A DNA stretch of 64,000 bases from Companilactobacillus formosensis (lineage in GTDB: Bacteria; Bacillota; Bacilli; Lactobacillales; Lactobacillaceae), in contig NZ_BJDU01000005.1 in assembly GCF_005405305.1 (NCBI RefSeq), positions 124,001 to 188,000 of the forward strand, written 5' to 3'. The notes under the pieces were generated by a model. That model was not told where the DNA came from. It made no database searches and saw only the letters and a list, made by a program, of their open reading frames with translations. Below, in pieces: positions 1 through 64,000 of this stretch. The position numbers and the translations under genes were made by a program. Position 1 is the first letter of the stretch, and each line of letters starts with the position of its first letter.

Positions 1-217
1 TCATTGCAAAGGCAGTTGTTTTGTATAAGTCAGCTAAGTTTTCCGGATCTTTTTTATCAAAAGAATCTTTGATAGCATTCATCCCACGATCCATATTTGT
101 TCCATGGTCACCATCGCCAATTGCTGTATCTAATTCGTTTAAGTTTGCTTTATTAGCTTGAACTTTTTCTACAAATAAATTAATCCATTTTTTTGCATCA
201 ATTAATTCTAATTTCAT
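1..217 (-). CDS. dhaL: Dihydroxyacetone kinase subunit DhaL, N-terminal part
   Basis: ADP-binding subunit of the PTS-dependent dihydroxyacetone kinase, which moves phosphate from DhaM onto dihydroxyacetone held by DhaK. Only the first 72 codons lie in the window; the rest runs off the left edge. The start MKLELIDAKKW follows GAGGAAG with good spacing. The DhaL nucleotide/Mg signature GDGDHGTNM is visible near residues 34-42. The gene begins 13 bases after the dhaK stop, so the two form an operon; dhaM would be expected beyond the edge. Confidence 0.93.
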   Translation of the reverse strand, partial: MKLELIDAKKWINLFVEKVQANKANLNELDTAIGDGDHGTNMDRGMNAIKDSFDKKDPENLADLYKTTAFAM

Positions 218-230
218 CGAATCTTCCTCT

Positions 231-1223
231 CTACCAAGCGATTGTTGTAACTGGTTCTTTTAAGAATTTGATCCATTCACTGTCTGCTTTCATGATGGTC
301 AAAGAAATTCCCTGCATATCGAGCGATGTAACTAAATTACCAACTTTACTAAACTCAACATCAATATCTTTATCAGCTAATTCTTTTAAAACGTCGTTAG
401 CAAAGATGTATTGTTCCATTAAAGGTGTTCCACCCATACCGTTAACTAAAATAGCAAAATTGCCTGATTTATCATCAAATTCTTTTAAAATCTTCTCAAT
501 CAATTCGTGTGCTAAATCTTTTGCAGGCTGAATCTTTTCGACAGCATAGCCGCGTTCATTGTGGATACCAATGCCATATTCAATTTCATCGTCACCTAAT
601 TCAAATCCAGGATGCCCTACAGCGGGCACAGTAGCCGCATGGAGAGCAATTCCAATCGTTTTAGTATTGTCGATAACCTTTTGACCTAAAGTTGCAACAT
701 CGTCTAAGGACATCCCAGAACGAGCTGCAGCTCCGACGATTTTTTCGACTAAAGCAGTACCGGCAACCCCACGTTTACCTTGAGTAAATTCACTATTTTC
801 TACTGAAATATCATCGTCAACAACTATTGTCTTGATTTTAATATCATCCGCTTCAGCCATTTCTTTAGCCATGTCAAAATTCATAACGTCACCGGAGTAA
901 TTCTTAACTACTAACAAAACGCCCAATCCTTGATCAACCGCCTTGATAGCCTCATAAATTTGGTCAGGAGTTGGTGAAGTAAAGACTTCTCCAGCCACAG
1001 CGGCACTGAGCATTCCATCGCCCACGTAACCAGCATGCAATGGTTCATGACCACTACCACCACCAGAAACGATACCGACTTGTTTGTTTTCAGTAAACTT
1101 CTTATCATTTCTAACTACAGCAGTCGTACCGTCGATTTGTCTTACTAAATCAGAATTGGTTTTAACTAAACCTGAAATCATTTCAGGAACAATATCCTCA
1201 ACATTATTAATAATCTTCTTCAT
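231..1223 (-). CDS. dhaK: Dihydroxyacetone kinase, substrate-binding subunit DhaK
   Basis: Binds dihydroxyacetone covalently for phosphorylation by DhaL-ADP, feeding dihydroxyacetone phosphate into glycolysis. The 330-residue length is normal for the family. The glycine-rich GGGSGHEP loop lies at residues 54-61. The GIGIHNERG segment places the substrate-binding histidine at about His221. A GGAGGAG ribosome site precedes the ATG. A cre-like site 12-25 bases upstream suggests catabolite control by CcpA. It is first gene of an operon with dhaL. Confidence 0.95.
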   Translation of the reverse strand: MKKIINNVEDIVPEMISGLVKTNSDLVRQIDGTTAVVRNDKKFTENKQVGIVSGGGSGHEPLHAGYVGDGMLSAAVAGEVFTSPTPDQIYEAIKAVDQGLGVLLVVKNYSGDVMNFDMAKEMAEADDIKIKTIVVDDDISVENSEFTQGKRGVAGTALVEKIVGAAARSGMSLDDVATLGQKVIDNTKTIGIALHAATVPAVGHPGFELGDDEIEYGIGIHNERGYAVEKIQPAKDLAHELIEKILKEFDDKSGNFAILVNGMGGTPLMEQYIFANDVLKELADKDIDVEFSKVGNLVTSLDMQGISLTIMKADSEWIKFLKEPVTTIAW

Positions 1224-1234
1224 ATTCTCCTCCT

Positions 1235-1248
1235 TGTTTACGCTTACA
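1235..1248 (-). promoter_or_regulatory. cre-like CcpA site before dhaK
   Basis: On the minus strand the 14-mer TGTAAGCGTAAACA matches the cre consensus TGWAANCGNTNWCA at 13 of 14 positions. It sits just upstream of the dhaK ribosome site, so CcpA bound here would block transcription. Match seen in sequence; function inferred. Confidence 0.6.
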
Positions 1249-1310
1249 AATTTTATTATACAGCTTTTTCATAACAAAAAAACTACCCTAGAAATTAGAG
1301 TAGTTTTTCA

Positions 1311-2672
1311 TTATGCCAAACTAGCTTTAGGCAAAATATTAATGATATAAAGTAAAATTACGAAAACAACGAACAATCCATACATGATAGGATTGATTTC
1401 TTTTCTCTTACCGGCAGCCAACATGGTAATTGGATAAACCAAGAAACCAAAGGCGATACCGTAGGAGATGTTATAAGTCAAAGGCATACCAACGATAGTT
1501 AGAAAGGCTGGCAAAGCAATTTCAAAGCGATCCCATCTAATTCCTTTCATCGATTGCGCCATCAATGTACCAACAATAATTAAAACCGGTGCCGTAACGT
1601 TTGTTGTTACAACCGATAATAATGGTGAGAAAAACATTGATAAAGCAAACATAACGCCGACTGTAATTGAAGTTAAACCAGTTCTACCACCAACAGCAAT
1701 ACCTGCTGAAGATTCAACATAAGCTGTTGGAGGAGTTGTACCAAAGACAGCTCCACTGACCATTGAAATCGAATCAGCCATCAAAGCATGACCAATTCTT
1801 GGCATTTTACCATCTTCGTCTTGCATAACGTCAACTTGCTCAGCTAAACCAATCAAAGTACCAGCAGTATCAAAAAAAGCTACTAATAAGAAGATTATTA
1901 CGACGGCCCATAATTGTGGATGTGTAATATCTGAAATGTGCATTACCCCAACACCAAAAGTTGGTTTTAAACTAGGAATTGCTGAAACAATATGTGATGG
2001 CATAGGAATTAATTTAGTAACTAAGCCCACAATAGTCGTAAAGACCATCCCGATAAAAATAGCTCCAGGAATTTTACGAGCCATCAAGATTGCTGTTACT
2101 AACAATCCAACAATCGTCAACCAAGTAGTTGGAACGGCAAATGATCCAATTGCTACTAATGAGGACTTACTAGCCGTGATCAATCCCCCACCTTGCAGAC
2201 CGACAAAGGCAATGAAGATACCTAACCCGGCGGCCACCGCCAACTTCAGGTCCTTGGGAATAGCATTAATAACTACTTCACGAATTTTCATTAATGAAAG
2301 AATTAAGAAAATCAAACTAGCTACAAAGACTCCAGCCATGGCAGTTTGCCAAGGAATTCCCATCGCTATAACGACAGAATAACTGAAAAAGGCATTGTCG
2401 CCTAAACCTGGTGCAATCGCAATTGGGTAGTTAGCTAAAATTCCCATCAAAATTGAACCAACGACGGCAGTTAATGCTGTAGCAGTAAATAAAGATCCTT
2501 TGTTCATCCCCGAGTCTCCCAAAACTTGTGGATTAACAAATAAAATATAAGCCATGGATACAAACGTTGTTAAACCAGCTAAAATCTCACGTCTAACATT
2601 TGTTTTGGCTTCTTCGAGATGGAATAAACGTTCCATAAAACTTAAATTCCGTCCATCTTGTAATGAATTCAC
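1311..2672 (-). CDS. pbuG: Purine (hypoxanthine/guanine) permease, NCS2/AzgA family
   Basis: Multi-pass proton symporter for purine bases in the cytoplasmic membrane. The 453 residues match AzgA/PbuG-type transporters, with the early block VSMAYILFVNPQVL and the APGLGDNAFF segment typical of the family. The start is GTG at 2672, preceded by AAGGGG at suitable distance. The leader carries PurR boxes, so expression probably follows purine need. Exact substrate (adenine, guanine, hypoxanthine) cannot be told, and PbuG versus PbuO type is not resolved. Confidence 0.85.
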   Translation of the reverse strand: MNSLQDGRNLSFMERLFHLEEAKTNVRREILAGLTTFVSMAYILFVNPQVLGDSGMNKGSLFTATALTAVVGSILMGILANYPIAIAPGLGDNAFFSYSVVIAMGIPWQTAMAGVFVASLIFLILSLMKIREVVINAIPKDLKLAVAAGLGIFIAFVGLQGGGLITASKSSLVAIGSFAVPTTWLTIVGLLVTAILMARKIPGAIFIGMVFTTIVGLVTKLIPMPSHIVSAIPSLKPTFGVGVMHISDITHPQLWAVVIIFLLVAFFDTAGTLIGLAEQVDVMQDEDGKMPRIGHALMADSISMVSGAVFGTTPPTAYVESSAGIAVGGRTGLTSITVGVMFALSMFFSPLLSVVTTNVTAPVLIIVGTLMAQSMKGIRWDRFEIALPAFLTIVGMPLTYNISYGIAFGFLVYPITMLAAGKRKEINPIMYGLFVVFVILLYIINILPKASLA

Positions 2673-2729
2673 AATAAACGCCCCTTAGAAAATATAAAAA
2701 CTTTTTTTCGAACTTTTCTAGTATTGCAG

Positions 2730-2870
2730 ATTATTCGGGTTTTTACAAGTAAATTAGAAACATTTTATTATTTTTTATTTATATTGTTCGGATTTTACTA
2801 TTATTTTATTAATATATTTTGTTTTTTAAGTGATTTTATAGTTACGTGTAACGCTATTGTTCGGATTTTA
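2730..2870 (-). promoter_or_regulatory. Upstream region with PurR boxes for the purine permease
   Basis: Two identical 15-base copies of TAAAATCCGAACAAT (minus strand) lie at 2783-2797 and 2856-2870. They fit the PurR box AWWWCCGAACWWT of lactic acid bacteria. A weaker third copy with CCCGAAT lies at about 2731-2745. All point the same way, 73 bases apart for the strict pair. They sit between the permease start and the convergent clpL terminator, so the permease is the only sensible target. I saw no purine riboswitch. Confidence 0.65.
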
Positions 2871-2883
2871 CTTAATTTTTCAC

Positions 2884-2927
2884 AAAAAAAGAAGACTCAA
2901 ACAAGAAACGTTCAAGTCTTCTTTTTT
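2884..2927 (-). terminator. Terminator of clpL
   Basis: Hairpin with GAAGACT/AGTCTTC arms and a run of seven T on the minus strand, beginning nine bases after the clpL stop. Confidence 0.75.
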
Positions 2928-2935
2928 CAGAAATA

Positions 2936-5032
2936 TTAGTTTGTAACAGCTGATTTTTCTGAAATTTTAATAGTTCCATCAACTAAATCAGCTTTTAAGT
3001 TTTTAACGTCCAAATGATCGAGATAGAATTCAGCTACTTTATCTCTAATTTGTTGCTCAATAACACGACGTAATGGTCTTGCTCCCATGGCTTCGTCATA
3101 TCCTTCATCGATCAACCATTCTTTAGCTTCTGGTGTGACTTCCAAAGTGATTTGTTTCTTAGCCAAGTTAGTATTGACATCATTTAACATCAAGTTAACG
3201 ATTTGATTCAAGTCCTTCTTTGATAGATGGGTAAACTCAACGATGCCATTGAATCTATTCAAAAATTCTGGTTTGAAGTAAGGAGCTAATTTATCCATCA
3301 ACTTCTCGTCTTCAGTTGCTTTATTACCAAATCCAGCATTAGATGTAGCAATAATGATCGTATTCTTGAAATCAACAACATTTCCTTGTCCATCAGTCAA
3401 ACGACCGTCATCCATAACTTGCAATAACAAGGTCAATACTTGAGGGTTAGCCTTTTCAATTTCATCTAACAAAACGATGGAATATGGATTACGACGAACC
3501 TTTTCAGTTAAAGTATTGCCATTATCTTCATAGCCAACGTAACCAGCTGACGTACCAATCAATTTGGATACCGCTGTTAAGTCTGAATATTCACTCATAT
3601 CCAAACGAACGATAGCATCCTTGCTACCAAACATATCTTTGGCTAATTGTTTGACTAATTCCGTCTTACCAACACCAGTAGGTCCAACGAACAAGAAACT
3701 ACCGATTGGACGATTGCCGTCATCAAAACCAGCCCGGTTACGACGAATAGCTCTGACTACCATGTCAACAGCTTCGTTTTGACCGATAACCTTGCTCTTT
3801 AAACGTTTGCCCATATCTTTGAGACGTTCAATATCGCTGGCACCCATTTGTGATACGGGTACACCAGTCAATCTTTGAACGGATTCAGCAATATCGTTAA
3901 CGGTTGCTACTGGTTCATCGGTTTGCTCGTCACCTTTATCTAGTTTTGCTTGTAGTTCTTCAATGTGTTTCTTCAAACTAGCAGCTTTTTCATAATCTTC
4001 TTTTTTAGCAGCAGCTTCTTTATCAGCTTCAGCTTGTTTGAGATCTTTTTCCAAGCTTACTTTGTCAGTTACAGGATTTTTGGCTGCCAAGTGAGCTGCC
4101 GTCATATCGATCAGGTCAATTGCCTTATCTGGTAATGATCTCTGAGGAATGTATTGAACTGAATAATCGACTGCGGCTTTCAATACATTGTCAGGTAGTT
4201 TTACATGATGATGATCTTCGTATGATTTACGTAAACCTTTCAAAATAGCCACCGTAGCATCTTTACTTGGTTCATTGATTGTTACATCGTTGAATCTTCT
4301 TGCCAAAGCAGCATCCTTCATGATCGTATTACGATATTCATCTTGCGTTGTAGCACCAATAATAGAAATCTCGCCACGACTCAAAGCTGGTTTGATAATG
4401 TCAGCTAAACCTTTGCTACCAGAATCGGAGCCACTTGATCCAGCACCAATGATTTGATGAATTTCATCGAAGAATAAGACGACATTGCCAGCCTTTTTAA
4501 CTTCTTGCAAAAGTTTTTGAATGTTTTCCTCAAATGATCCACGGTATTGAGTCCCTGCTTCAAGAGATGAAACATCAATTGAAATAATTTGTTTGTCTTT
4601 GATAGCTTCAGGTACGTCACCTTTGACGATGGCTTGTGCTAAACCCTCAACTACTGCAGTCTTACCAACACCAGCATCACCAACGAGAATTGGATTATTC
4701 TTCGTTCTCCGACTTAAAACTTCAGCTGTTTCTTGAATCTCTTTGTCACGGCCAATAACTGGATCCAAAAGTCCATCTTTAGCCTCTTGGGTCAAATTAC
4801 GACCTAACTTCTCTAACATCGTGCCATTTTTTGTTTGTTTATTATCGCTGATAGGGATATTTTCCCCAGCAGTTCTTGCTTCTTGATATTTTGCTAATTC
4901 TTCAGGAGTCAACTCTTGGCCATTCACATAATACTTAGCTTGTGAATTACCGTTTTGTTGACTCATTAATCTTCTAAATATTTCGTCCATATTGTCGTTA
5001 AATGGATCTCCATCCCAAAATGATCTTGCCAT
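2936..5032 (-). CDS. clpL: ATP-dependent chaperone ClpL (Clp/Hsp100 ATPase)
   Basis: Hsp100 disaggregase linked to heat and acid tolerance in lactobacilli and streptococci. The 698 residues carry two AAA+ modules: Walker A GDAGVGKT at about 118-125 with Walker B FFDEIH at 187-192, a short charged coiled-coil middle region at about 325-370, and a second Walker A GPTGVGKT at 450-457. The N-terminus has the short ClpL-type segment ([12 protein letters not shown]) instead of a Clp N-domain or zinc finger, which separates it from ClpC and ClpE. A GAGGAGGC ribosome site precedes it. It lies 12 bases behind a small XRE gene, and I saw no CtsR box nearby. Confidence 0.9.
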
Positions 5033-5044
5033 ATAAAAGCCTCC

Positions 5045-5266
5045 TCACTTCAAGTAATGCAATTCCAATTCACGCAGAACTTTCCACATTGCTGTATCCT
5101 GCGCCTTGGCAATTGCCTCTATATCGCGCAAATTGATAGATGTGGCGGAAGATTGTTTTTTGTTGAAAGATTTATGAAGCGTCGTATAACCATACCCGCT
5201 CTTTTTTGCTATTACATAAATTGTTAATCCGTTGTCTTCTAAGTATGATTTGATATCTATTCTCAT
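5045..5266 (-). CDS. Small XRE-like helix-turn-helix regulator upstream of clpL
   Basis: A 73-residue protein starting MRIDIKSYLEDNG, chosen because TTGGAGAAAG lies just upstream. An in-frame extension of 17 residues would run into the operator. It looks like a single compact helix-turn-helix domain (YVIAKKSGYGYTTLHKSF as the likely HTH). The promoter (TTGTGT, 16 bases, TATACT) overlaps three CACAAATGTG-type sites, which suggests autoregulation. Being 12 bases ahead of clpL, it probably also controls the chaperone. No named family could be assigned. Confidence 0.75.
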   Translation of the reverse strand: MRIDIKSYLEDNGLTIYVIAKKSGYGYTTLHKSFNKKQSSATSINLRDIEAIAKAQDTAMWKVLRELELHYLK

Positions 5267-5296
5267 CTTTCTCCAACCTCCACACTTATAGTATAG

Positions 5297-5338
5297 CACA
5301 TTTGTGATATAACACAAATGTGAAGTATCACAAATGTG
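5297..5338 (-). promoter_or_regulatory. Triple 10-base operator before the XRE-clpL operon
   Basis: Three exact 10-mers occur at 5297-5306 (CACATTTGTG), 5313-5322 and 5329-5338 (both CACAAATGTG). The first is the inverse of the other two. Their starts are spaced exactly 16 bases apart with 6-base spacers. They overlap the -35/-10 region on the minus strand and lie about 75 bases ahead of the divergent lipase-like gene, so they may serve both directions. Confidence 0.7.
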
Positions 5339-5413
5339 ACATATTTTTAAAATGATTCTTGATTCCTAATTTATCAACATTTTGTTAAACTAAAACTATT
5401 AAGAGGTGATTTA

Positions 5414-7132
5414 ATGAGGGCCTTACTAAGTACTTTAAACAGATTAAATCATGTTTATGACCAACTCGATTTACTCAATTTTCGAGCTCACAAGAATCTT
5501 CCTTTGACTTTCAACAAGGAAGATAGTAAGAAGTTACTACCCCAAAACAAACGTCTTTATTTCAGTTATTCGTATCTAAATAAGGAAAAATCTCGTTTAA
5601 CGAATGTATTATTGAACCAAGTTGTTGACTTACGTTTACCAATTTTTATCAGAAATAAAACTATCCATCCCCAGATGATCGATAAAGTCTTAAAACTGCA
5701 AAACATCAATCAAGCTCCTAGCAAGCAACGTTTCAAACTACCTTCTAGAAATCGTAAAATCAACAAATTAAAACAGTTGATTACAATGATTGAAAACGAA
5801 AATTTGAATCTTTGCCGTGGATATCTCAATCAAATTTATATCATTTTGCTGATTCATCATGCCTTGCCTTTAGAGCTAAGAGATCAACGTTATCAAGCTG
5901 GTGAATTACTTCAAGATAGTGATTTTCGGACCAAGCTTTTACAATACGACTATGATCGTTATTTGTATGAAGAATTTGAACCGGAAAATTACTTACGACT
6001 ATTGATTTACAATCGTGTCCATCGGATGCCAGATTACGTTAAATCTTTTGAAGCTCGCAAAGTTTTGCCTGAAGCTGCTGAATGTGGATTTTCTGCCACG
6101 GCTTTTCAAATTGCTATCGATGGTGTCAAAGAACTGTACATTGCCTTTCGTGGTACCGAAGGTGGCGATGACAATACTATCAAATCTCGCAGTAAACGTT
6201 TTGAAGCCTCAATCTTAGAAACTTATAAAGATTGGGATTACAACGTCAACGCTATTTTGATTGGTAGCGATAAAAATCTCAGCCAACTGAAAATGGCTCG
6301 GCAATTCGTACAATACGTTAAATTACACAGTCTTTCTGACACTTTGATCTATGGCTTAGGACATTCTTTAGGTGGTCATTTTGTCCAAACTTTGCAACTA
6401 ATGGACAATCCTTTTGATGCCGGTTTTACACTGAACTCTGCTCCAGTTAATTTAAAATTGATCCAACATTTAAAGCCTGAATTATTTACTCCAGAAATCT
6501 GGGAAAAATTATTTGATTTAACTAATGATACGGAAAATGTGAAGTACATTACGACTGACTTAAAAAATCAAATCAATCGTCTATTACCAAGTGATTATTC
6601 GGAAATTATCAACCAAAGTTTTGAACAGGATATGACCCAAGTTTTCTACGAATTGCCTTTTACTATTTGGATCGGACAAAAATGGGAATATAACTTAAGT
6701 AATTGGAAATATCCTTTTAAAAATCATCCCCGAGCCTTTTTGAGCAGTGGTGAAATTCACGCCTATCAAAGATTCTTTGAACAATTATTCGCTTACCTAA
6801 CGATTTCTAATAATAGTGCTCAGGTCGTCAAAAATAGTATGAGTTTTATTAGACATCGAACACGAATATTACATAATACGATCAATGACCCTAAAACTGC
6901 TAAATACTTTTTTGACTATGCTAATTATTTGTACCAGTCTGGCGTCTTTAAAGATCGTCCACAAAAAATCAGTCAAACTTTCATTGAAGAAAATAATTCT
7001 GTTCTTCGTGGTTCGTTACGCGAGTGGCCTTTTTTGAAGAGTATAAATACTGATATGTTAGGCTTGGCAACCTATTTCCACGTTATAGATGGTGCAAAAC
7101 ATTTCCTCAATCGCAAGCCTACAAAATTATAA
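5414..7132 (+). CDS. Lipase-like alpha/beta hydrolase (class 3/DUF2974 type)
   Basis: Predicted cytoplasmic serine hydrolase of 572 residues; no signal peptide is visible. The nucleophile elbow GHSLGG at 316-321 places the catalytic serine at about Ser318. The upstream AFRGTEGGD block at about 244-252 resembles the oxyanion region of class 3 lipases and Mbeg1-like proteins. The N-terminal 200 residues are basic, helix-rich and unassigned. The start follows AAGAGGTG. It is transcribed away from the XRE-clpL operon. The substrate is unknown; a lipid or ester is only inferred from the fold. Confidence 0.7.
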   Translation: MRALLSTLNRLNHVYDQLDLLNFRAHKNLPLTFNKEDSKKLLPQNKRLYFSYSYLNKEKSRLTNVLLNQVVDLRLPIFIRNKTIHPQMIDKVLKLQNINQAPSKQRFKLPSRNRKINKLKQLITMIENENLNLCRGYLNQIYIILLIHHALPLELRDQRYQAGELLQDSDFRTKLLQYDYDRYLYEEFEPENYLRLLIYNRVHRMPDYVKSFEARKVLPEAAECGFSATAFQIAIDGVKELYIAFRGTEGGDDNTIKSRSKRFEASILETYKDWDYNVNAILIGSDKNLSQLKMARQFVQYVKLHSLSDTLIYGLGHSLGGHFVQTLQLMDNPFDAGFTLNSAPVNLKLIQHLKPELFTPEIWEKLFDLTNDTENVKYITTDLKNQINRLLPSDYSEIINQSFEQDMTQVFYELPFTIWIGQKWEYNLSNWKYPFKNHPRAFLSSGEIHAYQRFFEQLFAYLTISNNSAQVVKNSMSFIRHRTRILHNTINDPKTAKYFFDYANYLYQSGVFKDRPQKISQTFIEENNSVLRGSLREWPFLKSINTDMLGLATYFHVIDGAKHFLNRKPTKL

Positions 7133-7158
7133 AAATTATAACTTTATTAAAATAAACC

Positions 7159-7447
7159 TTGAAATTTTAATTCTATGTGCCTATAATACGAACCAACAAA
7201 ACGTTGAAGAAAAAAGTAGAAATCTCAAAAACGCTTAGTGAGTCATGTTGAGTGAAAAATGACCGTCATGAGAATTTTGAAAATCATTTCTGAGTTCGGT
7301 GCCGATATGTAGGTTACCGTGGCTGCCACCATTATCAGGCTAGCGGATTATTTGTCCGTTAAATGAGTGAGTATTTTTGTAATACCCATAAAAGGTGGTA
7401 CCGTTCTATTTGAGCCCTTTTCCTTAGCTGGAAGAGGGCTCTTTTTG
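7159..7447 (+). promoter_or_regulatory. Promoter and T-box riboswitch leader of brnQ
   Basis: A strong promoter (TTGAAA at 7159-7164, 17-base spacer, TATAAT at 7182-7187) starts a leader of about 250 bases. An AGTAGAAA segment typical of T-box stem I lies near 7217. The T-box motif AAGGTGGTACCG is at 7392-7403. It is followed by a terminator hairpin GAGCCCT...AGGGCTC at 7412-7441 with five T. Uncharged tRNA would favour antitermination. By context the tRNA is for a branched-chain amino acid; I could not fix the specifier codon. Confidence 0.9.
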
Positions 7448-7486
7448 TTCCTAACGTTTTTAAAATTTCAAAAGGGGTGGTTAAAA

Positions 7487-7597
7487 ATGGATTCTGATAT
7501 TAGTGGCATTAAGAGCCCATCACAGATTAGAAACAACATTTTTAGGAGGAAGTTTTATGAAAGACGATTACGATTTATCAGGAGAAAAAAGCAGTAA
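7487..7597 (+). CDS. Possible leader peptide overlapping the brnQ start
   Basis: A 36-codon frame starting MDSDISGIKSPSQ with a good ribosome site (AAAGGGGTGG, six bases before ATG). It lies after the T-box terminator and runs over the brnQ ribosome site and first 14 codons in another frame. It holds five isoleucine codons and a very basic C-terminus. It could couple brnQ translation to ribosome passage, or it could be chance. No homolog is recognised. Confidence 0.35.
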   Translation: MDSDISGIKSPSQIRNNIFRRKFYERRLRFIRRKKQ

Positions 7598-8954
7598 GAG
7601 AAAGGTTCTACACCTACTAGTAGTATCATCATTAATTTTTGGGATGTTCTTTGGTTCTGGGAACTTGATTTTTCCAGTTCACCTAGGACAATTAGCCGGT
7701 AACAATTGGCTGTCAGCCGCATTTGGCTTTGCAATTTCTGGTTCACTCTTTCCGTTACTAGCAATTTTGGCTGTTGTCGTTACTAAGAGTGACGGCTTAT
7801 ATGATTTGGCCCGTCCAGTTGGCAAATTTTATGCTGCAATGTTTTTAGTTTTGGTTCATTTGACCATCGGACCTTTCTTCGGTACTCCACGTACTGCCGC
7901 TACCGCTTTTGAAATGGGACTTAAACCATTCTTACCAGCAAAATTTGACACCGTCGGGATGTTAGTTTTCACCGCTTTATTTTTTGGTTTAGCCTATGTT
8001 TTAACTGTTCATCAAAACAGATTATTGAAATACGTTGGAAAATATTTGAATACTATCTTCTTGGTATTATTAGCTGTTATCTTTGTAGTTGCTTTCTTGA
8101 ACCCTATGGGTGGCTTGAATCATATGCCAACCCAAGCTTATCAAACTAGCGCTACTGTCAGTGGTTTACTTGAAGGTTACAACACGATCGATGCCGTTGC
8201 CCTTCTAGCTTTGAGTGTTACTTTCGTTCATGCCGTTAAAGGTCTTGGCTACAAAGATAGAGAACTAACTGGTTTAACTGCTAAAGCTGGTTCTTTGAGT
8301 ATCGCCTTAGAAGTTTTAGTTTACTTTGGATTAGTTCTCTTAGGTTCATTTAGTTTGAGTAGATTAAACCTTTCTGACAATGGTGGTACTGCTCTTTCAC
8401 AAATCGTTAATTACTACTTCGGTAATTTTGGAGCCGCCTTCTTAGGTGTTCTAGTTACCTTAGGTGTTTTCACTACCGCTATGGGACTTGTGGCATCATT
8501 CTCACAAGATTTCCACAAATTATTCCCTAAAGTAAGCTACTTAGCTTGGTTACGTGTCACAACGGTGATGTCATTTATTGTTGCTAACGCTGGACTAGAT
8601 AACATCATCGCTTGGTCACTACCAGTGTTAATGTTACTTTACCCACTATCATTAGCTTTGATCCTCGTTTCTTTGACAGTTCACTCAAAACCATACGCTG
8701 GGGTCGTTTACAAGATGACCATCGCCTTTACTGTTTTACCTGCCGTCTTTGATATGTTAAATGCTTCACCAGAGGCTGTCACAAATTTAACTTTCGTCAA
8801 AGCTGCATTAAACTTCTATCATCAATACGTTCCATTCGCTAGTTTAGGTTTAGGCTGGGTTACATTGACTCTAGCTGGATTTGTTCTAGGACTAGTCTTT
8901 GGTAAATTAGGCGTCTTTGCTAGTGCAACAAATTCAGTTGAAAGTAGAAACTAA
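7557..8954 (+). CDS. brnQ: Branched-chain amino acid:cation symporter BrnQ
   Basis: Membrane carrier importing leucine, isoleucine and valine with a cation. The protein has 465 residues and about 12 hydrophobic segments. The family opening FGMFFGSGNLIFPVHLG and the motif FFGTPRTAATAFEMG are clear. The start MKDDYDLSG was chosen because AGGAGGAAG sits eight bases before it; an upstream in-frame start at 7503 lacks such a site. It is controlled by the T-box leader, so it is expressed when the matching tRNA is uncharged. A GNAT gene follows after one base. Confidence 0.93.
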   Translation: MKDDYDLSGEKSSKRKVLHLLVVSSLIFGMFFGSGNLIFPVHLGQLAGNNWLSAAFGFAISGSLFPLLAILAVVVTKSDGLYDLARPVGKFYAAMFLVLVHLTIGPFFGTPRTAATAFEMGLKPFLPAKFDTVGMLVFTALFFGLAYVLTVHQNRLLKYVGKYLNTIFLVLLAVIFVVAFLNPMGGLNHMPTQAYQTSATVSGLLEGYNTIDAVALLALSVTFVHAVKGLGYKDRELTGLTAKAGSLSIALEVLVYFGLVLLGSFSLSRLNLSDNGGTALSQIVNYYFGNFGAAFLGVLVTLGVFTTAMGLVASFSQDFHKLFPKVSYLAWLRVTTVMSFIVANAGLDNIIAWSLPVLMLLYPLSLALILVSLTVHSKPYAGVVYKMTIAFTVLPAVFDMLNASPEAVTNLTFVKAALNFYHQYVPFASLGLGWVTLTLAGFVLGLVFGKLGVFASATNSVESRN

Positions 8955-8955
8955 G

Positions 8956-9459
8956 ATGATTGAAGTTGCATCCACTACTAAAGATTTCAATTTTCAAACA
9001 ATTCGTGAACTGTATTATAAAACCTGGCAATATGCTTATGTTGGGATCGTTCCACAAGCCTTGTTAGATAATTTAAAAATTGATATTTGGCATCCAGAGA
9101 CGAGATGGAACAATACTTTAGTAGCCTTAGACGGCGAAAAAGTAGTCGGGGTTTGTTCATTTGGTCCTGCTAGACGTAAGAAATATCAAGGATTTGGGGA
9201 AATCTATACGCTTTACGTCCTGCCAGAATATCAACATCAAGGTATCGGTCAAAAATTATTCGCCGCTGCCTTAGAAAACTTAACTAAAAAGTTTAATAAC
9301 TTCTATTTGATTGTCTTGAAGAAAAACTTAATTGCTCAAGCATTTTTTGAAATGTTTGGCTTTGAAGAAACATTAGATCAAATTGCTGATCAAACAGAAT
9401 ATGGTCTCGTTCACGAAATTGTCTTTACAATGAACGACAAAAAAAGCACCCTCGATTGA
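8956..9459 (+). CDS. GNAT-family N-acetyltransferase
   Basis: Predicted acetyl-CoA-dependent acetyltransferase of 167 residues. The acetyl-CoA site is seen in YVLPEYQHQGIGQKLF (Q/RxxGxG/A type), followed by the typical AQAFFEMFGFEE C-terminal block. The ATG lies one base after the brnQ stop, so translation is probably coupled; an earlier in-frame start would overlap brnQ by 38 bases. Co-transcription with brnQ puts it under T-box control. Substrate unknown. The last codons lie inside the terminator hairpin. Confidence 0.85.
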   Translation: MIEVASTTKDFNFQTIRELYYKTWQYAYVGIVPQALLDNLKIDIWHPETRWNNTLVALDGEKVVGVCSFGPARRKKYQGFGEIYTLYVLPEYQHQGIGQKLFAAALENLTKKFNNFYLIVLKKNLIAQAFFEMFGFEETLDQIADQTEYGLVHEIVFTMNDKKSTLD

Positions 9460-9470
9460 GGATGCTTTTT
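9439..9470. terminator. Bidirectional terminator between the GNAT gene and pgi
   Basis: Hairpin GCACCCTC-GATT-GAGGATGC at 9446-9465 with A-run before and T-run after; the GNAT stop codon lies inside the stem. The A-run serves pgi on the other strand. Confidence 0.75.
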
Positions 9471-9490
9471 CATTTGCAATTAATTATGAA

Positions 9491-10831
9491 TTATAGTCTC
9501 TTATTTAATTCTTCGCCAAGTTCTTCGTAACCAGGACGGCCAAGTAGACCAAACATGTTCTTCTTATATGCTTCAACACCTGGTTGGTTGAATGGGTTGA
9601 TACCGTTCAAGTAACCAGAAATACCAACAGCAATTTCGAAGAAGTACATTAAGTAACCTAGGTTATAAGCATCTTGTTTTTCAATGTGAACTGTCATAAC
9701 TGGAACGCCGCCGTCAGTGTGAGCTAGAACAACACCTTCGTAAGCCTTCTTGTTAACGAAGTCCATTGACTTGTTTTCCAAGTACTTCAAACCATCAAGG
9801 TTATCTTTTTCAGCAGGGATCTTAACGTCATGTCTTGGTGTGTCGATCAAAACAACAGTTTCCATCAAGTTACGACGACCTTCTTGAATGTATTGACCTA
9901 ATGAGTGCAAGTCAGTTGAGAAGTTAGCTGATGATGGGTAGATACCTTTTTGATCTTTACCTTCAGATTCACCCATCAATTGCTTCCACCATTCACCAAA
10001 GTATTGAACGTTTGGTTCGTAGTTTTCTAGCAATTCTGTTGTGTAACCTTTACGGTACAAGATGTTTCTCAAAGCAGCATACTTGTAAGCATCGTTCTTT
10101 GTAAGATCAGCTGATGAGTAGTCTGTACGAGCTTGTGCAGCACCTTCCATCAACTTGTCGATGTCGATACCAGCAACGGCGATTGGCAATAGACCAACAG
10201 CTGTAAGAACTGAGAAACGACCACCGATATCGTCAGGAACAACGAATTCTTCGTAGCCTTCAGCATCTGATTCTGTCTTCAAAGCACCCTTAGCACGATC
10301 TGTTGTAGCGTAGATACGTTCCTTAGCACCTTCAACACCATACTTTTCAATCAACTTAGCTTTCAAAATTCTGAAAGCGATTGAAGGTTCTGTTGTTGTA
10401 CCAGATTTAGAAATGATGTTAACACTGAAATCACGGTCGCCGATAACATCAAGTAAATCAGCTAAGTAATTTGGAGAAATTGAGTTACCACAGAAGTAAA
10501 CTTCTGGAACATCTTTTTCATTCTTAACATTGTAGAATGATGAACTTAGGAAGTCGATTGCAGCACGGGCACCTAAGTATGAACCACCAATACCGATACC
10601 AATGAAGACTTCTGAGTCTGATTGGATCTTCTTAGCAGCTTTCTTAATACGGGCAAATTCATCTTTGTCATAGTCAACAGGCAAATCGATGAAACCACGG
10701 AAGTCAGCACCGGCACCGGTACCCTTACGTAGTTCTTCATCAGCAGCATTAACTAATGCTTGCATTTCGCCAACTTCGTTCTCATGAACGAACTTGCTCA
10801 ATTTTGAATCATCAAATTTAATTTGAGTCAT
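9491..10831 (-). CDS. pgi: Glucose-6-phosphate isomerase
   Basis: Cytoplasmic glycolytic enzyme converting glucose 6-phosphate to fructose 6-phosphate. The 446-residue length is that of Gram-positive PGI. Sugar-phosphate binding blocks [12 protein letters not shown] and [10 protein letters not shown] are clear, as is the C-terminal [17 protein letters not shown] signature. AGGAGAGAG precedes the ATG. It stands alone between a terminator and a VanZ-like gene. Confidence 0.97.
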
Positions 10832-10890
10832 TTATCTCTCTCCTCCATATATATCGTCAAATCTAAGATTAATCATTTTCGAAGAAAATT

Positions 10891-11520
10891 TCAAATTTTT
10901 ATTAGCTTTTTTATCCATTTTCCCAAAAAATATAATAAATACCCTACCACAGCACCTAGAGTATTGAAGATAACATCATCAATATCAGTAACGCCGGTGT
11001 TTAAAACAAATTGTAAAGCTTCAATTGACACTGAAATCATCGCACCCATTAAGACAACTTGCAGAAAGTTGAGGTGGCGCTTACTTAATGCGGGAATGAA
11101 AAATCCCATCGGTACGAACCACACAATATTACCATACAAATTATAAAAAAAGTCGACCAATGACTTAGCATCTGCTAACTTCATCGTTTCTATCAGTGGA
11201 ATGGTATTTATATCAGATAAGGGACGGTGCCAGAAAAATTTGAACTGCCATATGAAATAGCCATCTCGAAAAACTGTCAAAGCAAAAAGTAGGAAAACAT
11301 AAAAAACGAACACGCTGAGCCAAAACTCATACCAAAAGGTAGTATTTCTTTTCTTTATTTTAACCCAGATATACCTTAAAATTATAAAAATTAAAGTATA
11401 TAATATTGCTTTATCAACAGCGTAAAAAGAAAGCCGAATCAATGGAAAATGATTAAATTTTGTTGCAAAACGCGCATATATGTAACTATACAATGGTCCT
11501 AAAAATATCATTTTGCTCAT
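10891..11520 (-). CDS. VanZ-family membrane protein
   Basis: Integral membrane protein of 209 residues with about five hydrophobic segments. The VanZ-like core is VWFVPMGFFIPAL ... SVSIEALQF ... TDIDDVIFNTLGAVVGY, in which Glu and Asp residues near the membrane face are conserved. VanZ relatives are linked to glycopeptide or envelope stress resistance, but the activity of most is unknown. It is divergent from the LtaS-like gene 103 bases away, which fits an envelope role. Confidence 0.8.
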   Translation of the reverse strand: MSKMIFLGPLYSYIYARFATKFNHFPLIRLSFYAVDKAILYTLIFIILRYIWVKIKKRNTTFWYEFWLSVFVFYVFLLFALTVFRDGYFIWQFKFFWHRPLSDINTIPLIETMKLADAKSLVDFFYNLYGNIVWFVPMGFFIPALSKRHLNFLQVVLMGAMISVSIEALQFVLNTGVTDIDDVIFNTLGAVVGYLLYFLGKWIKKLIKI

Positions 11521-11623
11521 TCTTTCCCACTTTTTACCTATAACGTATTATACTAACAATTAAGTGATTTATTTAGTCTTTAAATAGATTTATTTAAGAA
11601 TTTTTAAAAACAAGGAATTTCTA

Positions 11624-13774
11624 ATGAATAAATTAAAAAATATCTTGAACAAGCGACTAGGCTTTATGGCCCTATTAGTTGCTTTACTATGGATCAAAAC
11701 TATTATTGCCTATTACTGTGATTTTTCACTAGGCGTTTCGGACCCGTTACAACATTTCATTTTAATAATTAATCCTATTGCAACAGCCGTTATACTTTTG
11801 AGCATAGCGTTATACATCAATCGCTCCAAAATTTCCTATATCGTTATGGGCTTCATTTATCTTCTAGAATCCGCTCTTTTATACGGTAACATTCTTTATT
11901 ACCGAGAATTTAGTGATTTTCTATCTTTTAATACTATTGCTGGAGCTACTAAAGTCTCCAAAGGTCTCGGGGGCAGTGCTGCTAACCTAGTTCAAATCCA
12001 TGATTTTATTTATGGATTGGATTTCATTATTTTAGCAATTTTGTTACTTACCCATTATATCAAAATTGATCCCCAACCTATGAAAAAATTAACTGCAATT
12101 GCAACAACTTTTCTAGGTATTTTTCTTTTCTCGTTAAATTTAACTATTGCTGAAAGTAATCGTCCACAATTATTAGGTCGAACTTTTGATCGTGCCTACA
12201 TCGTTAAATATTTAGGCTTAAATAGCTTTCTAGCCTATGATTCAATTAAAACAGTTCAAAATAATCAAGTACGTTCGGAAGCCGTCGGAACCGATATGGA
12301 TGATGTTTTAACTGAGGTCAAGAAAAATTATGCCAAACCAAATCCAGCATACTTTGGCAAAGCTAAAGGTAAAAATATCATTGTAATCCACTTGGAAAGT
12401 TTTCAACAATTTCTCATTAATTACAAGGTTAATGGCCAAGAAGTTACACCGTTTTTGAATAGTCTTTACAGTGATAAAAACACGATGTCCTTTGATAATT
12501 TTTATCATGAGGTTGGTCAAGGGAAAACTAGTGATGCTGAGAACATGTTAGAGACGGGACTCTTCGGATTGCCAGAGGGTTCTCTCTTCTCAAAACTCGG
12601 TAGTGACAACACTTTCCAGGCTGCACCAGCTATTCTTGGACAAAAAGAAGGCTATACTAGTGCCGTTTTCCATGGAAATATTGGAAGTTTTTGGAATCGT
12701 GATAATGTCTATAAAAACATGGGCTACGACTATTTCTTTGATTCAAATTACTTTAACAAAACAGCTGATTCTAGTCTGGAATATGGAATGAAAGATAAAT
12801 TGATGCTTTCAGAAAGTGTTAAGTATCTTGAACAGTTGCAACAACCTTTCTACACTAAATTTATTACCGTTACTAACCACTATCCATTTGAATTGCCCGA
12901 TGAAGATAATGATGGTTTCCAAGCACCTAATACAAGCAACAGTGCCGTTAATAATTACTTTTTGACTGCGCACTACTTGGACAATGCTCTACAAGAATTC
13001 TTCAATTATCTAAAATCTAGCGGAATTTATGATAATTCCATGATTGTTCTTTACGGTGATCATTACGGCCTTTCCAACAGTCAAAATCCCGACCTAGCTC
13101 CATTATTGGGTGTCGATACGAATGATTGGTCTGACTTCAATGATTCACAAATGCAAAAGGTTCCTTTTATGATTCATATGAAAGGTCTTAAAGGCGGCGT
13201 CAATCACTCTTATGGTAGCGAAATCGATGTCTTGCCAACTATTTTGCATTTAGCTGGGATCAATACTAAACAGTACATTCAATTAGGAACTGATCTATTA
13301 TCGAAACAACACAATCAAATCGTTATCTTCAGGAATAAGAATTTTGTTACACCACACTACACTGTCCTAAAGAATAGTGATGGCAATCCTGAAGTTTATA
13401 AAAACAAAACTGGTGAATTAGTTGATTTAAGTCAAAATCCTAAATTAAAGGAAAAAGTAGCTAAATGGCAACAATACGTTAATGATAAATTGAAACTATC
13501 CGATACGATCAACAACAAGAATCTTTTGCGATTCTACACACCAAACGGTTTTACTCCAGTCGATAGTAAAGAATACAATTATCAAAATGAGATTCAAAAA
13601 CTAGTCGCTACTAGAAATGATCTTGGATTGAAATCTACCAGCGTTTATTCACAAAATGGCAACAAATCAACTACTAACCTTTACTCAACCGATGCACCTG
13701 AACTAAACGGTGATCGATCTGTAATTGATAGCTGGTCCAGTGTTCTCAAAGGAAAAAATGATTCTACTAAGTAA
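11624..13774 (+). CDS. LtaS-like sulfatase-fold phosphoglycerol transferase 1
   Basis: Membrane enzyme of the lipoteichoic acid synthase family: about five N-terminal membrane segments (residues 12-180) and an external sulfatase-type domain (about 245-560). The nucleophile threonine is at about Thr302 in GKTSDAENM; metal-site blocks HLESFQQF and YGDHYGLS are also present. At 716 residues it is longer than typical LtaS (about 650). The C-terminal tail of about 130 residues is Asn/Thr/Ser-rich. It sits next to a paralog. It may be the LTA synthase or a primase; these cannot be separated here. Confidence 0.85.
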   Translation: MNKLKNILNKRLGFMALLVALLWIKTIIAYYCDFSLGVSDPLQHFILIINPIATAVILLSIALYINRSKISYIVMGFIYLLESALLYGNILYYREFSDFLSFNTIAGATKVSKGLGGSAANLVQIHDFIYGLDFIILAILLLTHYIKIDPQPMKKLTAIATTFLGIFLFSLNLTIAESNRPQLLGRTFDRAYIVKYLGLNSFLAYDSIKTVQNNQVRSEAVGTDMDDVLTEVKKNYAKPNPAYFGKAKGKNIIVIHLESFQQFLINYKVNGQEVTPFLNSLYSDKNTMSFDNFYHEVGQGKTSDAENMLETGLFGLPEGSLFSKLGSDNTFQAAPAILGQKEGYTSAVFHGNIGSFWNRDNVYKNMGYDYFFDSNYFNKTADSSLEYGMKDKLMLSESVKYLEQLQQPFYTKFITVTNHYPFELPDEDNDGFQAPNTSNSAVNNYFLTAHYLDNALQEFFNYLKSSGIYDNSMIVLYGDHYGLSNSQNPDLAPLLGVDTNDWSDFNDSQMQKVPFMIHMKGLKGGVNHSYGSEIDVLPTILHLAGINTKQYIQLGTDLLSKQHNQIVIFRNKNFVTPHYTVLKNSDGNPEVYKNKTGELVDLSQNPKLKEKVAKWQQYVNDKLKLSDTINNKNLLRFYTPNGFTPVDSKEYNYQNEIQKLVATRNDLGLKSTSVYSQNGNKSTTNLYSTDAPELNGDRSVIDSWSSVLKGKNDSTK

Positions 13775-13798
13775 GTCAGCGGAAGCTGGCTTTTTTTC
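13774..13798 (+). terminator. Terminator after LtaS-like gene 1
   Basis: Hairpin AGTCAGC-ggaa-GCTGGCT followed by a run of T, starting at the stop codon. Confidence 0.8.
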
Positions 13799-13854
13799 TT
13801 TTCCGAAATAACGTATTATTTAATCATTGAATTAATTTAGTTATGAGGGATATT

Positions 13855-15985
13855 ATGCAAAAAATAAAATCCATATTGAACACGCGACTGGGATTCATGA
13901 GTTTCTTAGTTGTTTGTCTATGGTTAAAAACAGTGGTTACTTATTTTTTAGACTTTGGTTTAACTATCAATAACTTATGGCAATACTTTTTCATGATAGT
14001 TAACCCTTTGGCAACACTGGTTTTTTTATTAGGATTAGCTCTTTACATCAACAAACCAAAAATTTCATATTTAGTAATGGGATTTATTTATCTAGCCGAC
14101 TCTATTTTTATTTACGCTAATTTACTCTATTATCGCGAAATGGCCGACTTTATCTCGGTCAGTACAATGCTTGGTGTCACTAAAGTTGCTAAGGGATTAG
14201 GCGCTAGTACTCTAAGCTCGATGCAGCCGAGAGATTTAATCTACTTAATAGACTTTGCAGTGATAATTTTATTATTCGCAACTCATTTTGTAAAAATCGA
14301 CCAACGACCATTTAGAAAACTCAACGCTCTAGCCACTAGTATGCTTGGAATTGCACTATTCTCTGCCGATTTAGCAGGTTCTGAAGCTAATCGACCACAA
14401 TTATTAGGAAGAACTTTTGACCACTCTTATATTGTCCAATATCTCGGTATCAATTCATTCTTAGGCTATGATTCAGTTCGCTCAGTCCAAAACAATCAAG
14501 TACGCTCTAATGCTACTGAAGCTGAAGTCGATGACGTCTTAGATTATGTTAACAATAATTATGCCAAACCAAATCCCAAGTATTTTGGTAAAGCTAATGG
14601 CAAAAATATCATCATCATCCACCTAGAAAGTTTCGAACAATTTTTAATCGGTATGAAAGTTAACGGACAAGAAGTTACGCCATTTCTAAATAGTCTTTAC
14701 AATGACCAAAATACCCTTTCGTTTGATAACTTTTTCAATGAAGTTGGTAATGGTCGGACAAGTGATGCGGAAACAATGCTCGAATCAGGTTTATTCGGAT
14801 TACCTGAAGGTTCATTTTTCCAAAAACTTGGTGGCGACAACACTTTCCAATCTGCCCCAGCAATTTTAGCCCAACAAAAAGGTTATACGAGTGCTGTTTT
14901 CCACGGTAATATTGGAAGTTTTTGGGGACGAAACATTACCTACAAAAACATGGGTTACAATTATTTCTTCGACAAAAGTTACTACGACACCAAAGATTCT
15001 GATAGCTTGTCGCTAAATGGTTATGGTGTTAAGGACAAGTTGCTCTTTTCTGAAGGAGTCAAATATCTAGAACAAATGCAACAACCCTTCTACACCAAAT
15101 TCTTAACTATCACTAATCACGTCGGCTATCAATTTTCTGATGAAGACAACGCCGGTTTCCAAACTTCTGACAACGAAAATTCTACTGTAAATGACTACTT
15201 CAAAACTGCCCATTATCTCGATAAATCCGTCGAAGAATTTTTCAATTACTTAAAAGCTTCTGGCTTAGAAAAAAATACTATGGTTGTACTTTACGGTGAT
15301 CATTACGGCTTAAATGACGAACAACACCAAGCTCTTTCAACAATGATCGGTAAAACTCCGGAGACTTGGACAAAATTTGACAACGCTCAAATGCAGCGCG
15401 TTCCTTTTATGATTCATATGGACGGACTAAAGGGTGGAATTAATCATACTTATGGTGGCGAGATCGATGTTCTGCCAACAATCTTACATCTAGCCGGGGT
15501 CAATACTAAATCGTACGTACAGTTATCTACTTTCCAAGCAACATAATTCAATCGTTGCCTTCAGAAAGAAAAGCTTCGTAACGCCAAAATACACTGTCAT
15601 CAGAAATGGAACCTCGACTACCGTTTACACGAATGAAACTGGTGAAGAAGTCGATATGCGCAATAACCCTGAATTAGTCACTAAAGTTGCTAAATGGGAA
15701 GAAGATGTTGATACTAAACTCAAGACCTCTGACAATATCAATAACAAAAACTTGCTTCGCTTCTATACGCCAAAGGGATTCACTCCCACCGACCCGAATA
15801 ATTATTCTTATTTGAATCAAGTACAACAAATGGAAGAACTCCGTAACAAACTCGGAGATAAATCAACTAGTCTTTATTCAAAGAATGGCAATAAATCAAC
15901 AACTGATCTTTACACGACTGATGCAGTACAACTACAAAATGACCGTACGCCAATCGACAGTTGGGACTATTTAAATCAAAAATAA
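13855..15985 (+). pseudogene. LtaS-like gene 2, frameshifted near its 3' end
   Basis: A tandem paralog of the previous gene with the same layout and nucleophile threonine (about Thr302, GRTSDAETM). The ATG at 13855 was chosen because GAGGGATATT precedes it and its product aligns with the paralog start. The frame is open to a stop at 15546. From 15526 the matching sequence continues in another frame (LLSKQHNSIVAFR) to 15985. Against the paralog, eight bases are missing at about 15525/15526, where the paralog encodes GTD. The truncated 563-residue product still holds the whole sulfatase domain but lost the tail, so it may remain active. A sequencing error is possible. Confidence 0.85.
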
Positions 15986-16032
15986 AAAAACTCCAATAAA
16001 TACCTAAGAATTTAGGGCTTATTGGAGTTTTC
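15985..16032. terminator. Bidirectional terminator
   Basis: Long hairpin with AAACTCCAATAA / TTATTGGAGTTT arms and T/A runs on both sides, between the LtaS-like pseudogene and the convergent GyrI-like gene. Confidence 0.85.
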
Positions 16033-16049
16033 TTAATAAGAAGACATTT

Positions 16050-16667
16050 TTATTTAATCTGATATCTTAAGATAGTTTTTAATTTATCGGGTGCAACTCG
16101 ACGGGCATCTGACAAATAAATTTCACGATGAACTTTAGATATACGCTGTTTGTTTTCACTAGCAACCAAATCGTCAATTTTCTCAAAGCTAGCAGGTTCA
16201 TCATCATAACTACCAACATGCAGTATTTGAGCTACTTCCATAGCCGGATACTCTTTGATTTCAAGATTATCTATTTCGGGCAAAGATTTCTTTTCTTTGA
16301 CTGCTTGCAAGGCTGATTTGACTAAATCATCAGAAACAAAATCTGGAATTCTAATCATAATGTCATAACTGAATTCATTTTTATCTAAATAATCTAATTG
16401 TTGACCTTTTTTCGTTAATGACCAAACTCCTTCCAATGGAAATACCACATAGTCGTCATATTCTTGAGAGTTTGCTACTTTTTTATACGCACCTTTAATT
16501 CCATACGCAGCTGGATATAACACTTGAATCTTTTGAGAAAATTCAGAACCGTTAGGATTACCGATCCCAGATAGTGAAATAAATTTTTGCTTTGGAATAT
16601 TTAATATCACTGGTTTTTTCTTAGTAGAATAAAAATCACGTTCGAGCTTACGCCATTCATATTTCAT
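16050..16667 (-). CDS. GyrI-like small-molecule-binding domain protein
   Basis: Cytoplasmic protein of 205 residues that looks like a stand-alone GyrI-like (SOUL/effector-binding) domain pair. Typical blocks are FISLSGIGNPNGSEF near the N-terminus, VVFPLEGVWSL in the middle and AQILHVGSYDDEPASFEKI at about 145-165. No DNA-binding domain is attached, unlike AraC-type relatives. Such proteins bind or hydrolyse amphipathic small molecules; its ligand is unknown. The start is supported by GGAGGATTAACTA. It may be transcribed alone. Confidence 0.8.
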   Translation of the reverse strand: MKYEWRKLERDFYSTKKKPVILNIPKQKFISLSGIGNPNGSEFSQKIQVLYPAAYGIKGAYKKVANSQEYDDYVVFPLEGVWSLTKKGQQLDYLDKNEFSYDIMIRIPDFVSDDLVKSALQAVKEKKSLPEIDNLEIKEYPAMEVAQILHVGSYDDEPASFEKIDDLVASENKQRISKVHREIYLSDARRVAPDKLKTILRYQIK

Positions 16668-16692
16668 TAGTTAATCCTCCGTAGTATATATC

Positions 16693-16721
16693 AAAAAAGT
16701 ACACCAAAATGGTGTACTTTA
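16693..16721 (-). terminator. Terminator of the two-component operon
   Basis: Perfect AAAGTACACC/GGTGTACTTT hairpin followed by T-run on the minus strand, directly at the histidine kinase stop. Confidence 0.85.
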
Positions 16722-18218
16722 CTAGTCTTGTTTCTGTTCATCTTTCTTATGTTCAAAACCTTCATCAAATAAGGTCACAGTAAAGGTTGTTCCTTCATTG
16801 AGTTTACTTTTGACCTCAATTTCACCACCATGATTTTCTACCAATTGATGGACGATTGAAAGTCCAAGTCCTGACTCACCATACTTACGATTCTTACGAG
16901 ATGGATCAGCCTTATAATAACGGTCCCAAATATTCTTAACTTGATCTTCTGACATCCCGATACCAGTATCAGAAATTATGAAGACTGAAGCGTGGCGTTC
17001 TTCATTACGACTACCACTAATAAAAATCTTGCCGTTATTAGTAAATTGAATGGCATTTTGCATGATGTTAAAAATAACTTGTACAAAACGATCGTAATCA
17101 GCATAAGTCTTCAGTTCACCCTCATAAGGTTTCAAAATCAATTCATCGCCAGCGGTCTTAGCCTTTTTATCCAATTGTGAAGTTATATCATGCAATGGCT
17201 TATTAGCATCGAAAACTCGTTTAGCCATAGTGATTTGGTTAGTTCTAATTTTTTCATAATCCAAATTTTCATTGACTAATCGAATCAAACGCTTAGTCTC
17301 ATTACGCATCAATTGAATACTTTGACCTTTAGACTCTTCAGGAATAGCATCATAAGCTAATCCCTCCAAAAGTCCATTAATAGTCGTTAGCGGCGTTCTC
17401 ATTTCATGGGAAGCATCAGCCATGAATTCCTTACGACGTTGTTCCTGACGCTTAATTTCAGTATCAGAGGCTTCTAGTGACTTAACCATTTGGTTGAAAT
17501 CATCCGCCAAATCGTCCAATTCATCGCGACCCTTACTTTCAATGTGCACTGAGAAATCATTGTTAGCAACTTTCTTCGTTGCACCACGTAGACGGTTGAT
17601 TCGGTCGACTTGATACCTAGATAATATGAAGCTCAAAAGTATCGCAGCCAAAAGAGAAATCAATAGGGCAAAATAAAGTCGACTGTTAATTTCACCAATA
17701 TTAGTCTGCAACTCAGAAACATCTGATCCAGCCCAAACTGCTGCTATCAATTTACCATTTTGGAACCACGGCGTTAAGACATAAACATAACTGCGATTGT
17801 CGTCTTTTCGCAACCTTGGATTACCCTCAGCATTCTGTGACTTTTGGATATTACGGATCGTCTTACCTTGTTTGAGTTTTTTCCAGTATGATTGTTTCAA
17901 GTGCAATTTTACATTTGTTGGCGGCGTTGGATAGACTTGATCATTGTTATAATCAAAAATAGCGAATTGAACATTTCTCTCTGATAAGACTTGCTCAACC
18001 GTTCTAATATTGTCGCCAGTAATATTATGAATCTGCCCAGTTTTAGGATCAGTTTTCAAAGCTATCTTTTCCAGATTACCAGCATAACTTTCCAGACTCT
18101 TGTAAGTTCGATTGTATTCCCAATTAGTGGCCGCACTAGTGACGGAATACAAAATAATCCCAAGAGTCGTCAAAATAACGATCAAAAAACTCAGCATATT
18201 TTGATAGATTAATTTCAT
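16722..18218 (-). CDS. Membrane sensor histidine kinase
   Basis: Sensor of a two-component system, 498 residues. Membrane segments at about 5-28 and 181-200 flank an external sensor domain of about 150 residues. HAMP linker follows at about 200-252. The H-box is DASHEMRTPLTT with phospho-acceptor His271. The ATPase domain shows N-box QNAIQF, DTGIGMS and GESGLGLSIV. The start overlaps the response regulator stop by one base (TAATG), so the two are translationally coupled. No PAS domain is seen, so it is not WalK. The signal is unknown. Confidence 0.93.
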   Translation of the reverse strand: MKLIYQNMLSFLIVILTTLGIILYSVTSAATNWEYNRTYKSLESYAGNLEKIALKTDPKTGQIHNITGDNIRTVEQVLSERNVQFAIFDYNNDQVYPTPPTNVKLHLKQSYWKKLKQGKTIRNIQKSQNAEGNPRLRKDDNRSYVYVLTPWFQNGKLIAAVWAGSDVSELQTNIGEINSRLYFALLISLLAAILLSFILSRYQVDRINRLRGATKKVANNDFSVHIESKGRDELDDLADDFNQMVKSLEASDTEIKRQEQRRKEFMADASHEMRTPLTTINGLLEGLAYDAIPEESKGQSIQLMRNETKRLIRLVNENLDYEKIRTNQITMAKRVFDANKPLHDITSQLDKKAKTAGDELILKPYEGELKTYADYDRFVQVIFNIMQNAIQFTNNGKIFISGSRNEERHASVFIISDTGIGMSEDQVKNIWDRYYKADPSRKNRKYGESGLGLSIVHQLVENHGGEIEVKSKLNEGTTFTVTLFDEGFEHKKDEQKQD

Positions 18219-18967
18219 TATGCCTTATTCTTTGCTCCTGTATCATCGAATTTGTAGCCAACACCCCAAACTGTTTCGATAACTTGAGGTCCAACTTTTT
18301 CAATCTTTTGACGCAATTTCTTAATGTGGGCATCAACGGTTCTTTCTTCACCGAAATAATCGTAATCCCAAACTTGTTCTAGCAATTGTTCACGTGAGAA
18401 AACTTGTTTAGGCTTACTTGCTAAAGTCTTCAACAAGTCAAATTCCTTCGGTGTTAAATCAGGAATCTCTTTGCCATTCAAATAAGCTTCACGAGTATTT
18501 GAGTTTAATTTGAAGAAACCAGTATTGATGTCAAAACCGTCGTCAGCTTCTTCTACTTCAGCGTTAACGGGAGTTGATTCAGCCAATTTTTCAGCCATAT
18601 TTTCATCACGACGGTGAATAGCTTTCATTCTGGCAATCAAAGTAATTGGACTGAATGGCTTGGTGACATAATCATCGGCACCAAATTCCAAACCGAGCAC
18701 TTGGTCACTTTCGGTATCACGAGCTGTTAACATAATAATTGGAACAGTTTTAGAGACTTTTCTAATTTCTTTGGCAACTTCCATCCCGTCTTTTCCAGGT
18801 AAGTTCAAGTCTAAGGTGATCATATCCCATTTATCTGGGTCTTCATTAAACATATCAACCGCTTCATTGCCATCATAGGCAAAACTTGCTTCCCATTTTT
18901 CCTTTTGGAAGAACATGCCCATCATTTCAGAAACGGACTTGTTATCCTCAATCATTAATATTTTCAT
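18218..18967 (-). CDS. OmpR/PhoB-family response regulator
   Basis: DNA-binding partner of the adjacent kinase. Receiver domain at 1-120 with the acidic pocket at IEDN, phospho-acceptor Asp53 in LDLNLPG and the conserved Lys in YVTKPF. A longer acidic linker than usual (about 125-150) leads to a winged-helix domain with the LTPKEFDLL and RTVDAHIKKLR signatures. MKILMIEDN at 18967 is the usual OmpR-type opening; an ATG two codons upstream (18973) is equally placed behind GGAGTGAT, so the start is uncertain by two residues. Confidence 0.93.
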   Translation of the reverse strand: MKILMIEDNKSVSEMMGMFFQKEKWEASFAYDGNEAVDMFNEDPDKWDMITLDLNLPGKDGMEVAKEIRKVSKTVPIIMLTARDTESDQVLGLEFGADDYVTKPFSPITLIARMKAIHRRDENMAEKLAESTPVNAEVEEADDGFDINTGFFKLNSNTREAYLNGKEIPDLTPKEFDLLKTLASKPKQVFSREQLLEQVWDYDYFGEERTVDAHIKKLRQKIEKVGPQVIETVWGVGYKFDDTGAKNKA

Positions 18968-19064
18968 AAACATATCACTCCATATGTGAGATTTGACTAT
19001 ATCATTACAATAAAAATTGTTACCATATTACTAGTATACAAAATAAAATTAAGTTGGTGATTTT

Positions 19065-19841
19065 TTGCAAAATAATTATCGTGGTACCGTCTTCTTTGAT
19101 TTGGACGGAACTCTTCTAAACGCCCAATCTCGAGTGGATGACTCTGTAGCAACAGCGGTCCACCAATTAAAAGAGAATGGCTACTTACCAGTTATCAGTA
19201 CTGGACGTTCTCCTATCGAAATTTCGGCTGCCACTAGTACGACTGGTATTGATACTTATATTACTTTAAATGGCGCATTTGTCCAATCACAGGATAAAGT
19301 TATTTATCAAAATAATATTAAACCTGAATTAATAAAACAAGTTATCGAGCAAGCAAAAGCATTCGGTGACAGTGTCAGCATGCACTCTCCGACTGAATCA
19401 TTTCTCAATGAAGCTAGTCCTTTCGTTGAAGAATTTTATCATGCTGTTGACATCGATTTACCTTCAATCGACCCACTCTTTTATCAAAGAGGCGACGTTC
19501 CTATGGTTGTCGTAGTATCTGATGGTGATTCGAAACGTTATCAAGAAAAATTCCCTGAATTAAAATTCTATAAAACTGGTCCTTATTCAATCGATACGGT
19601 TGAAAAAGACGTTTCTAAGATGAGCGGTATCAAACATCTTATTAAAGGCCTAGAACTAGAAGACAAACCGGTTTATGCATTTGGCGATGGAACTAACGAC
19701 TTACCTATGATCAAATATGCTGATTATGGGATTGCCATGGGTAATGGTATAGATTCGGTCAAGGACGCTGCTACTTATATTACCACTGAAAACGTTAACG
19801 GTGGTATTGTTAACGGCTTAAAACATTACAATTTAATCTAA
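19065..19841 (+). CDS. Cof-type HAD-IIB phosphatase
   Basis: Cytoplasmic sugar-phosphate or nucleotide phosphatase of 258 residues. HAD motif I is FFDLDGTLL near residues 10-18; motif III and IV are at KMSGIKHL and AFGDGTNDLPMI. The C2B-type cap lies between. The start is TTG at 19065 behind TTGGTGAT, since no ATG fits ahead of motif I. It is divergent from the two-component operon. Substrate unknown. Confidence 0.87.
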   Translation: MQNNYRGTVFFDLDGTLLNAQSRVDDSVATAVHQLKENGYLPVISTGRSPIEISAATSTTGIDTYITLNGAFVQSQDKVIYQNNIKPELIKQVIEQAKAFGDSVSMHSPTESFLNEASPFVEEFYHAVDIDLPSIDPLFYQRGDVPMVVVVSDGDSKRYQEKFPELKFYKTGPYSIDTVEKDVSKMSGIKHLIKGLELEDKPVYAFGDGTNDLPMIKYADYGIAMGNGIDSVKDAATYITTENVNGGIVNGLKHYNLI

Positions 19842-19843
19842 AC

Positions 19844-19883
19844 TAAAGAGGATGACACTTACTAAAGTATCATCCTCTTTTTA
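19844..19883. terminator. Bidirectional terminator
   Basis: Hairpin AAGAGGATGA...TCATCCTCTT with T-run on the plus strand and A-run before it, between the HAD gene and the convergent oxidoreductase. Confidence 0.85.
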
Positions 19884-19890
19884 ACTTAAA

Positions 19891-20886
19891 TTAAGCTTTA
19901 ATAACTACCTTGCCCATCATGTGACCGGCTTCTACCAATTGTGTAGCTTTTTTAATATTTTCCAGATTAAAGCCATGGAAGACTTTCGTTACTGTTGAAG
20001 TAATCATGCCACTATCTAGACCTTGAGCTAATTTTTCTAGATAATCGCCTTGTGTGGACATTGAATCCAACTTGAATTTAGCTTTAGTAAACATCCATTC
20101 CCATGCAAAATTAACCGACTTTTGTTTTAAATCAGCAATTTGTGATTCACGTAAATTAGTAATTGTGGCGAAAGTTCCAAATGGTTTAATCAATTCAACA
20201 ATTTCAGACCAGTGTGGGTCGTTATCACTCAAACCTAAAATATAGTCAACATTCTTAATTCCTAAATCATGAACTTGCTTGATCAAGTCGTGGTGATGGT
20301 TGACTACCAGATCAGCTCCTAAGTCTTTGACCCAGTTTACCTTTTCTGGTGTCGAAGCAGTAGCAATTACTCTCAAACCGGCTATATGTGCCAATTGAAT
20401 GGCAATCGAACCGACACCACCAGCACCATTGATAATCAAAACAGTTTTAGCCCGATTATCTTGTGCAGGATTGATCTGTAATTTTTCAAATAGCAATTCA
20501 CTAGCCGTCAAAGTTACTAATGGCATAGCGACACTTTTTTCAACTGATGTTTTCTTTGGTGCATGAGCTACGATTCGTTCATCAATCAATTCATATTCTT
20601 GATAAGAACCATCACGAGTATAATCACCGGCGAAGAAAACTTTATCGCCAACTTGGAAATTTTTAACCTCACTGCCGACAGCATCGACTACGCCATAACC
20701 GTCATAACCTAAAATCTTAGGATCCGACAATTCGTCAGCAATTTTCTTTCTAGTAGCGATATCCACCGGATTGATCGAAATACCCTCAATTTTGACTAAC
20801 AAGTCTCTTCCAGTAGGATTTTCTTTAGTTTTTTCAAATTCTGTAAAGCTTTCAAATTTATTATTAGTAATGCCGAATGCTTTCAT
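19891..20886 (-). CDS. Zinc-independent MDR oxidoreductase (quinone reductase type)
   Basis: NAD(P)H-dependent medium-chain dehydrogenase/reductase of 331 residues. The N-terminal GroES-like domain has GYDGYGVVDAVGSEVKNFQVGDKV. The Rossmann motif INGAGGVGSIAIQLAH is at about 153-168. Cysteines for zinc are lacking, so it belongs with quinone oxidoreductase or zinc-binding-like alcohol dehydrogenase family members that work without zinc. Substrate unknown. It stands alone; AAGAAGGG precedes the start. Confidence 0.85.
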   Translation of the reverse strand: MKAFGITNNKFESFTEFEKTKENPTGRDLLVKIEGISINPVDIATRKKIADELSDPKILGYDGYGVVDAVGSEVKNFQVGDKVFFAGDYTRDGSYQEYELIDERIVAHAPKKTSVEKSVAMPLVTLTASELLFEKLQINPAQDNRAKTVLIINGAGGVGSIAIQLAHIAGLRVIATASTPEKVNWVKDLGADLVVNHHHDLIKQVHDLGIKNVDYILGLSDNDPHWSEIVELIKPFGTFATITNLRESQIADLKQKSVNFAWEWMFTKAKFKLDSMSTQGDYLEKLAQGLDSGMITSTVTKVFHGFNLENIKKATQLVEAGHMMGKVVIKA

Positions 20887-20928
20887 TTATTACCCTTCTT
20901 TTTAATAGCTTTCCTTAATTGTAAAACA

Positions 20929-20969
20929 AAAAATCCGTTAACTCCAAATTAATGGTGAAAACGGATTTA
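20929..20969 (-). terminator. Terminator of the 3D-domain gene
   Basis: AAATCCGTT/AACGGATTT arms followed by a T-run on the minus strand, 22 bases after the stop of the 3D-domain gene. Confidence 0.75.
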
Positions 20970-20990
20970 TAATTATTCGAATGTATTTGT

Positions 20991-21662
20991 TTAACCAATA
21001 ATCTCAACAGTTGCACTAGTAATTCCATATGAAGGAATCATACTATTTGGCATTGCCATATCGATTTGGTATGGATTGTCATAGGCAAATGTTCCAGTAT
21101 CGTTAACTGTACGATAATAGACATCTCCTTGAGCTGTAGTAATCTTCAAACGTGATCCTCGTGGAATAACATTTAAGTTCGTAGCAACTCCTGAATAACC
21201 CATATCTGACCCTAAAACAGCTGGATCATAAAAACTGATTTTGAAAGTCCCAACATTGCGACCACTTGATTGCATTTCTACAGGTGGTTCGGCAGCAGCT
21301 TGTGTAATAGCTTGTTGTGATTGTTCAATTTGTTCTGGTTGTGATTCTTGAACTGGTGCATGATCAACCTCAACTTCTTGTTGAAGTGTTTCTACATCAG
21401 CCATATTTGGATCTTTTTCACTGTGACTAATACCTGGCATGAATTCCTTGTTACCTGGTAATGATACCTTTTTGTTTAGTGTGTTAGCATCATCATTAAC
21501 TGTTTGATGTGTTTCCAAATTAGTTAATGTTTTATGAAAATCCGTTGTATTACTTACTTGTTCAGTTGATGTATCGGCAGCATATGCGACTGTATATCCC
21601 ATTCCCCCTGTGACGATCAAACTGATAATAAGTAGTGCATCTAATTTAATTTGCTTTAGCAA
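20991..21662 (-). CDS. Secreted 3D-domain cell wall protein
   Basis: Exported protein of 223 residues: a signal peptide with hydrophobic core at about 8-24 ending AYA, a low-complexity Gln/Glu-rich spacer to about 130, and a C-terminal 3D/double-psi beta-barrel domain. The domain carries GYSGVA, IPRGSRLKI and a final NDTG...IDMAMP aspartate cluster, as in peptidoglycan lytic enzymes of the resuscitation-factor type. The same domain ends the LysM protein at 58692-59432. No wall-binding domain is seen here. A perfect WalR-type box sits upstream, in line with control by the cell wall regulator WalRK. Confidence 0.82.
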   Translation of the reverse strand: MLKQIKLDALLIISLIVTGGMGYTVAYAADTSTEQVSNTTDFHKTLTNLETHQTVNDDANTLNKKVSLPGNKEFMPGISHSEKDPNMADVETLQQEVEVDHAPVQESQPEQIEQSQQAITQAAAEPPVEMQSSGRNVGTFKISFYDPAVLGSDMGYSGVATNLNVIPRGSRLKITTAQGDVYYRTVNDTGTFAYDNPYQIDMAMPNSMIPSYGITSATVEIIG

Positions 21663-21713
21663 CTAATCTCTCCCCGGTTTTATGTTTACCAGAGGACACT
21701 ATACAAGATAAAT

Positions 21714-21781
21714 GTAACAAACATATTACAGACACAATAAAAAAATTCCAGCGAACTAAATTTCTGTAATCTTTTTGTAAT
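21714..21781. promoter_or_regulatory. WalR-type boxes upstream of the 3D-domain gene
   Basis: Two matches to TGTWAH-N5-TGTWAH: TGTAAT-ATGTT-TGTTAC on the minus strand at 21714-21730, about 52 bases before the 3D gene, and TGTAAT-CTTTT-TGTAAT on the plus strand at 21765-21781. The rest of the 317-base gap to 21980 is AT-rich and holds the promoter region of the FMN reductase; nothing else stands out. Confidence 0.6.
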
Positions 21782-21979
21782 GAGATTCATATTTTTTCAT
21801 ATTATTTAGAGTATTTTGACAAAAGTGGTGAATTTTAACATATCGTGAATTATTTATCAATATTTTTGTGACCGATTACTAGATTTCAAAAAAATATTTT
21901 TGTTTGCGAGAACAAATATTTGTTGAATATTTTTTTTTATGCTAATTTAGAAATATCGAAGGATATGGAGGAATTTTAT

Positions 21980-22528
21980 ATGTCAAAAAAAATTGCTGTT
22001 GTAGTTGGTAGTTTACGTAAGGGATCATTCTCAAAGCAAATTGCTAAGAATGTTATGAAGTTATTCCCTAGCGACTACGAACCAGAATTTGTCGAGATCG
22101 GTAACCTACCACTTTACAATGAAGATATCGATACACCTGAAAATGTTCCTGCAGAATATACTGCATTCAGAGACCAAATCAAAGAAGCTGCCGGTGTTTT
22201 ATTCGTCACACCTGAATATAATCGTTCAATTCCTGGTGGCTTGAAGAACGCTATTGATGTCGGTTCTCGCCCTTATGGTCAAAGTGCTTGGGACAAGAAG
22301 CCTGCTGCTGTAATCAGTGTTTCACCTGGTGCTATTAGTGGTTTCGGTGCTAACCATGCTCTACGTCAATCATTAGTATTCTTGAACATGCCAACATTGC
22401 AACAACCAGAAGCTTACATCGGAAACGTTACAAAGATTCTTGATGAAGACGGCAACGTTGCTGAAGGTACAGTTGGTTTCTTACAAAGTATCGTTGATGC
22501 TTACGTTGAATTATTAAACAGATATTAA
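21980..22528 (+). CDS. NADPH-dependent FMN reductase (flavodoxin-like)
   Basis: Flavin or quinone/azo-type reductase of 182 residues. The FMN phosphate loop GSLRKGSFSKQ begins near residue 10, and the family block TPEYNRSIPGGLKNAIDVGSR follows at about 76-95. MSKKIAVVV was chosen because GGAGGAATTTTAT precedes it; an in-frame start 20 codons upstream lacks support. Single gene with its own terminator. Confidence 0.9.
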   Translation: MSKKIAVVVGSLRKGSFSKQIAKNVMKLFPSDYEPEFVEIGNLPLYNEDIDTPENVPAEYTAFRDQIKEAAGVLFVTPEYNRSIPGGLKNAIDVGSRPYGQSAWDKKPAAVISVSPGAISGFGANHALRQSLVFLNMPTLQQPEAYIGNVTKILDEDGNVAEGTVGFLQSIVDAYVELLNRY

Positions 22529-22535
22529 TTAACAC

Positions 22536-22576
22536 AAAAAGCGAATCAATTCCTAATCGAATTGGTTCGCTTTTTT
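22536..22576 (+). terminator. Bidirectional terminator
   Basis: Hairpin AAAAAGCGAATCAATTC / GAATTGGTTCGCTTTTTT between the FMN reductase and the convergent GH3 gene. Confidence 0.88.
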
Positions 22577-22580
22577 ACGT

Positions 22581-25208
22581 CTAAAATTTTAATTTCAAAA
22601 CTGCTCTCAAAACATTGATTGCAGACTTCTGCAAATCGCCTAAATATAAATCGTTGTTGTCTTTCCATTTACCAGAAAGCAAAACATGGTTATTATCAAT
22701 AATTTGAGCCACACCATCATATACCCAATCCTTGAGACGATCCTTTAATTTAGATTCGTCACCAATTCTAAGTTTTACTATTACTTCTCCTTCATTATCA
22801 ACCACGAAGTCATTCCACATTTCTGTTTCAACATTACGTTTCTTTAAGAAGTCATAGTCGTGTTTGATCAATAAATTGCCCTGTTCATCAAATTCTGGCC
22901 CAAAATTAGTTACTGCACTCATCAATTCTGATTTTGAATTACCAGGCATGATTAAATCATTTCCAGCATGCATGCTTTGTTTAGGGTCGGCTGAACTGAA
23001 CCAATCTGTCATGACTAATCCATCAAAATGCCATTCATCACGTAAAACATTCGTTAATAATTCAAAGTTTGCACCTGAAAAGATTCCATTGACACGATTG
23101 TAAGACGTCATGATAGCAATTGGTGCACAAGTCTTGACAGCAATTTCAAAATTACGTAAATAAATTTGACGTAGAGCTTGTTCGCCAATAACACTATTTC
23201 CATAATTTCGATGACTCTCTTGATTATTACCGAAGAAATGCTTGATTGTCACGCCGATACCGTGATGCGTTTGAACACCCTTAGTTTCAAAGGCAGCCAT
23301 TGTTCCTGATAAGTATGGATCTTCAGAAAAATACTCAAAATTACGACCACCGAGTGGATCACGATGAATATTCATTCCAGGATCCAACCACAAATCAATT
23401 CCAAATTCTTTTAATTCTGTTCCAACGGCAAAACCAACTTTTTCAATCAAATCTTTATTCCAAGTTTGTGCTAAAGCTGTTCCAATTGGCCAAGCTGTCG
23501 CAAAATGTTCAATTACTTGGTCATTTTGTTTATAAACAGGTTCAACTCTAACTCCTGCAGGCCCATCAGCCATAACAATTGGTGGAATCTTCTTATTTTT
23601 GATTGTGCCAGTCTGACCAGCAGCACCAGGAACTAAATCAGAAGAAATCCCAACGACGCCATTTTTATTAGCTGACATTTGGCCTTCTACTAAATTAACC
23701 AATTCTTGATCGGTTAGACTGGCGACAAATTCGGCTAATTCAACATCGCCACTACTTACATCATCAAAAGTTTTTCCCGTAGCATTACGAACATGTTCAA
23801 TAATTTGATTTAACCCTTTACCAGGCAAATCTTCACGTTTTTCAACAAAAGTTGTCACATCATTTTTTTCTTGATAATGAGCAAATTTTGTCTCTGGAAA
23901 ATTAATAGCCTTTAATAAGAAGAAAGGCACTCCACTGACGTTCTTCAAAGATACTTTATTAGTTGTCAAAGTAGTTGGATCAATTCTTGGTACTAATAAA
24001 TTATCAACTTTTTCTAAGATAACCTTCTCATCTAATTTGAAACTCGCAACTACTTGTGTATTTTTCGAACTATTACCCACTCGCAAATAATAAGTTCCCG
24101 GCATCAAAACGTAAGCACCCAATTCACTGTCAAAAATATTCAAGTCAGACATCGGAACAGTAAATTCCAAAGTTTGGCGGGCACTAGGACGTAGTGAGGT
24201 TGTTTTTTGATAAGCTACCAAATCTTGATAAGGTGTTGGAATATCAGTTTGAGGCTTTGAAACATAAACTTGTACTGTCTCTTGACCAGAGAATTTCTCA
24301 CTGCTATTCTCAACTGCAACTTGTAGACGAATCCGTTGTTCGTTGACATTGACTTTTTGCGTCTTTAAGAAAAACTTCGCATAACTTTGACCAAAACCAA
24401 ATTCAAAACGCGGTTTAATTTGAAAACTGTCAAAATAACGGTATCCGACATAAATTCCTTCAACATATTCTGGATTAGACATCCCAAAATTTTCGGAACT
24501 AGGATAATCTTCATAGTTATAAGCCCAAGTATCAGTCAATTTACCAGAAGGAGTCTTAGTACCATCGAGAATTTCTGCCACAGCATCGCCAGTCGTCATC
24601 CCCAATTGAGAAACCAAAACAACACTATCAAGCATTGGACATTGATCGATGAAACTAGTATCCATCACCCCACCGACATTTAATAGGACAATACTATTAG
24701 AATAAAATTGACTCATTTGGATGATATTTGATAACTCATTATCAGTTAACTTAAAATCACCTTTGCGATTGCGACGGTCATAGTTTTCACCAGATACACG
24801 AGAAATCACATAAATCCCCGTTGCTGCATCCTCAAATTCAGCAATCTCTGGATCTTTAAAAGTGAACCCTGGTGCCAAGATTGCCATCGGGTCGTCCTTT
24901 AATTTTTCATCATGCTCACGTTTTTGTTGTTGATAAAAACGTTGCAACCGCATTAGCCAAGACTTTGTTGTCACTGTAAACCCAGCATTTTCTAAACCTT
25001 GCAAAATGCTGGTGACACTTCTTTGATTAACATCACCGGAACCAGTTCCACCTTTCACCGTGGCAAAAGCGCCATGTCCATATAAAGCAATATTTTTATT
25101 TTTTAATGGTAAAGTTTGATTTTTATTTTGTAATAAAACGATAGCCTCTTGAGCAGCATCTTTAGCTAACTCTTGATTTTCAAGCTCTCGTTGAGAAATA
25201 TTTTCCAT
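22581..25208 (-). CDS. Glycoside hydrolase family 3 beta-glycosidase, domain-swapped order
   Basis: Predicted intracellular beta-glucosidase-type enzyme of 875 residues; no signal peptide. The usual GH3 order is reversed: the GH3 C-terminal domain comes first (AIVLLQNKNQTLPL, KGGTGSGDVN), then a fibronectin-III-like domain at about 270-385, and the (beta/alpha)8 catalytic domain last. The latter shows VMADGPAGVR, LWLDPGMNIHRDPLGGRNFEYFSEDP (split here as two blocks) and the nucleophile Asp735 in VMTDWF. This permuted layout is known in some GH3 enzymes. Substrate unknown; plant beta-glucosides fit the tannin theme of this genome. Confidence 0.88.
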   Translation of the reverse strand: MENISQRELENQELAKDAAQEAIVLLQNKNQTLPLKNKNIALYGHGAFATVKGGTGSGDVNQRSVTSILQGLENAGFTVTTKSWLMRLQRFYQQQKREHDEKLKDDPMAILAPGFTFKDPEIAEFEDAATGIYVISRVSGENYDRRNRKGDFKLTDNELSNIIQMSQFYSNSIVLLNVGGVMDTSFIDQCPMLDSVVLVSQLGMTTGDAVAEILDGTKTPSGKLTDTWAYNYEDYPSSENFGMSNPEYVEGIYVGYRYFDSFQIKPRFEFGFGQSYAKFFLKTQKVNVNEQRIRLQVAVENSSEKFSGQETVQVYVSKPQTDIPTPYQDLVAYQKTTSLRPSARQTLEFTVPMSDLNIFDSELGAYVLMPGTYYLRVGNSSKNTQVVASFKLDEKVILEKVDNLLVPRIDPTTLTTNKVSLKNVSGVPFFLLKAINFPETKFAHYQEKNDVTTFVEKREDLPGKGLNQIIEHVRNATGKTFDDVSSGDVELAEFVASLTDQELVNLVEGQMSANKNGVVGISSDLVPGAAGQTGTIKNKKIPPIVMADGPAGVRVEPVYKQNDQVIEHFATAWPIGTALAQTWNKDLIEKVGFAVGTELKEFGIDLWLDPGMNIHRDPLGGRNFEYFSEDPYLSGTMAAFETKGVQTHHGIGVTIKHFFGNNQESHRNYGNSVIGEQALRQIYLRNFEIAVKTCAPIAIMTSYNRVNGIFSGANFELLTNVLRDEWHFDGLVMTDWFSSADPKQSMHAGNDLIMPGNSKSELMSAVTNFGPEFDEQGNLLIKHDYDFLKKRNVETEMWNDFVVDNEGEVIVKLRIGDESKLKDRLKDWVYDGVAQIIDNNHVLLSGKWKDNNDLYLGDLQKSAINVLRAVLKLKF

Positions 25209-25307
25209 CTCAAAACCTCTTCTCTGGTGGAAATTTTATTAACTTAATTTTACACTTTTCTATACTAAAGGTCGAAATTCTAAAAAGTATTTTGAATTGT
25301 GTGTTAA

Positions 25308-25480
25308 GATGCCGTCGTCCGTTCGGCCCTGTGATGGCTCAGCCGCCAAATTTTACTTAGCAACTTGTTGCTTAGTAAAAGACCCAGCTTTGAAATGCTG
25401 CGCACTTGGTTTATGCAGTAGTTCAAAGTGGCGTCGGCAGCGTTCCAGCCAATCACAGGACTTTTGTGGACGACGGCATC
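25308..25480. repeat. Long palindromic structured element (RNA or MITE-like)
   Basis: A 173-base, GC-richer block closed by 13-base perfect inverted ends (GATGCCGTCGTCC at 25308-25320 and its complement at 25468-25480). Inside is a second 12-base-pair helix (25328-25339 with 25447-25459, one bulge). Two hairpins lie within it: 25351-25380 (TTTTACTTAGCAAC arm, one mismatch) and 25388-25428 (CTTTGAA/TTCAAAG with a CTGC/GCAG top). The same fold is possible on either strand. It lies between the small membrane protein gene and the GH3 gene. It could be a structured RNA, a large terminator or an intergenic repeat unit. Confidence 0.7.
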
Positions 25481-25495
25481 CTTCGCCACATTACC

Positions 25496-25681
25496 TTATT
25501 TAAGAAACTTACTAAACAAAAACTTATGCACGATAACCACAATAGCTAACAAAATAACCCCTATCAAAACTTCGCTAAATAAAAAATTCCATCCCAATGC
25601 TTGGAAAATATTCAAAAGTGGATTATTCAAAATCGAAACCAACAATAAAAACAAAATTATGTCTGCTGTATAAATACTCAT
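25496..25681 (-). CDS. Small membrane protein with two hydrophobic segments
   Basis: A 61-residue protein starting MSIYTADIILF, with GGAGGAAAAC eight bases before the ATG. Two membrane segments (about 8-20 and 36-54) are separated by a short loop, and the C-terminus is basic (HKFLFSKFLK). It is divergent from coaBC, 78 bases away, and its 3' end abuts the palindromic element. No family recognised. Confidence 0.6.
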   Translation of the reverse strand: MSIYTADIILFLLLVSILNNPLLNIFQALGWNFLFSEVLIGVILLAIVVIVHKFLFSKFLK

Positions 25682-25759
25682 GTTTTCCTCCATATACTAG
25701 CTAATAGTATATCCAAAAATTGTATAATAATAGTAGAAAAAAGTTATACGAGGTGAAAA

Positions 25760-26950
25760 ATGTTAAAGGATAAAAACATTGCAGTCTATGTCAGTGGTGG
25801 CATTGCTGCATACAAAACACTCAATGTTGTCAGAGCATTGATCAAACAAAGGGCTAATGTTCAAGTCGTTATGACTAAAGAATCGCAAGAATTCGTCACA
25901 CCGTTGACCTTCGCTACTTTGAGTCAACGACCTGTCATTACCGATAATTTCACAGCTCAAACTAGTAATGATGACTTTATTCCCCACATCAAATTAGCTC
26001 TGTGGACTGATTTAGCCATTGTTGTACCAGCTACTGCCAATATTATCGGAAAAATGGCTAACGGTATTGCTGATGATATCGTCTCAACTAGCTTATTAGC
26101 TACTAAAGCTCCTAAGTTGGTTTTTCCAGCAATGAATACTGATATGCTAGAAAATCCCGCTGTTCAAAGAAATCTGCATTTCTTGCAAGCTAATAACGTC
26201 AAAGTCATTCAACCAGCAACTGGCTTTCTAGCTGAAGGGATGACTGGTAAAGGTCGACTACCTGAATTAGACCAAATTATGACTGCTATCGAGGAGTTCT
26301 TTATTGAGCCTAAACTAAAAGGCAAAAGAGTTATCGTCACTGCTGGTGGTACTAAAGAAGCTATCGATCCAGTTAGATATATTGGCAATCGTTCCTCTGG
26401 TAAAATGGGTATCGCGATGGCACAAGTTGCCCGTGATTTAGGTGCTGACGTTACTTTGATCACTAGTGTCAAAACTGAATTATCTGGCGTCAATAAAATC
26501 GAAATTCAAACTGCTGATGAATTAATGAAGGCTTTAGAACAAGAATTTCCACAAACTGATGTATTAGTCATGGCCGCTGCAGTTGCTGATTTTAAACCCA
26601 TGACAGTTGCTGATCAGAAAATCAAGAAAAATCCCAACGAAGATATCTTCACTATCAAATTAACCAAGAATCCTGATATTCTAAAAACTATTGCAGCTAC
26701 CAAAACTAACCAATTCGTCGTTGGCTTTGCTGCCGAAACGCAAAATCTTTTGGATAACGCTGAAAAGAAACTCAACAGTAAAAATACTGATGTTATCTTA
26801 GCCAATAACGTTGCTCAAGCTGGTGCTGGGTTCGGTGTCGATACTAACAAAATGACCCTTTTACAAAAAAATCATACTCCAGAAACTTGGCCCTTGATGT
26901 CAAAAATCGACGTTGCTAAGAAATTCTGGGACTTCTATTTACAACAATAA
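25760..26950 (+). CDS. coaBC: Bifunctional phosphopantothenoylcysteine decarboxylase / phosphopantothenate-cysteine ligase
   Basis: Two steps of coenzyme A synthesis: CoaB joins cysteine to 4'-phosphopantothenate with CTP, and CoaC decarboxylates the product. The 396 residues show the CoaC flavoprotein half first (SGGIAAYKT, PAMNTDMLENPAVQRN with the active Asn and PxMNxxMW-like motif) and the CoaB half after about 185 (VTAGGTKEAIDPVRYIGNRSSGKMG). GAGGTGAAAA precedes the ATG. Single gene with a terminator. Confidence 0.95.
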   Translation: MLKDKNIAVYVSGGIAAYKTLNVVRALIKQRANVQVVMTKESQEFVTPLTFATLSQRPVITDNFTAQTSNDDFIPHIKLALWTDLAIVVPATANIIGKMANGIADDIVSTSLLATKAPKLVFPAMNTDMLENPAVQRNLHFLQANNVKVIQPATGFLAEGMTGKGRLPELDQIMTAIEEFFIEPKLKGKRVIVTAGGTKEAIDPVRYIGNRSSGKMGIAMAQVARDLGADVTLITSVKTELSGVNKIEIQTADELMKALEQEFPQTDVLVMAAAVADFKPMTVADQKIKKNPNEDIFTIKLTKNPDILKTIAATKTNQFVVGFAAETQNLLDNAEKKLNSKNTDVILANNVAQAGAGFGVDTNKMTLLQKNHTPETWPLMSKIDVAKKFWDFYLQQ

Positions 26951-26983
26951 TCTCACCCTAACATTTTTACACCCCAACAAAAA

Positions 26984-27022
26984 AGGCTTAGAAAATCTAA
27001 TTATGATTTTCTAAGTCTTTTT
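26984..27022 (+). terminator. Bidirectional terminator
   Basis: Hairpin AGGCTTAGAAAATC / GATTTTCTAAGTCT followed by T-run, between coaBC and the convergent lpdD. Confidence 0.85.
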
Positions 27023-27430
27023 CTATTGTGGATTTTCTGAATCAGAATAATAAATTGGTTCGGGAGCATCAAAACTAGTTTGTTGTAACCAATCTTTCAA
27101 ATCTTCTCCGAGTTTTTTTGCCATTTGAGAAGAAACGGCAATTTGTTTTTTAGAAATGTGATTAACGTGAACACCAGCGGTTATCGTACAACTCCCTGGC
27201 AAAAAAGGTTGAACTATTTTAGCAATCCGAACAGCTAAAACATCATCTTTGTGAAGTCGACCGTCGTGACTTGGATAACGAATCGTTTGGATTTCAGTAT
27301 CCTTTGTCAAAGTCGTCACTGTCCCGATATGGGGCGTATCACCACCAGTAATCGTAGCAAATAAATCTTTACCAATCACAAAAATTTCTAAATCCATCGT
27401 GTAATTTTCTTGTGTTACTGAGAATTTCAT
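27023..27430 (-). CDS. lpdD: Gallate decarboxylase accessory subunit LpdD
   Basis: Small partner protein (135 residues) of the LpdC/LpdB hydroxyarylic acid decarboxylase system, thought to help maturation of the prenylated-flavin enzyme. The block IGTVTTLTKDTEIQTIRYPSH and the late ITAGVHVNHISKKQI fit this family. The ATG at 27430 shares one base with the lpdB stop (TAATG) behind GGGAGGGG, so translation is coupled; an upstream in-frame start is less likely. It is last gene of the lpdC-lpdB-lpdD operon. Confidence 0.82.
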   Translation of the reverse strand: MKFSVTQENYTMDLEIFVIGKDLFATITGGDTPHIGTVTTLTKDTEIQTIRYPSHDGRLHKDDVLAVRIAKIVQPFLPGSCTITAGVHVNHISKKQIAVSSQMAKKLGEDLKDWLQQTSFDAPEPIYYSDSENPQ

Positions 27431-28002
27431 TAAATCCCCTCCCAACGGCCGTCAGAATCATTTTCAATTCTTAAAGCATCTAACTCTTTCATCGTCTGAT
27501 GATCAACTAAATCTTGAATGGTTTGAGGATGATTATAAAAAGCTGGAATAGGAGGAATCATTTGTACGCCCATTTTAGATAATTTAGTCATATTCTCCAA
27601 ATGAATCGTATTCAACGGTGTTTCTCTAGGAACAATAATTAGTTTGCGTTGCTCTTTTAGTGTGACATCGGCAGCACGAGAGATTAAATTATCACCGATA
27701 CCAACAGCAATGCTAGCAACTGTCTTCATACTAGCTGGTACGATTACCATCCCATCGGTCAAAAATGAACCACTGGCAATTGTTGCTCCTAAGTCACTAT
27801 CGCTATAGAAATAATCTGCCAATTGCTTAATATCCGCTAAAGACATATCAGTTTCTAACTGCAAATTCTTTTTAGCCCAAGCACTCATGACGACATGTGT
27901 CTCCACATTTTCAATTTGACTTAATTTCTTCATTAAATCAATTGCATAAATCGTTCCTGAAGCACCAGTAATTCCGATGACAATTTTTCTCTTACGTGCC
28001 AT
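27430..28002 (-). CDS. lpdB: UbiX-family flavin prenyltransferase LpdB
   Basis: Makes prenylated FMN, the cofactor used by UbiD-type decarboxylases, by joining dimethylallyl phosphate to reduced FMN. The 190 residues show the UbiX opening GITGASGTIYAIDLM, the SFLTDGMVIVPASMKTVASIA block and VPRETPLNTIHLENM. It stands between lpdC and lpdD, so its job here is almost certainly to charge LpdC. In Lactiplantibacillus plantarum lpdB and lpdD lie apart from lpdC; here all three are together. Confidence 0.92.
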   Translation of the reverse strand: MARKRKIVIGITGASGTIYAIDLMKKLSQIENVETHVVMSAWAKKNLQLETDMSLADIKQLADYFYSDSDLGATIASGSFLTDGMVIVPASMKTVASIAVGIGDNLISRAADVTLKEQRKLIIVPRETPLNTIHLENMTKLSKMGVQMIPPIPAFYNHPQTIQDLVDHQTMKELDALRIENDSDGRWEGI

Positions 28003-28014
28003 ATCAACACTTCC

Positions 28015-29490
28015 TTACTCTAAATATTTCTTCCAATCTTTGACTTCTTTAAATGAAGCTCTGATGAATTGGTCTTTCATATCAAATGGAACCGTTCCAT
28101 CAATAATAGTCTTAGAACTCATCCCGCGAACACGAATTGACTTAGGATCATATTCTGGTCTCTCTGAAGGATCAAGTGGATGATTACGCATTCCTGGTAG
28201 GACCATGATGTCTTTATCTCCTTGGAAACGAGTATTCATCGTCCAAACAACGTCGTTCATATCAAAAATATCAACATCTTCATCAACTAAGAAAACTGTC
28301 TTCAATTCCTTAAAGGCTGACAAAGCTAAGATAGCAGCTTGTCTTTGAATACCTTCATCGGCTTCATTGTCCTTGTGAATTTGCATGATAGTCATCAACT
28401 TACCACCACCTGCTGGAGGATTATAAACATTGACAACTTTTCCAGGAATAGCCTTATCAACTAATTCAAGGATACTTGCTTCAGTTGGAATACCAGCCAT
28501 TGAAACGTGTTCTTCACTAGGTCCAATTGTTGTTTGCATGATTGGATTGTCTTTTCTGTGAGTAATGGCTTTAACTTTAACAACATTAACCGCTGGATTA
28601 GCATCACCATTGTACCCAGGAAATTCTGGCATAGCCTTACCAGTATGAGTATTGATATCTTCTTGCATAGTTTGGTTAGGCATGATTTCAGCTTCAACAA
28701 CATATTCGGCACGTGCAATTGCCTTTTCATCAACTGAAGTAGCGTTAACTAGTTGTACTGGTTGATTACGCAAAGCTCCAGCAATATTCAATTCATCATA
28801 ACCAAGTGGTGTTGTAGGTGGCTCGAAGGTAGCACCGATGGTAATGGCAGGATCCAAACCAATATTAATTGTAATTGGCATTGGTTTATCTAATTTTTCA
28901 AATTGTTTTTGGAAATGACCGATATGACGACCACCTGGCATAATGTACATACCGATAGTATCTTTGTCTTCCAAGACCATACGGTGAATTGTAACGTCAG
29001 TCATAGTCTTGTCTGGATCTGAACCTAGTACTAGACCCATTGTGATATAAGGACCAGCATCATATTCTGTATTAGTTGGAGCTGGCAAAATCTTTCGAAT
29101 ATCAAAATCTTTATCAGTTACTTTGTGAACTACTTCTTGAACTGGAGCTTTGTCAGAATCCACCATTTCTGGAGCTACAGGATGTTCAACTGAATCTTTC
29201 AACAAACGTCCTAAAGTCTTGTAGTCATGGTGCAAAATCATTCCGTCACGTTTACGACTAGCCATTGCACCAATCAAAACACGTGTATTAGGAAATCCTT
29301 TCACATTGTTGAACATCATCGCAGGTCCTTCTTGAGTTGGACGCTTAACTGTTCCACCAGCACCGATATAACGGTAAACTCCGGACAGTTCAGCATCGGG
29401 ATCGACCTCAACATCAGTTTCATGATATTGACCAGGTTGCTTTTTGAGTTCATCAATAACTCTTCTTAAATCATATGGTTGCTCTGACAT
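28015..29490 (-). CDS. lpdC: Gallate/protocatechuate decarboxylase, UbiD family, LpdC
   Basis: Catalytic subunit that removes CO2 from gallate to give pyrogallol (and protocatechuate to catechol) using prenylated FMN. It has 491 residues, the expected LpdC length. UbiD features seen are DVTIHRMVL, the MPGGRHIGHFQKQFE block and EAEIMPNQ followed by PEFPGYNG, which carries the acid residues near the flavin. The start MSEQPYDL follows AGGAGGCAATTTT; a longer in-frame start 15 codons upstream is less likely. Its own promoter lies in the gap behind the tannase gene. Confidence 0.92.
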   Translation of the reverse strand: MSEQPYDLRRVIDELKKQPGQYHETDVEVDPDAELSGVYRYIGAGGTVKRPTQEGPAMMFNNVKGFPNTRVLIGAMASRKRDGMILHHDYKTLGRLLKDSVEHPVAPEMVDSDKAPVQEVVHKVTDKDFDIRKILPAPTNTEYDAGPYITMGLVLGSDPDKTMTDVTIHRMVLEDKDTIGMYIMPGGRHIGHFQKQFEKLDKPMPITINIGLDPAITIGATFEPPTTPLGYDELNIAGALRNQPVQLVNATSVDEKAIARAEYVVEAEIMPNQTMQEDINTHTGKAMPEFPGYNGDANPAVNVVKVKAITHRKDNPIMQTTIGPSEEHVSMAGIPTEASILELVDKAIPGKVVNVYNPPAGGGKLMTIMQIHKDNEADEGIQRQAAILALSAFKELKTVFLVDEDVDIFDMNDVVWTMNTRFQGDKDIMVLPGMRNHPLDPSERPEYDPKSIRVRGMSSKTIIDGTVPFDMKDQFIRASFKEVKDWKKYLE

Positions 29491-29521
29491 AAAATTGCCT
29501 CCTCTTTTTCTTAACATGATA

Positions 29522-29585
29522 AGTATAAATTCCAAATATCATAGGAACAATTCAAGTTATCTTGGTATACATTCCAAAATGGAAT
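29522..29585 (-). promoter_or_regulatory. Promoter and palindromic site before lpdC
   Basis: On the minus strand TTGTTC (29545-29550) and TATACT (29522-29527) are 17 bases apart. A palindrome ATTCCA-AAA-TGGAAT lies at 29571-29585, about 20 bases ahead of the -35, a common place for an activator. A further ATTCCA half-site lies near 29529. The regulator is not in the neighbourhood. Confidence 0.5.
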
Positions 29586-29589
29586 AGTT

Positions 29590-30966
29590 TTATCCTTCAG
29601 CACAAACTTTATCTATCCAAGTGAACAAATCTCGTAAATCGTAATCTCCACTGTGTGGCGTATTCCAAGGCATGGCAAAATCAACTTTGTAACCAGTATT
29701 TTTCAAACTGGTTGCTAAAATAATAGGAATAGCGAAAGAAGTATCACGGTCGCTTGCTCCATGACGAATCCGCCAATATTTAGCACTATCGTTATTATCC
29801 AAATACTGCAATGGGTTAATAGCTTGAACAATTTCTTGATCAGCCAAAGTTGAAGGAACTTTAGAATGCTCTTGAGTAAACTTCGTAAAATGCTGACTAT
29901 CGATTTTTTCAGTGCCAAACAAATTAGGTTCTGGATTTTTCATCTTCAGATCATCAAAAGCTGGTGTACTCTTCATGCGAGTAATAAAATCTAAATATTT
30001 TGACCAATCAACATCTTTTACTACACCATTTTCAATAATTACACCAGAATCAGAATTGACAGTTTGATTACTATCTAAAGCCTTTTGTGCAGATTGAATA
30101 ATAAAATTCTTAACGTAGTTTAAAAATGAGCCTTGGCCGTTATTGTCTAAACTTAATTCCTGACCATTGTCATCTTGTAATTGCAGACTATTCAAATAAT
30201 CGATAAATTGATATTTCAATTCTTTTGATAATTCAATTTGTTCATCACTCAACTTGCCGGTTTCTACTTTTCCAGTGCCATAATTCAACTTTGACCAATC
30301 ATTGATCCCATTAAATTGCCATTCATAAGCACTATCGGCATGTTCTAAATTATGAATTGGACAATAACAGCTGGCCGCAAAAATAGCATCTGATTCATCG
30401 GCGGCACCTAACTCTTTGAGGTATTTATCAAAAAAAGGTGCATTGCCTGATGTTCCTGTTAATGCTGAAGTAGCACCACCAGCACTAGTTCCATTAGTGA
30501 TAATTCGGTCAACATTGCCCGGAATCAATTCGCTATTGTGACGAATGAATCTGATGGCAGCTTTCATATCAACAATAAACGCTGGAGCCTTGCCAATATA
30601 TTTGCCATTCTCTACGAGAGTACGACCTCTTAGTCCAGTAGAAACCACCACATATCCATGTTCCAAAGCAGCAACTATTGTCTTACTACTATTCGGTTGA
30701 CTAGTATTCCCAGGATAATCTCTTGGACCTGGCATGTAGCCACCAACCGTATTGGGCATAAAAATAGGCGCCGTTTTGGCATTATAACCATTGATACTTC
30801 CCCCATGAAAATAAGCTAATGGTGCAAAAATATTCAACTTTTGAATGTCAGCCACCGGGTTTTCAACATAGACGATATCTTTAAAGGCACGGTACCTTAT
30901 TCCATAATTACCTGTTGTTAATGTTTCATCCTCATAATTATTAATATTTATTTTTAACACATTCAT
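29590..30966 (-). CDS. tanB: Tannase (tannin acylhydrolase), subtype B
   Basis: Serine esterase that cleaves galloyl esters of tannins and releases gallic acid. The 458 residues resemble the L. plantarum intracellular tannase over the full length: PIFMPNTVGGYMPGP, the nucleophile motif GTSAGG with Ser161, YCPIHNLEHADSAYEWQFNG, and a C-terminal RDTSFAIP / TPHSGDYD pair that supplies candidate Asp408 and His438. No signal peptide, so it acts inside the cell. AAAGGA stands very close to the ATG; a GTG two codons later is an alternative start. It lies directly ahead of lpdC-lpdB-lpdD, so its product gallate feeds those enzymes. Confidence 0.93.
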   Translation of the reverse strand: MNVLKININNYEDETLTTGNYGIRYRAFKDIVYVENPVADIQKLNIFAPLAYFHGGSINGYNAKTAPIFMPNTVGGYMPGPRDYPGNTSQPNSSKTIVAALEHGYVVVSTGLRGRTLVENGKYIGKAPAFIVDMKAAIRFIRHNSELIPGNVDRIITNGTSAGGATSALTGTSGNAPFFDKYLKELGAADESDAIFAASCYCPIHNLEHADSAYEWQFNGINDWSKLNYGTGKVETGKLSDEQIELSKELKYQFIDYLNSLQLQDDNGQELSLDNNGQGSFLNYVKNFIIQSAQKALDSNQTVNSDSGVIIENGVVKDVDWSKYLDFITRMKSTPAFDDLKMKNPEPNLFGTEKIDSQHFTKFTQEHSKVPSTLADQEIVQAINPLQYLDNNDSAKYWRIRHGASDRDTSFAIPIILATSLKNTGYKVDFAMPWNTPHSGDYDLRDLFTWIDKVCAEG

Positions 30967-31060
30967 TTCCTTTCTGAATTCGTTTACAATGCAATCTTAA
31001 GGTACATTAATAAAATCAGCAAATAAATTCTTACCCTCTAAACTTTTATTTCATACTAAA

Positions 31061-31085
31061 TACCCCCCTTCTTCGAAGGGGGGTA
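31061..31085 (-). terminator. GC-rich hairpin after ridA
   Basis: Perfect TACCCCCCTT/AAGGGGGGTA stem of 10 base pairs with a 5-base loop, about 50 bases after the ridA stop. The trailing sequence (TATTTAGT) is only weakly T-rich, so this is an unusual terminator or an end-processing hairpin. Confidence 0.5.
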
Positions 31086-31135
31086 TCAGCTATTATTTAC
31101 TATATTTATTTATAAAGTCATTTAACATATTTTTA

Positions 31136-31507
31136 TTACATCTCTTCAGCAATCACTTCAATCTCTACCTTTGCATTCATAGGTAAGGACGATACCTCAA
31201 TTGCTGTTCTAGCTGGATAATCATCAAAATATTCGGCATAAATATCATTAACCAAAGAAAAGTTCTTTAGATCATCCAAATAAATTGTTGCTTTCAATAC
31301 ATGATTAAAGTCACTTTCTGAATCTTTTAAGACTTCTTTCAAATTATTCAAAGCTTGTTTTGCTTGGCCTTCTACTCCATCAACCAACTTACCATTTTCT
31401 GGATTTAATCCAATTTGTCCGGATGTGAAAATCAATCCATTAACTTTTGTCGCATGAGTATATGGTCCGATTGCATCTGGTGCGTTTTTTGAAATAATTC
31501 TTTCCAT
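31136..31507 (-). CDS. ridA: RidA family reactive enamine/imine deaminase
   Basis: Hydrolyses 2-aminoacrylate and similar enamines made by PLP enzymes to keto acids plus ammonia. The 123 residues show GPYTHATKVNGLIFTSGQIG, the catalytic-site arginine in YPARTAIEV and MNAKVEIEVIA at the end. The ATG at 31507 follows GGAG by eight bases; an in-frame GTG at 31516 overlaps that site. It lies 11 bases behind a C-S beta-lyase, an enzyme class that produces 2-aminoacrylate, so the pair makes chemical sense. Confidence 0.92.
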   Translation of the reverse strand: MERIISKNAPDAIGPYTHATKVNGLIFTSGQIGLNPENGKLVDGVEGQAKQALNNLKEVLKDSESDFNHVLKATIYLDDLKNFSLVNDIYAEYFDDYPARTAIEVSSLPMNAKVEIEVIAEEM

Positions 31508-31518
31508 GATTATCACTC

Positions 31519-32691
31519 CTACTTTTTATTATTAATATTATTGACCGCTTGAACAAGTCTATCTATCCCGTCACTCACTTTGGATAGCGGTGCTCCTAAG
31601 TTCATTCTCAAATGATTATATCCGCCATTACCATAGACTCTACCATCCATGATTGCTACTTTTTCATTTTTTACTAATTCTTGCTGTAAGTTCTTCATAT
31701 CTATTCCTAGAGATGAAATATCAATCCATCCAAGATATGTGGCATCCGGAATCTTATAATCTATATTTAACTTGTCTACTAGTACTCCACTCATATAATC
31801 GAAATTCTTATCAATATACCTTCTTAAATCATCTAACCATGATTCTTGATGGTTATAACATTCAATCGTTGCAAGCATTCCTAAGTATGGTACGGATGAT
31901 AAAGCATTCTTCTGTTTGAGAGCGTATAGAAACTCTAGTCTATTTTTCTCATCTGGAATAAGCGCATAAGAACATCCCAATCCTGGAATATTAAATGATT
32001 TACTTGCAGAGGATAATACCGCACAATCGACTGTTAATTCTTTAAAGAAATCAGCAATAGAGTGCGCTGAAATTCCCATTCTTAACATATCTAAATGAAT
32101 CTCATCGCTAATCAAGGCGACATGGTAATCGTTACATAAATTAACCATTTCTTGTAATTGGTCTTGTGTCCATGCAATCCCTAATGGATTTTGAGGATTG
32201 CATAAAAGAAAGATTTTGGGATGTTCGTTCTTAAAGACATCTTCCAATTGATTCAAATCCACACCATCATTAATATTCATTTGGACTAATTCTCTATTGT
32301 TCGAGGAAATAGTATTGATAAAGGCATCATAGCATGGACTAAAAGTTACGACCTTGTCATTCGAATTACTAAATTGCTCAACTAGTTTTGCTAAACTAAA
32401 AATCACACTTGGACTATATACAATAGAGTCAGCATCAATTTTTGTATCATATCGTCTTGCATACCAACCAGTAATTGCACCTTTAAATTCAGGATTATTC
32501 CAACGGGTATATCCAAAAATCCCTTTTTGTGCAGCTTCAATCAAAACATCAGTTACACCTTGAGGTGCCTTAAAATCCATATCAGAAATTGTGAATGGTA
32601 ATAAATTCGATTCACCAAATCTATCTTTAACATAATCCCACTGTGTTGAATATGTACCGTATCTATTTACAACTTTATCAAAATCCGCCAT
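31519..32691 (-). CDS. patB: PLP-dependent C-S beta-lyase, MalY/PatB family
   Basis: Probable cystathionine beta-lyase type enzyme that splits S-substituted cysteines to a thiol, pyruvate and ammonia through 2-aminoacrylate. The 390 residues are typical of MalY/PatB. Seen are LPFTISDMDF near the start, CNPQNPLG at about 164-171, SDEIHLD at 195-201 and the PLP lysine at Lys231 in SSASKSFNIPGLG. AGGAGGAATC precedes the ATG. It sits between an M24 peptidase and ridA in one operon. An aminotransferase role cannot be excluded. Confidence 0.88.
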   Translation of the reverse strand: MADFDKVVNRYGTYSTQWDYVKDRFGESNLLPFTISDMDFKAPQGVTDVLIEAAQKGIFGYTRWNNPEFKGAITGWYARRYDTKIDADSIVYSPSVIFSLAKLVEQFSNSNDKVVTFSPCYDAFINTISSNNRELVQMNINDGVDLNQLEDVFKNEHPKIFLLCNPQNPLGIAWTQDQLQEMVNLCNDYHVALISDEIHLDMLRMGISAHSIADFFKELTVDCAVLSSASKSFNIPGLGCSYALIPDEKNRLEFLYALKQKNALSSVPYLGMLATIECYNHQESWLDDLRRYIDKNFDYMSGVLVDKLNIDYKIPDATYLGWIDISSLGIDMKNLQQELVKNEKVAIMDGRVYGNGGYNHLRMNLGAPLSKVSDGIDRLVQAVNNINNKK

Positions 32692-32705
32692 TTTAAAGAT
32701 TCCTC

Positions 32706-33776
32706 CTAGATTTCCATATATTCTTTTGGAGAGTGAGTAAGTACGATTGGATTACCAGAATCATCAATCCAAACATCATCTTCAATACGGACCCCACCTA
32801 GTCCCGCAAGATAAATACCCGGTTCAACAGTGAACGTCATATGATTTTGTAGTATTTCTTCACTATGCGTATTTAATAATGGATATTCATGAACGGTCAA
32901 TCCTAAACCGTGTCCTGTTCCATGTAGGAATTTATCTCCATATCCTTTTTCAGATATGTAATCTCTAACAATTGTGTCTATTCCTTTCATTGGAACTCCA
33001 CTCTTGCATGAATTAATTCCCTTAACTTGTGCATCTAGAGTAACTTGGTAAATTTCTTTTAGCTTATCGTCAACTTTTCCAAGAGATATTGTTCTAGTGA
33101 TATCCGAATAATATCTATCAACCATAAAACCAAAGTCAAAGATAATCATTTCATTTTCATTTATTACTTTATTTGAAGCATGTCCATGTGGCAAAGCTGA
33201 TCTATAACCCGAAGCAACAATTGTTTCAAATGCCGTCGCATCAGCTCCATGATTTAATCCATACTGATCAATTTCATTTGCTACTTGTTTTTCAGTCATT
33301 CCAGGTTTAATAAATTTTAAAATATGTTCATAAGTAAGGTCTGAAATCTCTCCAGCTTTTTTGATTTTAGCAACTTCATCTTTATCTTTAATCATTCTTT
33401 GTTTCTCAATAAGATTAGCTGTTGGAATAAGTGATACAGTTCCTTTGCTCAAAGCAAGATACTCATTTACATTCATATCTTCAGCTTCTATTCCGACTTT
33501 TGACAATCCATGTTCTTCAATTAAAGATTGAATAGTTTCTTCCATCCCTGCCTTATTATCTATCACTTCAAAATCGGGTGATTGAGTTTTTAACTGTTCG
33601 AAATATCTTCCATCGGCAATGATATATTTGCCATCGATTGTAATAAGAGCCTGCCCATAGCTACCAGTAAAGCCAGACATATAATATCTATTTGCTTTAT
33701 TATTGATTAAAAAAGCATCTAGTTCATTTTCAATCATAGATTCACGTAAAGATTTAATTCTTTCATTTCTTATCAT
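32706..33776 (-). CDS. M24 family Xaa-Pro peptidase
   Basis: Cytoplasmic metallopeptidase of 356 residues that probably removes a residue ahead of proline from small peptides. A creatinase-like N-domain (LINNKANRYYMSGFTGSYGQ) is followed by the pita-bread fold with metal ligands in IFDFGFMVDRYYSDITRT, GTGHGLGL and TVEPGIYL. The ATG at 33776 follows GGGGGATATATTG; a TTG one codon upstream is less likely. It is part of the peptidase-lyase half of this locus, 14 bases ahead of patB. Confidence 0.92.
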   Translation of the reverse strand: MIRNERIKSLRESMIENELDAFLINNKANRYYMSGFTGSYGQALITIDGKYIIADGRYFEQLKTQSPDFEVIDNKAGMEETIQSLIEEHGLSKVGIEAEDMNVNEYLALSKGTVSLIPTANLIEKQRMIKDKDEVAKIKKAGEISDLTYEHILKFIKPGMTEKQVANEIDQYGLNHGADATAFETIVASGYRSALPHGHASNKVINENEMIIFDFGFMVDRYYSDITRTISLGKVDDKLKEIYQVTLDAQVKGINSCKSGVPMKGIDTIVRDYISEKGYGDKFLHGTGHGLGLTVHEYPLLNTHSEEILQNHMTFTVEPGIYLAGLGGVRIEDDVWIDDSGNPIVLTHSPKEYMEI

Positions 33777-33788
33777 CAATATATCCCC

Positions 33789-34391
33789 CTAATTACTTGG
33801 TACTTTTATAACCATCGTTTTAGTAGCAATATCATGTATAGAAAGTCTCTTTTTGCCCCAAAATAGCATGAATACTGAGATTATTGTTACTAAATCCCAG
33901 AATACTCCTAAATATGGATCACTATAAAATTTAGTTGCTGTCGTAATGATTACTTTTATATACGTTGAAACAGGTGTTGAGACTCCTTCAACGAATACCA
34001 AAAACACAAACTGACGCATCAAATAGGTATTGATTGTTGGTGCACTACCATCTTGATTGATTATTTTTAAATGAGTCATTTTTTTACCAATCGTTTGTCC
34101 TGGATATAATTTCCAAGGAATCCAAACGTAATAAAAAGCTCCAAAAATAATACATACAAGACTAATAAGAATTGTTATTGATCCACTAACTCCTGCAGCA
34201 CCAAATTGATACATACTTGTCAGCGGTTTACTCTTTCCAGTTAGTAATAGATAAAGAATTACTGATGGCAAGCCTGCACAAATCCCTCCTAACAGCCAAT
34301 CAATAATAAAAGAGATTATTCTACTTGAACTAGTATCAGATGTGTAAGTTATTTTCTTATTCGCAATTTTTTTCTTAGTCTTATGTTTCAT
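33789..34391 (-). CDS. RDD-domain membrane protein
   Basis: Membrane protein of 200 residues with about four hydrophobic segments and the RDD signature in modified form: SRIISFIIDWLLGG at the first segment and GQTIGKKMTHLKIIN after the third. The start MKHKTKKK was chosen because GAGGTGCATT precedes it. It is placed between the PTS EIIC and the M24 peptidase. RDD proteins are mostly of unknown function; some act in ion or solute transport. Here it might move an uptake product, which is speculation. Confidence 0.82.
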   Translation of the reverse strand: MKHKTKKKIANKKITYTSDTSSSRIISFIIDWLLGGICAGLPSVILYLLLTGKSKPLTSMYQFGAAGVSGSITILISLVCIIFGAFYYVWIPWKLYPGQTIGKKMTHLKIINQDGSAPTINTYLMRQFVFLVFVEGVSTPVSTYIKVIITTATKFYSDPYLGVFWDLVTIISVFMLFWGKKRLSIHDIATKTMVIKVPSN

Positions 34392-34431
34392 AATGCACCT
34401 CGATACATCAGAATTTATCTTATATAAATCA

Positions 34432-34461
34432 AAATGAGACAAGGATAACCTTGTCTCATTT
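34432..34461 (-). terminator. Hairpin between EIIC and the RDD gene
   Basis: Perfect AAATGAGACAAGG/CCTTGTCTCATTT stem right after the EIIC stop; only four T follow. It probably reduces rather than ends transcription into the RDD-peptidase-lyase genes. Confidence 0.7.
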
Positions 34462-34464
34462 GAT

Positions 34465-35780
34465 TTAGAAGTCTAGGTCTAGATCATCGATTAAGGCTTC
34501 GTCTTCTTCAGAAATAGCCTTCTTCTTCTTAGATTCTGCTTCTAATTCACGTCTTTCGGCCAATTTAGCAAATGGGTACCAAATAATTACGGAAACAATC
34601 ATTTGTAGAGCATTCACGATAATACTGTGCCAATCAAACGTAGCAAGATACCCTTCTAGGAATACCCCTACATATGGTGGAGTAAAAATAGACATCTTCA
34701 AAAATCCAAAGTGCATTGCCCAAGCTCCAAATGATGAAACAATAGGGCCGATGATTACAAATGGAATGAAGAACAATGGGTTTAGAACAATTGGAGCACC
34801 AAATAAAATAGGTTCATTGATTCCAAATAGTGCAGGAATCAAAGCAATTCTACCAATTTTCTTTTGTGCAGTTGCTTTTGAGAACATGAACCAGAATACA
34901 AGTCCAAATGTAACACCAGTACCAGTAAAGTTACCAAATGCCGAATCCATACCAGGTGTAAAGAAGTGAGTTAATGCTTCTCCGGCTTTGAAGTTTGCCA
35001 TATTTTCTGCCAAGAATTGAGTAGAAATTGGGCTTGTAACGGGACTCAATACGGCTGGGGAATACCAAAGAAGAACAATAGACATTGCAAAATCTTTAGG
35101 AAAGTATAGGCAAATGGATTGTCCATAGAACCAACCAATGGAGCAAGAATATAAGTAAAGATCATTGGTGGCATAGTATGTAATACATTCACACAAAGAA
35201 TTCTAATGATTAAGAAAAATCCAATAACAATAATAGAAATAGGAATCATTTCAAAAGATTTCGATACAAAGTCTGGAACACTTTCTGGCATCTTAATAGT
35301 AAAATTCTTTTTCTTACACCATCTAAACAGTTCAACAGCCATAATGGCACCAAACATTGAAACGAATAGACCTTTTGTTCCTAAATATGTTGCATCAATT
35401 CCGCCATCCTTAGTCATATCAACGGCTAAGATCAGATATCCCATAACACCCATAGTCACACATCCTGGAACATCTAACTTATGTGACTTAGCTAAGTGAT
35501 AGGAAATAATTGCGGCGACATACAACGCCATCATCCCCATACCAACAGTATATGGAATTGTGATAATAGAATTATTAGCAACAATCCACTTAGATATTGG
35601 GTTTGCCTTACCAATCATATTAGGCAAAGCATCGGGAATAAGGGCAAAACTACCGATGATAAGAATTGGAGTCATAGCAACCATTGATTTCTTAATAGCG
35701 CTCAAATATATATTCTTATCCATCTTGTTTGCTAGTGGCGTGAAATACTTATTCATAAACGCTTCAAATTGATCAAACAT
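34465..35780 (-). pseudogene. PTS EIIC, lactose/cellobiose class, with a one-base frameshift
   Basis: Membrane channel of a lactose/N,N'-diacetylchitobiose/cellobiose-class PTS. The first frame (from 35780, MFDQFEAFMNKYF) reads about 240 residues to FFFGIPQPY and stops at 35046. The rest, from PAVLSPVTSPIST to the end at 34465, is in another frame. Around the GGGG run at 35057-35060 one base is missing: restoring it would give the family motif FGIHP in place of FGIPQ. Together the parts give a full-length EIIC of about 440 residues. The start overlaps the EIIB stop (TAATG). Either the transporter is dead or this is a homopolymer sequencing error. Confidence 0.88.
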
Positions 35781-36130
35781 TAGTTGCTACCCCCTTCAGA
35801 GGATTTCAACTCTTGTTTACGTTGTGCAATCAATGCTTCTTTAATAACTGTCCCCCCATCCATAGATCCATATGTTTCTTTATCAATTACTACGTAAGGG
35901 ATATTTCTAGGTGTAGTTAGTGATTCAACGTAATCTTTTTTATATGAAACTTGAGGGCCCAATAGAACAACGTCAGCATCATCAATTTCTGATGGCAATT
36001 GATCTACTGGAATGGCCATTAAATTAAATTTATCAATATCTAACTTCTTACTTTTCTTGATAACATCTTTCATGCTATCCATCATCATTGTTGTTGATAA
36101 CCCCGCAACACAAGCTAAAACAATTTTCAT
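35780..36130 (-). CDS. PTS EIIB, lactose/cellobiose class
   Basis: Phosphocarrier of 116 residues; the phosphorylated cysteine is Cys7 in LACVAGLSTTMM. The start MKIVLACVAG follows AAAGGGGATC. Its stop overlaps the EIIC start. The C-terminal tail after about residue 100 is extended and charged (QRKQELKSSEGG). Substrate unknown; without an intact EIIC it cannot work in this transporter. Confidence 0.9.
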   Translation of the reverse strand: MKIVLACVAGLSTTMMMDSMKDVIKKSKKLDIDKFNLMAIPVDQLPSEIDDADVVLLGPQVSYKKDYVESLTTPRNIPYVVIDKETYGSMDGGTVIKEALIAQRKQELKSSEGGSN

Positions 36131-36152
36131 AATTATTGATCCCCTTTCAATA

Positions 36153-36470
36153 TTAACTGTCTCTTGATTCAAAAATATTAATTAATTCATCAATTAAATC
36201 TCTGGCCAGTTGAGCTGTCATGTAATGATCCTGGGCATGTGCCATAAGCAACGTTACTTCGGTCTTTTTATCTTCACTTCCCAATTCATCTTGTATCATC
36301 TTTGTTTGAATATTGTGAGCTTCGACATCCAAATCCTTTGATTCCTGTAACAGTTTATGTGCTTCGGCATAGTCTCTATCATGTACTTTTTGAAGTGCTT
36401 CAAAAGCCTTTGATCTACTTTCTCCCGATGAGGAAATAAGCCCCATTACTTTTTTCTCTGACTCATCCAT
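36153..36470 (-). CDS. PTS EIIA, lactose/cellobiose class
   Basis: Phosphocarrier of 105 residues, all helical by family. The phosphorylated histidine is His78 in LLMAHAQDHYMTAQ, at the same place as in the lactose EIIA family. AGTAGGAG precedes the ATG. It accepts phosphate from HPr and passes it to EIIB encoded 22 bases downstream. Confidence 0.92.
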   Translation of the reverse strand: MDESEKKVMGLISSSGESRSKAFEALQKVHDRDYAEAHKLLQESKDLDVEAHNIQTKMIQDELGSEDKKTEVTLLMAHAQDHYMTAQLARDLIDELINIFESRDS

Positions 36471-36489
36471 TATTGAAAACTCCTACTTT

Positions 36490-37533
36490 TTAAAATTTAT
36501 AAAAACTTGAAACAATTTTTTTATCAAACTCTTTTGAAACTTCTTGAATCAAATTGCTCATTGTTATTAGATCTTTTTTACTGGCAAATGAATAAGGATC
36601 ATGACAATACCTCAATGGGAAGCCAATAACCATAGATGTTGTTCCTCCATTTTCAAGATGTGCTGTCCCAGCATCAGTACCTCCACCTTTTAACATATCT
36701 TTTTGATAATCCAAACCAAATTTATCAGCAATATCTTTAACACAATGAACAAGCTTAGGATTTGGAACCATTGTTTTATCAAAGTATTCAAGCATTGGAC
36801 CATGTCCAAGTTTTCTAGTATTCATAAATCCTCTATCTAATTCGGGATTCTTAGCAACGTCAATTGCAAAAAAGACATCCGGATTTACTATATTGGAAAC
36901 TAATCTTCCACCTCTGATACCTACTTCTTCGCTTCCGGTAAAGGCAACAACTACGTTGACTTTCAAGTCGATATCTTTAAGTTTTTTAAATGCGTTCACA
37001 AGTGCCCAACAGCCAGATCTATCATCCATTGCCTTACCAGCAACGATATCTTCATCAAACATTTCTTTATAATTTGAATCGAAGGTAACTATATTACCAA
37101 CGTCAATTCCACTTGCAAACGCTTCTTTATCGTTTTCAAATCCAAAATCAACGTACATATTCTCAATGGTTCCATTGGGGTTCTTTTCAACGTTTAAAAG
37201 TCCTTTAATTTTTTGACCGCTATTCGTTGTGACTCTGATCATCTGCATCGATTTTGCTCGATCTTCAACATTTCCTAACGGCATTAAATAAGCCATTCCA
37301 ATTGATGAAATATATCGAACCATAAATCCTACTTCATCCATATGCGCAGCAAACATAATCGTCGGTGCATCTTCAATGGAACTCTTCTTAGTAACTATCA
37401 GACTACCTATTCCGTCATATGAAAAACAATCACTAAAGTCTGACAATTCTTCTTTGATTATGTCCCGTACTTCACTCTCATTAGAAGCAAGAGCATCTGC
37501 ATTAGATAGTCTCTCCAAAAATTCAAAGTCCAT
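36490..37533 (-). CDS. M42 family aminopeptidase (glutamyl aminopeptidase/PepA type)
   Basis: Cytoplasmic two-metal aminopeptidase of 347 residues. Family metal and catalytic blocks are MFAAHMDEVGFMV, KAMDDRSGCWALV, FTGSEEVGIRGG and GGGTDAGTAHLENGG near the end. It is embedded between the PRD regulator and the PTS genes with gaps of one and 19 bases, so it belongs to the PTS operon. This pairing suggests that the imported compound contains a peptide or amide bond. M42 proteins were once also listed as endoglucanases, but that activity is doubtful. Confidence 0.9.
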   Translation of the reverse strand: MDFEFLERLSNADALASNESEVRDIIKEELSDFSDCFSYDGIGSLIVTKKSSIEDAPTIMFAAHMDEVGFMVRYISSIGMAYLMPLGNVEDRAKSMQMIRVTTNSGQKIKGLLNVEKNPNGTIENMYVDFGFENDKEAFASGIDVGNIVTFDSNYKEMFDEDIVAGKAMDDRSGCWALVNAFKKLKDIDLKVNVVVAFTGSEEVGIRGGRLVSNIVNPDVFFAIDVAKNPELDRGFMNTRKLGHGPMLEYFDKTMVPNPKLVHCVKDIADKFGLDYQKDMLKGGGTDAGTAHLENGGTTSMVIGFPLRYCHDPYSFASKKDLITMSNLIQEVSKEFDKKIVSSFYKF

Positions 37534-37534
37534 T

Positions 37535-39454
37535 TTAACTTTCCCCCATTTCGCCCAAAATGTTTCTAGTTATATCAAAATCTGACTTACTATATAACTC
37601 GTTTATCTTTGATTCGTTTTGCATCAGTTTAAATAGTCCATTAGAAATTGAACGATAGTAATAAAATTCTTTTTTCGTCAAACAAATCATGAACACCAAT
37701 TTGATATCTTTTTTATTTTCATTCAACTTCGGCTTAACAATATAGATAGATATTGCACTTTTCCTCCCATCCATTTCTATTGGATGTGGAATTGCTATTC
37801 CGTTTTTATAAACGGTACTCATATATTTTTCTCTCAGAGCAACATCTTTATCAAACCCTTTATATGCATATCCTTTTTTCATCATTCTTAAAGACATATC
37901 ATTGATCAAATCCATGTAGCTATCGCATTCAACAACATTAAATAAATCTCTTTTAATCAATTTAATATACTCAATGGAATTTTCTGAATACTTATCTCTT
38001 TGATCAAACTTTCCATCAAGAAAAAGCATCTGCTTAATATTCTCTAAGTCCTTATCAGAGAGTAGTTCACTAATATAAACAATTGGACAGTCGAAGTTAT
38101 TTTTCATAGGGACACTAGAGAAAATTATATTTGGTTTGAAAAAAGCCAAATTTGAGGATTCCCAGAATGGAAATGTTTTGATAACAGAGTTAGGAAAAAT
38201 ACTCTGGATCCTGGTTTGTACGAATCTTCCAATCCCACCATCAGTTGAACAAACAATCGCTACACGTTCATATTTATTGATTTGATTTTTCTTCTCTTTT
38301 TCAGAATGGTTTAAAAAATGAACTGCAATTAAACCCAATTCATCATTTGAAGTTTCATATCCAAAATTTTCTTTCAAAAATGAAGAAAGTTTCAAAACAA
38401 TATCAAAAATCATTGAATATTTTATACATAACTCCAATAGCAATGGATTCTTGTACGTTACTTTTTCATTTAATCTTGCTATTAGAAACTCAAGATGTGT
38501 AACTAAATTGTCCAAGAAAAATTTGTCCCCACTATAGTCTGTATCATTTTCTTTATCGATTTTTTTGAAAAATACAACAAGCTTTGACATCAATTCCTCT
38601 CTATCAACTTTTGAGTTGATTTTATTTCCTTGAGTCGAGTGATCAATCAGGTGGTAAAATTCTTGTACTTCTTTAATATCAAGCACAAATTGAAAATTGT
38701 GCTGAATACTTAACAGGACATCACCAAACTCTGAAAAATCGTTATCATCATCTAAACTAAATGACTTAGAATTAGTCTCATCCTTGGAGTAAAAGAGTTT
38801 GTAGTAAACTATCACTCTTAACCAACATATAATTACTTGGAATTCATAATAACCGATACGCATATCATTCTTTCGAATGGAATCCTGAACGATTCTTTCA
38901 TATTCATCATAATTTCCAACGCGACCATCAATCAGCTTTACAAATGAATTATCACCATGCATATAAAGATCTATCATCAATTTTCTAATGCTTTTCGGTT
39001 CACCAATAATCCTTATTCCGTAATGGCTCTTTCTTTCTAGCTTTAAACTATATGAATTAAGATATTCTGAAATAGTATCTAATCTTGTATACAACGAAGT
39101 ATTACTCAAACCTATTTTTTCAGATAATTCACTCACCGGAGTATATTCGCTTCCATTTATTGTCAAAAGCATACTCAATTCTTCATATATCAATTTTCCT
39201 TGAGCGTTAGTGGAAGCATTGCTATTTAAACCGTTTAAAAAATGGTTAAGGTCTTGGACATTTAAAACTTCAAGGGAATACCCTTTTCCGTATGTGTTAC
39301 GAATCTCATATCCATTACTTTTTCCCTCCTTTTTCAAATATGATAATTCGTTCTGGATAGTCCTTTTGGAAACATTTAACTTATTAACAAAGAAGGACAT
39401 TGGAATATAATTTTTGCTATTCGCCAAATCCTTTAAAATTAAGTATGTTCTCAT
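37535..39454 (-). CDS. PRD-containing transcription activator (BglG/MtlR type)
   Basis: PTS-responsive regulator of 639 residues. Order: two N-terminal HTH domains (SKRTIQNELSYLKKEG at about 30-45, then LSEKIGLSNTSLYTRLD), two PTS-regulation domains at about 180-385 with GLIAVHFLNHSEKEK, an EIIB-like domain with VAIVCSTDGGIGR, and a C-terminal EIIA-like domain with the histidine in GIAIPHPIE. Phosphorylation of PRD and EIIA histidines would tie activity to sugar supply. It is the first gene of the cluster, one base ahead of the M42 gene. Confidence 0.9.
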   Translation of the reverse strand: MRTYLILKDLANSKNYIPMSFFVNKLNVSKRTIQNELSYLKKEGKSNGYEIRNTYGKGYSLEVLNVQDLNHFLNGLNSNASTNAQGKLIYEELSMLLTINGSEYTPVSELSEKIGLSNTSLYTRLDTISEYLNSYSLKLERKSHYGIRIIGEPKSIRKLMIDLYMHGDNSFVKLIDGRVGNYDEYERIVQDSIRKNDMRIGYYEFQVIICWLRVIVYYKLFYSKDETNSKSFSLDDDNDFSEFGDVLLSIQHNFQFVLDIKEVQEFYHLIDHSTQGNKINSKVDREELMSKLVVFFKKIDKENDTDYSGDKFFLDNLVTHLEFLIARLNEKVTYKNPLLLELCIKYSMIFDIVLKLSSFLKENFGYETSNDELGLIAVHFLNHSEKEKKNQINKYERVAIVCSTDGGIGRFVQTRIQSIFPNSVIKTFPFWESSNLAFFKPNIIFSSVPMKNNFDCPIVYISELLSDKDLENIKQMLFLDGKFDQRDKYSENSIEYIKLIKRDLFNVVECDSYMDLINDMSLRMMKKGYAYKGFDKDVALREKYMSTVYKNGIAIPHPIEMDGRKSAISIYIVKPKLNENKKDIKLVFMICLTKKEFYYYRSISNGLFKLMQNESKINELYSKSDFDITRNILGEMGES

Positions 39455-39488
39455 TTTTGTCCTCTCCCTTATCCAATTACTATGCTAA

Positions 39489-39555
39489 TGTAAGCGCTTT
39501 ATTATTAACAGAACAAACTTTGCATTAGAAAGTGCAAACCTTGTAGTGTTGCAAA
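39489..39555 (-). promoter_or_regulatory. Operator-like repeats and cre-like site upstream of the PRD operon
   Basis: TTTGCA at 39519-39524 pairs with TGCAAA at 39533-39538 across eight bases. A second TGCAAA lies at 39550-39555, 17 bases further. Closer to the gene, TGTAAGCGCTTTAT at 39489-39502 matches 12 of 14 cre positions. Together they look like an activator site plus CcpA control. The remainder of the 290-base gap is AT-rich. Confidence 0.5.
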
Positions 39556-39635
39556 GCATATTTGTCTATACCACTCTTACCAATATAGTAATCAATTCTT
39601 TGTATAATACAACTTATTTAAGTACTAAAAAACAC

Positions 39636-39672
39636 GAGTAGAAGTCATTAAATTCTTTACTCGTGTTTTCAT
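39636..39672 (-). terminator. Terminator of the amino-sugar operon
   Basis: AAAACACGAGTA/TACTCGTGTTTT hairpin with a T-run on the minus strand, about 75 bases behind nagA. Confidence 0.85.
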
Positions 39673-39744
39673 CTAACTATACAGATATAATAATCCATTC
39701 TTCATTTTAAAAATATTGATTTTTAAATCATTGACCTCTTAAAT

Positions 39745-40899
39745 TTAGGAATAGACTTTTTTTCCAAATTTAAATGTATAAATTAACTCATAGTTTTTAT
39801 TTAAAACTACCAGATCAGCATCTTTAGATACCTCGATACTGCCCTTTCTATCATAACAATCTAATTTTTTTGCTTGATTTTCTGATGTCATCTTTACTAT
39901 ATCTTTGATATTACATCCTGTGAACTGCATCATATTTTTTATTGATTCAGAAATATGCAATACACTTCCGCTCAAAGTACCATCCGGTAATCTAACCGTT
40001 CCGTCATGCTTTTCTACTTGCATCCCTCCGTGTATATATTTACCATCTGGACAATTTTTTGCTCGCATAGAATCTGTAATCAAAGAAATACCTTCTGCCT
40101 TTTTATTTTTAAAAGCTAAGTCAACTACCTCTTTATCTAAATGATGTCCATCTACTATCATTTCAACATTTAATCTATCATCTACTAATCCTGCAAACGC
40201 TAAACCTGGATTTCTATGAGTAATTGGACTCATTGCATTAAATAGATGTGTAACATTACTCAATCCCGCTTGAATATGTGGAAGTAGCTCTTTATATGAA
40301 ACAACACTATGCCCCGCAGAAGGCACAATATTCTTAGATACTAAATATTCTGTAAATTTAGTATTTGTCTCTTCAGGCGCATAAGTAATCATTTTAATTC
40401 TATAACCACTACATTCATTAAAATTTTCTAACATTTCTTGAGATGGTTTATGAATAAAGCTAGGATTTTGCCCTCCAGACTTCTCACAGGAAATGAAAGG
40501 TCCTTCTAGATGTACACCAAGAATCTCAGCATTATATTCTTTCTGATTCTTGGAACAATACTCATTAATATTTATTAGTGCATTTTCTATAGCCGCTTGA
40601 TCATCAGTCATTGTAGTGGGCAAATAACTAGTCACACCCTCGCTCAAAAGTGAATTACTGATATTTTCCAAAGATTTGTTAGTACCATCCATGATATCTG
40701 AATTATTGGTTCCATGAACATGTTCTTCAATAAAACCTGGCAAAACATAATCATTATTCATAGATTTTAATTCTTCATCAGGTTGTACTTTTAAATCCGA
40801 CATATTACCAATTTCTACTATCTTACCATCTTCTATTTTTAGATACTTTTTTTCACAAATTTCATTAGAATTAACTATCGTTGCGTCAGTAATATACAT
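39745..40899 (-). CDS. nagA: N-acetylglucosamine-6-phosphate deacetylase
   Basis: Removes acetate from GlcNAc-6-phosphate, giving glucosamine-6-phosphate. The 384 residues show the metal and substrate blocks EEHVHGTNNSDIMDG, LGVHLEGPFIS, GHSVVSY, VTHLFNAMSP and ITDSMRAKNCPDG. GGAGGAATGTG precedes the ATG. It is the last gene of a mannose-class PTS operon and is separated from the SIS gene by an attenuator-like hairpin. Confidence 0.94.
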   Translation of the reverse strand: MYITDATIVNSNEICEKKYLKIEDGKIVEIGNMSDLKVQPDEELKSMNNDYVLPGFIEEHVHGTNNSDIMDGTNKSLENISNSLLSEGVTSYLPTTMTDDQAAIENALININEYCSKNQKEYNAEILGVHLEGPFISCEKSGGQNPSFIHKPSQEMLENFNECSGYRIKMITYAPEETNTKFTEYLVSKNIVPSAGHSVVSYKELLPHIQAGLSNVTHLFNAMSPITHRNPGLAFAGLVDDRLNVEMIVDGHHLDKEVVDLAFKNKKAEGISLITDSMRAKNCPDGKYIHGGMQVEKHDGTVRLPDGTLSGSVLHISESIKNMMQFTGCNIKDIVKMTSENQAKKLDCYDRKGSIEVSKDADLVVLNKNYELIYTFKFGKKVYS

Positions 40900-40910
40900 T
40901 TACACATTCC

Positions 40911-40939
40911 TCCAAAAAAAAGACTGTTTCCAGTCTTTT
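40911..40939 (-). terminator. Hairpin with T-run between the SIS gene and nagA
   Basis: AAAAGACTG/CAGTCTTTT stem followed by eight T on the minus strand, ending at the nagA ribosome site. A full terminator inside the operon would lower nagA expression relative to the upstream genes. Confidence 0.75.
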
Positions 40940-40945
40940 ATTTTT

Positions 40946-41698
40946 TTATTTATTTTTATTTAAATATTCTGTATATTTGGCATAAACTTCATCGTTATTA
41001 CTTTGTGGTACTTCAACTACATTTGGTGATACAAAGATATTTAATGGCACGTCTCTTCTTTGTAATTCCAAAGCCGTTTCAGAAGCAAATGATTGTGTAA
41101 TATAAACAACTGCTAATGTTGAAGAGGCACCTACTGGTTGATGATATCCGGGTACAGGGACAATTGCATCTTCTAATGGACAACAATTATCAATAACGAT
41201 ATCAGCAACATCTCCTAATTTCTTACCAGATGAATGAGTTGCTGTTGCCTTTTCATAGTTAATACCACTAGTTACGGCAACAACTTTTAAACCACGTTCT
41301 TTTGCATATAGTGCAGCCTCAACTGGCGCTGCATTCAATCCACCATGAGAATATACAACCATAACTTCTCCTTCTTGGAAATTATAGCTTTGCAAGAATT
41401 CTTTAATATATCCTTCTTGACGCTCGATCCATAGTAATTCACGAGCACCGCCTGTAGAAATGACATTGTGCCACATTAAACGGTTATCCATCATAGGTTC
41501 AAATCCAACAAATCCACCGTATCTTGGAAAAATATCCATTGTAGGAATAACCGAATGTCCACTACCAAATAAATGTACTAATTTTCCTGATTCAATAGTA
41601 TCTGCCATTAACTTTGCAGCAGCTTTAATATTTTCTTCTTGTGTTTCATCAATCTTCTTAATTACCTTGTTCGCATTTTCAAAATATTGTACTGTCAT
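40946..41698 (-). CDS. SIS-domain sugar isomerase-like protein (UPF0309 type)
   Basis: Cytoplasmic protein of 250 residues with a sugar isomerase (SIS) fold. Seen are HLFGSGHSVIPTMDIFPRYGG near residues 42-62 (read as overlapping blocks), VVYSHGGLNAAPVEAALYAKERG and VAVTSGINYEKATATHSSGKKL. UPF0309 proteins are found beside nagA in other bacteria. It could act on an amino-sugar phosphate, either as isomerase or as an etherase-like enzyme; the exact reaction is not known to me. GAGGATG precedes the start. Confidence 0.82.
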   Translation of the reverse strand: MTVQYFENANKVIKKIDETQEENIKAAAKLMADTIESGKLVHLFGSGHSVIPTMDIFPRYGGFVGFEPMMDNRLMWHNVISTGGARELLWIERQEGYIKEFLQSYNFQEGEVMVVYSHGGLNAAPVEAALYAKERGLKVVAVTSGINYEKATATHSSGKKLGDVADIVIDNCCPLEDAIVPVPGYHQPVGASSTLAVVYITQSFASETALELQRRDVPLNIFVSPNVVEVPQSNNDEVYAKYTEYLNKNK

Positions 41699-41715
41699 TT
41701 TTTCATCCTCATTTT

Positions 41716-42120
41716 TTATATTAATTTTTTTGCATTTATAAAATATTTTTTGTATCCGTTTTCTAAATTGCTGATGATCATACCTTTTGTTATACCTTTT
41801 TGATACCTACTGTTAATTGCTTCCATTAACATAGGCAAACAGGCGGGTGTAACTATATCAATCAATTCATCATCTTGAATCAACATCATTGCCTGATTAA
41901 ACGGCGTACCTCCAAATAAATCGGCAAATATTATTACTTCATCGCATTCTTTCTTCAGACCATCAATTTTACTTTTTAATTCATCGCTAAATTCATCAGT
42001 CTTCTGATTCTCTTTAAAATCCACAAAAGCATAATTGTCTAACGAATCAAAAAACATTTTTAATGAATCAGTCATACCACTAGGAAATTTACCATGTCCA
42101 ATTACAATAAATCCTACCAA
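41716..42120 (-). CDS. PTS EIIA, mannose/fructose/sorbose class
   Basis: Phosphocarrier of 134 residues; phosphorylated His9 in VIGHGKFPSGM, and the FADLFGGTPFNQA block is diagnostic. Takes phosphate from HPr and passes it to the EIIB of the same operon. The gene follows the IICD gene by 13 bases, behind AAAGGTGG. Confidence 0.92.
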   Translation of the reverse strand: MVGFIVIGHGKFPSGMTDSLKMFFDSLDNYAFVDFKENQKTDEFSDELKSKIDGLKKECDEVIIFADLFGGTPFNQAMMLIQDDELIDIVTPACLPMLMEAINSRYQKGITKGMIISNLENGYKKYFINAKKLI

Positions 42121-42133
42121 ACAATCACCACCT

Positions 42134-43744
42134 TTAAATTACTCCAAGCCCACCAAGCACGATTCCTATTAGAAAAATTAGTCCAATAATCTTTAATGCC
42201 GAGAACTTCTTTTTAGCAATTAACCAATAAATGAAGAATACAAATACAAATCCAATCAAACCTGGCATAATATTATCTAAAATGGATTGAAGTTTAATCT
42301 TCATATCTCCACTCGCATATTGTAATTTTGTTTGAACATTGATATATGTTGCACTTAATGATCCAATTACCAACAATCCCAAAACATTTAATGCATTAGT
42401 TAAACCATCTAATTGTCCATTGGACATAATCGATTGGATTCCTTCAACACCTGTTTTATACCCAAATTTAAAAAGTAATTTTGAGTAAAAGATTGTAAAT
42501 AACAAGTACGCAACTGCATAAAATATAGGACCTGCTACACCTGCTGATTGCGTAAGCGCAATGGCTATAGCAAGCATCAATGGAATTAAAGTTCCAGGAA
42601 TTAAGGTATCACCGATACCTGAAAGAGGACCCATTAGTGCAACCTTAATTGTATTGATCGTATCATCATCAATATCTCCACCCTGTGCTCTTTGTTCTTC
42701 CAAAGCTGATACTGTTCCTAATACTACTGAACCAATTTGAGGCTCAACATTAAAAATCATAGTATGTCTTTTCAACGCTTCACGTGTTTCATCTTTATCA
42801 TTTCCATATAGCTTTTCAATGACTGGCGTCATTGCATGTGCAAATCCGATACCCTGCATTCTTTCACCACTTTGTGAGCATCCATTAAAGAACAACCATT
42901 TCCAAAATGTTGAATTCAATGTTTTAGAATCTAACAAACCACTCGTCTTTGATATATCTCCCTCATTTGACGCGTTTGTCACACTATCTAAAGCAGAATT
43001 ATTTCCTTTCTGTGATTCAAAAATTGCTAGAGCCAATACTGTTCCTAGAATTGCAATTGCAATGATTGGAAGCTTTAGATAAACAGTTAAAATATATCCA
43101 ACAATAAATAAACCAATATGCAATTTATTCTTTACAATCATATTTAGTAGCAATCCAATACCAAGTGCTGGTAAAAGTGCTCCAATTGCAGAAAGAATAT
43201 TATTCAACCATGCTGGAATAAATGCGACAATTTTTTCCAAATATCCTTTTCCTAAAAACAGAATGGCAAAAGTAATGCCGAATCTTAAAATAAAATTAAG
43301 TACCTGTGGCAAAAGATTATTGTGAATTACACCTTTAATACTTCCTTTATCTGCCTCTTTATCTGCTCTATGTACAAAATATACATTTGCAACATAAGTA
43401 AAGTTCCACATCATAACTCCCAATAAACCAATTGGAACCGTCAAAGTTGCCGCTAAATTAGCATTTGCATTAGACATTATTATCAAAGCTGGAGCTATGT
43501 ATCCAATCAAACTAACATCAAATGGTAATACAGCACCTGGAGTAACAATACCGATGTACATTGATTGAATAACAATTCCTACTTTTAATGCTGTGTCCAT
43601 ATCTCCAGTAATTAAACCAACTAAAAATGAAGCTATCAATGGACGTCCTAATACATAAAATCCTCCTGTAGTACCAAAGAAGAATGGTGTACCAATAGAT
43701 CCCAAAAAAGCTAATAATGATATTAATGTTATTTGGAGTATCAT
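42134..43744 (-). CDS. PTS fused EIIC-EIID, mannose/fructose/sorbose class
   Basis: One 536-residue membrane protein that joins the two membrane subunits usually made separately. EIIC spans about 1-250 (GTTGGFYVLGRPLIASFLVG, VTPGAVLPFD). A polar linker at about 250-280 leads to EIID (LDSKTLNSTFWKWLFFNGCSQ read to GIGFAHAMTPVIEKLYG, then ALMGPLSGIGDTL and IPGTLIPLM). No stop or frameshift lies at the joint, so the fusion looks genuine. With nagA in the operon, N-acetylated hexosamines are the likely cargo. Confidence 0.88.
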   Translation of the reverse strand: MILQITLISLLAFLGSIGTPFFFGTTGGFYVLGRPLIASFLVGLITGDMDTALKVGIVIQSMYIGIVTPGAVLPFDVSLIGYIAPALIIMSNANANLAATLTVPIGLLGVMMWNFTYVANVYFVHRADKEADKGSIKGVIHNNLLPQVLNFILRFGITFAILFLGKGYLEKIVAFIPAWLNNILSAIGALLPALGIGLLLNMIVKNKLHIGLFIVGYILTVYLKLPIIAIAILGTVLALAIFESQKGNNSALDSVTNASNEGDISKTSGLLDSKTLNSTFWKWLFFNGCSQSGERMQGIGFAHAMTPVIEKLYGNDKDETREALKRHTMIFNVEPQIGSVVLGTVSALEEQRAQGGDIDDDTINTIKVALMGPLSGIGDTLIPGTLIPLMLAIAIALTQSAGVAGPIFYAVAYLLFTIFYSKLLFKFGYKTGVEGIQSIMSNGQLDGLTNALNVLGLLVIGSLSATYINVQTKLQYASGDMKIKLQSILDNIMPGLIGFVFVFFIYWLIAKKKFSALKIIGLIFLIGIVLGGLGVI

Positions 43745-43750
43745 TACTTA

Positions 43751-44209
43751 TCACACTCCCTGCCACGGTACAGAAGAACTATCTGGCAACTGTTGTAAGC
43801 TAACTTCACAGTGCTCTTTAGCAAAATTTAAAGCATTCTCATATTCTTCTGTCAAATAAACATGTTTAGTAATTTTTCTGGAACCTTCTTGATCAACCAC
43901 AGTTCCGACAATAACTTTACTAATGTTTTTTATTTTTTTGATTACTTCTGGTATTGCACTTGGGTACTTAACTATAATTAAACAATTACTACCATTTTGT
44001 ATTGTTTCATCATTCAGATTGTCAATTGAAATAACATCACTCGAAATATTCTTAGGAATCGCCATTAACATAATTGATTTCAACATAGAGTTTGTTGCTG
44101 TTTTGTCATCAACAACAAGTATTTGATTAATATTTAAATTTCCAATCCAATTTGTCGTAATTTGTCCGTGAACCAATCTATCGTCCACCCTGATATATGT
44201 TTTACCCAT
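43751..44209 (-). CDS. PTS EIIB, mannose/fructose/sorbose class
   Basis: Phosphocarrier of 152 residues with the phospho-histidine at His14 in RVDDRLVHGQITTNW. First structural gene of the operon, 23 bases behind the GntR regulator; its stop lies six bases ahead of the fused EIIC-EIID start. Confidence 0.93.
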   Translation of the reverse strand: MGKTYIRVDDRLVHGQITTNWIGNLNINQILVVDDKTATNSMLKSIMLMAIPKNISSDVISIDNLNDETIQNGSNCLIIVKYPSAIPEVIKKIKNISKVIVGTVVDQEGSRKITKHVYLTEEYENALNFAKEHCEVSLQQLPDSSSVPWQGV

Positions 44210-44232
44210 TAAAAATCCCTCCTTACTTTTAA

Positions 44233-44952
44233 CTATTCATCCAAATTCAAGTCAATCTTGTAGTAATCCCACTTCAAACATGATTCGACATATTCTAATA
44301 AAGTATCATCTGACAACTTGCTCCATCTCTGTGTTCTAAAAACGGGATCAAATTTCTTGATTTTCATCAAATCTAAAACTTTCTTATCTGTTACTCGATC
44401 TATAGTGTAGATTTCATGTGCCTTTTTTACGATATATCCTTTTTGTTTCAATGCTTCATAGAGCTCTTTATTAGGAATAGAATTCTTATCTGCACTATCT
44501 GTATACAATAGGAACTTGTTTGGTACATATGAAGTCTGTACTGCAACAACAGTATCTTCAATTAATCTTCGTCTTGTATATTTAATTATCTGTGCATTAT
44601 CACTAATATTGAATAAACCTGACAATTCATTATCTTTTATAGTTTCAATGCTAATAGGTTCCGTCTTTACTTCTTTACCTCTATTTTCCATTTCTTCTTT
44701 AAAACCAATTTGACCACGCTTAGTTCTACTAAGACGATTATTTTTTTGAACAAAAGTACCTTTCCCTTGTATGCGCGTTAAATGACCTTCATATACAAGT
44801 TCTGATAATGCTTTATTGACAGTTGATTTGCTTACATCAAACATCCCAATTAACTCATTTTGACTCGGAATCATATCCCCTGGTTTATAAGTTCCATTTT
44901 GAATCTTGGTTAAAATCCATTTCTCAATTTGTCCATATAGCGTTCCCTCCAT
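44233..44952 (-). CDS. GntR/HutC-family regulator with UTRA domain
   Basis: Repressor of 239 residues: winged helix at about 5-70 (YKPGDMIPSQNELIGMFDVSKSTVNKALSEL as the HTH region, quoted in parts) and a UTRA effector domain from about 85. It resembles NagR/YvoA-type regulators that sense amino-sugar phosphates. AAGGTG precedes the ATG by eight bases. It heads the operon and probably controls its own promoter, where repeated AACCTGTTT motifs overlap the -35/-10. Confidence 0.9.
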   Translation of the reverse strand: MEGTLYGQIEKWILTKIQNGTYKPGDMIPSQNELIGMFDVSKSTVNKALSELVYEGHLTRIQGKGTFVQKNNRLSRTKRGQIGFKEEMENRGKEVKTEPISIETIKDNELSGLFNISDNAQIIKYTRRRLIEDTVVAVQTSYVPNKFLLYTDSADKNSIPNKELYEALKQKGYIVKKAHEIYTIDRVTDKKVLDLMKIKKFDPVFRTQRWSKLSDDTLLEYVESCLKWDYYKIDLNLDE

Positions 44953-44980
44953 ACATACATCACCTTACTTTTCTTTATCG

Positions 44981-45023
44981 GTTAACCTGTTTACATGTTA
45001 ACGGGTCAACCTGTTTTAGTCAA
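44981..45023 (-). promoter_or_regulatory. Promoter with overlapping operator of the amino-sugar operon
   Basis: On the minus strand TTGACT (45018-45023) and TAACAT (44995-45000) are 17 bases apart. The same stretch carries two direct AACCTGTTT copies (plus strand, near 44984 and 45008) and an imperfect inverted repeat around ACATGTTAACGGGTCAACCTGT's centre, a natural target for the GntR protein. Confidence 0.65.
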
Positions 45024-45031
45024 CTACATTT

Positions 45032-45045
45032 TGTAAGCGATATCA
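45032..45045. promoter_or_regulatory. Perfect cre site of the amino-sugar operon
   Basis: TGTAAGCGATATCA agrees with the cre consensus TGWAANCGNTNWCA at all 14 positions and lies nine bases upstream of the -35 element, so CcpA control of the operon is likely. Confidence 0.75.
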
Positions 45046-45254
45046 CAGAAATAAACCACTCTTTTTCCCTTTTTTTGTCTTATTTTAAATATCATAGTAT
45101 ATACATATAATTCCTAACAATTAAAATATGTATTTTTTTGCCATATTATCTTCAAAAAAAAAATTTATGATACCAGTTTTTTTATATTAAAAAAGTAAAA
45201 GTATACTCCATTTCTAAAGAATAATCTCATGAATATTACTTAATTCAACATAAA

Positions 45255-45341
45255 AAGCTTAATGATGATTTCCCATCATTACGCTTGCTCATCAATCCTA
45301 ATTCAACCATTAAGACAATTACCCAAATAATTATCATATGA
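45255..45341 (-). pseudogene. Degenerate copy of the 3' end of the downstream membrane protein gene
   Basis: This stretch repeats 45360-45446 with changes: the same hairpin, the same MIIIWVIxLxV-coding segment and the same flank, offset by 105 bases. Read on the minus strand it gives MIIIWVIVLMVELGLMS, matching the last 20 residues of the intact gene (MIIIWVIALVVAIGSMG). It is an unequal duplication remnant without a start. The rest of the 430-base gap before it holds only the operon regulatory sites and AT-rich sequence. Confidence 0.7.
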
Positions 45342-45383
45342 AGGTACATCAATAAAAAAAAGCCTAATGACGATTTCTCATCA

Positions 45384-45671
45384 CTAAGCTTGACCCATCG
45401 AACCAATCGCAACCACTAAGGCAATCACCCAAATAATTATCATATATCCGTAAAAAAGTTTATCCCGTAATGGCACTGGTCGAATATTTCGAAATGAATT
45501 AGCAATTGCTTCAATAAACACCGCCACTGGAATATAAGCGCTCAACCCAGCTACTCCAATGACAAACAAATTCACCCAGTCACCATTGACAGATTTAAGA
45601 TATAAACTATAAATAAAAATCGCTATCAGAACAAAACTAGGAACTATTTCAATCGTACGACGTATTTTCAT
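45384..45671 (-). CDS. Small membrane protein, three hydrophobic segments
   Basis: A 95-residue protein with membrane segments at about 9-25, 33-58 and 73-92. Its ATG overlaps the helicase stop (ATGA), so it is translated with the helicase. Its 3' end lies in a hairpin that may also be the operon terminator, and a decayed copy of that end lies just downstream. No family recognised. Confidence 0.7.
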   Translation of the reverse strand: MKIRRTIEIVPSFVLIAIFIYSLYLKSVNGDWVNLFVIGVAGLSAYIPVAVFIEAIANSFRNIRPVPLRDKLFYGYMIIIWVIALVVAIGSMGQA

Positions 45672-47995
45672 TTTTTATCCCCATTCGTTTTTTTCTTCTT
45701 CTTTGGCAAATTTAACTCAAATAACAATGGATTAGAATCTGGTGCAATCCTCATGCACAATTCTTCCTGTGCTCGAGTAACTCCAACATACAGCAACCGT
45801 CTTTCTTCTTCAATAAATTCTGAGTAGTTTTTAACTTCTTGATAAAAATTATGAAACATAGTTGTCTCTTTTTTCTTGTGTAGCGTCTCTTTTAAATTAA
45901 TTGGATTAAAAGCATTATTCTTCCAAAAATCTTGATAATCGGAAATTCTCGTAGCACCTAAAGCAGTACCCAAATATTCATAACTCTTGTTATAAATCAG
46001 ACTCCACTTTTTAGTAAATTGTTCAAAAGTCATATCTGGTGGGAACCATTCATTGATCGACAAACCTGGTTTTTCAACTTCTTTATTCGTTAAACCATAC
46101 AAATAAACGTACTTGAACTCTAATCCTTTGGCTTGATGCAAAGATAAGAATTGAATGTGATGCTCTTGTTTGTTTCGTTCCACTTGACTTGATAAAATCG
46201 ATTTTTTCTGTTCTTCATCGAAAAAGAAATCATCAATATTGTGATAAGTTTCCAATTCTTCTTCGAGATAATTTTTAATTTCATTCACTTCAGATTTAGC
46301 CATGAATTTCTTCTGAATCATATAATCAAAATACTTATCCGTTAACTTAATAGCTGCTTGTAATAAATCTTTGATCAGAGCTTTTGAAATTTTTTCTTGG
46401 CTTTCTTTGTTATCAGCTTGTTCCATCCGCTGTTTGAAACGCTTGATGCTATTGAAATAAATTTGAACTCGTTCATCCGTCCGTTTTAATGGCGTATTGA
46501 ATTCAGCATTGTAACTTTCTGCCGCTAACAAATACTTACTTAATTTACGAAATTTATCATCAGCTCGATTTTCGACTTTTTGCGTGTGATTTCTGTATTT
46601 ACTGAAACCAATTCGATTCGACTGTTCAGAAAAATACTTATACTCATCTTTCCACAGAGCCTTCATCAGTTCAGTAATAATTCTATAAATTAAATTATTC
46701 TGCAAAATGGCACTAGCATTGTTAATATCAGCATAAATTTCTTTGTTAGCCAACCAATCAGCCAACAGCATTCGTGAAGAATTATAGCGAACTAAAATGG
46801 CAATGTCGTCATTGTCAATATTAGGATCATTGATTTGTTTGACTAAATGTTTGAGCATTTTAGATTTACGACTAAAGCCAGACTTCTTACTACTGTAAAG
46901 CACAAAGTTACCAACACCAGCTCTTCCTGACAGTAAATCTTTGTCCAAACGAACATGATTTTCTTTAATCAAAGGAATAACTTTTTGAAGAATTTTTTCA
47001 CCTGTTCGATAATTGGTCGAAAGATTCTTCTTTTGGGCGTTAGGCAATAGTTTTTTATAATTCAAAATAAATTTCGGATTACTACCACGAAAGGCATAAA
47101 TGCTCTGATCATCATCCCCAATCACGATTAGATGTTGCATCGTTTCTGGACTGAGTAATTTAGAAATAATTTTCCACTGCAAGTTGTCGATATCCTGGAA
47201 CTCATCAATGACCGCAATCTTATAGCGAGACATGATTCGTTGATAAAACTGCAAATGATTGGGATCTTCCATACTTTTCAACAGCAGCATCTTCATATCA
47301 TTAAAATCAATATAGCCATTTTGTCGTTTCAATTCTTGATATTTTGTCATTACATCGACGTAATCATAGTAGAAATTGTCATCGTGAGTCTGACGGGAAA
47401 ATTGTGACATTTCCTTGATAGATTCTTCGACGGTCTTATTAGTTGGTAAAATCCCGTCAGTCGTTAAATCCTGATTGATCAAATATTCATTAAGATTAAA
47501 CATTTGTTCCAACATTTCCGATTTTGTGATCATTGTACTGGGATGTTTGATCGTATCAGATAATTCTCGAGTGAATAAACGATAGCTCGTTAAGACCCGT
47601 GCTTGTTGATACTCTTGATTTTGACGTAATAATTGATAAAACAAGGCGTGAAAAGTAGTGAAATTAGGACGACCATCTAATAGTTGTAATCCCGTTTCAC
47701 CCAATTCATTCACAAATTTATTGTATTTATCTCCCATATCAACCCGTGATTTATGAGAAAAAGTAATTCCTAAAATTTCATCTGGATCGGCATCACCTTT
47801 AGCAATAGCAATCAAAGCCATCAAAATAAAAATCGTCGTCTTACCAGCTCCCGCACAAGCATTAACTAGCAATGGATTAGTAAAATCATTTTCCAAAATA
47901 GCAATTTGTTCATCGGAGAACTTCATATTAAGACCTGATTCCATCAGATCGATTATTTGCTTCGTTGATAAATCTTGAATATTCTTATCCCCCAA
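45668..47995 (-). CDS. UvrD/REP-family ATP-dependent DNA helicase
   Basis: Superfamily 1 DNA helicase of 775 residues. Motif I ACAGAGKTT at about 45-53, motif II VIDEFQDID, motif III IVIGDDDQSIYAFRGSNP, motif V SLHQAKGLEFKYVYLYG and motif VI EERRLLYVGVTRAQEE are all present. It differs from PcrA in sequence between the motifs and would be a second helicase beside it. It overlaps the LysR gene by 11 bases, which is an odd partner. The C-terminal end is a poly-lysine tail (LPKKKKKTNGDKK). Confidence 0.9.
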   Translation of the reverse strand: MGDKNIQDLSTKQIIDLMESGLNMKFSDEQIAILENDFTNPLLVNACAGAGKTTIFILMALIAIAKGDADPDEILGITFSHKSRVDMGDKYNKFVNELGETGLQLLDGRPNFTTFHALFYQLLRQNQEYQQARVLTSYRLFTRELSDTIKHPSTMITKSEMLEQMFNLNEYLINQDLTTDGILPTNKTVEESIKEMSQFSRQTHDDNFYYDYVDVMTKYQELKRQNGYIDFNDMKMLLLKSMEDPNHLQFYQRIMSRYKIAVIDEFQDIDNLQWKIISKLLSPETMQHLIVIGDDDQSIYAFRGSNPKFILNYKKLLPNAQKKNLSTNYRTGEKILQKVIPLIKENHVRLDKDLLSGRAGVGNFVLYSSKKSGFSRKSKMLKHLVKQINDPNIDNDDIAILVRYNSSRMLLADWLANKEIYADINNASAILQNNLIYRIITELMKALWKDEYKYFSEQSNRIGFSKYRNHTQKVENRADDKFRKLSKYLLAAESYNAEFNTPLKRTDERVQIYFNSIKRFKQRMEQADNKESQEKISKALIKDLLQAAIKLTDKYFDYMIQKKFMAKSEVNEIKNYLEEELETYHNIDDFFFDEEQKKSILSSQVERNKQEHHIQFLSLHQAKGLEFKYVYLYGLTNKEVEKPGLSINEWFPPDMTFEQFTKKWSLIYNKSYEYLGTALGATRISDYQDFWKNNAFNPINLKETLHKKKETTMFHNFYQEVKNYSEFIEEERRLLYVGVTRAQEELCMRIAPDSNPLLFELNLPKKKKKTNGDKK

Positions 47996-48875
47996 TATCT
48001 TTCATATGCATTTTGACATATTTCCAAAACATATTATTAGCACTTGAATGTTGACCTTTAACTCTAACAAAACATAATTTATTGGCGATATTAGTCGTTA
48101 ACGGCACCATCTTAAAATCTTGGCTATCAAAATTCTGTGCAGTTTTTTTCATCATTAAAGAAACACCCATATTATTTTGAACCATCTGCATGATCAAATC
48201 AACACGTGTACCTTGATAACTAATATCTGGTTTGAATCCTGCCATCTGACACAATTTAATTACAGGTTCGTAAAGATTCGTTGACGGTCCCAGTATTAAG
48301 AAACGTTCTTTCTTTAGTTTTTTTAAATCTATCATCTCTTCATTAACGAAGGGATGATTCTTCGGCAAGACGGCCACGAAGTCATCATCTTCCATTTCAA
48401 TATATTCCAAATCAGAATCATCAAAATCAAACATCCGAGCAAAAATAATTTCACAGCGACCGGATTTTAAAGAAGTTACTAAGTTATAACTCTCTTCTTC
48501 TTTCAGCTGCATGTGAACTTCAGGATGTTGCTGCAAAAACTTCGTAATCAGATTAAAACTAACGTAACTAGGCATTGTCGGAATAGTATGCATTTCAATT
48601 GTTAAATTCTTAGCATCTTGAAAATCCGCTAATTTAATTGTCATTTCACCGTATTTGGCGAGGATTTCTTTGGCATAAGGCAGGACGATTTCGCCTTGTT
48701 GAGTTAATTCAATTTTACGATGAGCTCGTTTAAATAATGGCACATCTAACTCTTTTTCAAGTGCTAAAATCTGCTTAGAAATATTTCCTTGCGTAGTGAA
48801 CAAGTTGTTAGCCGTGTCAGTATAATTTAACGTTTTGGACAAATTTACAAAAATTTGTAACTTGTGCAAATCCAT
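47985..48875 (-). CDS. LysR-family transcriptional regulator
   Basis: Regulator of 296 residues with the N-terminal HTH LNYTDTANNLFTTQGNISKQILALE and a substrate-binding-like effector domain from about 90. MDLHKLQIF at 48875 was chosen since AGGAGG lies eight bases before it; the in-frame GTG three codons upstream overlaps that site. It overlaps the helicase start and is divergent from the DUF554 gene 114 bases away, which is a plausible target. Effector unknown. Confidence 0.9.
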   Translation of the reverse strand: MDLHKLQIFVNLSKTLNYTDTANNLFTTQGNISKQILALEKELDVPLFKRAHRKIELTQQGEIVLPYAKEILAKYGEMTIKLADFQDAKNLTIEMHTIPTMPSYVSFNLITKFLQQHPEVHMQLKEEESYNLVTSLKSGRCEIIFARMFDFDDSDLEYIEMEDDDFVAVLPKNHPFVNEEMIDLKKLKKERFLILGPSTNLYEPVIKLCQMAGFKPDISYQGTRVDLIMQMVQNNMGVSLMMKKTAQNFDSQDFKMVPLTTNIANKLCFVRVKGQHSSANNMFWKYVKMHMKDIGG

Positions 48876-48989
48876 TTCCGACACCTCCTATTCCATTTTA
48901 GAATACTATATCATAATTTTTGAATTGTTTATTCACCCTGCCAATTTTAAAGTTGAACATAGTTCTTATTTGAAAGGGGTATTACGAAT

Positions 48990-49718
48990 ATGCCAACTGG
49001 CGTTATTATTAATGCAGCTTCCGTTTTGTTCGGTGGACTGCTCGGTGGCTTTTTGGGTGATAAATTTAGTGAACAATTCAAAAAAGACATCACATTAATT
49101 TTTGGTGTTTGTTCCATGGGTATGGGAATTTATTCTATCGCACCGATGAAATATATGCCTGCCGTTATTTTTGCATTAGTTATCGGTACTGGTATCGGTC
49201 TTTGGATGCATTTGGGTAAATGGATCGACAAAGGTGCCATGGAAATGCAAAAACCGATTTCTAAATTTTTTCCAAATAACAATTCTGACATGTCACAAGA
49301 GGAATTTATCAACACCTTAGTAACAGTTATTGTGCTTTTCTGTGCTAGTGGTACTGGTATTTATGGAAGTTTGGACAACGGTATGACTGGCGATACAACT
49401 ATCTTAATTTCCAAATCAGTGCTTGATTTCTTTACCGCAGCAATCTTTGCTTGCAACTTAGGATACGTTGTTTCTATTATTGCTATACCACAATTTATTT
49501 TGTTCTATATTTTATTCTTGCTTGCCAGATTTATTTTCCCATTAACAACTCCTAATATGATTTTAGACTTTAAAGCTTGCGGTGGTTTCTTAATGCTGGC
49601 AACCGGCTTTAGAATGGTCAAATTAAAGATGTTCCCAATAGCTGACATGATTCCGGCAATGGTAATTATTATGCCATTAAGTTGGATCTGGGCTAACTGG
49701 TTCTTACCACTACTCTAG
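48990..49718 (+). CDS. DUF554 membrane protein
   Basis: Polytopic membrane protein of 242 residues and about seven segments, with the DUF554 opening GVIINAASVLFGGLLGGFLG and the block VSIIAIPQFILFY. Function of the family is not established; a transport role has been proposed for relatives. GAAAGGGG precedes the ATG. It may be regulated by the divergent LysR protein. Confidence 0.85.
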   Translation: MPTGVIINAASVLFGGLLGGFLGDKFSEQFKKDITLIFGVCSMGMGIYSIAPMKYMPAVIFALVIGTGIGLWMHLGKWIDKGAMEMQKPISKFFPNNNSDMSQEEFINTLVTVIVLFCASGTGIYGSLDNGMTGDTTILISKSVLDFFTAAIFACNLGYVVSIIAIPQFILFYILFLLARFIFPLTTPNMILDFKACGGFLMLATGFRMVKLKMFPIADMIPAMVIIMPLSWIWANWFLPLL

Positions 49719-49723
49719 TACTT

Positions 49724-49754
49724 ACAACCGATTACATAAGTCGGTTGTTTTTTT
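49724..49754 (+). terminator. Terminator after the DUF554 gene
   Basis: ACAACCGA/TCGGTTGT hairpin followed by a run of T. Confidence 0.85.
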
Positions 49755-49804
49755 GTTTTAGTCGTGTATCATTTTTACTGATGAAACAAATAGGAGGAAA
49801 TAAT

Positions 49805-50596
49805 TTGGCTGAAATAAAAATAGTTGCAACTGACATCGACGGAACTTTATTTGACGATGATAAAAATTATGATGTAAAGCGTTTAAATGATTATATCGAT
49901 AAACTTCATCAAAAAAATATTTTATTTACTGTAGCGAGTGGTAACAACTATGACCATTTGAGAAGAATTTTTGCAAAAACTCCTGATATTGATTTATTCA
50001 TTGCTGAAAACGGTGCTCAAATAGTTGAAGCAGGCAAAACTATCTTTGAACATCCCATGCCTAAAGCTCTAGTTCACGACATGATCAAGGCTCTAACTAG
50101 TGAATTAGATTTAAAATCGTTATCAATTTCTGGTAAAAATGCTACTTACGCTGAAAACAAGAAAGATCTGCCACTTTATCACATGAAGAATCTCAAAATT
50201 GTTCCTGACTTATTCAAAGTTGACGATACCTTCTTCAAATTCAACATTCAATTGCAACACAACGATTTAACTCAGGCTATCGAATTTTTAAATGAACATT
50301 ATGGAAACGATGTTTACGCAGCTGTCAGCGGTTTTGGCAGTATCGATATCATGCGTAGCAACATTGATAAAGGCATTGCTTTGAATCGTTTGAGTAGACT
50401 GAAGGGTATTCCATTAACCGAAATCATGGCATTTGGCGATAATCTTAACGATTTAGAAATGATTCGAGAAGTTGGCCTTGGCGTTGCTATGAAAAATGCT
50501 AAATCTGAGATATTAAAAGCATCTGACTTAGTCACCGAAACTGACAACAATCACGATGGTGTTCTCAATACTTTGCAAACTTATTTTAATTTATAA
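49805..50596 (+). CDS. Cof-type HAD-IIB phosphatase
   Basis: Cytoplasmic phosphatase of 263 residues. Motif I is ATDIDGTLFDDD at about 8-19; motif III/IV are in SNIDKGIALNRL and AFGDNLNDLEMI. The start is TTG at 49805, since AGGAGG lies seven bases before it and the upstream in-frame ATG at 49781 has no such site. Substrate unknown; sugar phosphates are typical. A terminator shared with the PspC genes follows. Confidence 0.88.
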   Translation: MAEIKIVATDIDGTLFDDDKNYDVKRLNDYIDKLHQKNILFTVASGNNYDHLRRIFAKTPDIDLFIAENGAQIVEAGKTIFEHPMPKALVHDMIKALTSELDLKSLSISGKNATYAENKKDLPLYHMKNLKIVPDLFKVDDTFFKFNIQLQHNDLTQAIEFLNEHYGNDVYAAVSGFGSIDIMRSNIDKGIALNRLSRLKGIPLTEIMAFGDNLNDLEMIREVGLGVAMKNAKSEILKASDLVTETDNNHDGVLNTLQTYFNL

Positions 50597-50598
50597 AA

Positions 50599-50634
50599 AA
50601 ACTCGTTAGACTTTTCATCTAACGAGCTTTTTTA
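50599..50634. terminator. Bidirectional terminator
   Basis: ACTCGTTAGA/TCTAACGAGC hairpin with A-run before and T-run after, between the HAD gene and the convergent PspC pair. Confidence 0.87.
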
Positions 50635-50820
50635 TTGTGGTTTTTCCATAATTAACAACAAAATTAAGTAAACGATGATACCTGGAAAAATCGATGTCAA
50701 TGACAAGGCCACATACAGTATCCGACCAACTGCTGGATTCCAATCGTACTTTTCACAGAAACCAGCAATGACACCACCTAATACTTGATTATCTTTAGAT
50801 CTTCTAACTGAAATATGCAT
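50632..50820 (-). CDS. PspC-domain membrane protein 2
   Basis: A 62-residue protein consisting of a PspC domain: basic N-terminus, VLGGVIAGFCEKYDWNPAVGR and a single membrane segment PGIIVYLILLLIM. The start MHISVRRS was aligned with its upstream paralog; GAGGTG lies eight bases before. PspC proteins act in envelope stress sensing. Tandem copy of the next gene. Confidence 0.85.
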   Translation of the reverse strand: MHISVRRSKDNQVLGGVIAGFCEKYDWNPAVGRILYVALSLTSIFPGIIVYLILLLIMEKPQ

Positions 50821-50838
50821 CATTTTCACCTCAACAGA

Positions 50839-51024
50839 TTAATCCGGATTTTCCATCAACATCCAGAGAATTAAATAAGCGATAATACCTGGGAATGGCG
50901 TTAAACTAACAATTACCCATAAAACTCTGGCAACCGCTGGATTCCATTGGAAGTGCTCTGATAATCCACCAATTACCCCTGCAAAAACTTTGTTACTGTA
51001 AGAACGTTTAATTGGAATATGCAT
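50839..51024 (-). CDS. PspC-domain membrane protein 1
   Basis: A 61-residue PspC protein (VFAGVIGGLSEHFQWNPAVARVLW, then PGIIAYLILWMLM) with AAAGGGGGAAG before the ATG. It is about 60 percent alike to the gene 18 bases downstream, so the pair arose by duplication and is co-transcribed. It could form a hetero-complex in the membrane. Confidence 0.87.
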   Translation of the reverse strand: MHIPIKRSYSNKVFAGVIGGLSEHFQWNPAVARVLWVIVSLTPFPGIIAYLILWMLMENPD

Positions 51025-51123
51025 GTTTGCTTCCCCCTTTATCTTTATTTAATATATTAATCTATTCCTCTAAATAATTACATTTATAATACTTACAATT
51101 GACTTACAAATTTGTCACATACT

Positions 51124-51942
51124 TTAGAAATCTTGAAAGATTTGTTCATTATACAATTCGCTAAATAAATCCTTCCGACGGTGAGCTTCAAGACGTTCAT
51201 CATCATCATGAGCTTCTTGAGCTAGTCGAGCCATCAAGAAATAGCAGTTGGCTAACATATAATGAGAATTGTGTTTGGCAATGAAGGTAATCCCATCTAC
51301 CAAATAAGCGGTTGAATTTTGATAATCGTTCAACTTGAAATAAATCAATGCGGCTAAATAATATAAAATATTTTGGTTTTCATCATAATTGTAATCATCC
51401 CAATTACGAAAAGCTAAATCGATATTATCCACGGCCGCTGTGCGTTTATTTTTCAATGAATAAATATAACCCATAGCTAAATAGGCCAAACGCGAAATCG
51501 TATCCAAGTGTAAATGATTAATTTCTGTCAATGACAACTTAAACGATCTCACTGCTTCATCAACGGCATTAGTCTGCAATTGAGCTACACCTAAGTAGTA
51601 ATAATAAACTTGCATTTGTTTAGCCGTTTGTAAATTATCCAATACTTCAGGTTTGTGTAGAAATCCAAGCAATTGTTGATACTGATGTTGGTTACAAAGC
51701 TCATCAATCATTTCATTAAAATCAGCTTTATCACTAATAGCAAAATTATTAGCTAAACTTATTTCTCCCAAATCGACTCCCAGACGATTAGCCAAATTAA
51801 TCAATAAATTTGCATTTGGTACGTAGACATCATTTTCAATTGCTGACAACATTGATTGTGCACAAATTCCATCAGCCAATTCTTTTTGGGTTAAGCCCTT
51901 TTCTTTTCGTAACTCTTTTAAGACACTCCCTAAATTTTTCAT
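51124..51942 (-). CDS. XRE-type regulator with TPR-like C-terminal domain (Rgg/PlcR-like)
   Basis: Regulator of 272 residues: N-terminal HTH at about 5-60 (KELRKEKGLTQKELADGICAQ read in part, then LSAIENDVYVP) and a helical repeat domain from about 80, as in peptide-sensing RNPP/Rgg-like proteins. The start MKNLGSVLKEL follows AGGGATAAA; longer in-frame starts look unsupported. No small peptide gene is visible beside it. Targets unknown. Confidence 0.8.
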   Translation of the reverse strand: MKNLGSVLKELRKEKGLTQKELADGICAQSMLSAIENDVYVPNANLLINLANRLGVDLGEISLANNFAISDKADFNEMIDELCNQHQYQQLLGFLHKPEVLDNLQTAKQMQVYYYYLGVAQLQTNAVDEAVRSFKLSLTEINHLHLDTISRLAYLAMGYIYSLKNKRTAAVDNIDLAFRNWDDYNYDENQNILYYLAALIYFKLNDYQNSTAYLVDGITFIAKHNSHYMLANCYFLMARLAQEAHDDDERLEAHRRKDLFSELYNEQIFQDF

Positions 51943-52007
51943 TTTATCCCTGATTTCTCTCTTGTATACTACCTTTATTCTAAAGGAAAATTGGAATAAA
52001 AACATAC

Positions 52008-52043
52008 AAAAAGGAACTGCTTTCAAAAACAGTTCCTTTTTAA
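52008..52043 (-). terminator. Terminator of the methionine uptake operon
   Basis: AAAAAGGAACTG/CAGTTCCTTTTT hairpin directly after the stop of metQ copy 1, with T-run on the minus strand. Confidence 0.85.
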
Positions 52044-52044
52044 G

Positions 52045-52872
52045 TTATTGTAAAATTTTATAAGTCCAAGCTGGACTTTCATAGCCATGGAATTGCTTTT
52101 TTATAACATCAGCAACTTCCTTAGTGTGGTAGGCCTTCACAATTTTTTTGAAGGTAGGATTGTTTTTATCCTTTGCATTAGTAGAAAGAATATTGACATA
52201 TGGCTTAGACTTAGCAGTTATTTTTTCTCGATAAACTGCATCTTTAGGGTTTAACTTAGCATCACTAGCAACACCGCTGTTGACACAAGCAGCTGTTACA
52301 TCATCAAGTGATTTAGCAGTTTGACCAGCATCAAGTGATGAGATTTTAATTCCAACTTTATTTTTAGTAATATCCTTTAAATTAGGAATCTTACTATTAT
52401 CCAATTCAATCAAGCCGGCACTTTCTAGTAACTGTAAAGCTCGCCCTTCATTCGTCACGTCATTTGGTATGGCAACTCGATCACCTTTTTTAAGCTGACT
52501 CAATTTAGTTATCTTCTTAGAAAAGAGTGACATTGGTGCAATGACGGTGGTTCCTAAAGTAACAATATTTGTCTTATGTTTCTTATTCCAATCGGATTGA
52601 AAAGTATAGGTCTGAAAATCGTTCATATCAATCTCACCATTAGCTAATGCGGTATTGGGTTGACTGTAATCAGAGAATTGCACGATTTTAATGTTAATTC
52701 CCTCTTTTTTGACAATTTCTTTGACTTTCTCAAGTGCTGGATCATTAGCACCTGTAATTCCAACCTTCACGGTTTTACTACTTGACTGATTGCCCCCACA
52801 ACCAGCTAAAATGAACAAACTAAGTGTGGTAATGAATATTAACAATATTCCCTTAATTCGGTTCTTTAGCAT
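52045..52872 (-). CDS. metQ: Methionine-binding lipoprotein MetQ, copy 1
   Basis: Substrate-binding lipoprotein of the NlpA/MetQ family, 275 residues. Signal peptide with lipobox LAGC, lipidated Cys25. The family blocks FSDYSQPNTALANGEIDMN, VAIPNDVTNEGRALQLLE and DVTAACVNSGVA are clear. It is the last of three paralogs in this locus and closest to copy 2 (Q-rich spacer SNQSSSK apart). It presumably delivers methionine or a related compound to MetNI. Confidence 0.92.
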   Translation of the reverse strand: MLKNRIKGILLIFITTLSLFILAGCGGNQSSSKTVKVGITGANDPALEKVKEIVKKEGINIKIVQFSDYSQPNTALANGEIDMNDFQTYTFQSDWNKKHKTNIVTLGTTVIAPMSLFSKKITKLSQLKKGDRVAIPNDVTNEGRALQLLESAGLIELDNSKIPNLKDITKNKVGIKISSLDAGQTAKSLDDVTAACVNSGVASDAKLNPKDAVYREKITAKSKPYVNILSTNAKDKNNPTFKKIVKAYHTKEVADVIKKQFHGYESPAWTYKILQ

Positions 52873-52956
52873 GATTTCCTCCTCAAATTTGAAAAGGCAT
52901 CCCCTTGCTTAATAGAAATGCCCTCTTATGGCAAAACAATTAAAGCAAAAACTATT

Positions 52957-53787
52957 CTATTGTAAAATCTTGTAATTCCAAGCTGGTAGTTCATAACCGT
53001 TATAGTCTTTTTTAATTTCTTTAGCAATATCTTCTGATTGATAAGCTTTAACAATCTTCTTATAAGTCTTGTTATTCTTGTCTTTTTTATTAGCAGAAAT
53101 AATATTGACGTAAGGTTTAGACTTAGAAGTTACCTTTTCTTGATAAATGGCTGTCTTACGATCCAACTTAGAATCGTTAGCAACACCACTATTAACAACA
53201 GAAGCTGTAACATCATCAAGTGATTTAGCAGTTTGAGCAGCATCAAGAGCTGAAATCTTCAAATCTAATTTATTTTCGGTGATATCTTTCAAATTAGGAA
53301 TCTTGCTGTTATCCAATTTAATCAAGCCGGCACTTTCTAGTAATTGTAAAGCACGACCTTCATTAGTGGCATCATTAGGAATGGCAATTTTAGATCCTTC
53401 TTTGATTTGATCAACACTTTTTACTTTTTTAGAAAAGAGTGACATTGGTGCAATAACTGTTGAACCGATTGAAACAATATTGCTGTGGTGTTTCTTATTC
53501 CAATCATTTTGGAAAGTCACTGTTTGAAAGGCGTTCAAATCAATTTCACCTTGTTGTAAGGCGGTATTTGGTTGATTGTAATCAGAAAACTCAACAATTT
53601 TAATGTTTATTCCTTCTTTTTTGACCTTTTTAGCTACGGCATCTAAAGTTCTGTGGTCGGAACCAGTGACACCGATTTTAACTGTTTTTTCTCCATTACC
53701 ACTAGCCTGTGAATTTCCACAAGCAGCTAATAGAAACAAACTAAATGTAGCAACAACTAACAAAAATAATCCCTTAAGTTTTTTCAT
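52957..53787 (-). CDS. metQ: Methionine-binding lipoprotein MetQ, copy 2
   Basis: NlpA/MetQ lipoprotein of 276 residues with lipobox LAAC and Cys23. The start MKKLKGLFLL follows GGAGAGAG; an in-frame start seven codons upstream lies on that site. It is the first gene after a second T-box leader, and copy 1 follows after 84 bases with a weak GGCAT/ATGCC hairpin between (52896-52922). Confidence 0.92.
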   Translation of the reverse strand: MKKLKGLFLLVVATFSLFLLAACGNSQASGNGEKTVKIGVTGSDHRTLDAVAKKVKKEGINIKIVEFSDYNQPNTALQQGEIDLNAFQTVTFQNDWNKKHHSNIVSIGSTVIAPMSLFSKKVKSVDQIKEGSKIAIPNDATNEGRALQLLESAGLIKLDNSKIPNLKDITENKLDLKISALDAAQTAKSLDDVTASVVNSGVANDSKLDRKTAIYQEKVTSKSKPYVNIISANKKDKNNKTYKKIVKAYQSEDIAKEIKKDYNGYELPAWNYKILQ

Positions 53788-53810
53788 AGATATCTCTCTC
53801 CTTCTCAACT

Positions 53811-54060
53811 AAAAAAGCGTTCCTATCAAAGGTCATCCCTTGGATAGAAACGCTATTTGGCGTGGTACCATTCTATTTCAAAAGTAAATTCACACTTACT
53901 TTTCTTATCAACATGCATTACACATGTCAGTATTTTAATGGGTACTAGCCATCATTCCTTGATTATTCGGGAATGCCAATCACGAGTCATTTTTCATCTA
54001 TTAATTTGATCTCTTCCCAGCTACCGAGATTTTCTGGACAAATTATGGTAAATAGACTAC
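53811..54060 (-). promoter_or_regulatory. T-box riboswitch leader of metQ copies 1 and 2
   Basis: On the minus strand the leader runs from about 54060 toward metQ copy 2. The T-box motif ATGGTACCACGCC covers 53859-53871. It is followed by a terminator hairpin (AGCGTT...AACGCT arms at 53816-53854) with a T-run. By context it senses tRNA-Met; an ATG in GAATGATGGCTAG is a candidate specifier but was not proven. I could not fix the promoter. Confidence 0.88.
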
Positions 54061-54079
54061 TTTTTCGTTCACTTTGTTA

Positions 54080-54769
54080 TTAATGTTCTAATTTACGTAC
54101 TGCGAAATCACCAATTCCTTGAATTACAAAAACAAGAACTAGGATGAATAACATAGATACGATGGTAACATCATTTTCGAATCGTTGATAACCAACGGAA
54201 ATAGCCATGTTACCTAGACCACCACCACCAACGGCACCGGCCATGGCAGTCAAACCAATCAAACTGATAATTGTTAAAGTACCAGAACGGATTAATTCTG
54301 GAAGTCCTTCACGTAAATAAACTCTAAAGATGATCTTCATTGGTGAAAGTCCGATTGCTTCAGCAGCTTCGATAACACCAGGGTCAACTTCAACTAAAGC
54401 TAATTGTACTTGTCTGGCAAAGAATGGTGCAGTACCTACAACTAACGGAACTAAGGCTCCAGTAGGTCCAATTGTTTGTCCGACAACTAGCTTAGTAAAT
54501 GGTCCAATAACAGCTAATAAGATAATGAAAGGAATTGATCTGAATAGGTTAACTAATTTGTCTAAGCAAGTATAGAAAGCTTTATGTGGTGTAATGCCAT
54601 CTTCTGCTGTGACAACTAGTAAAATTCCTAAGATAATTCCGATGATTCCGGCAAATAAGGCACTGACAAAAGTCATATATAATGTTTGCCAAATTGCGAC
54701 TACGAAACCATTGTCACCTTCCCAATTGGCGACGACGTTTGGTAAAAATTTATTAACTAAATCTGCCAT
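54080..54769 (-). CDS. metI: Methionine ABC transporter permease MetI
   Basis: Membrane subunit of 229 residues with about five segments. The coupling-helix block AAEAIGLSPMKIIFRVYLREGLPELI (read in parts) and AGAVGGGGLGNMAISVGYQRF are typical of MetI. It follows metN by three bases. The second T-box leader starts right behind it. Confidence 0.95.
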   Translation of the reverse strand: MADLVNKFLPNVVANWEGDNGFVVAIWQTLYMTFVSALFAGIIGIILGILLVVTAEDGITPHKAFYTCLDKLVNLFRSIPFIILLAVIGPFTKLVVGQTIGPTGALVPLVVGTAPFFARQVQLALVEVDPGVIEAAEAIGLSPMKIIFRVYLREGLPELIRSGTLTIISLIGLTAMAGAVGGGGLGNMAISVGYQRFENDVTIVSMLFILVLVFVIQGIGDFAVRKLEH

Positions 54770-54772
54770 AAA

Positions 54773-55831
54773 TTATTTGCCTTCTTTCTCTAAACTAATT
54801 TCTTTAACATTTACGTTCAAGCTATTCAAATACTTGATAGCTTCTTCAACTTTTTGATCTTCACCGGTTAAAGCAAAGAGCATGATACCAACAGTGGTAT
54901 TTTGTAATCTTTCAATATTACTGAACAAAATATTAGCTTCAACTTCAAAGCGCTTATAAAGTTCAACTACAATTGGTTCATTAGTAGAATCACCGATGTA
55001 ATTAAGTTCGATCAAACGACCAGATAATTTATCAACGATGCCACTCTCTCTAATTTCATCAAGGACTGAACCGATATGAGTTGAAGTGTTAACAAAATCC
55101 TTAGTAAGTTTTTCTTTAGGTTGACCAAAGATTGTCAATAAGCTACCTTCTTCAATCAATTGACCGTTCTCCATGACGGCAACACGATTACAAATTTGTT
55201 TGATAGCGTCCATTTCGTGAGTGATGATAACGATTGTGATACCTAGTTCCTTGTTCAAACGACCCAACAAATTCAAAATTTCGGTTGTGGTCTTTGGATC
55301 TAGAGCACTAGTTGCCTCATCAGAAATCAAAATCTCTGGATCTGAAGCTAAAGCACGGGCAATCGCAACACGTTGTTTTTGACCACCAGATAATTGTGAT
55401 GGATAGTTATGAGCACGGTCACTCAAACCAACAATATCTAGTAAATGGTCAATTTTCTTCTTACGTTCTGCTTTACTCAATCCTGAATCTCTCAATGGAA
55501 AATCAACATTTCCATAAACCGTTAAAGAGTTCATTAGATTAAAGTGTTGGAAAATCATTCCTATATTACGACGTGCTTTACGTAAATCTTTTTGACTTAG
55601 TTTGAGCATATCTTGGTTGTTAACGATCACTGAACCGGAAGTTGGTTGTTGCAATAAATTAATTACCCGAACCAACGTACTTTTACCGGCACCAGAATAA
55701 CCAATAACACCAAAGACGTCACCTTTTTGAACGTCAATTGAAACATTTTTAACGGCTTCAATTGTTTTACCTTCGTTATGGAAAGTAACGTCAATATCTT
55801 TTAGCTGAATTATCCCATTTTGTTCTGCCAT
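54773..55831 (-). CDS. metN: Methionine ABC transporter ATP-binding protein MetN
   Basis: ATPase subunit of 352 residues. Walker [10 protein letters not shown] at about 43-51, signature [15 protein letters not shown], Walker B ILISDEAT and the C-terminal regulatory NIL domain (from about 265), which in MetN binds methionine and inhibits transport. AAGGGAGTAG precedes the ATG. Located between the M20 peptidase and metI. Confidence 0.96.
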
Positions 55832-55838
55832 TTATTTA

Positions 55839-57173
55839 CTACTCCCTTAATTTACCCAAGAATTGATTAAAGAAATCAATGAAATCTAAGTAATCTTGAA
55901 TCCGAATATTTTCGTTTGGTGCATGATTGCCAGCTTTTGAATAACTAACTCCAGTTGAAACGATTGAAGCCTTTGTGTAGTGGTTGACTAGGTTCATTGG
56001 ACCAGTACCAGGACTTGATGGCAAAGCTTCTATTTTATCCTCTCCACCAAAGAAATCTTTAGCTGTATCAATCAACTTGTTAACGATTGGACTATCTAAA
56101 TCCCAACGATAACCCTTTTCACCTAATAAATACTTAACTTTAATATCTTTAAATCCTTGATCATTTAAATACTTGGTTAATTTATCGAATAAATCATGTG
56201 GATCTTGATTTGGTACTAAGCGGAACTCTAATTTGGCTGTAGCAGCTTTAGGAGTAACGGTTTTAACACCTTGTCCTTCCCAGCCACTGCTAATTCCTTC
56301 TATATTAATAGTAGGATTGAAAGTCAAATTGTAATTAACTGACTTGTTCTTCAACAATGGAACTTGCAAATCCCATTTTGATTTCAAATCAGGATTAGTT
56401 GCCTTGTTAACTAAATCAATTTCCTTTTGAGTTGGTTCTACAACATCATCATAGAAACCAGGGATCTTAATGTCTCCTTCTGGAGTTCTCAAAGCATTCA
56501 AAGCTTGAGCTAATCTCCAAGTAGCGGAATCAACTACTGCAGCAAATGATGAGTGAAGATCAATATTTGCAGAAGTGGCTTCAAGTTCAAAACAGAGAAC
56601 ACCTTTATTTCCACCAGTGAAATTAAATTGTTCCTTTTCGTTCTTGTAACCTGATTCCCAAATTACCAAATCCGCCGATAACTTGTCGGAATACTTTTTC
56701 AAATAATCTTCCAAATGACGACTAGCAACTTCTTCTTGTCCTTCAACTAAAAATTTAATGTTGCAAGGTAAATCTCCGTGTTCTTGACGATAAATTTTTA
56801 AAGCTGTGATACGACTAATTAAGTCAGCTTTACAATCAGAAACTCCACGTCCGATAAATTTATCATCAGTCACTTTCAATTTGAAAGGATCTGAATTCCA
56901 AAGCTCAAGTGGTTCAGCTGGTTGTACATCATAGTGATTGTAAATCAGGATGGTAGTATCACTTGGCTTTTTAGGTTTGATTTCTGCAAAGACAACAGGG
57001 GATTCAAATTCGTCCCAAACTGTAACATCGGCTCCGAAATCTTGTAGTAGATTTTTGAGGAATTCGGCTGTCTCAGGGATAGATTGATTCTTTGCTGAAA
57101 CAGATGGCAGTGCGATATATTTCTCTAAATCTTCAATCGAATTCTGAATTAATGGATCTGATAATTTTGACAT
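55839..57173 (-). CDS. M20 family metallopeptidase
   Basis: Cytoplasmic dipeptidase/deacylase-type enzyme of 444 residues. Metal-site blocks are YNHYDVQPAEP with the His and Asp, GRGVSDCKADL, and EGQEEVASRHL with the general-base glutamates; a dimerisation domain lies at about 200-340. It is placed inside the methionine operon between metQ copy 3 and metN. It may release methionine from an imported peptide or N-acyl form, which is inferred from position only. Confidence 0.88.
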   Translation of the reverse strand: MSKLSDPLIQNSIEDLEKYIALPSVSAKNQSIPETAEFLKNLLQDFGADVTVWDEFESPVVFAEIKPKKPSDTTILIYNHYDVQPAEPLELWNSDPFKLKVTDDKFIGRGVSDCKADLISRITALKIYRQEHGDLPCNIKFLVEGQEEVASRHLEDYLKKYSDKLSADLVIWESGYKNEKEQFNFTGGNKGVLCFELEATSANIDLHSSFAAVVDSATWRLAQALNALRTPEGDIKIPGFYDDVVEPTQKEIDLVNKATNPDLKSKWDLQVPLLKNKSVNYNLTFNPTINIEGISSGWEGQGVKTVTPKAATAKLEFRLVPNQDPHDLFDKLTKYLNDQGFKDIKVKYLLGEKGYRWDLDSPIVNKLIDTAKDFFGGEDKIEALPSSPGTGPMNLVNHYTKASIVSTGVSYSKAGNHAPNENIRIQDYLDFIDFFNQFLGKLRE

Positions 57174-57204
57174 TAGAAAACCTCCTCATATTTTTAACGT
57201 CTGA

Positions 57205-58029
57205 TTATAATTTTGCGTTCCAGGCTGGAATTTCGTTTCCGCCATAAACTTTCTTGATAGCTTTTTCAACATCTTTTGTTTGGAAAGCTTTAACAACCTT
57301 CTTGTAAGTCTTATTGTTCTTGTCTTTCTTTTGAGTAACGATGATATTGATCCAAGGAATTGAGTTCTTGTTGATTTTTTCTGTAACAACAGCCTTCTTA
57401 GGATTCAACTTAGCATCGTTAGCAACGTTACCATTAACGATTGAAGCAGTAACATCATCCATGACACGAGCTGTTTGAGCTGCATCAACAGTTGTAAACT
57501 TCAAGTTCAATTTGTTTTCTTTAATATCCTTAGTTGATGGCAATGTCTTGCTATCATCTAGTTTTAAAATACCGTTATATTCCAGTAGTTGTAATGCACG
57601 AGCTTCATTTGAAGCATCATTTGGAATAGCAATCTTGTCGCCGTTCTTTAATTGACTAAGCTTTGTGATTTTCTTTGAGTAAAGAGCCATTGGTTGAATA
57701 ACTGTTTTACCGATTGAAACTAAATCTGTTTTGTGTGCTTTGTTCCATGAATTTAGGAAATCAGTATGTTGATAAGCGTTGATATCAACTTCTCCTTGGT
57801 TCAAAGCTGTATTTGGTTGATTGTAATCATTGAAAGTCTTGATCTGTAAATCAATGCCTTCACTCTTAACGTTCTTCTTAACTACCTTCCAAATTTCTTC
57901 ATCAGAAGGATTAATACCAACTTTCACTGTTTTGTCGCTGCTTTGCTTGCCACAACCAGCTAATACAAAAATAAACAATGCTGTGAAGGCTAATAAGATA
58001 ACCTTGCTAAACTTCTTAAATTTACTCAT
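57205..58029 (-). CDS. metQ: Methionine-binding lipoprotein MetQ, copy 3
   Basis: NlpA/MetQ lipoprotein of 274 residues, lipobox LAGC with Cys26. It differs most among the three copies: the second half of the pocket reads INAYQHTDFLNSW where the others have a phenylalanine-rich FQTxTFQxDW, so its ligand may differ. First gene of the operon behind its own T-box; M20, metN and metI follow. Confidence 0.92.
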   Translation of the reverse strand: MSKFKKFSKVILLAFTALFIFVLAGCGKQSSDKTVKVGINPSDEEIWKVVKKNVKSEGIDLQIKTFNDYNQPNTALNQGEVDINAYQHTDFLNSWNKAHKTDLVSIGKTVIQPMALYSKKITKLSQLKNGDKIAIPNDASNEARALQLLEYNGILKLDDSKTLPSTKDIKENKLNLKFTTVDAAQTARVMDDVTASIVNGNVANDAKLNPKKAVVTEKINKNSIPWINIIVTQKKDKNNKTYKKVVKAFQTKDVEKAIKKVYGGNEIPAWNAKL

Positions 58030-58082
58030 ATTTCTCTCCCACCTTAACTAATACTTAATCAACTGAAAATATCTATAAAAAC

Positions 58083-58417
58083 AAAAAAGCCACTTCTAAC
58101 TAAACCCACTGGGTTCAATGTTAGAAGCGGCTTTCCGCGGTACCATTCTAATTCGGAATAAATTTACACTTATCCCCTTAACAACGTACAAAGGTTCTAT
58201 ACGCGTGTACTGTAAAGGGTACCAACCATTGCATCTTTATCCGAAGATTCAGCGCACCAATCACGGGTCATTTTCATTCAAGTCGTTGTCCTCATCTCAG
58301 CAATTAGAGGCTTTCTGTACTAACGAGGTTGAATTACTTCCCCCGATCAAATTGTTTAATAAATATCTCTTTGTTAATCGTTGGCTAAATAATACAATCT
58401 AATTTTTGAAATGTCAA
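58083..58417 (-). promoter_or_regulatory. Promoter and T-box riboswitch leader of the met operon
   Basis: On the minus strand a promoter TTGACA (58412-58417), 17-base spacer, TATTAT (58389-58394) starts a leader of about 300 bases. The T-box motif AATGGTACCGCGG lies at 58135-58147. It is followed by the terminator AAGCCGCTTCTAAC...GTTAGAAGTGGCTT with six T (58083-58133). Methionine is the likely effector tRNA by context. Further upstream, 58418-58636 is AT-rich and I see nothing in it. Confidence 0.9.
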
Positions 58418-58636
58418 TCAATAAAAATAAGTTTTTTCAGTTAGTTTTCTAATTTTCAAATTTTATGCCAAACGTCATTTATAACAGAGAATCCGTTTAA
58501 ATCCATTAACATCAACCGTTAATCAGACTTGTCGTTATGCATTTTATAACGTTAAAACAATATATTTTTAGAAATAAAAAGTTTAAAAATTTATTTTCAT
58601 TTATCATTTTACATTAAAAAATTAAATTTTTACTAA

Positions 58637-58671
58637 TAAAAAAATCCCCTAAATTAATAGGAGATTTCTTT
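58637..58671 (-). terminator. Terminator of the LysM-3D gene
   Basis: AAATCTCCTA/TTAGGGGATTT hairpin followed by seven T on the minus strand, about 20 bases after the stop. Confidence 0.8.
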
Positions 58672-58691
58672 TGCAATTGTCTGGTACATGC

Positions 58692-59432
58692 CTATGATAA
58701 CACTTCAACAGAAGCTGTGGTTACACCATATGAAGGAATTGATGAACTTGGCATAGCAACATCTAATTGTTGTGAGTTACTGCTGGCAAATGTTCCTGTA
58801 TCATTAACAGTTCTATAGAGTACTGTTCCATCAGCTAAAGTAATTTTTAATTGAGTTCCCTTAGGGAAGACTGATAGATTAGCAGCAACACCACTATAAC
58901 CCATGTTAGAACCTAAGACTGAAGGATCATAGAATGAAATCTTGAATGTTCCTTGTGAAGTACCAGTTGTGCTTGTTGATTGTGTTGTATTTGTATCTGT
59001 TGTTTGTGAAGTTGTATCTGCAGCTGCTTGTGTAGTTGCAGTTTGTGTTTGTGTTTGTGTTTGTGTTTGTGTTTGTGTTTGTGTTTGTGTTTGTTGTGAA
59101 GCATCAGTTGCTTGAGCTGATGTATCAGTTGTTGTATCTGTATTTGTATTTGTTGTAGCAGTTGTATCGGTTGTAGTTGTAGCACCAGGTAGAGTAATTG
59201 TTTCGCCTGGGAAGATCAAGTCAAATCCGCCAACTTCACGTCCGTTAGCTTGTTCTAGAGCAGAAATACTAATTCCATTAGCTTCTGCAATACTCTTATA
59301 AGTATCACCCTTTTCAACTGTCACTGTGTTGTCTCCGTTATTTACGGCAGCTTGAACAGTGTTAGAAGTTGAAGCAAGAATTCCTGATAAAGCCATTGCA
59401 CTTACTAAAGCGATAGATAAAACTTTTTTCAT
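58692..59432 (-). CDS. Secreted LysM and 3D-domain cell wall protein
   Basis: Exported protein of 246 residues: signal peptide ending VQA, one LysM domain at about 36-78 (VEKGDTYKSIAEANGISISALEQANG), a Thr/Gln-rich linker with a (QT)n tract at about 110-135, and a C-terminal 3D/beta-barrel domain (NMGYSGVA, FPKGTQLKI, NDTG...LDVAMP). LysM binds peptidoglycan, so this is probably a wall-bound lytic enzyme. The last 80 residues closely match the protein at 20991-21662. Confidence 0.88.
   Translation of the reverse strand: MKKVLSIALVSAMALSGILASTSNTVQAAVNNGDNTVTVEKGDTYKSIAEANGISISALEQANGREVGGFDLIFPGETITLPGATTTTDTTATTNTNTDTTTDTSAQATDASQQTQTQTQTQTQTQTQTQTATTQAAADTTSQTTDTNTTQSTSTTGTSQGTFKISFYDPSVLGSNMGYSGVAANLSVFPKGTQLKITLADGTVLYRTVNDTGTFASSNSQQLDVAMPSSSIPSYGVTTASVEVLS
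59041..59094 (+). repeat. Nine perfect GTTTGT hexamers inside the LysM-3D gene
   Basis: Nine exact copies of a 6-base unit, encoding the Gln-Thr tract of the linker on the minus strand. Changes in copy number would lengthen or shorten the linker by two residues without a frameshift. Confidence 0.95.
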
Positions 59433-59639
59433 ATATTAATTACATCCTTATATTTTAGATTATTGAGCTCTCTCAATTACTATGGTGCTATACTAACAGG
59501 TTTATATTACATGACAACAACCGCAAAGTTACATTTTCAACTGTTTATGTAATTTAAGTAATCTTATTGAAACATTGATATTTAAAGGTATTGAGTACTT
59601 TTATTGCTACGAAAATATATTCATGATATAGTTATATAT

Positions 59640-60239
59640 ATGAAGAATAAAAAACAAAGATTGTCCACAAAACTACTAATAATGTTAGTTGCTTTGGAAC
59701 TTATCGCAGTTAGTTTAAATATGTTCTTCGAGCCGCACAGTATAGCAGCCGGTGGAGCCACTGGAATTGCTATCTTGTTGCAAGCAGGATGGAAAATCCC
59801 AACATTCATCTCGGTTCTTGTCATAAATATTGTGATGTTAGTACTGGCTTACTTACATTTAGATCGTCAAACTACTATTAAATTAGCACTGGGAAGTTTC
59901 TTGCTTCCATTAATGCTGTTTATTACACCAGTAATTAATTTAATACCTAATAACCGAGTTATTTCTATAATAGTAGGAAGTATCATTTTTGGAATTGGTT
60001 TAGCAATTCTTTACGCACTTAATATGTCTAGTGGTGGGACGACCGTTCCGCCGATGATTATTCATAAAAACTTCGGTATTGAAAAATACATCAGTTTATT
60101 CATTATCGATGCTCTAGTTTGTTTAGGAAATTTAGCTTTAGGTGATTTGATTTCATTCTCACTGGCCGTTATGTCAGTTGGAATCTCTAGTCTATCTATT
60201 AAAGGCTTCACTTTCTTCCGCAAAAGAATTACACAATAA
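59640..60239 (+). CDS. YitT family membrane protein
   Basis: Polytopic membrane protein of about 199 residues with five to six segments. The family blocks FFEPHSIAAGGATGIAILL and ALNMSSGGTTVPPMIIHKNFGI are clear. It lacks the C-terminal soluble DUF2179 domain found in longer YitT proteins. The start is uncertain: ATG at 59640 has no clear ribosome site, and a TTG at 59604 is also possible. Function of the family is unknown. Confidence 0.8.
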   Translation: MKNKKQRLSTKLLIMLVALELIAVSLNMFFEPHSIAAGGATGIAILLQAGWKIPTFISVLVINIVMLVLAYLHLDRQTTIKLALGSFLLPLMLFITPVINLIPNNRVISIIVGSIIFGIGLAILYALNMSSGGTTVPPMIIHKNFGIEKYISLFIIDALVCLGNLALGDLISFSLAVMSVGISSLSIKGFTFFRKRITQ

Positions 60240-60292
60240 AAGGCGCACATATCAAAGCAGAACGTGTTTTGACATATGCACCTTTTTTTATT
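60239..60292. terminator. Bidirectional terminator
   Basis: Long imperfect hairpin with GCACATATCAAA / TTTTGACATATGC arms flanked by A- and T-runs, between the YitT gene and the convergent gene. Confidence 0.8.
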
Positions 60293-60926
60293 TGAGATTT
60301 TCTTGTTCGAGACTGATTACTTTATTATTAGCTATTTCAATTTTGATTGTTGCATCATAGGTAGGATCTGCTTCGGCTAAATCCGATTCGTATATCAATG
60401 TCTTGATACCATTAGTATCAGAATAATCATCAGGGTCTCCCAACACATCTAATACTCGATTATAATTGTCTCCATTTTGAAGTTTATTGTAATCTTTTTT
60501 AGTCAAAAGCTGTTTTCGATCAATGTCTAATCCTTGAATCGATTTGGCAGAGGCCTTGCCTTTCTCAAAAGTTACTTGAATAACGATAGATTTATCATTG
60601 TCTATTTTATCCCAAGTCAAATCAATTATTTGATTAGTATCATCAATCTGCTGAATTGACGTCGGTTGGCCGAGTAATTGGATAACTTCTTTTTTTGAAT
60701 AGCCCGTTTTACCCGTTTTCAAATCATTATATTTTTCAGCTAAAGATAAATCTTTGACAGTTTTTTTAGTTTTCTTTTTGCTAACTACGGTTGAATCAGC
60801 TTTTCCTTGATAGAAAGAAAAGTTGGCAATATAAGTAGTTGCTGACACTATGATAAAAATGGAGAGAATCATAATCCAGAACCAATTTCTTTTATAGAAA
60901 GGTTTTCCTTCATTTTGTTCGTTCAT
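60288..60926 (-). CDS. Membrane-anchored protein with two BLIP-like/DUF3862 repeats
   Basis: Predicted extracellular protein of 212 residues anchored by one segment at about 16-36. Two related repeats follow: EKYNDLKTGKTGYSKKEVIQ...LGQPTS at about 65-90 and KDYNKLQNGDNYNRVLDVLGDPDD at about 145-168, each the helix-plus-GxP motif of the BLIP/SmpA fold. Function unknown; relatives are envelope or protein-binding proteins. GGAGGTAGAC precedes the start. Confidence 0.72.
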   Translation of the reverse strand: MNEQNEGKPFYKRNWFWIMILSIFIIVSATTYIANFSFYQGKADSTVVSKKKTKKTVKDLSLAEKYNDLKTGKTGYSKKEVIQLLGQPTSIQQIDDTNQIIDLTWDKIDNDKSIVIQVTFEKGKASAKSIQGLDIDRKQLLTKKDYNKLQNGDNYNRVLDVLGDPDDYSDTNGIKTLIYESDLAEADPTYDATIKIEIANNKVISLEQENLK

Positions 60927-61068
60927 TGTCTACCTCCGTTTTCATCCCGTATTCTAACAATATTTACAGAAAGTAGCACCTTTAAAGCATTATTATTTTC
61001 ATTGTAAAAACAAGCTTTATAGTTGCTAATTAATCAATAATTAGATATTATAGTGAATGGACACCATG

Positions 61069-61429
61069 GGGGTGTTCTGGATTCGACATGTGTAGTAGCG
61101 TGCAGGCTGCACTTAGGGCCTTGCGTCCCTTTAAAACGCACAGTTTATTATAACTGCAAAAAATAATAATAACTACGCATTAGCTGCCTAAAAACAGTCT
61201 AAGCGTGATCCATTCTAGCTTCGCCCAAGGGTTGGAACTGGGTCTCAAAATTATTGGGCTACGTTTAACTGTGCATCCTGAATAGTTAAAAAGAGATCAT
61301 CGGGATAGTCATTGTGGTCAGCCGGGTCGTATGGCGTTCATGATGGCGAAACTTCAAATGATACGACTACGAGTGTAGAGGCTTGCATAGCATTATGCTT
61401 GGACAGGGGTTCAATTCCCCTCACCTCCA
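61069..61429 (+). ncRNA. ssrA: Transfer-messenger RNA (ssrA)
   Basis: Rescues stalled ribosomes and tags the unfinished protein for degradation. The 5' end GGGGGTG pairs with CACCTCC at the 3' end (61422-61428), discriminator A at 61429; CCA is not encoded. The TTCAATTCCCC T-arm is present. The tag frame at 61156-61191 reads AKNNNNYALAA followed by TAA. Pseudoknot arms fill the middle. Length about 361 bases is normal. Confidence 0.96.
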
Positions 61430-61445
61430 TAAAGCAGATTTCAGT

Positions 61446-61491
61446 CAGTTGTATTAAGGTCTAAAAGCCTTGATGTGACTGGCTTTTTTCT
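61446..61491 (+). terminator. Terminator of ssrA
   Basis: Two-tier hairpin (GTCAGT...GACTGGC outer arms, AAGG/GCCTT inner) followed by a run of six T. Confidence 0.75.
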
Positions 61492-61499
61492 TTTCTCAA

Positions 61500-61553
61500 T
61501 TTCAAACCGTTTCATATTATTTCATGAATATGTCAATCAAAATGTCAATCAAA
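61500..61553 (+). repeat. Phased short repeats behind ssrA, possible integration-site arm
   Basis: TTTCA occurs three times at exactly 10-base spacing (61500, 61510, 61520). Directly after it ATGTCAATCAAA occurs twice in tandem (61530-61541 and 61542-61553). Such helical phasing suits binding of an integrase or other protein next to a tmRNA 3' end, a common insertion site. The rest of 61554-61879 is AT-rich with only tiny open frames; a -10-like TATAAT precedes the next gene near 61845. Confidence 0.4.
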
Positions 61554-61879
61554 AAATATAAGACATGAAAGCAGGAATTGAACAATCCATTCAAAAGAAT
61601 AACAGATGTCCCTAGATGAAATTGATAAACACTATAAAGCATTTAAAGTGAGTCCTGTATCCGAGAAATAAATAAAAGTTTAACTTGTATTTAAGTAACA
61701 TTACATAATTTAAAATTAATCAATAACACTTTACATTCTAAATTTCTTTTCCAACTCAAATTTTATAAATGAATCAGCTTCCCTCGATAAAAATATTTGC
61801 TAACAATCACGTGTTAATATCTCTTTTAAATTTGCTTTCTATTGTATAATTTTTATAATTACATTTGGAGATGATTAAT

Positions 61880-62737
61880 ATGGATCCTACATTTACTACA
61901 CTCTTATCTGGAGCTACAGGTGGCATTATAGCGAAAGCTTTTGACGGACCATTAAAAAGCCTAGAAGACATATGGTATTCAAGCATTGGCTATAGAACTG
62001 ATAGACTTAGAAAAATTGCTGAACTTAAAAATCACGATGCTATTGAAGAATATAAAGTTGGAATTACGAATGAAACATCAAAGATCCCAGAGAAATTTTT
62101 ACATGAACCTGAATTATCTATAGCTGGTCCTGCTCTAGAAGCGTCTACATATTATGTTACAGATAATTCTGTTAGAAATATGTTTGAAAAATTAATAGCA
62201 AGTTCTATGGACTCTAGAAAAGATGGTATTACACGAGTCTCATTTGTAGAAATAGTTAAACAAATGTCTCCTATAGATGCATTGTTTCTAAAAGAATTTT
62301 CAAAACAAATCAATATACCATTAATACAATTACGAAGCACCATGAAAACTGGATCTTACAATACACTATTTTCAAATATTGTTTCTAATGATTTTAATAT
62401 TGACTCAAAACTTCGGCCACAGTTACCCTCATCCATTGACAATCTTCAACGCTTAGGTTTAGTTAGTGAAGATTATATAAATACTAAAAATGTTGATTAT
62501 GATAAACTTTTTAAAAGCTCTCCAGAATATTTAAAAGCAAAAAAAGAGATTGATGAATCAAATAATAGTGTAAATAGAACCATAGAATATTCTAAGCAGA
62601 ACCAAAATCCATTAGTTCAAAGTATACTAGCGCCTGAGTCTTTATTAAATAAATACTATCCCACTAAACTTAGTATGGTTAAGGGGGTACTACAATTTAC
62701 CTCTTTCGGGACTGATTTTACTTCTGTTTGTTTATAG
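61880..62737 (+). CDS. DUF4393/Abi-alpha family protein 1
   Basis: Protein of 285 residues of the DUF4393 family, also named Abi-alpha for a proposed abortive-infection role. Family blocks are FLHEPELSIAGPALEAS at about 73-89, VRNMFEKLIASSMDSRK at about 99-115, FVEIVKQMSPIDALFLKE and the C-terminal LQFTSFGTDF. A short N-terminal hydrophobic stretch (LLSGATGGIIAKAF) could touch membrane. The ATG at 61880 follows GGAG by nine bases; the in-frame TTG at 61865 overlaps that site. It lies in AT-rich DNA behind ssrA with a second family member after it. Confidence 0.8.
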   Translation: MDPTFTTLLSGATGGIIAKAFDGPLKSLEDIWYSSIGYRTDRLRKIAELKNHDAIEEYKVGITNETSKIPEKFLHEPELSIAGPALEASTYYVTDNSVRNMFEKLIASSMDSRKDGITRVSFVEIVKQMSPIDALFLKEFSKQINIPLIQLRSTMKTGSYNTLFSNIVSNDFNIDSKLRPQLPSSIDNLQRLGLVSEDYINTKNVDYDKLFKSSPEYLKAKKEIDESNNSVNRTIEYSKQNQNPLVQSILAPESLLNKYYPTKLSMVKGVLQFTSFGTDFTSVCL

Positions 62738-63134
62738 TTAATTAAAACCACAAATTGCTATCCCCATTGGTCGGATATCATAATTCTGGTTCTTTAATCG
62801 ATTAACACTAAGCAACGCTATTAATATTAATCATTCACATTACCGTCTTCTAACTCATATCATCAGATAAGAAATCATGGGTGGCACTACTTGCTAAATT
62901 AATGGCTACCACATTATATTTAGCTAGATTAAAACTATTTGGTTTAAATCTAAATTTATCTTTTGTTACTACGGCTTATATCAATAAGTGTGTCAATTAT
63001 CTTCTACTAACTTGTTGTCCGAATACTGATTATACGGTCTCATACCACTGATTGAATTGTATTCATCATCTGCTTGTTTTTTATGAATATTGTTTATTAA
63101 ATCACTCATTATACTATGAATCGAGGTATTGTAT
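62738..63134. other. 397-base gap between the two Abi-alpha genes
   Basis: AT-rich stretch without a convincing gene. A 38-codon frame on the minus strand (62993-63109, MSDLINNIHKKQADDEY) and a 65-codon frame without start on the plus strand near 62850-63048 are both weak. GAGG before the next ATG marks its ribosome site. The gap may hold a separate promoter for the second gene. Confidence 0.4.
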
Positions 63135-63917
63135 ATGAACTATGATGGATTTGATCCAAAAGACTTAGAACCTTTTAAGGATTTAATCAACGACTTAGGC
63201 CACCCTTCTGCTACCGCCATAGGTAAAGCCTTGGGTGGATTATTTTCAGGTGTCCTATATTACCCAACTAAGCTAGGAATATATACTCAATACAAATTAG
63301 ATGAATATCAAAAAAAAATTGCCACTAAATTAAATGAAATTCCTGATGAAAATAAAGACTCCTCTAAACTTGGGTTAGTTATGAAAGAAATTGAAGATTC
63401 AAAATATCAATTAAATTCTGAGACCTTACAAGAAATGTTTTCTGAACTAATAAAATCAACTCTTGATAGTAAATCTAATCAGTGTGTATCACCAAGGTAT
63501 TCATCAATCTTGTCACAGTTAAATCCCGATGATGCAAAATTTCTAAAAAGTATGTCAGAAAGTACTATGAATAATTTTCCCGCGGTTCAATTCATATTTA
63601 GATCAAGTAATAATCCGGATATCCAACAACAATCAAATATTTTTGTCTCCCCAAACTATGAACCATTTGAATTAATACATAATGATTCTGCTTTAAATGT
63701 TTTATCCTCGCTAGGAATCATTGAAATAATATTCGACAGAAAACTTTCTATGCAAAAAGGAATAAACTTTTATAAAAACGTAGTTTTATCTAACGAATAT
63801 AAATCATCAGCCAATGCAATAAATAATATGACTAGTGCCAGTTCATCAGAAGGGTTCATTCAATTTACTGCTTTTGGAATTTCTTTCATAAATCTTGTTT
63901 GTAAAGCTAATCATTAA
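63135..63917 (+). CDS. DUF4393/Abi-alpha family protein 2
   Basis: Protein of 260 residues, a diverged partner of the previous one. It shows the same plan: Gly/Ala-rich N-terminal stretch (AIGKALGGLFSGVLYYP), the LQEMFSELIKSTLDSKSN block matching FEKLIASSMDSRK, SILSQLNPDDAKFLKSM matching VKQMSPIDALFLKEF, and the ending IQFTAFGISFINLVC. It lacks the HEPELSIAGPALEAS block, which is replaced by SKLGLVMKEIEDSKYQLN. The ATG at 63135 follows GAGG by eight bases. The 83 bases after it to the window end show no gene start. Confidence 0.72.
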   Translation: MNYDGFDPKDLEPFKDLINDLGHPSATAIGKALGGLFSGVLYYPTKLGIYTQYKLDEYQKKIATKLNEIPDENKDSSKLGLVMKEIEDSKYQLNSETLQEMFSELIKSTLDSKSNQCVSPRYSSILSQLNPDDAKFLKSMSESTMNNFPAVQFIFRSSNNPDIQQQSNIFVSPNYEPFELIHNDSALNVLSSLGIIEIIFDRKLSMQKGINFYKNVVLSNEYKSSANAINNMTSASSSEGFIQFTAFGISFINLVCKANH

Positions 63918-64000
63918 TTTAAAAAATACTAAGAGCGTTTTCTTATATTGGAGATACTATTCACAAAAATTGTAATGAAAAATACAACCGACGCTGATGT

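Follow-up and report, generated by a model that had tools for sequence, protein, structure and literature searches.

Two adjacent genes inserted at the 3' end of ssrA in Companilactobacillus formosensis encode proteins, here called P1 and P2, which we consider, with a probability of roughly 0.6, to be two complete and independently acquired single-gene Abi-alpha proteins left side by side by the decay of one or two prophages at the ssrA site. The genes lie at the end of the window, the whole stretch of 64,000 nucleotides that was analysed, as intact open reading frames (ORFs) on the same strand. P1 (285 aa; positions 61880-62737, plus strand) has an ATG start with an in-frame TTG at 61865 and belongs to subfamily A of Abi-alpha (GPALEAS type); P2 (260 aa; 63135-63917, plus strand) has an ATG start with an in-frame TTG at 63129 and belongs to subfamily B (DSSKLGL type). 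They are separated by a gap of 397 bp (62738-63134).

The initial annotation had assigned both proteins to the DUF4393/Abi-alpha family and proposed a Pfam search, which bears the assignment out: P1 and P2 score 144.6 and 122.3 bits against PF14337 (gathering cut-off 29) and cover positions 2-196 and 2-195, respectively, of the 196-position profile. Both also match the three models of PADLOC PDC-S47, a name that stands for a phage defence candidate label only and for which a literature search found no paper using it. A family search of the whole assembly at an E-value of 0.001 returned the P1 and P2 places only. The common block plan described for the two proteins is present in both, but the agreement is only approximate, with SSMDSR of P1 corresponding to STLDSK of P2, MSPIDALFLK to LNPDDAKFLK, and QFTxFG near the end of each. 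The HEPELS segment was thought to have been lost from the second protein. In a 28-member alignment, however, its columns are occupied in P2 by KDSSKLG free of gaps, which indicates that nothing has been lost and that P2 represents another subfamily. RDxSK-type forms occupy the same columns in other members of its subfamily (RDSSKLN in L091, RDNSKLG in L021, RDMSKQG in L020 and RDSSKLG in L025).

The two genes appear to have separate histories. In a tree of 134 non-redundant members, whose midpoint root serves for drawing only, P1 and P2 are split by a branch with a support of 97/97. P2 falls within a clade of 29 members (100/100), beside a gene of another genome, G030 (L006; 100/99), that is also carried by the viral contig L065, and the nearest relative of P1 is found on the viral contig L208 (100/99). 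L065 and L208 each show a single Abi-alpha gene over the part that was read, and both genes occupy the same kind of slot in the phage early region, flanked by antirepressor and Sak4-like genes. The closest relatives of the pair are therefore prophage genes, each without a second copy in the part read; the window pair itself sits in a decayed insert. A recent duplication was considered and rejected in view of the identity of about 20% between P1 and P2 and their separate clades. The position of the proteins on separate tree branches also removes the basis for regarding their divergence as that expected of a two-part unit.

The gap between the genes itself contains a trace of probable phage DNA. 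Positions 62740-62902, read on the minus strand, align with part of a phage-type replication region in genome G024 (68% DNA identity over 179 bp; E 2.5e-10), and the sequence is decayed in the window. Its counterpart in G024 is a 101-aa ORF with a DnaC-like loader on one side and an SSB gene on the other; in spite of these neighbours, the ORF had no match among phage records and no PHROG match. Direct protein comparison of the remnant with G024 scored 26.2 bits in one frame and 19.2 bits in another, and 100 shuffles gave at most 16.9 bits. This middle piece was recognised solely by the DNA comparison and the direct protein comparison, and it is probably a decayed piece of a phage gene. In another genome, G209, two Abi-alpha genes, one of each subfamily, lie about 11-12 kb apart (L289:3053-3883 and 14900-15700); by eye, they sit in two neighbouring phage regions, an arrangement that is a possible precursor of tandem remnants.

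A survey of genomes for conserved two-gene tandems, which the initial annotation had called for, found an adjacent intact pair only in the window's genome. A family match was present in 4 of 60 relatives, 28 of 395 genomes of the order, 27 of 397 of the family and 4 of 398 of the phylum, in sets that overlap and each include the window's genome, and none of these surveys of 60, 395, 397 and 398 genomes yielded a second genome with two adjacent intact members. Where a genome gave several matches, these were of other kinds: those of G084 lie on different contigs and one copy has a stop, and those of G318, G224 and G369 are pieces of broken genes, with a further copy on another contig in G318. 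Among the 287 loci collected, which are the best matches listed rather than all matches and mostly have only 1.5-6 kb of flank, some ending at contig ends, 234 contain a member. Two intact members occur only in four of them, all of which represent the place of the window itself; in L108, what might look like a pair is a single broken gene. Phage records were matched by P1 in 79 cases with 80 places and by P2 in 56 cases with 56 places, and plasmid records in five and two cases, respectively. The record of Moraxella phage Mcat6 has two matching places, and the 10.9-kb region read shows one member by eye. A single-sequence search of viral contigs with P1 gave no match. A limited literature search found no description of an Abi-alpha tandem. 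Taken together, the separate branches, the lone prophage relatives, the lack of a second tandem in the surveys and the decayed phage-type piece between the genes lead us to the independent acquisition of P1 and P2.

The insertion at ssrA proposed earlier is confirmed by a DNA comparison in which 20 kb spanning the insert was set against the ssrA regions from 14 of 35 congeners. The ssrA gene (tmRNA; 61068-61429, plus strand; tag AKNNNNYALAA) is the insertion site, and its 3' end is the limit of strong homology. Genomes G022 and G031 have empty sites, in which homology runs straight from the ssrA region to that of a downstream MFS-type gene with less than 100 bp between them, and in the window's genome homology with both resumes at L003:5289-5293. 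The insert is therefore 2.86 kb long, from the ssrA 3' end to about 288 bp past the window end (L003:5288); its right part, which begins at 63918-64000 within the window, has no recognised gene there. Its G+C content is 29.6%, compared with about 34-35% around it.

Directly 3' of ssrA lies an element-derived stretch of 123 bp (61430-61552, plus strand) with its own terminator-like hairpin (61443-61484), unlike those found behind ssrA in G022 and G031. At the corresponding position in G003 there is a sequence with 94% identity to this stretch, next to an ssrA with 91% identity, as would fit an element end common to both. In G029, 61 bp of the stretch are present in two copies about 4.4 kb apart (L078:9854-9970 and 5418-5478), the second of them further from ssrA; the duplication resembles attachment sites and may represent an att duplication. 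Other congeners among those listed (the L066-L079 set) have different DNA after ssrA. By our reading of the sequences, this DNA includes a phage head-type gene in G011 and, in G026, several genes of prophage-like character. Across the genus, the ssrA 3' site is a hot spot for insertion, unoccupied in G022 and G031 and with other cargo elsewhere. The insert shares its position with the integrative elements and prophages known from ssrA 3' ends, as do the different cargoes of several congeners, but differs from them in that neither an integrase nor a second att copy was found. Between ssrA and the downstream MFS-type gene, only two ORFs of at least 70 aa are present and none is an integrase, and a comparison of the left and right end stretches for an attL/attR direct repeat gave no common exact 10-mer. 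The description as a prophage remnant consequently draws on the small replication-gene remnant and on the left end.

The remaining non-coding parts of the insert gave few further signals. When its left, middle and right non-coding pieces were compared by blastx with the ORFs of the collected loci (E 0.01), the middle and right pieces had no match, and the sole match was between the first 84 bases of the left piece and a short ORF at the same place in G011. A short open stretch after ssrA at 61600-61670, MSLDEIDKHYKAFKVSPVSEK, may be what is left of the end of a gene that has disappeared; it had no match among the ORFs of the collected loci. Promoter-like sites are no commoner than in shuffles (11 against a shuffle mean of 17.2), and we therefore claim no promoter. 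Elsewhere in the window, positions 58692-59432 (minus strand) encode what we take to be a secreted protein, apparently of LysM type, with a long Thr/Gln-rich low-complexity stretch.

Comparison of close relatives revealed that the two halves of Abi-alpha proteins differ in their conservation. Between P2 and its relative in G030, identity is 81% as far as about residue 142 and 21% beyond it. From 155 unique members, we formed 111 pairs in which one half was at least 60% identical and not both halves were at least 97% identical. The N-half exceeded the C-half by >0.15 in 101 of these 111 pairs, and the reverse was seen in none. These pairs have members in common; in a disjoint set using each member once, the N-half was ahead by >0.15 in 26 of 29 pairs and the C-half in none. 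Neighbouring genes from the same locus pairs (n = 52) served as a control, with nine cases of N>C and 13 of C>N; a lopsidedness of >0.3 was found in 15 of the 52 (five N>C and 10 C>N), partly owing to differing start calls. The lopsidedness of the neighbours in both directions makes them a control that lacks the direction seen in Abi-alpha.

The step in conservation lies near residue 140. Averaged in 10-residue blocks of P1 over the 26 disjoint pairs, which had been chosen beforehand for N>C by >0.15, mean identity is 0.69-0.93 up to residue 140, 0.31-0.48 at 141-180, 0.63-0.68 at 181-200, 0.21-0.46 at 201-270 and 0.66-0.67 at the end (271-285). This profile indicates that a presumed winged-helix scaffold stays and that a hairpin and an insert vary. 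Many loci had been found through N-half motifs, which could favour conserved N-halves. Three single-sequence searches seeded with C-halves, which reach close relatives only, served to control for this bias and gave 27 loci, some of them on contigs already used. The N-half was at least 87.5% identical in 25 of the 27, with only part of it aligning in L308, and the C-half exceeded the N-half by >3 points in none of these 25; the other two, L316 and L318, are fragments that comprise the C-terminal part and lack the N-half. Among the 27 loci, there was no intact gene whose C-half was conserved and whose N-half differed.

The viral contigs L225 and L235, Mcat6-like as read from their sequence, provide a detailed example. 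Over positions of about 4974-5879, the N-half blocks of the Abi-alpha gene have identities of 0.96-1.00, three C-half blocks have 0.68-0.81, and the DNA 3' of the gene returns to 0.99, with a last partial block of 0.87. The difference in the C-half is apparently a local cassette replacement inside one gene. Other local differences lie upstream: a block with an identity of 0.77 some 0.4 kb ahead of the gene and, at a greater distance, a longer stretch with no match. Mosaicism in these contigs is thus not confined to the Abi-alpha gene. The asymmetry suggests a constant effector joined to a variable sensor; alternative readings are looser constraint on the C-half, escape from phage inhibitors, and avoided cross-talk between co-resident prophages. 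The pattern of a constant and a variable half was not found described for Abi-alpha in a limited literature search.

Predicted models of the C-half show a helix-strand pattern and match PDB 3h35 (ABO_0056, an uncharacterised protein) and MarR-like winged-helix folds. The MarR-like matches are tied and weak, and the absence of other folds from these match lists carries no meaning. By sequence, P1 matched no PDB chain at E-values up to 1. Only three of 134 members have a segment of strong hydrophobicity (19-residue Kyte-Doolittle mean of at least 1.6) within their first 60 residues, so that a simple effector spanning the membrane finds no support here.

The initial annotation had linked this family to phage defence by name and context only, a view that is out of date. 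In a report on E. faecalis (PMC6356687), EF2833 from prophage 6 of strain V583, named abi-alpha by its authors and tied to DUF4393, was cloned alone and aborted infection by phage Idefix, with lysis of the infected cells advanced by about 10 min. The report describes this as abortive infection, that is, premature lysis or death with little or no phage yield, includes effects on the holin and on proton-motive force among the possible mechanisms, and notes a resemblance to PDB 3H35 (PMC6356687). P1 and P2 belong to the same Pfam family as EF2833 over nearly the whole profile and are likened to it through that family profile. EF2833 (272 aa; PMC6356687) is prophage-linked, as the proteins of 285 and 260 aa described here probably are, but in the window two members stand side by side, outside an intact prophage, and their function is a predicted one. 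The likely anti-phage role that had been suggested for the pair is supported.

We can thus propose how the pair arose and might act. The decay of one prophage, or of two, at the attachment hot spot beside ssrA would have left P1 and P2 adjacent. By analogy with the E. faecalis protein, each would act alone, and upon phage infection P1 or P2 would cause the cell to lyse or die early. Residues 1-140, with a glycine/alanine-rich start followed by helices, may form the effector, and the C-terminal winged-helix-like half may recognise a phage product, the fast-changing parts being a hairpin at about 141-180 and an insert at about 201-270. If the variable C-half is the recognition part, the pair would provide two specificities and not one complex.

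Other explanations were weighed against independent acquisition. The proposal that P1 and P2 form a hetero-complex or a two-part defence unit, for example sensor and effector or toxin and antitoxin, can appeal to two intact genes of different subfamilies, adjacent on one strand, with no terminator-like site found between them, so that co-transcription is possible. It is nevertheless very improbable, since the surveys contain no other intact tandem, the nearest relatives of both proteins are alone in the stretches read, the 397-bp gap holds the decayed piece of a probable phage gene, and a single abi-alpha gene sufficed in E. faecalis (PMC6356687). A toxin-antitoxin pair in particular was rejected, as the pairing is not conserved in the surveys and both proteins are of full length and come from one and the same family.

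A selected two-gene defence island, in which two useful specificities were kept together after decay and the proteins do not interact, would fit with two full-length ORFs being the only recognisable genes left in the insert. With one genome only, however, persistence looks the same as recent arrival, and we regard this alternative as rather unlikely. Conversely, P1 and P2 might be passive leftovers that are no longer expressed or useful, with the N/C asymmetry reflecting looser constraint on the C-half. The decayed surroundings are in line with this, and the moderate conservation of the scaffold parts (181-200 and 271-285) could arise from constraint alone; yet both ORFs are intact, and steady drift does not produce a local jump like that between L225 and L235, where C-half identities of 0.68-0.81 lie amid near-identity. 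We therefore hold passive persistence to be improbable.

Under the preferred reading of two independently acquired proteins, the tandem is nothing unusual, as a known defence family simply has two of its members in a mobile element that has decayed. Beyond this, we tentatively put forward, at somewhat less than even odds, that Abi-alpha is a modular innate phage sensor, consisting of a constant N-terminal effector and a winged-helix scaffold whose hypervariable hairpin and insert are swapped as cassettes between phages; the window pair would then be a two-specificity array drawn from two old subfamilies. The pattern hints at how phages are recognised, and the survey offers a way to test how this defence protein works, since natural alleles that have one half in common and differ in the other can separate cell killing from phage recognition.
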